Shown: positions 1-22,055 of the stretch, in pieces
Layout of the letters: the number at the start of each line of letters is the position of its first letter
How positions within the stretch are numbered: the stretch's first letter is position 1
IMG/VR virus record: IMGVR_UViG_3300020436_000111
Coordinates: 1-22,055 of that record
Length of the DNA stretch: 22,055 nt
Strand: one strand, 5' to 3'
From: a virus
Notes under the pieces: model-generated
Database searches by the model: none
What the model was told of the DNA's origin: nothing
Seen by the model: only the letters and a program-made list of their open reading frames with translations
Made by a program: the position numbers and the translations under genes

Positions 1-202
1 GTAATGTGTAAGGGGACTTACTAGGTTACAGGGATATAATGGGTTGTTGTGGGACGAAGTGGTATTAGGTGGGGAATAAGTGGGTGAAAGGTGGTAAGTT
101 CTTATATATACGTGTGACGTAGATGTCAAGTGGTGTGATACCCATGCATACTTCGCCCCGTTTGTCAAGCAGAAAAAAAATAAAAAAAGATGTCGATTTT
201 GC
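1..202. other. non-coding G/T-rich stretch
   Basis: I see no ORF with a ribosome site on either strand. The first 120 bases are rich in G and T, with repeated GTGG/GGTGG words and few C. From about 170 the stretch becomes A-rich (runs of A at 173-188), leading into the TCGATTTT box of the promoter at 203. The A-rich part probably acts as an UP element. I cannot assign a function to 1-165; it could be the end of an upstream non-coding region. Confidence 0.5.
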
Positions 203-230
203 TTGACTTCTGCGCTCAGTATGCTATTAT
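203..230 (+). promoter_or_regulatory. sigma70-type promoter P1
   Basis: A -35 box TTGACT (203-208) and a -10 box TATTAT (225-230) are 16 bases apart; TG at 222-223 makes it an extended -10. It is preceded by an A-tract and the word TCGATTTT-n-CTTGAC, which also occurs at the promoter upstream of the MoxR gene (834) and in weaker form at 2036. The predicted start near 237-240 falls exactly at the first hairpin of the structured region downstream. Confidence 0.75.
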
Positions 231-236
231 GTATAT

Positions 237-785
237 GAAGGGTGAGGGGAGAGAGACTTCCCGCCCGAAGGAGGCTGACAGAAAAATGCGATGACATGGG
301 CGTGCTCCTTGGTTGCCTTGGAGACTTGCCGCTTCAAAAGATGACCCGGTAATCCTATTCGCTGCGGTGAGGGAGACGGGGAAGCGGTAGTGACGGTGAT
401 TAGCCCCCACTTCTGGTAGCAGCAAAATCACTAATTGAAGCGCCGAGATTAAGGGTGCTCTTAGGGAGAGAGGATGACTGAAGAAGAAGTAGCGGAAGCA
501 GTTGAAGATTATTTGTTCTGGCGCGAGGCGCTAGGACTGGAATAGCCACAGAGGGTCAGTGACTACTGGACTAACAGAGCGAACCTGCCGGTAGTCACGC
601 CTCGACTAACATTTACAAGTGGGGAGTGCAGACCAGAGCGGATAGTTAGTAAGTCTTACGAGCAATAAGACTATCCCGTGGTTGCGTAAGCGTGATTCTG
701 AAGACCGTGATTGGGGACCGATTGGAAACTTAGCGAGAGGAATCGTGTAGGCTGCACTCAGTTAGGGTAGCGTGGGAGCCCTAAC
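237..785 (+). ncRNA. candidate large structured RNA, about 550 nt
   Basis: The stretch starts at promoter P1 and lacks a convincing long gene. It holds many complementary segments: a 5' hairpin (240-266, GGGGA/TTCCC plus GGG/CCC); a 7-bp stem with GAG triloop (518-524/528-534); an 11-bp stem (559-569/588-598, one G-U pair); AGTCTTA/TAAGACT (652-658/666-672); an 8-bp long-range helix GAGTGCAG/CTGCACTC (624-631/752-759) closing a multibranch region; and a final GTTAGGG/CCCTAAC hairpin (761-767/779-785). No poly-U tract follows, so the 3' end is uncertain. Large ornate phage RNAs such as GOLLD and ROOL are known, but I cannot match this one to them. I rejected tmRNA, RNase P RNA and group I intron because their core motifs are absent. 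A small ORF (473-544) lies inside. Confidence 0.5.
473..544 (+). CDS. possible 23-residue acidic microprotein
   Basis: ATG at 473 follows a purine-rich GGGAGAGAGG, and 23 codons run to TAG. The peptide starts MTEEEVAEAVEDYLF and looks like an acidic amphipathic helix, which is protein-like. However, it overlaps a perfect 7-bp hairpin at 518-534 and lies within the candidate structured RNA, so the frame may be incidental. Too short to judge by length. It could also be a leader peptide inside the RNA. I recognise no family. Confidence 0.3.
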
Positions 786-833
786 AACCTTTCATAAAAT
801 AATAAAAAAAAGAAAAAAACTCGTCGATTTTAC

Positions 834-862
834 TTGACATTACCGTCTAATTATGATGTAAT
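834..862 (+). promoter_or_regulatory. sigma70-type promoter P2 for the MoxR gene
   Basis: TTGACA (834-839), a 17-base spacer and TGTAAT (857-862). Upstream are a long A-rich tract (797-819) and the word TCGATTTT shared with P1. Downstream is ATGTAAG, also seen after the promoters at 2036 and 9319. The region from 786 to 919 holds nothing else apart from the leader and the ribosome site GGGAGG of the next gene. Confidence 0.8.
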
Positions 863-919
863 GTACATGTAAGAGAGAGAGGGAAATGGTTCCCTGCTCA
901 AGACCGGGAGGTTGTTACT

Positions 920-1984
920 ATGGCTATTGATTTCAAAACCTTCAACACTGTTGCTCCGCTGGTTGCGGATGCACGATACCCGGTCTTGCTCCGTGGTCGC
1001 CATGGTATTGGTAAATCTTGCGTGGTTTATCAGTTCGCCAAGACAGTGGGTCTTCCCGTTGTTGAGCGTCGCGCATCGCAGATGACCGAAGGTGACCTTG
1101 TTGGTTTGCCTGTCATCGATGAGGTTCGCGGAACCACTACTTTCAATCCTCCTGACTGGTACAAGGCAGCTTGTGAAGCGCCTGTGGTGCTGTTCTTGGA
1201 TGAGGTTGACCGAGCTACTCCAGAGGTCCGACAGGGCATCTTCGAGTTGACCGACTCGCGTAAGCTAAATGGTCATGCTCTCCACGAGGATACTCAGATC
1301 TTCGCTGCTGTTAACGGTGGTGAGCACGGTGCTGAATATCAGGTTGGGGAAATGGACCCAGCCGAGCTTGACCGTTGGACGGTCTACGATATTGAGCCTA
1401 CCGTTGAGGACTGGCTTGATTGGGCTAAGGGTAATGTTGAAGAGGTCGTTTGGGACTTCATCAATCAGAACCGTGGTCACCTTGAGCACAAAGAGGCTTT
1501 CGAGCCTAATAAAAAATACCCTTCGCGTCGTAGCTGGGACCGCTTCTCGCAAACGGTTCAAAAGGGTGGGCTCTTCGGTGAGACTCCAGAGTTCGGTTTG
1601 CTCTTCAACGTGGCAACTGGGTTTGTCGGGTTTGAGGCTGCGGTTGCCTTCACTGACTTCGCCAAGAACTGGGAACGTCAGGTGACTGTGGATGACATCC
1701 TTGAGGGCAAGGTCGAAAAGACCGCTGACTTCACCATGAATGAGCACTGTGCTCTGATTGAGAAAGTTGGTGCTTCGGGTCGAATCGAGGCTGGTCTTGA
1801 GGACTCCGAGCTTGAAGCTCTGGGTGCCTACTTCATCGCGATTCCGGGTGAAGCGGCTATGAAGCTCTGGAACACGGTTGCTAGCGCTGATAAGGACGCC
1901 ACAATCAAGCTCCATGGGTGCGTGGTTGATGGGGTTAAGGTCGGTGACCACCTCACTAAGCTCTTGGTTGGCGATAACGCCTAA
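920..1984 (+). CDS. MoxR-type AAA+ ATPase
   Basis: A 354-residue cytoplasmic AAA+ protein. Walker A is GRHGIGKS at residues 26-33 and Walker B is VVLFLDEVD at about 89-97 (D94, E95), followed by a sensor-1 asparagine in FAAVNGG. The conserved block around DLVGLP and the motif FNPPDW between the Walker boxes are typical of MoxR/RavA-like ATPases, which act as chaperones that remodel or insert metal into VWA-domain partners. The start is set by GGGAGG nine bases upstream. The next gene encodes a metallopeptidase-like/VWA protein, the usual neighbour of MoxR proteins, so the two probably act as a pair. It has its own promoter (834) and a terminator (1994). The exact phage role is unknown. The family call is strong and the substrate is inference. 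Confidence 0.88.
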   Translation: MAIDFKTFNTVAPLVADARYPVLLRGRHGIGKSCVVYQFAKTVGLPVVERRASQMTEGDLVGLPVIDEVRGTTTFNPPDWYKAACEAPVVLFLDEVDRATPEVRQGIFELTDSRKLNGHALHEDTQIFAAVNGGEHGAEYQVGEMDPAELDRWTVYDIEPTVEDWLDWAKGNVEEVVWDFINQNRGHLEHKEAFEPNKKYPSRRSWDRFSQTVQKGGLFGETPEFGLLFNVATGFVGFEAAVAFTDFAKNWERQVTVDDILEGKVEKTADFTMNEHCALIEKVGASGRIEAGLEDSELEALGAYFIAIPGEAAMKLWNTVASADKDATIKLHGCVVDGVKVGDHLTKLLVGDNA

Positions 1985-1993
1985 AGTCGGGTG

Positions 1994-2033
1994 GCGAGGG
2001 GAAGAAAAAAAAGACTTCCCCTTGTCGCTTTTT
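1994..2033 (+). terminator. hairpin terminator with A-rich loop
   Basis: GGGGAAG (1998-2004) pairs with CTTCCCC (2015-2021). An outer GCGA/TCGC helix (1994-1997/2025-2028) extends it, and five T follow (2029-2033). It lies directly after the MoxR stop codon. Its loop is a run of eight A that also sits where an UP element of the next promoter (-35 at 2036) would be. Confidence 0.7.
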
Positions 2034-2035
2034 CC

Positions 2036-2064
2036 TTGACATTATAGCCTATTTATGGTGTAAT
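2036..2064 (+). promoter_or_regulatory. sigma70-type promoter P3 for the VWA gene
   Basis: TTGACA (2036-2041), a 17-base spacer and TGTAAT (2059-2064), then ATGTAAGGAGG. The downstream word contains the ribosome site of the next gene. Same design as the promoter at 834. It overlaps the end of the preceding terminator. Confidence 0.8.
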
Positions 2065-2091
2065 GACAATGTAAGGAGGTTCTGAGAGAAC

Positions 2092-3321
2092 ATGACTTTT
2101 GATTTGAACATGCACGTTACTCGATTGCTCCGCGATGAGCCCTTCTTCGCTGAGTTGTCGCGGAAGATGGATAAGCGGTCCAGCAAGACCATTCCTACTG
2201 CTGGTGTTCGGGTTAACCCTGATACTGCCCAGTTCGAGATGCTTTACAATCCTGAGTTCTTTCAAGGACTTACAGACGCCCAGCGAAAGGGTGTCCTAAT
2301 TCACGAGTTCTACCATTGTGTGTTCCAGCACGTCACTGAGCGTAAGCCTGACAATGTGGATCCCAAAGAGTGGAACATCTGCGCTGACCTTGCTATCAAC
2401 GATATCATTGGGGCTGTTAACCTGCCTGATGGCTGCTGCGTTCCCGGCGTTGGTCCGTTCGCTGAGTACCCTCACAAGAAGACTGGTGAGTGGTATGTCG
2501 ATTTCCGTAAGAAGCTCCGTGACGAGAACGAGCAGGAAGGTGGCAATGGCGAAGGTCAGGAAGGTGCTGGTGAGCCCGGAGAAGCCGGTGGAAAACCCAA
2601 TGGAAACGAGGGGTTAGGAGAGGGCGATGGAGCCAACTTCGATAGCCACGATGACTGGGGTGACAACGGCGGTGCTGATGCTGCTACCCAAGAGATTGCC
2701 AAAGAGCGCCTTAAGGAACATTTAAAAGATGCTGTCCAAGAGGGCACTAAGAAAGGCTTCGGGTCGGTTTCGGCTGAGGTAAGAAAAGATATTATTGAAA
2801 AGCTGACTCCCAAGGTTGATTGGAAAAAGGTGCTTCGATACTTCGTTAAGACCTCTACCAGAGCCCATAAGAGCAGTACGGTAAAGCGGGTTAACCGACG
2901 ATACGCTTACATCCATCCCGGTCGCAAGGTAAATCGGACGGCTAATATTGCAGTCAGCATCGACCAGAGTGGGTCGGTTAGCGACCAAATGCTTGCAGCG
3001 TTCTTCAGTGAGCTAAACAAGCTGAGTGAGCTAGCAGAGTTCACGGTTATTCCCTTCGATACCAAGGTTGCCGAGGATAAGGTCTACGTCTGGAAGAAGG
3101 GTGAGAAGAAGAAGTGGGAACGAGTGCTCTACGGAGGTACCTGCTTTGAGGCTCCTACTGACTATGTGAATAAAGGAAATTTTGATGGTCACATTGTCCT
3201 GACTGACATGTGCGCTCCCAAGCCTAAGAAGAGCCGTGTGCAGCGCATGTGGATGACTGATGGGTACAATGCTAAGAACCCTTACTTCAAAACCAACGAG
3301 AAGGTGATTGCTGTCGACTAA
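2092..3321 (+). CDS. DUF2201-like metallopeptidase / VWA protein
   Basis: 409 residues in three parts. The N-terminal domain carries HEFYH at residues 71-75 (HExxH zinc motif) after a short YNPEFF segment, as in the DUF2201 putative metallopeptidases. A low-complexity linker of Gly, Glu, Asp and Asn runs from about 147 to 190. The C-terminal domain is VWA-like, with DQSGSVS at 291-297 (MIDAS DxSxS), followed by YGGTCF and LTDMCAP as likely further MIDAS residues. VWA proteins with MoxR ATPases form metal-dependent remodelling pairs, and the adjacent upstream MoxR gene supports this. The start follows AAGGAGG about 15 bases upstream, further than usual. Its own promoter lies at 2036. Substrate unknown. 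Confidence 0.85.
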   Translation: MTFDLNMHVTRLLRDEPFFAELSRKMDKRSSKTIPTAGVRVNPDTAQFEMLYNPEFFQGLTDAQRKGVLIHEFYHCVFQHVTERKPDNVDPKEWNICADLAINDIIGAVNLPDGCCVPGVGPFAEYPHKKTGEWYVDFRKKLRDENEQEGGNGEGQEGAGEPGEAGGKPNGNEGLGEGDGANFDSHDDWGDNGGADAATQEIAKERLKEHLKDAVQEGTKKGFGSVSAEVRKDIIEKLTPKVDWKKVLRYFVKTSTRAHKSSTVKRVNRRYAYIHPGRKVNRTANIAVSIDQSGSVSDQMLAAFFSELNKLSELAEFTVIPFDTKVAEDKVYVWKKGEKKKWERVLYGGTCFEAPTDYVNKGNFDGHIVLTDMCAPKPKKSRVQRMWMTDGYNAKNPYFKTNEKVIAVD

Positions 3322-3368
3322 GATATGGTCGAGGGTAATAAAAAGAAAACTTAAAAAAGAGGTTGACA

Positions 3369-3566
3369 ATGAACACAGTAGATGCTATAGGTAGGTATGA
3401 GAGTGGACAGATGGAAGAGGAGGAACAGGTTGAGTTCTTCCAGCACCTCGTGGACACAGGGGTTGTGTGGAGCCTGCAAGGACACTACGGTCGCACAGCC
3501 TCATGGATGATTAACGAAGGACTAGTAAGGGTAGGTAAGGAGAGAGAGGAGAAGCAAGCAGAGTAA
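3369..3566 (+). CDS. small conserved phage protein
   Basis: 65 residues starting at ATG 3369, six bases after AGAGG; a TTG at 3363 is an in-frame alternative. The sequence has an acidic patch (EEEEQVEFFQHLVD) and the segments GVVWSLQGHYGRTASWMI and NEGLV. I recognise this pattern (DAI-x-YE-x-G, FQ-x-LVDTG-x-W-x-LQG-x-YGR) from small proteins widespread in tailed phages, with no known function. It follows the VWA gene by about 45 bases with only an AT-rich gap and may be read through from P3. Confidence 0.75.
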   Translation: MNTVDAIGRYESGQMEEEEQVEFFQHLVDTGVVWSLQGHYGRTASWMINEGLVRVGKEREEKQAE

Positions 3567-3572
3567 GCAAGA

Positions 3573-3611
3573 GGGTGGGGGCCCACCCCCCCGGCCACCC
3601 CCCCTAGGGGG
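3573..3611. repeat. palindromic poly-G/poly-C tract
   Basis: Two perfect palindromes lie side by side: GGGTGGG-GG-CCCACCC (3573-3588) and CCCCC-TA-GGGGG (3600-3611), with C runs of seven between and within them. Further G and C runs follow to about 3649. On the minus strand the tract has at least three runs of G, including two of seven, that could form a G-quadruplex. The 160-base gap 3567-3726 holds no other recognisable feature besides the ribosome site of the next gene. The hairpin may terminate transcription, though there is no T-tract. Confidence 0.6.
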
Positions 3612-3726
3612 TATGGGGGTAGTACCGGAATCTATCTCCCACCCCCCGCCTACTACTCCACCTGCCGACCATATGCACGTTCAACACGCGGGTAATTTTT
3701 TTGAGATTTTTGACTTTGGAGAGAAC

Positions 3727-4008
3727 ATGAGAGACAATCACTTCGTAGGACTCGGTGACTTTATCGAGATTGAAGTAGACCACGTAAGCCGCATTATTCG
3801 CAATACCGAACATGAGAATATTCGATGGACCTTCCCTAACGGCTATGGTGGCTCCCTAGCGTGCAACCAGATGACCTATGGATATCCAGAGTTCGCAGTA
3901 TTGAAGAATGACAAATTTGACTACGACACCGACATCACGAATGATGTAATCCGACCCGTGAGCCCATCCGAGGTTCAAGACTTTCTCAATAAGCTAAAGA
4001 GGCTATAA
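3727..4008 (+). CDS. small phage protein, paralogue of the gene at 4808
   Basis: 93 residues. The start at ATG 3727 is chosen because GGAGAG lies just upstream; the frame is open further upstream only because the G/C tract lacks stops. The core is IRWTFPNGYGGSLA, then PEFAVLKND, then ITNDVIR and SEVQDFLNKLKRL. The same block appears in the protein at 4808-5092 (WAFNNGYGISMA, PEAAVIKVD, SITNDT, SEAQELFRRVKKL). The W-x-F-x-NGYG family is common in tailed phages and has no known function. Confidence 0.75.
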   Translation: MRDNHFVGLGDFIEIEVDHVSRIIRNTEHENIRWTFPNGYGGSLACNQMTYGYPEFAVLKNDKFDYDTDITNDVIRPVSPSEVQDFLNKLKRL

Positions 4009-4009
4009 A

Positions 4010-4222
4010 ATGTATAAAATGATAGACGGCACAAAAATTGATCTTCCAGTTTTACCAGACTTTAACGCGATGCGCCTTAAATACCGTGTAGACATGTCAG
4101 ACGACCCTATCCAAAAGGAAATGCACCAAGCGCTCCTAGCCGGATACCTTAAAGGCGACATTACAGTAGAACATGACGCATGGACAGGCGAGCTTCTATT
4201 CAGCGCCGCAGAGATTAACTAA
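4010..4222 (+). CDS. unrecognised small protein
   Basis: 70 residues, start ATG one base after the previous stop, with AGAGG seven bases upstream inside the preceding gene. No membrane segment or known motif. The middle (MSDDPIQKEMHQALLAGYLKGDITV) looks helical. Its position in a tightly spaced operon of small phage genes supports expression. Function unknown. Confidence 0.65.
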   Translation: MYKMIDGTKIDLPVLPDFNAMRLKYRVDMSDDPIQKEMHQALLAGYLKGDITVEHDAWTGELLFSAAEIN

Positions 4223-4234
4223 CAGGAGTAATAG

Positions 4235-4546
4235 ATGTCATCTAAAATTGACTATGAAATGATTGGTCAAACAATCGGCAAACTATGTGCCGAGAAAAAC
4301 GCTGCCTACGGCGACTCGTTCGGGCAGTCATGTAGGATCTTGGAGGTCCTATATCCAGAAGGGATAAAACCCAACCAATATCGAGATGCGCTAGCAATCA
4401 CTCGCGTGATTGACAAGCTGTTTAGGCTCGCTAACCAGAAGGATGCTTTTGGAGAGAGCCCATGGAGAGACATTTGCGGCTATGCCATTCTAGGCGTAGC
4501 TAATGATGAGTGTGAGCATACTAAAAACAAACTAGGAGGTAAATAG
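4235..4546 (+). CDS. conserved phage protein, possibly Nmad1/DUF1599-like
   Basis: 103 residues, start ATG nine bases after AGGAG. The motifs EKNAAYGDSF, RILEVLYPEGI, RVIDKLFRLANQKDAFGESP and WRDICGYAILG are typical of a small helical phage protein family that I associate with DUF1599 (nucleotide modification associated domain 1) and with all-alpha NTP pyrophosphohydrolase-like folds. The spaced E, N, D and K residues could form a metal-nucleotide site. A role in nucleotide metabolism is therefore possible but is inference. The next gene follows after one base. Confidence 0.65.
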   Translation: MSSKIDYEMIGQTIGKLCAEKNAAYGDSFGQSCRILEVLYPEGIKPNQYRDALAITRVIDKLFRLANQKDAFGESPWRDICGYAILGVANDECEHTKNKLGGK

Positions 4547-4547
4547 T

Positions 4548-4751
4548 ATGGCTAGGAACTTAACAAGAGAAGAGGAAGAGGCGCTCATGGAAGAGTGGCT
4601 AAAGACTAATACGCCTACAAGGCTTGCGCCAGACCCGAGGCTTTCAGAAGACCCAGATACCGGCGTCATTTTTGATGAAACCGATATGAAAAATAAAAAG
4701 CGTGTTACAAACTATGTTAACACTTTACATAAACTATCGGATAGTGTATAA
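4548..4751 (+). CDS. unrecognised small acidic protein
   Basis: 67 residues, with a strong AGGAGG site overlapping the end of the previous gene. The N-terminus LTREEEEALMEEWLKT is acidic and helical; the rest is polar with no known motif. Its TAA stop overlaps an ATG at 4751 (TAATG), but I place the next gene's start further on, at 4808. Function unknown. Confidence 0.65.
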   Translation: MARNLTREEEEALMEEWLKTNTPTRLAPDPRLSEDPDTGVIFDETDMKNKKRVTNYVNTLHKLSDSV

Positions 4752-4807
4752 TGGGCGAAGGCGATGCATGGCTATTTCATACATGGCTAACCCAAAAGGA
4801 TAAAGAA

Positions 4808-5092
4808 ATGAATTTAATAGAAGAATATAAAGACCTAGACAGGTCATATATTGTAGAGAAGGTTAGTAATCCACACGTAAAGCGTATGGTATGGGCTTTT
4901 AATAATGGGTATGGCATCAGCATGGCTATGACACGGCTGAGTGCTATTCCAGAGGCGGCTGTTATCAAAGTTGATTCTCTGGAGCCTTTAAACTACACTG
5001 TAACGTATAGTACATCTATTACTAACGATACAGTTCCCGTGTCATGCCTTTCAGAAGCGCAGGAGCTTTTCCGGCGCGTCAAAAAACTATAG
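4808..5092 (+). CDS. small phage protein, paralogue of the gene at 3727
   Basis: 94 residues from ATG 4808, eight bases after AAGGA. An upstream in-frame ATG at 4751 overlaps the previous stop and would add 19 residues; 4808 is preferred because it gives the same length as the paralogue at 3727-4008. Shared blocks: W-x-F-x-NGYG-x-S-x-A, PE-x-AV-x-K-x-D, ITND, SE-x-Q-x-(8)-K-x-L. The two copies have diverged strongly and are separated by three genes. Function unknown. Confidence 0.75.
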   Translation: MNLIEEYKDLDRSYIVEKVSNPHVKRMVWAFNNGYGISMAMTRLSAIPEAAVIKVDSLEPLNYTVTYSTSITNDTVPVSCLSEAQELFRRVKKL

Positions 5093-5101
5093 GAGTATAA
5101 A

Positions 5102-5221
5102 GTGAAGTATATGTTTCAAAACTTTTTAGATAAGACCCGCCTTAATCGCATGGTTACAAGGTGGGAAGTGCTTTTGGTGTTGGGCTTGGTTATCGCCCTC
5201 CGCACTTGCACGGGAGTATAA
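5102..5221 (+). CDS. 39-residue single-span membrane microprotein
   Basis: A GTG start six bases after AGGAG. The N-terminal half is basic (DKTRLNRMVTRWE) and the C-terminal half is a hydrophobic span (VLLVLGLVIALRTC). By the positive-inside rule the N-terminus would stay in the cytoplasm. Too short for family recognition. The good ribosome site, exact fit between neighbours and sensible topology support it. Confidence 0.6.
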   Translation: MKYMFQNFLDKTRLNRMVTRWEVLLVLGLVIALRTCTGV

Positions 5222-5222
5222 T

Positions 5223-5390
5223 ATGCATATGGTTTGGACTGTCGTTTTAAAAAATGGTGATAAGAAGGTGTTTTCCGGTCCTGCGGATACCGAACCTTGC
5301 CTAGCTCACCTTGAAGCACAAAACGTCCGTAGAGATGCAATTGCGGTGCTTGTGCGTGGTGATCACATGAACAGGATTGCATATCCGTGA
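5223..5390 (+). CDS. 55-residue unrecognised protein
   Basis: ATG at 5223 follows GGGAG by six bases, a site lying within the end of the preceding microgene. The protein reads as a small beta-rich domain (VWTVVLKNGDKKVFSG, then a helix PCLAHLEAQNV, then AIAVLVRGD). The stop overlaps the GTG start of the next gene (GTGA), so the two are probably translationally coupled. No family recognised. Confidence 0.65.
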   Translation: MHMVWTVVLKNGDKKVFSGPADTEPCLAHLEAQNVRRDAIAVLVRGDHMNRIAYP

Positions 5391-5707
5391 ACGAACGACG
5401 AGAATGGAGGCTAGCTAGCGCCTATGGGCGTCCACTAGAAATGGAGATTGAAGGTGAATTTTTCACCGACTATTCCGTTGAGTGGATGGAGGCGGTTAGA
5501 AGGTCCCAAGTTGGTCGTATAATCACACAAGAAGGCGTTGCCAAGGGTGGCTTGGTATTATCTTATAAAAATGGTATACACCAAGTCGCCCTAGGTGACG
5601 GACAAACGCTTAATCTGGTTTGGGTATGGACTAGCGAGAATAAAAAAGACCCAGCCGGCGTATCATCGTCTGGTTGGCAAATGTATAAGGAGAAAGATAA
5701 TGAATAA
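5387..5707 (+). CDS. unrecognised 106-residue protein
   Basis: The GTG start overlaps the stop of the previous gene (GTGA), with no strong ribosome site of its own, so coupling is likely. Acidic N-terminus (EMEIEGEFF), then mixed beta-like sequence ending in VWVWTSENKKDPAGVSSSGW. No signal peptide, membrane span or known motif. Function unknown. Confidence 0.6.
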   Translation: MNERREWRLASAYGRPLEMEIEGEFFTDYSVEWMEAVRRSQVGRIITQEGVAKGGLVLSYKNGIHQVALGDGQTLNLVWVWTSENKKDPAGVSSSGWQMYKEKDNE

Positions 5708-5795
5708 GTATTTCGACAACACCGACATAACCTTTTTCAAGATTACTTTTGTAGTTGCGACTGTAATTAGCATGTTTACATGGTATGTCTTATAG
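5700..5795 (+). CDS. 31-residue membrane microprotein
   Basis: ATG at 5700 lies about seven bases after AAGGAG and overlaps the end of the preceding gene by eight bases. The peptide is one membrane span (ITFFKITFVVATVISMFTWYVL) after a short polar N-terminus. The frame is open further upstream, but only this start has a ribosome site. Its stop overlaps the ribosome site of the next gene. Function unknown. Confidence 0.6.
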   Translation: MNKYFDNTDITFFKITFVVATVISMFTWYVL

Positions 5796-5806
5796 GAGAT
5801 TTATAT

Positions 5807-6040
5807 ATGAGCGACGAAAACGACAAAGTTGAAAGTTATGCGGCTGCAATAGGAGCCGGTTTGGTTACGCTAGTATTCTTGCTAGCGTTTAGTCTTTATC
5901 TATTCCCTTGGATTATCCCATTTATCTGGGAACTACCCGAAGGTATGACGCCTGCATACTACGGAATCCTGCTTGCACTGGAGATGTCTGGTTTAGCTAA
6001 TAAATGGAAGCAAGCAAAAATGGATTACGAGGAAGAATAG
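5807..6040 (+). CDS. 77-residue membrane protein
   Basis: The start ATG 5807 follows AGGAG. An acidic soluble N-terminus (MSDENDKVESYA) is followed by a long hydrophobic stretch, about residues 13-41, with WIIPFIW at its end, then a possible second weak span (YYGILLALEM) and a charged tail KQAKMDYEEE. Probably one or two membrane spans. The N-terminal extension of this frame (from 5780) lacks a ribosome site. No family recognised. Confidence 0.65.
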   Translation: MSDENDKVESYAAAIGAGLVTLVFLLAFSLYLFPWIIPFIWELPEGMTPAYYGILLALEMSGLANKWKQAKMDYEEE

Positions 6041-6075
6041 GCAATTTACCTGTAAAAAAATTTTTAGAGGCGCGA

Positions 6076-6630
6076 ATGAACGATAAAAAAATAGATACGG
6101 ACATTGTTTGGGCTCCATGGATGCGAATTATGCTTCATGGGGCTGATTGTCTTGTAACACCAAGTGAGCCTGTCGAAGAATTTAATTCTGACTTAACCGA
6201 GTTGGCTCTCGACATGGGTCGAACTATGTATGCTGCGGGCGGCATCGGGTTAGCTGCTCCGCAAGTAGGTCACAACGTGCGGCTCATCGCTGTTGACTGC
6301 TCTCCCGATCAAGATGATATTCAATATCTTGTAAACCCCGAGATTGTTTCCTATGATGGTCACACTAATGGTGACGAAGGTTGTCTTTCGTTTCCGGGTC
6401 TTTCACTTACGGTAAGAAGACATAAGAACATTGAAGTCAAAGCGCAAAACTTAAAAGGAGAAGAGATCCGAATAAGTGCCGGTGGTTTGTTGTCTATTTG
6501 TATTCAACATGAAATTGACCATCTTGACGGAATCACATTCATTCAAAGAGTTAGTAGGCAAGTAAGGCGTGCCAACATGCGAAAGTGGGAACCAATGAAG
6601 ATATTAGAGGTGCAAAATGGAGACTATTGA
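6076..6630 (+). CDS. def: peptide deformylase
   Basis: A 184-residue metalloenzyme that removes the formyl group from the N-terminal formylmethionine of new proteins in the cytoplasm. All three family motifs are intact: GIGLAAPQ (56-63), EGCLS (101-105) and QHEIDH (144-149). These give the metal ligands C103, H145 and H149, the catalytic E146 and Q63. The length is close to bacterial enzymes, whereas many phage versions lack the C-terminal helix; here the tail extends about 35 residues past HEIDHLDG. Start 6076 follows AGAGG by five bases; the upstream extension overlaps the previous gene without a ribosome site. Marine phages often carry def, presumably to keep maturation of phage or photosystem proteins going. 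No host-specific clue is visible here. Confidence 0.93.
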   Translation: MNDKKIDTDIVWAPWMRIMLHGADCLVTPSEPVEEFNSDLTELALDMGRTMYAAGGIGLAAPQVGHNVRLIAVDCSPDQDDIQYLVNPEIVSYDGHTNGDEGCLSFPGLSLTVRRHKNIEVKAQNLKGEEIRISAGGLLSICIQHEIDHLDGITFIQRVSRQVRRANMRKWEPMKILEVQNGDY

Positions 6631-6799
6631 ATGGCTATGGCTAGCTTTGGGGCTAGGAACTTTTCTATATCTCATTGAGCACCGAGAAAACAACGCTTTG
6701 AAGGAAGCACTTGACAGTGCTGTCGAAAAAATGGTAGTATCGGAAATGATTATTTTGGCTCTCATGGAAGAGCTAAATAAAGATGAGCACGAAATGTAA
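6617..6799 (+). CDS. small membrane-anchored protein
   Basis: 60 residues overlapping the end of the deformylase gene by 14 bases, with AGAGG upstream. The N-terminus (IEWLWLALGLGTFLYLI) is a membrane span, and the rest (ENNALKEALDSAVEKMVVSEMIILALMEELNKDEHEM) looks like a coiled-coil or amphipathic helix. The layout resembles phage spanin- or holin-associated small proteins only in general shape. I assign no function. Confidence 0.6.
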   Translation: METIEWLWLALGLGTFLYLIEHRENNALKEALDSAVEKMVVSEMIILALMEELNKDEHEM

Positions 6800-6919
6800 A
6801 TAGGTCCCTGTAATCGTAGATTTACAAGAAAAAATATTTTTTATTTCGCGCTTTTTTGAGTTTGAAATGCATGTGACCTTACAAACCAAGCCTTTAAGCC
6901 CTGATTTTGAAGAATATTC

Positions 6920-6937
6920 TGTCACCGTTTTGTGACA
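6920..6937. promoter_or_regulatory. inverted repeat, possible operator or hairpin
   Basis: TGTCAC-cgtttt-GTGACA is a perfect 6-bp inverted repeat in the 180-base gap 6800-6979, between the membrane-anchored protein and the next membrane protein. The gap is AT-rich and contains no clear sigma70 promoter. The repeat may be an operator or an mRNA hairpin; it lacks a T-tract, so terminator function is doubtful. Confidence 0.35.
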
Positions 6938-6979
6938 CTACTTACCTTTAACCGACTATGGTCGAGCGAGGTAATAATC

Positions 6980-7177
6980 ATGTGGGACAATATACTTGGT
7001 ATTTTGCTTTTGGCTTTATTAGCCAGTTTTATATTTACAAAAGTCTTCGTAGCTCAATTTTTATTGGCACTAACCATAACAGTACTGCTGCCTGTATTAA
7101 CATTGTTTTTTATATTTGATATAATCTTTTATATTGGTGGCAAATGGAGAGATAAATTTGAGAGAAGAAAAACTTGA
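6980..7177 (+). CDS. 65-residue two-span membrane protein
   Basis: ATG 6980 is preceded by GCGAGG; the frame extends upstream only without a ribosome site. Almost the whole protein is hydrophobic: one span at about 5-24 and a second at about 26-50, then a basic tail GGKWRDKFERRKT. This fits a small inner-membrane protein with a cytoplasmic basic C-terminus. No holin family is recognised. It overlaps the start of the next gene. Confidence 0.65.
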   Translation: MWDNILGILLLALLASFIFTKVFVAQFLLALTITVLLPVLTLFFIFDIIFYIGGKWRDKFERRKT

Positions 7178-7388
7178 CCCCCGAGCAAACCCTCATAACC
7201 TAAAGATAGGTGACCTTGTTGAAATTTGCGGGGCACCACGGAATCATGAACTTGGAGTTATTGTCTTGATGGAACATTTTCCATCGAATGTATATGAAAA
7301 GGCATTTACTTCTTGTTCTGTTTGTTGGGCACCAGATAGTCATGAAACTATAATTGACGCAAGAGTGTTAAAACGTGTTTCGATCTAA
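7158..7388 (+). CDS. small KOW/SH3-like phage protein
   Basis: 76 residues from TTG 7158, six bases after GGAGAG; upstream TTG/GTG codons at 7134-7137 lack a ribosome site. The core LKIGDLVEICGAP...ELGVIVLME followed by VCWAPDSHE and ARVLKRVSI follows the pattern VGDLV...G-[VI]-[VI]...V-x-W seen in small SH3/KOW-like proteins. Two more proteins of this kind follow at 10863 and 11322. Function unknown; such domains often bind nucleic acid or protein. Confidence 0.6.
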   Translation: MREEKLDPRANPHNLKIGDLVEICGAPRNHELGVIVLMEHFPSNVYEKAFTSCSVCWAPDSHETIIDARVLKRVSI

Positions 7389-7411
7389 TTATTAACACGG
7401 AGAGACTATAA

Positions 7412-8056
7412 ATGTCTAACATCACCTCGACTCCTCAAGAATCTATACAAGCAGATATCCATGCTCTTGTGCGAGAAATACTTGAAGGTGTTTATATCAA
7501 GGTTTTGATTAATAAGATCGATATCAGAGAGGATTTAGTTAATGATTCAACAAGCGTCTCTTGTGAATTACTTCTAGGAGAAAAAAAATATAAAATCGAG
7601 GGTACTGGGCGAGGGGTTGTCGATGCGCTCTTTACTTCAATATTAAAATGCTTAAAAAAAGAATATGTTTCATTAGAGAATATAACCTTAGAAGACTTTG
7701 TAGTAACTGTTGATTTAAATAAGTTTTGGCGAAAGAAAAGTAAAACAGACGCTAAAGTAGAAGCTGTCGTTTTCATCAATAACAGAGCCGGTAAAACTTT
7801 CCTGTTTCGTCACACATGCAGATCAATGATATCTGCATCCATTTCTTGCGTGACTAAGATGGTTGAATATTATATTAACTCTGAAAAAGCAGTTGTGCAT
7901 TTAAAAACATGTATTGCTGATTCTATAAAAAGAAATCGTGGAGATCTTACCGAAAGGTTCACTTCTCAACTTTCAGAACTAGTTAGGAATATGTCTTATG
8001 AGAAGACAATTAATAAATTAGAGAGGTCTGAAATGCATGAGGAAGGTACTAACTAG
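7412..8056 (+). CDS. stand-alone LeuA-regulatory-domain-like protein
   Basis: 214 residues, start after GGAGAG. It reads like the C-terminal allosteric (dimerisation) domain of 2-isopropylmalate synthase without the catalytic TIM barrel. Matching features: KIEGTGRGVVDALFTSI (G-x-G-x-V-D-A-[LI] block, residues 62-78); LEDFVVTV; a second beta unit KVEAVVFINNRAGKTFLFR; and CRSMISASISCVTKMVEYYIN, corresponding to the D-[IV]-x-x-A-S-x-x-A-[YF] helix. In the enzyme this domain binds leucine. The assignment is by pattern and needs profile confirmation. An amphipathic C-terminal tail of about 60 residues is extra. What it would do alone in a phage is unclear; amino-acid sensing or use of the fold as a structural dimer are possibilities. 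Confidence 0.5.
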   Translation: MSNITSTPQESIQADIHALVREILEGVYIKVLINKIDIREDLVNDSTSVSCELLLGEKKYKIEGTGRGVVDALFTSILKCLKKEYVSLENITLEDFVVTVDLNKFWRKKSKTDAKVEAVVFINNRAGKTFLFRHTCRSMISASISCVTKMVEYYINSEKAVVHLKTCIADSIKRNRGDLTERFTSQLSELVRNMSYEKTINKLERSEMHEEGTN

Positions 8057-8300
8057 GGTTACATTTTTTACAGTTGTTTTCATGATGGTGGCTAGCACAG
8101 CTTTAACTGCTCCGCCCAAAAATAAAGCACGCTCCAAGTTTTATGATTTTAATGAACAAATCATTGATGGAGAAATTAAGAAACCAACAACGCTCTATAC
8201 AAATGCTCGGGAGAGAGTTAAGTTTGATCGTCTGTTGAAATTAAAAAAATCTTTCCTACCTCAGCTTTTTGATACCGCTAAAGAAAAGGTGTTTAAATAA
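8037..8300 (+). CDS. small exported protein
   Basis: 87 residues overlapping the previous gene by 20 bases; GAGAGG lies about ten bases before the ATG. The N-terminus is a signal peptide (MRKVLTR, hydrophobic core FFTVVFMMVASTALTA) with likely cleavage after ALTA by signal peptidase I. The mature part is basic (ARSKFYDFNEQIIDGEIKKP, then RVKFDRLLKLKKSFLPQLFD). The FDFNEQ-x-IDGE-x-KKP pattern looks like short phage proteins I have seen, but I cannot name one. Periplasmic location is inferred. Confidence 0.6.
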   Translation: MRKVLTRVTFFTVVFMMVASTALTAPPKNKARSKFYDFNEQIIDGEIKKPTTLYTNARERVKFDRLLKLKKSFLPQLFDTAKEKVFK

Positions 8301-8301
8301 T

Positions 8302-9039
8302 ATGCCAACAACTTACGGCGCAAACGCAGAAATTACAGGCTCTCTCGCTGTCGATGGAAATATCGATTTAGGCAGCGGAGACGATGATGTTAACCTTGAT
8401 AGTAACACGTTATTCGTTGATGCAGATCAAGATAAGGTAGGGATTGGAACAACATCTCCCGACACTACGCTGCATGTCATCGGAGATGTTAAAGTTTCTG
8501 GAAGCGACGCTAGGGTTAAGATTGATGCGAACGCCAGTAGTGATGCAGCAGTAGAGTTTTATGAGGGTGGCACAGCAAAGTGGACTATCGGAAATGAATC
8601 TACTCGCGATGGATTTCATATCAAGAACGGCAGTGGGTCATTCAGTACCAGTAACGATGCTGTGGTCATAGGAACCAGCGGAGTTGTTCAATTCAACGAA
8701 AGTGCGTACTTAAATGGTGGGTTTCATCTAGGGAACGAAAGTTTTACGAGTTCCGATAATGGTGGAAACCTGAGCATAACTAAACCACTAACAACCATTT
8801 CAAATACTGGCGGTGCCACAGTTTTAAATCTTGGCAACGCTACCCATGTTGGACAAAGAAAAGTTATACTTGTTACAGGGTATAGTGCTTCTTATTCTTT
8901 GCAAGTAGCATTAACAGCAGCCTCTTGGACAGGTGGAAGCGGTACTATAACTTTTTCTGGAGTGGGCTCTATGGTTCATCTTGTTTGGGTACAATCAGCA
9001 TGGTGGGTGATTGGAGCTTACAACGCAAGTTATTCTTAA
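8302..9039 (+). CDS. tail-fibre or appendage-like protein
   Basis: 245 residues from ATG 8302 (AAGGTG about a dozen bases upstream). The sequence is rich in Gly, Ser, Thr, Asn and short beta strands. It contains VGIGTTSPDTTLHVIGDVKVSG, a repeat unit typical of phage and bacterial trimeric fibre/adhesin shafts (VGIGT-[TS]-SP-x-x-x-LHV), followed by AAVEFYEG and a beta-rich C-terminal domain ending VWVQSAWWVIGAYNAS. It is short for a complete fibre and has no visible chaperone domain, so it may be a small accessory fibre or decoration protein. GC-neutral and co-oriented with its neighbours. Confidence 0.65.
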   Translation: MPTTYGANAEITGSLAVDGNIDLGSGDDDVNLDSNTLFVDADQDKVGIGTTSPDTTLHVIGDVKVSGSDARVKIDANASSDAAVEFYEGGTAKWTIGNESTRDGFHIKNGSGSFSTSNDAVVIGTSGVVQFNESAYLNGGFHLGNESFTSSDNGGNLSITKPLTTISNTGGATVLNLGNATHVGQRKVILVTGYSASYSLQVALTAASWTGGSGTITFSGVGSMVHLVWVQSAWWVIGAYNASYS

Positions 9040-9085
9040 TGAATAAATTTTTTATCTTCTCGTCTAATAGATGAGAGGTGATAAA

Positions 9086-9313
9086 ATGAAGAGGCTCATA
9101 GTTCTACTTCTTTTGTCCTTGGCTCTCACTGGATGTACCGTCAAGGTTCACCACTACAAAGCCCGTCCCGTGATAAAGGAGCGCGTGGTTTACAAAACCA
9201 AAGTAAAGCACGTTCCTCGCTATGTTTACAGGACCAAAACTAAAGTGGTTTACAAGTATCGTCCGCGTCCAAAGCCGAGACAAAAGAAAAAAATAATTTA
9301 TATTTATCGATAA
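9086..9313 (+). CDS. small basic lipoprotein
   Basis: 75 residues starting at ATG 9086 after AGAGGTG. The signal peptide (MKRLIVLLLLSLALTGC) has a lipobox LTGC, so Cys17 should be lipidated. The mature region is a low-complexity Lys/Arg/Tyr/Val sequence with repeating units such as RVVYKTKVKHVPRYVY and RTKTKVVYKYRPRPKPRQ. The strongly basic tail could bind peptidoglycan, LPS or DNA. No family recognised. It may be a spanin-like outer lipoprotein, but no inner partner is evident. Confidence 0.65.
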   Translation: MKRLIVLLLLSLALTGCTVKVHHYKARPVIKERVVYKTKVKHVPRYVYRTKTKVVYKYRPRPKPRQKKKIIYIYR

Positions 9314-9318
9314 AAGAC

Positions 9319-9350
9319 TTGACAAATGCCCCTAAATGTGAGACTATAAT
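9319..9350 (+). promoter_or_regulatory. likely promoter with long spacer
   Basis: TTGACA (9319-9324) and a consensus TATAAT (9345-9350) are 20 bases apart, longer than usual. TATAAT is followed by ATGTAAG, the same word that follows the promoters at 834 and 2036, and then by the leader of the gene at 9385. The long spacer means activity may depend mainly on the -10 box or an activator. Confidence 0.6.
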
Positions 9351-9384
9351 CATGTAAGAAGGTTTTTTCACAAAGGAGCAATTG

Positions 9385-9849
9385 ATGGAACTCAATAAAG
9401 CAATCAAGAAAATCGAAAAATACCTCGGCACTAAAATCGAGCGACCAGATGATATTGACGGTCGCGGTCGATTCTATGTCGAAGTCGATGGCTATGTAGG
9501 CTCTTTCTATGCTAGCAAGAAGTGGGGTTCTGAAGACGAGTATGAAGCCAGCAACTGGCATATTCGCGCTGTCAACGATCACAGCGATCCTCACACTGAT
9601 TATTACGCTGGCTCCTTCCGTGACAACTGCTCACAGTGGCTGCACGCTCTTAAGCCACCAGCCCCAAAGTTTCCAGTCGGATGCCTTGTCCGAGGCAAAG
9701 CCAATAAGCGAGCGACCCGTCAGGGCTATGCTGGTAAAGTTGGTCTTGTTACCTCGGCTGGCGCTTACTGTCGCATCGACTGGATTGGCGAAGAAGCTCC
9801 GCGATACGGGATGAGTTATCCTGAGCGCGATCTTGAGTTAGTTTCGTAA
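9385..9849 (+). CDS. unrecognised 154-residue phage protein
   Basis: ATG 9385 lies seven bases after AAAGGAG. The first part, about 100 residues, is rich in aromatic and acidic residues (FYVEVDGYVGSFYASKKW, DHSDPHTDYYAGSFRDNCSQW). The C-terminal part (FPVGCLVRGKANKRATRQGYAGKVGLVTSAGAYCRIDWIG) reads like a KOW/SH3 barrel, the same broad class as the small proteins at 7158, 10863 and 11322. It has its own promoter (9319). Codon use is more GC-rich than that of its neighbours. Function unknown. Confidence 0.65.
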   Translation: MELNKAIKKIEKYLGTKIERPDDIDGRGRFYVEVDGYVGSFYASKKWGSEDEYEASNWHIRAVNDHSDPHTDYYAGSFRDNCSQWLHALKPPAPKFPVGCLVRGKANKRATRQGYAGKVGLVTSAGAYCRIDWIGEEAPRYGMSYPERDLELVS

Positions 9850-9863
9850 TCGCCAACTGAGCG

Positions 9864-9925
9864 CTCTTTTTGCTCTTTTTCTTTTTGAGATACTATTTAT
9901 TATGCTCGCAAAAGAGCAAAAGGAG
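9864..9925 (+). promoter_or_regulatory. ribosome-site-sequestering hairpin with internal late-type promoter
   Basis: The arm 9864-9879 pairs with 9910-9925 along 16 consecutive positions with a single G-U pair. The 3' arm includes the AAGGAG ribosome site of the gene at 9932. The 30-base loop contains GATACTATTTAT (9889-9900), the motif repeated in three other gaps. A transcript entering from upstream would hide the ribosome site, whereas one starting just after the motif would lack the 5' arm. Confidence 0.75.
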
Positions 9926-9931
9926 AATATA

Positions 9932-10126
9932 ATGAGTGCATCAGAAAGTTTAAAGAAAATTATAGAGTGTCTCTGCGACGCAGAGAAGGACGCAGAAAAG
10001 CACGATCGTGGTGTCGATGCAGCAGGAGCTAGGCTTCGTAAGAAGTTGCAGAATGTTGTTGTGTGTTGCAAAGAGATGCGTGCTGAAGTTCAAGCAGATA
10101 GAAACGCTCGAAAATCAGATAAGTAA
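9932..10126 (+). CDS. histone H1-like DNA-binding protein
   Basis: 64 residues from ATG 9932 (AAGGAG upstream, inside a hairpin). The pattern SLKKIIECL...DRGVDAAGARLRKKLQ...KEMRAEVQADRNARK matches the small histone H1/Hc1-like proteins found in marine phages and some bacteria (K-x-x-AAG-[TA]-R-[VL]-RK-x-[ML]-Q...E-[IM]-R-x-E-[VI]-Q). These are thought to bind DNA through their basic residues. The two adjacent cysteines (VVCCKEM) are unusual. The hairpin and internal motif predict expression only late, which fits a DNA-compacting or virion role. That link is inference. Confidence 0.65.
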   Translation: MSASESLKKIIECLCDAEKDAEKHDRGVDAAGARLRKKLQNVVVCCKEMRAEVQADRNARKSDK

Positions 10127-10164
10127 TTGAAATTACAATAATAATCAATTTTTGGAAAAAAAAT

Positions 10165-10866
10165 ATGAAGGAAATTGAACTAATAAAAGAAAGATTACCA
10201 CAAATCAAAAAGAAGGGATTCATTGCTTCTTTAAGAAAAGGTAATACAGGAATTGGTTACACTTTTGAGTGCTTGTTCGGTATTGAAGAAAACAATGACT
10301 CAGGCGCAGATCTTAATGGTAAAATTGAATTTAAAGCAGCACGAAAAAACCGCTCATGCCGTACATCAAGTTTTACCCAAGCTCCGATTTGGCATTTTGA
10401 AATCAGAGATATCATAAAAAAATATGGTAAACAACATCCAGAAGATTTAGATCGTGTAAACTGGTACCCATCTCTAAATAACGATGTTAATCCATCAGGA
10501 CTAATCTTAAATATTCAGGATGGGGAGCTTCAGATAGTAGACCAAAAAGACGGAAACGTTTTGGGCTCTATTCCTATCTCTGTTTTACAGTATCGTTTTC
10601 GACAAAAATTAGACAAGCTACTTTTAGTATATGCTGATACAAAAAAGATTGACGGCGTAGAATATTTTCATTATAATGAGGCTTACATGTGCCAGTTTCC
10701 AAGCACTGATAGTATTGAATCGCTTATTAATGAAGGAAAGCTGGTTGTTGAACCTCGTTGTCATCTATTTAAATCAACAGGTAAAGTTCGTGACCGTGGC
10801 GTTGCATTTAGGATGAAAGGCGAGTATCTTAAAGATCTTTATTCAAGCGTGGAAAAAGTGATATGA
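10165..10866 (+). CDS. MvaI/BcnI-family endonuclease
   Basis: 233 residues. The N-terminal third carries the family pattern: GFIASLRKGNTGIGYTFE (18-35), LFGIEEN, then GADLNGKIEFKAAR with the likely catalytic D49, E55 and K57 (PD-(D/E)xK type), then SSFTQAPIW. The C-terminal region RCHLFKSTGKVRDRGVAFRM fits the substrate-binding end of MvaI/BcnI (MutH-related) enzymes, which cleave or nick short double-strand sites. No methyltransferase is in the window, so the host or phage DNA must be protected another way, or the enzyme acts as a nickase or in host DNA breakdown. The ribosome site is weak (GGA). The stop overlaps the next start (ATGA). Confidence 0.75.
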   Translation: MKEIELIKERLPQIKKKGFIASLRKGNTGIGYTFECLFGIEENNDSGADLNGKIEFKAARKNRSCRTSSFTQAPIWHFEIRDIIKKYGKQHPEDLDRVNWYPSLNNDVNPSGLILNIQDGELQIVDQKDGNVLGSIPISVLQYRFRQKLDKLLLVYADTKKIDGVEYFHYNEAYMCQFPSTDSIESLINEGKLVVEPRCHLFKSTGKVRDRGVAFRMKGEYLKDLYSSVEKVI

Positions 10867-11048
10867 AAGTTGGTGATCTTGTACAATTAAAAGATTCTGT
10901 ACTTCATGACTGGAACCAAATGAAGCATCTTGGTGTTATAACATCTAAATATAATGATGCTGTCAAGGTTTACTGGTTTACAGAAGGATTGACAAAACCA
11001 AAAAGCAGTCAATTTGTTTTGAAGCTAAAGGTGTTGTCTTCTTTGTAA
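10863..11048 (+). CDS. small KOW/SH3-like phage protein
   Basis: 61 residues, the start overlapping the endonuclease stop (ATGA), so translation is probably coupled. MKVGDLVQLKDS...LGVITSKYNDAVKVYWFTEG...FVLKLKVLSSL has the VGDLV-x(n)-G-[VI]-[IV]-x(n)-V-x-W-F pattern of small SH3/KOW-like phage proteins, as at 7158 and 11322. Function unknown. Confidence 0.65.
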   Translation: MKVGDLVQLKDSVLHDWNQMKHLGVITSKYNDAVKVYWFTEGLTKPKSSQFVLKLKVLSSL

Positions 11049-11054
11049 GTTATG

Positions 11055-11090
11055 TATAGAGAATACTATTTATAGCATGTTCTATAGGAG
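11055..11090 (+). promoter_or_regulatory. late-type motif with weaker hairpin near the ribosome site
   Basis: AATACTATTTATA (11062-11074) is the third copy of the intergenic motif. TATAGA (11055-11060) pairs with TCTATA (11081-11086), which abuts and overlaps by one base the AGGAG site (11086-11090) of the gene at 11099. The stem is only 6 bp of AT-rich pairs, so sequestration would be weak. Confidence 0.5.
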
Positions 11091-11098
11091 TATTTTTT

Positions 11099-11317
11099 GT
11101 GTCAAACAACAAGACCAAAGAACTGAGTCTTTCAGTATGCAACGACGATCATCCACCAGTATGGTTTTATGATGATCATTCTTGTCCAGTATGTGCGGCT
11201 AAAATGCTTATCGAAGAATACGAGCTAGATTTACAAGATATGAGAGAGCAACTTCTAGATCTTGAAACAGAAGTAGAAAGATTACAAAGTACGATTTCAG
11301 ATCTAGAGAGTAACTGA
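11099..11317 (+). CDS. zinc-finger plus coiled-coil protein
   Basis: 72 residues, GTG start nine bases after AGGAG. The N-terminal half has spaced potential metal ligands C14, H18, H27, C29 and C32 (CNDDHPPVWFYDDHSCPVC), a rubredoxin-knuckle-like CPVC. The C-terminal half (residues 37-72) is a strongly heptad-like acidic coiled coil. Short Zn-knuckle/coiled-coil proteins are frequent in tailed phages, and their role is not known. Confidence 0.65.
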   Translation: MSNNKTKELSLSVCNDDHPPVWFYDDHSCPVCAAKMLIEEYELDLQDMREQLLDLETEVERLQSTISDLESN

Positions 11318-11321
11318 TAAA

Positions 11322-11555
11322 TTGAATGAAACAAAACTGAAGGTCGGCGAGTTGGTATATTATTGTTTACATACTCAGTTCCCCAAACTTAAAGATACAA
11401 TGAGTGTAGAAAATCTAAAAAATACATTTGATTTAGATATGGGAGTTGTAATATCTGAAGAAGATGATCTTGGATACCTTAATTTATATTCTCAAGCCCG
11501 AGAAAAATCTATACCTGTTCACAAAGAATTTATAAAAGTGTTGACAAATGGCTGA
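11322..11555 (+). CDS. small KOW/SH3-like phage protein
   Basis: 77 residues starting at TTG 11322, close to the previous stop. The only upstream purine-rich word is GAGAG about twelve bases away, so coupling is likely. LKVGELVYYC at the start, DMGVVISEEDDLGYLNLYS in the middle and EFIKVL at the end follow the same pattern as the proteins at 7158 and 10863. A central acidic insertion (LKDTMSVENLKNTFDLD) is specific to this copy. Function unknown. Confidence 0.55.
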   Translation: MNETKLKVGELVYYCLHTQFPKLKDTMSVENLKNTFDLDMGVVISEEDDLGYLNLYSQAREKSIPVHKEFIKVLTNG

Positions 11556-11766
11556 AGTTATTGATCTAGTTGAATACAAGTTAAAAATGTTCGTTGACAG
11601 TTTCTATCAAGGAAGCAGAGACTGGGAAATTGCCATGCAAATATTTATGCTATATTTGGAAGGAGATATAAGCATAAGATGGGTTCAAGATGGTATTTTT
11701 ATAAAACATAACAATTCTGATCTAGATTTAAAAGAAGTCTTCGTGCCCGAAGGCATTAGCTCATAG
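11548..11766 (+). CDS. unrecognised 72-residue protein
   Basis: ATG 11548 overlaps the end of the preceding gene by eight bases. The N-terminus MAEVIDLVEYKLKMF resembles the opening of many small phage proteins of unknown function. A predicted helix (DWEIAMQIFMLYLEGD) is followed by a beta hairpin (ISIRWVQDGIFIKH). No ribosome site is obvious, so coupling is likely. Confidence 0.6.
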   Translation: MAEVIDLVEYKLKMFVDSFYQGSRDWEIAMQIFMLYLEGDISIRWVQDGIFIKHNNSDLDLKEVFVPEGISS

Positions 11767-11773
11767 GAGGAGT

Positions 11774-12049
11774 ATGAAAAAGTTATTTTTCGCTTGCATA
11801 TTTGTTTTTTCTTTGATAGGATGTGATTTGCATAGTCATCATCATCCGCATCCTTCACCGGACTCATATTCATCTTATCAATATTATACATATGATATGT
11901 GTTGGGGAGATGAAGAACCTTTTTGGGGATATCCAGATTATTGTGATTACCACTGTTGTACTTGGTATGTGGGCGATGGATGTTGGGAAGAATGGTGTTA
12001 TTTTGATAAAACATGTGGATGGGAATATTATCAAGGATGGTGTTATTAA
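11774..12049 (+). CDS. Cys/Trp/Tyr/His-rich lipoprotein
   Basis: 91 residues with a strong AGGAGG site. The signal peptide (KKLFFACIFVFSLIGC) has lipobox LIGC. The mature protein starts with a His-rich segment (HSHHHPHP), then a Ser/Tyr stretch, then about 50 residues dominated by Trp, Tyr, Asp and Cys, with eight cysteines besides the lipidated one (motifs DMCWGD, DYCDYHCC, DGCWEEWCYF, KTCGW, GWCY). Even cysteine spacing suggests up to four disulphides in an exported protein; the His segment may bind metal. I recognise no family. It may be displayed on the host surface, for example to exclude other phages, but that is speculation. Confidence 0.65.
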   Translation: MKKLFFACIFVFSLIGCDLHSHHHPHPSPDSYSSYQYYTYDMCWGDEEPFWGYPDYCDYHCCTWYVGDGCWEEWCYFDKTCGWEYYQGWCY

Positions 12050-12205
12050 TTGAAAGTATATGAACCAAACAAGGCGGAATCTCAAATCCGTAAAGCGCTT
12101 GTCCTGTTAGAAGCGCTAAAAAGCACAGTAACCGATGAGCGTATCGGTAAAGAATTGCTAAAAATCCGAAGAGTCCTACTAGAAGCTAAAGAAAGCATAG
12201 AATAA
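12050..12205 (+). CDS. 51-residue helical protein
   Basis: TTG at 12050 immediately follows the lipoprotein stop, and 51 codons run open to TAA. The product (KVYEPNKAESQIRKALVLL...GKELLKIRRVLLEAKESIE) looks like two amphipathic helices, and codon use is like that of its neighbours. The ribosome site is weak (AAGGA about 13 bases upstream), so coupling to the preceding gene is likely. No family recognised. Confidence 0.5.
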   Translation: MKVYEPNKAESQIRKALVLLEALKSTVTDERIGKELLKIRRVLLEAKESIE

Positions 12206-12226
12206 TTTCTGCTCATCAATTCTTAG

Positions 12227-12283
12227 AAGCCTCCTTTTGTACGTCAAAGCACTATTTATAGTGTGACGCATTTTGGGAGGCTT
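12227..12283 (+). promoter_or_regulatory. ribosome-site-sequestering hairpin with internal late-type promoter
   Basis: AAGCCTCC (12227-12234) is an exact complement of GGAGGCTT (12276-12283). The 3' arm is the ribosome site of the gene at 12289. Nested inside are GTC/GAC (12243-12245/12265-12267) and the palindrome CACTAT-TT-ATAGTG (12250-12263), which contains the ACTATTTATA motif. It has the same design as 9864-9925. No other feature is seen in 12206-12288. Confidence 0.75.
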
Positions 12284-12288
12284 TACTT

Positions 12289-12660
12289 ATGCGATTAAAG
12301 AAGAATATTAAAAAGAACAAGATCAGAAATCTTGTCAAAGAACAGTTCAATAAAGAATACAAGATTCACAAAAGAAATCTTGCAATCAAGCAGGTCATTA
12401 AAGAAGAGGTCGAGCGTGGCTTTAATGAAGGCGCAAACGACGATGAGTTCGAGATGATGGACAGGCTCGTTGATGCACTAGGTCCTCAGAAAACCCTAGA
12501 AGAGTTAATTCAGGGGCTTCCATCTGATACTGTTAGGGAGATGTTATCATACATTGCACGTAATTACGACATCCCCATGGAGATGGACGAAGAAACTAAA
12601 CCACACGAGGCAGATCGCACCCAAGGTCGCGATGTTCCCGAAGATAGGATCCGAAACTAA
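12289..12660 (+). CDS. virion-type protein with two tag-like peptides
   Basis: 123 residues. The N-terminal 45 residues are basic and hold two copies of a short amphipathic motif: NKIRNLVKEQFNKE and LAIKQVIKEEVERG, the latter matching the peptide that starts the next four MKI proteins. The rest is acidic and helical (EMMDRLVDALGPQKTLEELIQGLPSDTVREMLSYIARNYDIPME), a pattern I have seen in structural-region proteins of marine T4-like phages. The ribosome site GGAGG lies in a hairpin with an internal late-type motif, so late expression is expected. The stop overlaps the next ATG (TAATG). Function is inferred: head core or packaged protein. Confidence 0.6.
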   Translation: MRLKKNIKKNKIRNLVKEQFNKEYKIHKRNLAIKQVIKEEVERGFNEGANDDEFEMMDRLVDALGPQKTLEELIQGLPSDTVREMLSYIARNYDIPMEMDEETKPHEADRTQGRDVPEDRIRN

Positions 12661-12770
12661 TGAAGTTTTTACACAGATTAAAAAACTTATTCAATAAATC
12701 GCATTGTTGCTGCTGCTGTGGGTGCTGTGGTTGTCAAAACTGCCTCGGTAAATGCAACCCGGAGGCATAG
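12660..12770 (+). CDS. 36-residue cysteine-cluster microprotein
   Basis: ATG 12660 overlaps the previous stop (TAATG), so it is probably coupled. The N-terminus is basic and helical (MKFLHRLKNLFNKSH). Residues 16-32 contain ten cysteines (five in a row, then GCCGC, QNC, LGKC), followed by a four-residue tail. TGT and TGC codons are mixed, with Gly, Gln, Asn and Lys codons interspersed, so this is not a simple repeat. The next gene's GGAGG lies in its last codons. It could bind Zn, Cu or an Fe-S cluster like a metallothionein, or be acylated. No family recognised. Confidence 0.6.
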   Translation: MKFLHRLKNLFNKSHCCCCCGCCGCQNCLGKCNPEA

Positions 12771-12771
12771 T

Positions 12772-13011
12772 ATGAAAATTAGCAAGAAACAATTAAAACA
12801 AATTATCAAAGAAGAGCTACAGCTAGAGAGAAAGGGTATGTTCTTAGAGGTGCTTGAAGAGGCTATCATGGCGACCGTTCAGAGAGAATTCGCCTCTTAT
12901 AACTGGCCTCCTGAACAATGGGCTCAGTTAAAGGCTGACATTCAGAAAAATGGTTTGGACCTTACTCAGCAAGTTTTAGCACTAATTGAACAAAAGGAAG
13001 CCAGTGAATGA
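12772..13011 (+). CDS. tagged small protein 1 (MKI...IIKEEL N-terminus)
   Basis: 79 residues after GGAGG, starting MKISKKQLKQIIKEELQLE. The following three genes start with nearly the same peptide but then differ completely, which indicates a shared targeting or processing signal rather than gene duplication. The remainder is helical with WPPEQWAQLKADIQKNGLDLTQQVLALIE. It ends with an ATGA overlap into the next gene. I infer a virion-internal protein; see the finding on the tag. Confidence 0.65.
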   Translation: MKISKKQLKQIIKEELQLERKGMFLEVLEEAIMATVQREFASYNWPPEQWAQLKADIQKNGLDLTQQVLALIEQKEASE

Positions 13012-13208
13012 AAATTGCAAAGAAACAACTTAGTCGGATCATCAAAGAAGAGCTTATGAAAGAAGTCGAAGAGTCTCCAGAAATACATGACGACGAGACA
13101 AAGACTATTCTTAAAGATTTAGTGAATAACATGCAAAATAAATTTAACGTCTCGGAAGAGGATGCCCTAGAGGCTATATCCAAGATGCTCCGATACATGG
13201 AAAAATAA
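13008..13208 (+). CDS. tagged small protein 2
   Basis: 66 residues beginning MKIAKKQLSRIIKEELMKE, start overlapping the previous stop (ATGA). The rest is acidic and helical (SPEIHDDETKTILKDLVNNMQNKFNVSEEDALEAISKMLRYMEK, read in segments 28-48 and 49-66). No homology to its neighbours beyond the N-terminal peptide. Function unknown; packaging with the head is inferred. Confidence 0.65.
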   Translation: MKIAKKQLSRIIKEELMKEVEESPEIHDDETKTILKDLVNNMQNKFNVSEEDALEAISKMLRYMEK

Positions 13209-13223
13209 AAGGATTTTTATAAA

Positions 13224-13448
13224 ATGAAAATTACAAAAGCAAAACTCAAACAAATTATTAAAGAAGAGCTTGAATTAACTAATGAAGATAAACAAGTTTC
13301 CAGCATGATTAATTCCTTAGAGCAGATTGGAGACGAAGTAAGTAAAGCTCATAAAATGGCAGGCGACCCAAACATGATTCAAAGCCTAGAGATGATTGAT
13401 GGTCTAATCACAAAACTGCATGACGAGATGAGTGATCTTCTTATGTAA
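13224..13448 (+). CDS. tagged small protein 3
   Basis: 74 residues beginning MKITKAKLKQIIKEELELT, with AAAGGA upstream. After the peptide the protein is an acidic helical hairpin (SSMINSLEQIGDEVSKAHKM, then MIQSLEMIDGLITKLHDEMSDLLM). Together with its neighbours it forms a cassette of unrelated small proteins behind the same peptide. Confidence 0.65.
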   Translation: MKITKAKLKQIIKEELELTNEDKQVSSMINSLEQIGDEVSKAHKMAGDPNMIQSLEMIDGLITKLHDEMSDLLM

Positions 13449-13460
13449 TCGGAGGTTGAT

Positions 13461-14327
13461 ATGAAAATCACCAGAAAGCAACTAGAAAATTTAATCCGCG
13501 AAGAACTCCAGATTGAGAAGCTCGTTGGAAAAGGAATTGCCAAAGGTCTTATTCAAGATCTAGAAGAATTAAACCGCACTCTTGGTCTGTTTGATGCTAC
13601 TTCTTTGCAAAAATTTCCAGATGTTCATCAAGAGCTAATTCAGTTGGCTGGCGACGTCTCGAACAAATTGAGATATATCAAAGATTCTAAAAGACAGTTC
13701 AGGGAAGGTCAGGGGTCAAACCAAGAAGAGATAAATAAAATTTTAGATCTCATAGAAAATGATCCCGAATTTCAAATCCTAGGACAATTTAAAGACAAGT
13801 TCTTAAAATATACGCAAAGCGGAGGTGATCCACTTTCCGCTCTAGAGGCTGCATCTCCAGAAAGGCGTCCGGTGCAAAAGGCGCTTGAAAAATTAAGAAC
13901 AGCGATCAGACCATCGGGACCAAAGACTCCCATGGGTATGCCTGTCATGGAAAACAAATCCAAAAGAGATTCTTTAAAAAAAATCATTTTAGAAGAGCTA
14001 CAAGAGGTTTGTGGTATGTCACAGGATGCAGCAGCCGTAACTCTTCCAAAAGACCATTCTATGGACTCTCAAGAGGGTGAGAGCGTCATGGCAAAAGGAT
14101 CTCTTCATCACGCGATTAAGTCGGCTCAACAAATCGATTCTGTTCTCGGTGATGACGTAGATCTGCCGGAATGGGTCGAAGCAAAACTTACAAAAGCTGC
14201 TGACTATCTGGGTATCGTGAGTGACTATCTTACTTACAAAGATTCCCGAGGTGCAATGCCCGCAGCATCCATGGACGTACCAAAACCTGTCCAGCCTCCG
14301 CTTGACCCTCCTAAGTTCGGCACATGA
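13461..14327 (+). CDS. tagged two-part virion-type protein
   Basis: 288 residues after GGAGG, beginning MKITRKQLENLIREELQIE. A first helical region ends near residue 150. A Pro/Met-rich linker leads to a second, internal copy of the tag (SLKKIILEELQEV, 171-183). The last domain contains HHAIKSAQQIDSVL and LPEWVEAKLTKAADYLGIV (235-253), a block (LPEWV-x-[AS]-K-[IL]-TKA-x-DY) that I know from structural proteins of marine T4-like phages. The internal tag suggests that two separate modules are delivered or released from one chain. The C-terminus is Pro-rich. Confidence 0.65.
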   Translation: MKITRKQLENLIREELQIEKLVGKGIAKGLIQDLEELNRTLGLFDATSLQKFPDVHQELIQLAGDVSNKLRYIKDSKRQFREGQGSNQEEINKILDLIENDPEFQILGQFKDKFLKYTQSGGDPLSALEAASPERRPVQKALEKLRTAIRPSGPKTPMGMPVMENKSKRDSLKKIILEELQEVCGMSQDAAAVTLPKDHSMDSQEGESVMAKGSLHHAIKSAQQIDSVLGDDVDLPEWVEAKLTKAADYLGIVSDYLTYKDSRGAMPAASMDVPKPVQPPLDPPKFGT

Positions 14328-14363
14328 GGCGAACCTCTTTAGCCAGTTTGGTTAAAAAAAGTC

Positions 14364-14391
14364 TTGACAATTCTTAAAATTATGCTATAGT
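14364..14391 (+). promoter_or_regulatory. sigma70-type promoter
   Basis: TTGACA (14364-14369), a 16-base spacer and TATAGT (14386-14391) with TG one base upstream (extended -10). It resembles P1 at 203. It lies 33 bases before the gene at 14424, and an A-tract precedes it. Confidence 0.75.
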
Positions 14392-14423
14392 TGGTTCATA
14401 ATTAATCCCAACAAGGAGTTGTC

Positions 14424-14672
14424 ATGTCTGAGCAAAGTAAGACAAAAGAAGAATATGCTGTTGATTATATCAAGTCTTTGGCTGCGGTCGAAGAGGAGAT
14501 GCTCCCTTATCAAGAGCACAAGAAAGATCTTCGTAAAAGCTATATCGAAAATGGATGGCTTAGTCGTCAAGAACTCTGGGCTGCTGTAAAAGCATATCGA
14601 TTTATTCAGAAAGACGGATGTATGGATCAGTTCTCTGAGATGTATGATAAGTTACGAAAGTCTGGATTTTAA
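14424..14672 (+). CDS. small conserved phage protein
   Basis: 82 residues after AAGGAG. A helical protein with EEYAVDYIKSLAAVEEEMLPYQEHKKDLRKSYIENGWLS (residues 9-47), then QELWAAVKAYRFIQ. I recognise this pattern (YIK-x-LA-x-[IV]-EEE...K-x-DLRK-x-Y-x-x-NGWLS) from hypothetical proteins of marine phages, where it has no assigned role. It sits alone between its own sigma70 promoter (14364) and a strong terminator (14698), so it is an independent, probably early, monocistronic unit. Confidence 0.7.
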   Translation: MSEQSKTKEEYAVDYIKSLAAVEEEMLPYQEHKKDLRKSYIENGWLSRQELWAAVKAYRFIQKDGCMDQFSEMYDKLRKSGF

Positions 14673-14697
14673 AACATAAAAAACAATTTATAGACTT

Positions 14698-14723
14698 AAA
14701 GCTCCCTTCGGGGGGCTTTTTTT
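14698..14723 (+). terminator. rho-independent terminator
   Basis: A 9-bp stem AAAGCTCCC/GGGGGCTTT with one G-U pair, closed by a TTCG tetraloop and followed by seven T (14717-14723). It ends the transcript of the gene at 14424 and isolates the tubulin/polyprotein unit downstream. Confidence 0.92.
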
Positions 14724-14748
14724 GTTTCAGTTGCTTATTTGGGTTTCA

Positions 14749-14761
14749 GATACTATTTATA
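14749..14761 (+). promoter_or_regulatory. late-type promoter motif of the tubulin unit
   Basis: GATACTATTTATA (14749-14761) is the best copy of the intergenic motif. It lies 26 bases after a strong terminator and before the tubulin gene, so some promoter is needed here, and no sigma70 -35/-10 pair is visible. This is the clearest evidence that the motif is itself a promoter. Confidence 0.6.
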
Positions 14762-14777
14762 CCTAGGAGACTGGAAC

Positions 14778-14840
14778 TTGAATAGAGCCTTTAAACAGCA
14801 ATTTACCAATGTCTCCCAAGGGAGATATTACAATGAGTGA
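14778..14840 (+). CDS. possible 20-residue leader peptide
   Basis: A TTG at 14778 lies eight bases after AGGAG (14765-14769), followed by 20 codons (MNRAFKQQFTNVSQGRYYNE) ending in TGA at 14838-14840, five bases past the tubulin ATG at 14833. Translating it would open the hairpin at 14812-14825 that hides the tubulin ribosome site, giving translational coupling. TTG starts occur at several other genes here. The protein itself has no recognisable features. Confidence 0.4.
   Translation: MNRAFKQQFTNVSQGRYYNE
14812..14825 (+). promoter_or_regulatory. hairpin covering the tubulin ribosome site
   Basis: TCTCCC-AA-GGGAGA is a perfect palindrome; the mRNA would fold as CTCC/GGAG with a four-base loop. 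The 3' half is the Shine-Dalgarno site of the ATG at 14833. Unlike the hairpins at 9864 and 12227, both arms lie downstream of the promoter motif, so it acts on every transcript. Confidence 0.6.
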
Positions 14841-15885
14841 ATTTGATAACGATTTTGATTTTATTGACCACTATGGTTCAGACATGGAGGTTGCCAATGA
14901 AGAGCAACTACCAGACAATGAAGCACCCTCAGCAATCAACTGTGGATTTGTTGGAGTTGGTGGAGGTGGTGGAAAACTCGCCAAAGCATTTTTAGACCTT
15001 GGGTTCAACAAGACTCTTCTAGTTAACACAACAGAGAAAGACCAGCCAGATGGTGTTGATGAGGCACACCTAGTTTTGATTCCTGATGCCGATGGCGTTG
15101 GTAAAGACGTTGAGTTCGGAAAGAAGGTACTTAAGGATAACAGTGCAGTTGTTGAGGATGCCCTGAGAACTAAGCTAGGCAAGGTAGACTGGCTTTTTGT
15201 GTTCGCAGGTGGTGGTGGCGGTACAGGCTCTGCTAGTGGCGCTTTACATCCAGTTTTTGAGCGTTATTTAGAATCAATCGAAGCAGATGGATGTGTTGTT
15301 CATGTTGTTACGGTGCCTTCCGCACAAGAATCGCTCAACAGCACCATCAAGAAAAATGCTAATACGCTTTTAAATGACGTATCTGAAGCTCCACATATTG
15401 TGTTGAGCAACGAGAAGCAATTACAACTGCTAAGAGGTAAGGTTGGAATGCTGAATATGTATTCCCTAGCAAACTCGACATTTGCAAAGCTGTTTCACCA
15501 AGTTTTAAAACTTGCAAACGAGCACTCTCCAATTCAGACTTTTGATTCTAAAGATTTGGATCGATGCCTCAAAACCAAAGGGCGAACCTTTGTTGGGTCG
15601 ACCGTGGTTCCAGACCCAAGTATCGCTAGCTTGGGTGCAACTATTCTTCAGAATTGTTTGAAGAGATCGCCGTGCCCGCCTCCGCGTGGTAAATCGCAAA
15701 CTGGTTCTCTCCTTCTGGTTGTTACGCCAGAAATGGCGGATGACCCTGAAATCAGCAAGCATCTTGAGGCTGCTATTTCATACGTCGGTTCCAGAACCTC
15801 GACTCTGTTTTCGGGCGTATATGTCAGAGACAACTTGCCCGGTCTTATTGCGATAATGACCATGAACGGAGTTGATTGGGAATAA
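14833..15885 (+). CDS. tubulin/FtsZ-family GTPase
   Basis: 350 residues. An acidic N-terminal extension (about 35 residues) precedes the GTPase domain. GFVGVGGGGGKLAKAF (38-53) matches the first nucleotide loop of FtsZ/TubZ. GGGGGTGSASG (126-136) is the tubulin signature. TVPSAQESLN follows. FDSKDLDRCLK (237-247) stands in the T7-loop position with D238, D241 and D243 as candidate catalytic acids. The end MNGVDWE is short, without the long acidic tail of PhuZ. Phage tubulins (PhuZ in phiKZ-like phages, TubZ in plasmid-like phages) form filaments that centre or move phage DNA. Whether this one does the same is inference. Start 14833 follows GGGAG; ATG 14809 is an alternative. The stop overlaps the next ATG (TAATG). 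Confidence 0.85.
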   Translation: MSEFDNDFDFIDHYGSDMEVANEEQLPDNEAPSAINCGFVGVGGGGGKLAKAFLDLGFNKTLLVNTTEKDQPDGVDEAHLVLIPDADGVGKDVEFGKKVLKDNSAVVEDALRTKLGKVDWLFVFAGGGGGTGSASGALHPVFERYLESIEADGCVVHVVTVPSAQESLNSTIKKNANTLLNDVSEAPHIVLSNEKQLQLLRGKVGMLNMYSLANSTFAKLFHQVLKLANEHSPIQTFDSKDLDRCLKTKGRTFVGSTVVPDPSIASLGATILQNCLKRSPCPPPRGKSQTGSLLLVVTPEMADDPEISKHLEAAISYVGSRTSTLFSGVYVRDNLPGLIAIMTMNGVDWE

Positions 15886-18800
15886 TGCTGGAAATTAAGA
15901 ACCTTAGCGAAAAAGATCTGAAAGAGACAGAAGCTATTTTAAAAAAGTTTGTGCCTTACGCACAAAAACAGCTTGGGTATGACCAACCTGTTAAGTTGAT
16001 GTTTATTTCAGATCCTGATAACGCTACAAACCCTCTGGGTAAAACGGCACACTATCAACCGGGAACAAAAGTTGTCACAGTGTATGTTGATGATCGACAC
16101 CCCAAAGATATTATGCGAAGCGTGTCACACGAGCTTGTTCATCATGCACAAAATTGTAGAGGAGAATTTGACAAAACTCCTGCGATGGGTGATGGATATG
16201 CTCAAGCTGATGAGCACTTAAGAGAAATGGAAAGAGAAGCCTACGAAAAGGGAAATCTTATATTTAGAGACTTTGAGGACGGTTTAAAGACAAACGATAA
16301 AGAAATGACTATTTATATTGACGATTCTTCGGGCGAAGCTCCCGCTAATCTCTATGAGGAAAAAAAAATGAAAAAAACTAACTTTGGATTGAATTCGCCC
16401 CACGCAAAATGGCAGGCGTTTTTGCTTAATGAGCGAACTGATAAAAGAAAAGCAGCTTGGATGCAGGCATTTCAAAATGCTGCTGGAAATCCACAGCCAC
16501 CTCCCCGAGATTTCTGGGATACTGCGACCTATCTTTACAGCAAAGGCGACGATCCAGTAGAAGCTGGTAAACAGTATGCTGCTAATAATATGAACGAGGC
16601 ACTTCCCGACCACCTAAAAAAGCACTTTCGTGATGACGGGTCTTCAGTTCATTCACCACAAGTTAAAGACGTTACCCCTCCCGGCTATGGACCTGATAAT
16701 CGCGGAGATAGGAATGTAGACATAATCGGATCGCTCGTGAACCAGCATGGTTTCATGAATGTCCGAGAACCACTTGAGCAGATGGGCTTTACAGTAGACT
16801 TTGTTACTGAACCTCTCCCCATGTATAACCTCACGAAAGATGGTGTGAAGTATGCAGCACTAAACAAGAAGTATGTCGAAGATCCTGACCTTGTTGTCGG
16901 AGATACTGCGATTGGAGCGATGAACGAGAGCATTCAAGAAGGCTTGACCGTTGATGGAAAGCAACTTAACGTTGGCGATATGGTTCAGGTCACTGGTGGT
17001 GGTGCTCGCGGCGCTACTGGAGAAATTATTGAATTCGCAGAGGGAAAAGCCGTTGTTCGTCTTGAATCCGACGCAGATAGGCGATTGTTTGGTCAAGCTA
17101 CCGACGAGATTATTGTAAGAGGCGAACATCTTGCTCTTATGGGTGGCATGAACGAACAAGGCGATGATAGAGAATTTAATGTTGGCGATGAAGTTATAGC
17201 TAACGGCTACCCCGGTTATATCACTGATTTAAGTATCCCCGGAATGGCAACGGTGAAATTAGGTAGAGGGGAGACTACCGTATCAACCAAATATGTGCAT
17301 AAGAAAGACGACAAAGACAAACAGATTAAAGAAATGTATGGAGAGGATGAAGATTACTTCATGGAGCTTGAGAAAGAATTCCCGTTCCTGTCCAAAGCAG
17401 TCAAGGCTGGCGAGGTCCCTGAAGAAGTCGCGGCTGAGATTGCCAAAGAATATGGAGACAAAGATGAAATGCCAAGCGGAGAGCAACTCAAAGAATCTCT
17501 TCGTCGCGTTGTCAAAAGAGTCTTGATGGAGAAAATGGATCCTGTCGGAAAAGAAGATGGTGACGTCGACAACGACGGTGACGAGGATTCGTCTGATAAG
17601 TATCTCAAGAAGCGTCGTGAGGCTGTTGGCAAAGCGATGCAAAAAGAAAGCCAAGGCGGCGAACAATGGTATGAAGTATACGACGAAGAGTCTGGTAAAT
17701 CATTAGAAATCTGGGCTTCTTCTATGGAAGAGGCAGAATACAAAAGCGAAGAAATCGATTATGATGAATATCGAGATGGACAAGCAGTCATGGCAACAAA
17801 AAATATGGCTGAAGAACTCAAAGGCGGTCAGAAAAAGCTAGATACTGACGGCGATGGTGATATTGGCGCAGACGATCTTGCCAATCTTCGAGATAAAAAA
17901 AAAGCTAAAAACGAGGTCTACAGCAAAAGAGCAGTATTAGAAGCTGTTATCCGAAAGACTCTCGTTGGTGAAGAAATTGACCCTAGTCAATTCCCAAATC
18001 CATTACCTCCCGGCATGAAAGGGGAAGACTTTTTATCTAAAGGCATGAGAGATGGAAGTAAGGGTGATGATGTAGTGCAAGCCGGTGCAAAATCAATCGC
18101 TGCACAAGACGCAAAACCCTCTCAAAGTGCAATTTATCTTGGAAAGGCTCTTGGCATGGCAGTTGGTGGGGTAAAGGGCGGAAATATTAACGCTCTTATT
18201 TCAGCAGACAATTATATTCTAGACGGACACCACAGATGGGCTGCAACAATGTTTGCAGACCCTAGTGCTGCGATATCTGGAACTGGAATTGGGATGCCAA
18301 TGACAGAATTAATTCCAGTTTTAAGAGCGGCTGGTGATGCTTATGGTAATGCCAGACGTGGTGAGCCTTCCGGGGGAGACGTGAATATATTTAAAGCATC
18401 TCTTGAAGATGCTAAAAAGGCTATTGAGAAAATTGATGGCGGAACTAAATTTACTAAACCCGGAGCGGCGGGACAGTGGCTTCAAAGTATTGGTGGAGAG
18501 CAAGAGCTTGCAAAAAGACTCGATGCAATTAAAGCAAAAGGAGGAGAAGCAGCTTCTGCACCGCCAAGAAACGAAATGCCAGTTATTGATGCAGACAAAG
18601 GTGACGATAAGAACGTTGCCATGAGATTAAACAAAGGCGCAATTGATGTAAAGCCGCCATACGCAGACGACCCAGATGCGGGAAAGAAAAAGGAGCCAAG
18701 AGCTATGGAAGAATCAAGAAAAAATAGAGTCCATAATGAGAAATATGATCTTTTAATGGAAAGAATGTTGGGAATTAAACCAATCAGCCCCCTAAGTAGC

Positions 18801-19001
18801 AGAAATAACTGGCTCTTAGAGGAGGAAGGCAAAGATGAAGAGGATGACAGTAACAATCCAATGGGCTACTGTGACGAAAGACAATTTATGTCTGCTCAAG
18901 AAGCTGAAAAGGAAAAGGAAAAGTCCGAAAACGACGGCAATTATTCCGAATCAGAAATTGAAGCTATGGCAAAACACCCTAAAGACTTAAAAAACAACTA
19001 A
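15885..19001 (+). CDS. 1038-residue multidomain protein with zincin, KOW, EF-hand and ParB/Srx-like parts
   Basis: ATG 15885 overlaps the tubulin stop, so it is coupled. Order of parts: zincin-like domain with HELVHH (82-87, HExxH) and likely third ligand in REMEREAYEKG (113-123); a Pro-rich middle region; KOW-like segments starting VGDMVQV (363) and VGDEVIA (433); tag-like peptide ESLRRVVKRVLMEK (537-550); Asp-rich EF-hand/dockerin-like loop (558-568); a short beta domain; a second, canonical EF-hand loop DTDGDGDIGADD (653-664); tag-like peptide AVLEAVIRKTLVGEE (683-697); a domain with ILDGHHRW (778-785) as in ParB/sulfiredoxin-like proteins; and a charged tail. The mosaic, with tag peptides between parts, looks like a polyprotein that could be cut by the prohead protease. 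Homologous zincin and DGHHRW modules occur in marine phages, to my recollection. Confidence 0.75.
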   Translation: MLEIKNLSEKDLKETEAILKKFVPYAQKQLGYDQPVKLMFISDPDNATNPLGKTAHYQPGTKVVTVYVDDRHPKDIMRSVSHELVHHAQNCRGEFDKTPAMGDGYAQADEHLREMEREAYEKGNLIFRDFEDGLKTNDKEMTIYIDDSSGEAPANLYEEKKMKKTNFGLNSPHAKWQAFLLNERTDKRKAAWMQAFQNAAGNPQPPPRDFWDTATYLYSKGDDPVEAGKQYAANNMNEALPDHLKKHFRDDGSSVHSPQVKDVTPPGYGPDNRGDRNVDIIGSLVNQHGFMNVREPLEQMGFTVDFVTEPLPMYNLTKDGVKYAALNKKYVEDPDLVVGDTAIGAMNESIQEGLTVDGKQLNVGDMVQVTGGGARGATGEIIEFAEGKAVVRLESDADRRLFGQATDEIIVRGEHLALMGGMNEQGDDREFNVGDEVIANGYPGYITDLSIPGMATVKLGRGETTVSTKYVHKKDDKDKQIKEMYGEDEDYFMELEKEFPFLSKAVKAGEVPEEVAAEIAKEYGDKDEMPSGEQLKESLRRVVKRVLMEKMDPVGKEDGDVDNDGDEDSSDKYLKKRREAVGKAMQKESQGGEQWYEVYDEESGKSLEIWASSMEEAEYKSEEIDYDEYRDGQAVMATKNMAEELKGGQKKLDTDGDGDIGADDLANLRDKKKAKNEVYSKRAVLEAVIRKTLVGEEIDPSQFPNPLPPGMKGEDFLSKGMRDGSKGDDVVQAGAKSIAAQDAKPSQSAIYLGKALGMAVGGVKGGNINALISADNYILDGHHRWAATMFADPSAAISGTGIGMPMTELIPVLRAAGDAYGNARRGEPSGGDVNIFKASLEDAKKAIEKIDGGTKFTKPGAAGQWLQSIGGEQELAKRLDAIKAKGGEAASAPPRNEMPVIDADKGDDKNVAMRLNKGAIDVKPPYADDPDAGKKKEPRAMEESRKNRVHNEKYDLLMERMLGIKPISPLSSRNNWLLEEEGKDEEDDSNNPMGYCDERQFMSAQEAEKEKEKSENDGNYSESEIEAMAKHPKDLKNN

Positions 19002-19012
19002 GGAGCTATAAC

Positions 19013-19333
19013 ATGTCGGATTTATATGATAAAATGACAAGAAGATTCGCAAAAGCAGTGCTTTTGAAAGAAGAAGTTGAATTTGATAATTCTGAAATTG
19101 ATTTATTCTTAGAAAACTTTGAAAAAGGTGGAATGTCTGCACAAATACAGGCAATATTTGAAGTAATGAATCAAGTTCGGCTAGGCTCTAACCGAGATAG
19201 GAACAGAATGGCTCTAGCAATGGAAAATATGAAGAAAGTTAGACGTCATGTCAAAAGGCTGGAGGAGCAAGTTGTTGTTCTTCAAGAGCAAGTGTCTATT
19301 TTGGAAGAGAATAACTCCAAAAAGGGAGAATGA
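19013..19333 (+). CDS. coiled-coil protein
   Basis: 106 residues after AAGGAG. The N-terminal half is mixed (YDKMTRRFAKAVLLKEEVEF, EIDLFLENFEKGG). The C-terminal third is a clear heptad coiled coil (RHVKRLEEQVVVLQEQVSIL). It sits between the two giant multidomain proteins and presumably shares their transcript. It may be a small scaffold or adaptor. No family recognised. Confidence 0.65.
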   Translation: MSDLYDKMTRRFAKAVLLKEEVEFDNSEIDLFLENFEKGGMSAQIQAIFEVMNQVRLGSNRDRNRMALAMENMKKVRRHVKRLEEQVVVLQEQVSILEENNSKKGE

Positions 19334-19339
19334 TATTTC

Positions 19340-22055
19340 ATGTCATCAGATGTAATGCAAGAAGGTGGTTTAGGTGGTCACATGGACCATCTATACGACA
19401 ATCCAAGCCTCTCTTTTGGAGAAATGAAGGAAATATTCCAACTTGCAGCGTCTGGTAAGCTCGAAGGCACCCAAAAGCTCGACGGTCAGAATATTTTTAT
19501 CACCTATTCGCTGAAAAGAGGTCGAGCATTTGCCGCACGCAATAAAACAAACCTAAAATCCGGTGGAATGAGCGGTGAACAACTTGCATCGAAATTTGAA
19601 GGAAGAGGAGCGCTTCAAAAAGCATTTGTTGATGCATTTCAAGCCTTTGAAGAGGCGGTATCTTCGTTTTCGGAACAAGAGATTATAGATTCCTTTGGAG
19701 AAGACGGAGATATCTACTATAGTGCTGAAGTTATCGATCCCGGCAACCCGAATGTCATTGATTATGATGAAAAAGTTCTTAATATTCATCGCGGTGGTCA
19801 TGGAAGGGTCGAGAAAGGCACTGGAGCGGTCACAGCTACGGCTGAAACGGACGATATGCAAAAATCTTCGGTCGCGCTTGATGCAGCAATTTCAAAAATT
19901 GAAAATTTAAAGCAATCTAACAACTTTAAAGTTCAAAGAGGTGCCTTGACCACTCTTCAGTCCGTAACGGACGGTAAACACGCACAGACGGCTATCTCAA
20001 GGCTTGATTCTGTTGTGGGAGGAGATGCAGAGACTGTTGGCGAGTTTGTAATCAAAAAACTGAAACCGATCGTAGCTCAAAAGGTTAAATTATCAAAAGA
20101 TAAAGAAAAACAAGTCATAGGAAAAATGTTGGGACAAAAAGGTCTTAATATTAAAAAAATAAGAGCGGATCTGACACCAGAAGAACAACAAGCGGTAGGA
20201 GAATTAATATCTCAATCAAAAATGATATTGAAACAGATTATCGCGCCGATTGAAGATATTGTACATGATTTTGCAGTAGATGCCCTACAAGGTTTGCAAA
20301 GTATTTACATGCTCGGAGCACAAGATAAAAAAGTTGCAAAAATTAGAGATAAAGTCGCATCTGAAATTTCAGCTATTGAAGGATCCGGTGATGATGTTAG
20401 CATTGGCAAGCTAAAACGACAACTTGAAAAAATGAAATATGCCGAAAAAGGCTTGGAAGGAATCACGACCGCATCTGAAGGTTTTGTTTTCGACTATAAC
20501 GGACATACTTATAAATTGACAGGTAATTTTGCTCCAATTAACCAGATTTTGGGAATGTTGAAATATAAAGGCAAAGGGGGAGAACAAAAAATGAATGAAT
20601 CAAACGGAAAAGGCAAAGGAATCGCTCTTGTTCCCGGCGGGTTCAAGCCTCCTCATGCTGGTCATTATCAATTAGCCGCTTGGGCTGGTTCTCAGCCGGG
20701 AGTGGACCGAGCTATTGTCTTAGTATCTCCCAAAGCAAGAGGTCCGGTTGACGCTCAAAAGTCTATGCAAATCTGGGAAGTTTATAAATCACTCGGAGCC
20801 AACTTTGACGTTCAGATTAGCGGAATTGCGTCCCCTGTAGGTGCTACATACGAGTATGTTGATAATCAAGCACAACCGGGAGATACAATATTTGTTATCA
20901 AAGGCGAAAAAGATGCTGGAGATAAAAGATTCGAGCGGATGAAGGGTAGAAAAGAAGGCGTCGAGGTAAAAGAGTTAACTTCTCCAACATTTGCCGGTGG
21001 TGTTAGTGGGACACAGATGAGAGGATTCATTACATCTGGTGACGCTAATTCTTTTCAGGCTGCTCTACCTGACGGATTGTCTCAAGAACAAAAAAACAAA
21101 GTATGGGAAATAGCATCTGAAGGTTCAGTTAATCTTAATGAATATTTGGAAATGGTCGTTAAAGAAACAATCAATGAAGATATGTACAAAGCATTTGGTG
21201 ATCTTGCTGTTGCAGCATCCAGTACAGAGGCAGGAGGGGAAACTGACAAAGCTGTTCTTGATACCGCCAGACCCTTCTTAGAGGGCGAGGAAGACATAGA
21301 AGAATTTAAAAGTCGCCTTAAAGAATATTTTATGGGGATAATTAATGAAAAGAAGTTTGGAAATAATCTTGAATTAACTGAAATGTCATCTATGGCTGGT
21401 GGTTCTATGGAGGGAGGCGGATCCGCGTGGACAAATTTCGACAAAGAAGAAAATGAAAAAGAAAAACCGGGAGGAAACATAATGGAGTTTAAAACATATT
21501 CCAGAAAAGATATCATTGAAGAGATGATGTTGAGAGAGAACATTAGAAATACTATCAAAAAAGTCAAAAAAACGAAGTTGAATGAATCTAAGAAAATATC
21601 CGCTCTTCGCAGTCTTGTAAAACAGCTTATCTTAGAGGCTGATGAAGTTGCTCCGCATCAATCAACTGGTATTAATGTCTTAGAGGATTTGCTCAAGAAA
21701 ATTGTACCTCAGATTGAAGGCGACTACAAAACGTTAACGACTAGTAAAGAACAAAGAGACTCCTTCCGGGCGCATGTTCTCAATGCAACAGAAAATGCAA
21801 TCGCACCAGTATCAGCAACTCCTGATCGTGAAGGAGAATCTGATGAGGAAGAAATTGAGCCAATTGAAGAAATAGAAATAACTGTTGGTTCTGGAGATTC
21901 TGAAGAAGAGGTTGATGCTGGAGATATTACTAGTTTCGATGATGATGAAAAATTAATTGATATTGGAAATATGGGAGGACAACAAGACGATGGCGGTTTT
22001 CAAGAGCTAGAGGGACAAGAAGCTACAGGTCGTAATGTCGCAAATATGAGTTTCC
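19340..22055 (+). CDS. ligase-like / NMN-adenylyltransferase-like fusion, 3' end outside window
   Basis: The frame is open from ATG 19340 to the window end (905 codons), after GGGAG about a dozen bases upstream. N-terminal domain: KLDGQN (46-51) as motif I of covalent nucleotidyltransferases (K46 the candidate lysine), and EGFVF (380-384) with YKLTG (391-395) as motifs IV and V, separated by a helical insertion. Second domain: GGFKPPHAGHY (433-443, HxGH at 439-442) and SGTQMR (556-561), hallmarks of NMN adenylyltransferase/cytidylyltransferases. The tail is acidic, with looser matches to the tag peptides (about 721-744 and ALRSLVKQLILEADE at 755-769), then SKEQRDSFRAHVLNATE. Similar chains occur in marine T4-like phages, to my memory. 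Ligase activity is unproven; NAD synthesis or RNA repair are possible roles. Confidence 0.75.
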   Translation, partial: MSSDVMQEGGLGGHMDHLYDNPSLSFGEMKEIFQLAASGKLEGTQKLDGQNIFITYSLKRGRAFAARNKTNLKSGGMSGEQLASKFEGRGALQKAFVDAFQAFEEAVSSFSEQEIIDSFGEDGDIYYSAEVIDPGNPNVIDYDEKVLNIHRGGHGRVEKGTGAVTATAETDDMQKSSVALDAAISKIENLKQSNNFKVQRGALTTLQSVTDGKHAQTAISRLDSVVGGDAETVGEFVIKKLKPIVAQKVKLSKDKEKQVIGKMLGQKGLNIKKIRADLTPEEQQAVGELISQSKMILKQIIAPIEDIVHDFAVDALQGLQSIYMLGAQDKKVAKIRDKVASEISAIEGSGDDVSIGKLKRQLEKMKYAEKGLEGITTASEGFVFDYNGHTYKLTGNFAPINQILGMLKYKGKGGEQKMNESNGKGKGIALVPGGFKPPHAGHYQLAAWAGSQPGVDRAIVLVSPKARGPVDAQKSMQIWEVYKSLGANFDVQISGIASPVGATYEYVDNQAQPGDTIFVIKGEKDAGDKRFERMKGRKEGVEVKELTSPTFAGGVSGTQMRGFITSGDANSFQAALPDGLSQEQKNKVWEIASEGSVNLNEYLEMVVKETINEDMYKAFGDLAVAASSTEAGGETDKAVLDTARPFLEGEEDIEEFKSRLKEYFMGIINEKKFGNNLELTEMSSMAGGSMEGGGSAWTNFDKEENEKEKPGGNIMEFKTYSRKDIIEEMMLRENIRNTIKKVKKTKLNESKKISALRSLVKQLILEADEVAPHQSTGINVLEDLLKKIVPQIEGDYKTLTTSKEQRDSFRAHVLNATENAIAPVSATPDREGESDEEEIEPIEEIEITVGSGDSEEEVDAGDITSFDDDEKLIDIGNMGGQQDDGGFQELEGQEATGRNVANMSF

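Follow-up and report, generated by a model that had tools for sequence, protein, structure and literature searches.

In phage T4, genes e, soc, 49 and I-TevI carry leader hairpins that hide the Shine-Dalgarno site (SD) in early-type RNA (review PMC3014915). The T4 relative Aeh1, which has a divergent gp55, uses a different late promoter, CTAAATA, beginning at -12 (PMC1524935). Production of chlamydial Hc1 in E. coli leads to DNA compaction and to reduced synthesis of DNA and protein, according to works cited in PMC12619734. The DNA analysed here (the window) spans 22,055 bases from the record of an uncultured virus, and its identified genes all lie on the + strand. An Hc1-like gene in it is probably subject to a translational timing lock of the T4 gene e type, combined with a different late promoter.

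The Hc1 gene and the hairpin in its leader

The elements of the locus are the following.
9319..9350, + strand: sigma70-like promoter TTGACA / TATAAT of the upstream gene, read from the sequence; proposed source of early read-through
9385..9849, + strand: upstream gene, function unknown; 14 nt separate its stop from the 5' arm
9859..9875, + strand: weak terminator-like stem with a T tract behind it, overlapping the 5' arm (-4.7 kcal/mol, z -0.6); a rival role for the arm
9864..9879, + strand: 5' arm of the SD-burying hairpin, CTCTTTTTGCTCTTTT
9892..9900, + strand: ACTATTTAT, the putative late-promoter motif, within the loop; transcription predicted to begin near 9905 by analogy with Aeh1 CTAAATA (PMC1524935)
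9910..9925, + strand: 3' arm of the hairpin, with the SD AAGGAG (9920-9925) within it
9932..10126, + strand: Hc1 histone H1-like gene, 64 aa (Pfam PF07432, E 5e-12), the proposed target of the lock

The product of the gene at 9932 had been called histone-like in an earlier, sequence-only reading, and Pfam agrees: the Hc1 match scores 45.9 bits against a cut-off of 23.5 and covers nearly the whole domain. An alternative in-frame ATG lies at 9902, and we take ATG 9932 as the start because of its SD spacing and the start of the ortholog. The spacer of the upstream promoter is 20 in the window, which is longer than optimal, and 17 in the ortholog. Because this promoter is followed, up to the hairpin, by no strong terminator and only the weak stem, early RNA could run through into Hc1. 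Given what chlamydial Hc1 does to DNA and to DNA and protein synthesis in E. coli, early silencing of the gene is plausible.

Several neighbouring features are recorded here in their own right. Directly 3' of Hc1, positions 10165-10866 hold a full-length restriction endonuclease gene of the MvaI/BcnI family (Pfam E 2e-37). Its counterpart in the ortholog contig is 70% identical, and no methyltransferase to partner it was noticed in the vicinity. The leaders at 2092 and 9385, like those of relatives L181-L188, have promoters of early type with TTGACA and TATAAT/TGTAAT, often followed by GTAAG just before the SD. For the gene at 2092-3321, PHROGs gives HNH endonuclease (phrog_1314), a label that looks wrong, and Pfam a metallopeptidase plus a VWA-like domain (DUF2201).

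Positions 9864-9879 and 9910-9925 form 16 uninterrupted pairs, 15 Watson-Crick and one G-U (T9867-G9922), across a spacer of 30 nt, and the arms were recovered by an independent search. The SD is the 3' end of the 3' arm and lies 6 nt ahead of ATG 9932, and ACTATTTAT is located in the loop, so that the 16-base pairing with one G-U, the identity of the 3' arm with the SD of the 9932 gene and the late motif in the loop, all claimed in the sequence-only reading, were found again. The hairpin exceeds chance: with G-U pairs allowed and loops of up to 60, uninterrupted stems of at least 16 pairs number 2 in the window as compared to a mean of 0.23 in whole-window shuffles. The complementarity is partly compositional, with a pyrimidine tract opposite the purine-rich SD, and when the 50 nt upstream were shuffled the duplex averaged about -15 kcal/mol, against the -22.4 observed (p 0.02).

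That shuffled upstream tracts already come so far would suit an explanation that keeps the late promoter but gives the hairpin no regulatory effect: a pyrimidine tract, perhaps the remnant of a weak terminator, would face the SD by accident. A terminator-like stem and T tract are indeed present at 9859-9875; however, that stem is weak, none is seen in the ortholog (-3.7 kcal/mol, z 0.15), and we consider this explanation unlikely. Alternatively, the hairpin might act mainly on RNA, attenuating the upstream unit or serving as an RNase III or stability element, with burial of the SD a side effect. The long uninterrupted stem, the upstream stop so close to the 5' arm and the T-rich run in that arm would fit such a role, but no T tract follows the 3' arm (after 9925) in the window or the ortholog, and the 3' arm is the SD or start region at three sites rather than an arbitrary spacer; we regard it as very unlikely. 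For the same lack of a T tract the large hairpin was itself rejected as an intrinsic terminator, the weak inner stem being the sole terminator-like element. Rfam returned no match at threshold; its preQ1-II and miRNA matches were due to chance, the preQ1-II riboswitch candidate scoring 24.4 bits against a gathering threshold of 47 with several consensus pairs broken.

To return to the proposed lock, the fold model gives RNAs that start at 9650 to 9862 an SD unpaired probability of 0.00-0.01 when they end by 9936 and of 0.00-0.08 when they end at 9945. With 9935-9945 in the fold, a slipped register plus an outer helix is favoured over the 16-bp register, with the SD still buried. When the RNA includes at least 43 nt of the coding region and the pair span is left unlimited, the model mostly picks other pairs and frees the SD in the long RNA; with the span limited to 100 nt, the SD remains buried. 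RNAs running from 9904 or 9908 to 9945 have the SD 0.95-0.98 open, and for RNA 9905-9990 the value is 0.78. The folding check put forward with the sequence-only reading thus came out as expected, with the SD buried in read-through RNA and free from starts past the motif, apart from the one long-context fold. As in the gene e arrangement, the SD and/or start codon is predicted to be paired in the hairpin of the read-through RNA, and RNA from the late promoter would start 3' of the 5' arm.

The motif in the loop as a candidate late promoter

Relatives of the window were taken as 80 loci with a homolog of its tubulin-like protein (the best 80 of at least 92 in IMG/VR). In these loci and the window together, the coding strand carries 49 copies of ACTATTTAT and the opposite strand one, and within single large contigs the split is 15:0, 9:1 and 6:1. 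After removal of duplicates there are 41 sites, as compared to 8.6 per permuted motif, and 26 of them (63%) lie 8-60 nt ahead of the SD and ATG of an ORF, whereas only 40 of 345 permuted-motif sites (12%) do so. One gene behind the motif is weakly matched to tail sheath in PHROGs, and in another contig the motif also precedes a homolog of this gene. The T4 capsid protein gp23 was found in 9 of 12 large relatives and a divergent gp55-like sigma in 8 of 9; the latter is not visible in the 22-kb window, which is too short to show its own gp55. The relatives hence present two features of gp55-dependent late promoters, an encoded gp55-like sigma and a motif placed before late structural genes (the tail sheath match and its homolog).

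On this evidence, ACTATTTAT most likely serves this phage lineage as its late promoter, as had been read from the window alone, with the late timing argued from T4. Alignment with the Aeh1 promoter CTAAATA, counted from -12, would put the late start of Hc1 near 9905. The T4 consensus TATAAATA is absent from the + strand of the window and precedes a start at only 2 of 30 sites in the relatives, and the 9892 signal was therefore rejected as a late promoter of the T4 consensus. A further explanation makes ACTATTTAT a processing site or RNA element, cleavage at which would yield the same late 5' end; that the motif is itself paired in RNA at 11065 and 12251 is in keeping with this. However, most motif sites in the relatives precede start codons without any hairpin, and the motif stands ahead of structural genes in phages with a gp55-like sigma, and we hold processing to be extremely improbable in comparison with the promoter reading.

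Other occurrences of the motif deserve record. The site at 2049 (CCTATTTAT) was rejected as a further lock, since TTGACA and TGTAAT flank it with a spacer of 17 nt and sigma70-like promoters are seen at several homologues of the gene there. At 16308-16316, ACTATTTAT falls inside a 1041-aa ORF, and at the same place in the L005 and L008 homologues; in the more distant L045, L048 and L063 a separate gene starts just behind the matching motif, and the 1041-aa ORF of the window may be a fused gene that contains a late start within it. On the reverse strand of L151, tandem late motifs (ACTATTTATATATAAT repeated, ~771-800) lie directly before a fibre-like gene.

Predicted SD burial in the ortholog and at other motif sites

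One close Hc1 ortholog contig was found (L004 and L008), in which Hc1 is ~70% identical, the gene order around it is the same as in the window and the motif likewise precedes it. Searches with neighbouring genes for further Hc1 orthologs gave the same contig or unrelated layouts only, and in cultured phages there was no similar DNA, no Hc1 homolog and no tubulin homolog. The fold of the ortholog leader again has the motif in the loop and the SD buried (-17.4 kcal/mol; p 0.003 against shuffles). None of 38 upstream segments swapped in was as strong, the leader has a z of -2.9, burial was stable in all contexts tried, and a stricter, partner-specific test gave p 0.064. When the pairs of the window are mapped on the ortholog, 7 of 16 can form, one of them via a double change, and 9 are broken, the SD there being held by a helix in a shifted register.

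The sequence-only reading had suggested that compensatory changes in related phages should conserve both arms. Burial of the SD is indeed kept, but pair-by-pair covariation, with its single double change, is not seen, and the broader claim of a lock on Hc1 like those of T4 e, soc and 49 divides in the same way: its sequence-testable parts stood and pair-by-pair conservation failed. Hiding of the SD thus appears, in these predicted folds, to be conserved while individual pairs are not, which agrees with selection on accessibility rather than with covariation.

Three further hairpins accompany the motif in the window.
11054..11102, + strand: second hairpin, with motif 11065-11073 in its 5' arm and SD AGGAG (11086-11090) and GTG 11099 in its 3' arm
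12226..12284, + strand: third hairpin, AAGCCTCC / GGGAGGCTT, around motif 12251-12259; it buries SD GGGAGG before ATG 12289
14735..14785, + strand: fourth hairpin, around motif 14752-14760, upstream of the tubulin-like gene, the SD of which it leaves uncovered

Three of the five ACTATTTAT sites of the window (9892, 11065 and 14752) fall in stems of at least 14 pairs, which cover 1.7% of the window (P 4e-5), and at 9892, 11065 and 12251 the SD of the following gene falls within the stem. The hairpin at 12251 is interrupted but much stronger (z -5.6; p 0.004 or less) and stable in all contexts; 0 of 1000 shuffles were as strong. The short RNA of site 11065 is also partly folded by prediction (SD 0.27 open), and a strong terminator (14698-14719) lies upstream of the 14752 hairpin. 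In the close clade (window, L008 and L005; nine sites), SD pairing to upstream sequence reaches 0.79 as compared to 0.56 in shuffles (p 9e-4; p 0.004 without the 9892 site), and SD burial is stronger at motif sites than at 65 further genes in the same contigs (p 0.002), these recurrence tests sharing sites and so not being independent of each other. At 49 sites in more distant relatives the corresponding values are 0.34 and 0.35 (p 0.34), with no trend, and for this reason we claim the lock for the close clade only. The lack of SD burial at the distant late sites would also favour an incidental hairpin, but the ortholog leader and site 12251 go beyond what composition gives, and motif sites differ from other genes in the same contigs.

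Of the genes behind these sites, that at 14809-15885 encodes a Tubulin/FtsZ-like protein. IMG/VR marine contigs contain at least 92 relatives of it, the best 80 being 58-86% identical, but none of 50,697 cultured-phage records gave a match. Between motif 14752 and the tubulin-like ATG 14833, a possible TTG leader ORF (14770-14840) overlaps the start (ATGAGTGA); a stem TCTCC-CAAG-GGAGA lies over the SD of that gene and, with the leader ORF, may provide translational coupling. The stretch at 12289-14327, behind late motif 12251, holds a series of small genes that open with a shared KITKKQLKQIIKEEL-like segment.

Proposed mechanism and comparison with known systems

We propose that RNA from the upstream early-type unit, carrying both arms, would fold over 9864-9925 and hide the Hc1 SD, and that little histone-like protein would then be made early. 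Late in infection, a gp55-related phage sigma would start transcription at ACTATTTAT in the loop, near 9905, and the late RNA, without the 5' arm, would have its SD open and be translated. Analogy with the described systems supplies the start site, the late timing, the read-through from the early unit and the magnitude of the effect on translation. More tentatively, since we rate it as somewhat doubtful, insulation of late genes within early-transcribed stretches could be the rule in this marine T4-related clade, through an SD-burying hairpin around the late promoter where no terminator precedes and through a terminator elsewhere, so that the late set, including the histone-like compactor, would stay silent until the late sigma appears.

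If the lock is real, the T4 lysozyme-type arrangement would not be confined to cultured T-even phages: it would also exist in a marine lineage whose late promoter differs, where it would guard a gene whose early expression could be harmful. Phage Hc1-like histones would then be predicted to act late, as in genome packaging or compaction, a timing left open in the literature (PMC12619734). ACTATTTAT is in addition a candidate late-promoter consensus for large uncultured T4-like phages.

Among described phages, the jumbo 'moraphages' (PMC12619734) are, like the present phage, large tailed phages of aquatic settings that encode a protein of Pfam PF07432; the available part of that paper leaves the function of their Hc1-like proteins open and gives no promoter or RNA structure. 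Aeh1 (PMC1524935) is likewise a T4-related phage with a divergent gp55 and a shifted late consensus that begins with C, but CTATTTA in the window, a predicted promoter, differs from CTAAATA at two positions. The closest parallel is T4 gene e (also soc, 49 and I-TevI), where, as here, the SD lies in the 3' arm and the late promoter, putative in our case, lies within or beside the hairpin, and where transcription of early type from upstream and a short late RNA without the 5' arm match what we predict for Hc1. By the same measure the duplex scores -22.4 kcal/mol here and -9.4 kcal/mol in T4 e, the lock here being a prediction from sequence. Unlike gene e, the Hc1 locus has ACTATTTAT in place of the T4 late promoter TATAAATA, its cargo is a histone-like gene, and the layout occurs at at least three neighbouring late-type genes.

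Follow-up and report, generated by a model that had tools for sequence, protein, structure and literature searches.

Gene content of the locus

The window, by which we mean the whole stretch of 22,055 nucleotides of viral DNA analysed here, encodes on its plus strand a mosaic protein of 1038 residues, P0001 (15885..19001, +), in an open frame with an ATG start and no internal stop. The ATG overlaps the stop codon of an FtsZ/tubulin-like gene (14809..15885, +; TIGR00065, 1.2e-11; 82 viral loci), ahead of which four adjacent genes (12718..14327, +) were recognised by tag profile as opening with MKI(S/A/T)(K/R)..L..(I/L)I(K/R)EEL tags. Downstream lie a small gene of 106 residues (19013..19333, +), whose spacing between the peptidase and NMN adenylyltransferase (NMNAT) genes is conserved in relatives, and a fusion of a KxDG domain with an NMN adenylyltransferase-like domain (19340..22055, +; NCBIfam nicotinate-nucleotide adenylyltransferase, 1.8e-5) that runs off the window. 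The motifs listed in the first-pass annotation are all present in the single P0001 chain: HELVHH at residues 82-87, barrel-like segments from 361 and 431, EF-type loops at 560-571 and 653-664, tag-like peptides at 536-549 and 680-697, and DGHHRW at 780-785.

Conservation of the individual modules

The zincin peptidase module (residues 20-137; 15942..16295, +) was found at at least 467 viral loci, and its identification is strong: H82, E83 and H86 of the HExxH motif and the downstream E116 are invariant in an alignment of 46 rows. The nearest Pfam families are DUF6647, M91 and MPTase-PolyVal, all of them weak matches; PF18818 matches 9 of the 46 members with a best E of 0.0026, DUF6647 comes closer at 6.7e-7, and a PDB profile search with this module gave no match. 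Equally strong, as a family, is the DGHHRW (ParB/sulfiredoxin-like) domain (residues 701-928; 17985..18668, +), which occurs at at least 420 viral loci and in which Q747 and D780-W785, the DGHHRW motif itself, are invariant across a 43-row alignment of relatives. Its likeness to ParBc_2 is weak (best E=0.0031, with a match in 2 of the 43 members), as is that to SerK 5x0j (E=0.061).

The two EF-hand-like loops noted earlier differ in strength. The first, DPVGKEDGDVDNDGDEDSSDKYLKKRREAVGKAM (17535..17654, +; phrog_4359, 8.5e-13), is a strong case, a dockerin-like single EF-hand module, EF1, present at at least 529 viral loci; BLAST missed most of this family, probably owing to its low-complexity filter. 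Across 90 distinct rows the calcium-ligand positions are near-invariant (Asp/Asn at 1, 3 and 5, Gly at 6, Asp/Glu at 12), and by the conserved ligand positions 1, 3, 5 and 12 EF1 is an EF-hand/dockerin-like module for which calcium binding is predicted. The second loop, KKLDTDGDGDIGADDLANLRDKKKAK (17826..17909, +), is a moderate case (EF-hand_6, E=0.016) and matches a gene located before the major capsid gene in a related locus (L256), with 0 of 2000 shuffles scoring as well. Asp-rich loops like those of P0001 are common in marine phage proteins, and one is encoded at the scaffold position of the head cluster. Such a distribution favours a part in assembly or structure over the sensing of host entry and leaves the earlier suggestion that calcium signals entry into the host unsupported.

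Of the two KOW-like segments, the first (16965..17075, +), which has a relative in locus L049, is moderate, its match to KOW7_SPT5 (E=5.7e-4) having been obtained with the excised piece and lying below Pfam's cut-off. The second (17175..17294, +) is weak: it was recognised by its likeness to the first (shuffle p=0.026), and a Pfam search with it gave no match. The barrel-like C-terminal piece of GC190, a cyanophage protein discussed below, matched neither segment 1 nor segment 2 (shuffle p 0.27 and 0.73, respectively).

The remaining parts of the chain are a middle region (residues 145-348; 16317..16928, +), for which a sliding search found counterparts in the window and its ortholog L004 only and for which Pfam and PHROG gave no notable family; a DYxxxLExEFPxLxKAV...AKEYG module (17346..17462, +), which occupies residues 491-529 of P0001 and stands elsewhere in L004, at 268-304 (ORF numbering); and a C-terminal tail with YDLLMERMLG (18669..18998, +), which the alignment shows to be conserved in L004 and which belongs to no family in Pfam or PHROG. 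A full-length protein scan of viral contigs returned nothing, since the patterns chosen missed the widely shared modules, while alignments of the modules succeeded; a full-length alignment with all fragments placed the DGHHRW rows wrongly and was left out of the analysis.

Two conserved neighbourhoods joined in one gene

P0001 joins two neighbourhoods that are each conserved, namely a "peptidase - small gene - NMN adenylyltransferase" cassette and a T4-type head cluster. In relatives the peptidase gene lies about 75-100 kb from the T4-type head cluster and is closely followed by the NMNAT gene: of 60 loci with both, 55 have them in a single ORF or no more than about 0.7 kb apart. At the head cluster of relatives, the FtsZ/tubulin-like gene lies, by synteny, next to genes for the portal, the prohead protease and a DGHHRW protein; in L245-L251 and L256 the order is FtsZ-like gene, prohead protease gene, DGHHRW gene. 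PHROG confirmed portal, protease and capsid genes in the surroundings of the FtsZ-like and DGHHRW genes. Judged by this gene order in relatives, P0001 has a late or virion gene context.

The distance that separates the counterparts of the two ends of P0001 in relatives could suggest an assembly chimera, or a mis-called ORF joining two genes, but this is highly improbable and we reject an artefact, because L004, an independent contig from another metagenome, encodes a syntenic ortholog (871 residues; L004:4403-7018) with the same peptidase/ParB-like fusion, the same neighbours and about 60% identity. The ortholog is without the KOW and EF modules and carries one module at a different place, which indicates module shuffling; its spacer content differs, with the end modules still fused. 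Module scans of the fetched marine viral loci found 84 peptidase-only, 87 EF1-only and 89 DGHHRW-only ORFs, and the fusion was confined to the window and L004, all other fetched loci having separate genes. The search for each module alone in other phages, which the first-pass annotation had proposed as a check, therefore found zincin, EF1 and DGHHRW as separate proteins, and P0001 is a genuine mosaic, as had been claimed.

Targeting tags and possible cleavage

Short tags of the T4 capsid-targeting type very often open genes in these phages. Three tag types were counted at N-termini, with 113 cases observed against 1.4 expected, 113 against 1.8 and 64 against 2.0, and the tags close with hydrophobic-x-Glu at a fixed spacing. 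In T4, such tags (CTS) target cargo and gp21 cuts after Glu (PMC9026906). Of 12 related records, 11 have an S77 prohead protease; the 22-kb window fragment showed none.

The N-terminus of P0001, MLEIKNLSEKDLKE, belongs to none of the three tag types, and its tag-like peptides are internal. A C-terminal tag profile, one of several profiles tried and built on the tags of stand-alone peptidase relatives, picks out MNEALPDHLKKHF (16590..16628, +) with a per-window p of 3.5e-5 and a whole-protein shuffle p of 0.0035, and the basic helix PSGEQLKESLRRVVKRVLME (17472..17531, +) with a per-window p of 4e-5. A further peptide, SKRAVLEAVIRKTLVGEE (residues 680-697; 17922..17975, +), lies directly before the DGHHRW domain, where stand-alone DGHHRW proteins often have an N-terminal tag (for example MKSFKSFVTE or MKSLNEFLNEA, both of the capsid-targeting type); 14 of its 18 residues are identical in L004, while the linker before it is not conserved. 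Scanned along the protein, the N-terminal tag profile did not match the internal peptides significantly (p=0.087). Taken together, the tag-like peptides reported earlier are best regarded as weak to moderate. Hydrophobic-x-Glu sites occur in P0001 as VLME, ending at residue 549, and LVGE, ending at 696. Given the weak significance of the internal peptides, it is no more than plausible that the chain is cut into several effectors.

Comparison with known systems

Polyvalent proteins, for which zincin processing and head packaging have been proposed or shown (Iyer et al. 2017, PMC5512222), combine at least two biochemically unrelated domains and have an MPTase zincin with HExxH and a downstream Glu. 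P0001 has such a zincin and joins it to KOW-like, EF-type and DGHHRW modules; it shares with them the pairing of a zincin with a putative ParB-type domain in one chain, the virion-gene context and the proposed proteolytic release of parts. The prototype, DdrB of phage P1, has a zincin and a ParB domain and is processed and packaged (PMC5512222). Unlike polyvalent proteins, P0001 has extra EF-hand-type modules, capsid-targeting-type peptides and a T4-type head cluster around it, and the kinship of its zincin and ParB-like domains with the published families is only weak.

A second parallel is the T4 internal-protein system, in which gp21 cleaves the capsid targeting sequences that IPI-IPIII and Alt carry (PMC9026906): stand-alone relatives and neighbours of P0001 have short tags ending in hydrophobic-x-Glu, and genomes related to the window encode an S77 protease. 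In contrast to IPI-IPIII and Alt, P0001 bears its tag-like peptides internally and consists of many modules rather than one domain. The prohead protease of SPN3US and phiKZ likewise processes head proteins that are ejected, cleaving behind a short motif whose last residue is Glu (PMC10052503). The cuts mapped there take off N-terminal propeptides or the C-terminus of the protease itself and do not release a set of separate domains.

Relatives of the neighbouring genes provide a link to virions. T4-GC190 of cyanophage S-SM1, a T4-like tagged nucleotidyltransferase, was detected in purified virions (Sullivan 2010, PMC3037559), and its sequence begins with the tag MKKFSAFLNE|A; it corresponds by homology to the NMNAT gene next to P0001 and not to P0001 itself. 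In S-SM1 and S-SSM5 (PMC3037559) GC190 has as neighbours a KxDG gene and a gene with the EF1 module (SSM1_191 in S-SM1), resembling the surroundings of P0001, but as separate genes and, among the sequences compared, with no peptidase or DGHHRW module. In Flavobacterium phage immuto, gp183 is a fusion of NMNAT with the peptidase module of P0001, the matched part being 46% identical, and gp192 has an EF1 module with a clear internal tag ending in VLQE; unlike in P0001, the fusion partners are others and no DGHHRW domain was found.

P0001 as probable head-packaged cargo

Since tags are frequent in these phages and a tagged nucleotidyltransferase is present in S-SM1 virions, P0001 is most likely cargo packaged in the head and would be the T4-type equivalent of polyvalent proteins, and its fusion probably serves the joint travel of modules inside the virus head. 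The earlier idea of packaged effectors thus gains from the T4-type head-gene neighbourhood, from a cassette with a virion-detected homologue and from the likeness to polyvalent proteins, and loses its calcium signal. We lean slightly towards the fuller reading that P0001 is a fused internal cargo of a T4-type marine phage that has kept tags as joints and is trimmed or cut and then ejected. It is a weaker possibility that P0001 is packaged or head-associated yet uncut, a large multidomain ejection protein whose tag-like helices only dock. N4 virion RNA polymerase, which has an MPTase domain, is packaged as one unprocessed chain (PMC5512222), the internal tag matches are weak, and the end modules stay fused in L004 while the spacer varies; set against this are the fixed-distance hydrophobic-x-Glu endings of tags in the same phages, the S77 proteases of related records and the processing of the closest domain analogue, P1 DdrB (PMC5512222). 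We consider it unlikely that P0001 is not packaged at all and acts in a late cytoplasmic enzyme complex or as a head assembly factor whose modules aid scaffold assembly: the second EF loop recurs in a scaffold-position gene and the adjoining FtsZ-like and head genes hint at assembly, but stand-alone DGHHRW relatives bear capsid-targeting-type N-termini and the neighbouring enzyme family was detected in virions (PMC3037559).

For the preferred reading, a trimmed or cut cargo, comparison of the loci shows that an ancestral peptidase gene, usually with the small gene and the NMN-adenylyltransferase gene after it, was relocated beside the head-cluster FtsZ-like gene and joined in frame, via barrel and EF-hand-type modules, to the resident DGHHRW gene. 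Tags that once targeted the separate proteins from their ends probably survive as internal joints, although the statistics are weak. P0001 would probably enter the prohead core by its tags and core-type EF modules, where a gp21-like prohead protease may trim or cut it after hydrophobic-x-Glu; ejected with the DNA, its zincin and ParB-like domain could then act on host targets. P0001 would then work like a polyvalent protein that reaches the host by the route of the T4 internal proteins, and would connect two formerly separate ideas, polyvalent effectors and T4 capsid targeting. More speculatively, and with considerable doubt, marine T4-type phages may rely on three kinds of short tag to bring large sets of enzymes into the head, with some lineages fusing cargoes into polyproteins. 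Former end tags would there serve as internal cut sites, and a single chain would deliver protease, ParB-like enzyme and core-binding EF modules as separate pieces.

The tags themselves, each with more than 60 N-terminal cases against about 2 by chance, offer a sequence rule for head-borne unknown proteins in marine T4-type phages, by which the packaged proteome of uncultured phages can be predicted, and the predictions put to the test in cultured relatives, immuto and S-SM1 among them.

Modular composition and origin by fusion

The frame 15885-19001 (+) is uninterrupted by stops over 1,038 aa, and the ATG of its product, P0001, overlaps with the stop codon of the gene before it. Every motif named in the first-pass annotation is found in this protein: conservation across large families is strong for the zincin, for the DGHHRW (ParB/sulfiredoxin-like) domain and for the first EF-type loop; KOW 1, like the second EF loop, is of moderate grade, and KOW 2 and both tag peptides are weak taken alone. 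Module searches returned at least 467 viral loci for the N-terminal peptidase (the HExxH zincin), 529 or more for the first EF-hand-type module (EF1) and no fewer than 420 for DGHHRW; in the fetched loci these modules occupy separate ORFs in all cases but two: the window itself and the contig L004, which comes from a different metagenome and has the same genes on either side. By alignment, P0001 and its L004 ortholog have in common the peptidase, a portion of the middle region, the pre-DGHHRW tag, the DGHHRW domain and the tail. Since the ortholog lacks the KOW modules and both EF modules, and its DYxxxLExEF module is positioned differently, the spacer modules vary and both ends are retained. 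The comparison shows P0001 to be a mosaic, as the annotation had rightly claimed, which arose through fusion with module exchange.

Related modules were also seen elsewhere. In LR756501, a 735-kb phage, a reverse-strand 485-aa ORF and a forward ORF from 2096 carry several KOW/SH3-like pieces set apart by repeated DPYGEEDWE..KINEG-type segments, with a T4-like YKQFINEG start. A peptidase-module relative lies at L362 5001-5279, from the Prochlorococcus single cell AG-409-L21, possibly a phage contig or an infected cell.

Genomic context of the two ends

Of the 60 loci having both a peptidase gene and an NMN-adenylyltransferase-like (NMNAT) gene, 55 place the two no more than about 0.7 kb apart or in a single ORF, usually with space for one small gene between them, and the window's order (peptidase, small gene, NMNAT) matches that of relatives exactly. 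Upstream, 14809-15885 encodes an FtsZ/tubulin-like protein (TIGR00065, 1.2e-11; GGGGGTGS motif) with relatives in 82 marine viral loci. These relatives have a head-gene context: in the best-read clade portal and then other genes come before the FtsZ-like gene, which is followed by the prohead protease and a DGHHRW gene and, further on, by a scaffold-position gene and the major capsid gene, with portal, protease and capsid identities confirmed. Where both were located, the peptidase is 75-100 kb from the head cluster; in the window's lineage they have been brought together.

In one clade (L245-L251, L256) the FtsZ-like gene directly precedes that of the prohead protease; to find a tubulin-like gene within a T4-type head cluster seems unusual. 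Near the FtsZ-like gene of L252, 13522-13821 encodes a Cys/Trp-rich protein resembling the product of window 11774-12049, a Cys/Trp/Tyr-rich 91-aa protein with a lipoprotein-like start (MKKLFFACIFVFSLIGC).

Capsid-targeting-type tags

T4 is known to use capsid targeting sequences, with gp21 cutting after Glu (PMC9026906), and S77 proteases occur in 11 of 12 related records. Four adjacent upstream window genes start with MKI(S/A/T)(K/R)..L..(I/L)I(K/R)EEL. Tags are abundant: the fetched loci contain 4,394 distinct genes, among which the three N-terminal types number 113, 113 and 64, against 1.4, 1.8 and 2.0 in shuffles, counts that describe the tag type rather than test it because the patterns were defined after examples had been seen. 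Tags end in hydrophobic-x-Glu at fixed spacing (83% of LLLENWRKFLxE cases, 34% of the IIKEEL type, and the T4-like FxxFInE type by definition).

Stand-alone DGHHRW proteins often carry a tag directly before the domain; the P0001 peptide there, SKRAVLEAVIRKTLVGEE, is identical at 14 of 18 positions in L004. The C-terminal basic helix of stand-alone peptidase proteins has look-alikes in P0001 at residues 535-547 and 236-248 (shuffle p 0.0035); an equally good internal window is present in 2 of 77 other long proteins. The N-terminal tag profile had no significant match in P0001. In the cultured Flavobacterium phage immuto, gp192 (L002:17070-19595) has EF1 and, after it, a clear internal tag of capsid-targeting type (per-window p 1.6e-5), which makes this protein the best one available for testing internal cutting.

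Possible virion association and function

The S-SM1 nucleotidyltransferase T4-GC190, present in purified virions (PMC3037559), starts MKKFSAFLNE|A and is flanked by a KxDG gene on one side and an EF1-module gene on the other; in the window, the downstream gene is a fusion of KxDG and NMNAT domains. This puts the neighbourhood of P0001, not yet P0001 itself, in virions. The nearest published idea is the polyvalent protein, exemplified by P1 DdrB, a zincin-ParB protein processed prior to packaging (PMC5512222). P0001 has the architectural features of this class, but both its zincin and its ParB-like domain have diverged too far for placement in published families.

P0001 may be taken up into the prohead, trimmed or cut by the prohead protease or by its zincin, and ejected with the DNA, after which it would act on host targets. 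Packaging, as proposed in the first-pass annotation, is a sensible reading, and cutting into several effectors a possible one; calcium as entry signal is unsupported.

Other window genes include an MvaI/BcnI-type restriction endonuclease gene, here in a phage (10165-10866; Pfam E=2.2e-37, PADLOC REase_II 3.4e-26), a peptide deformylase (6004-6630; NCBIfam 1.5e-44), a match to the LeuA allosteric dimerisation domain only, without the catalytic part (7412-8056; Pfam 3.5e-9), and, at 920-3321, an AAA ATPase (phrog_1297, 8e-49) and then a DUF2201 metallopeptidase/VWA protein, the two resembling a MoxR-VWA pair.
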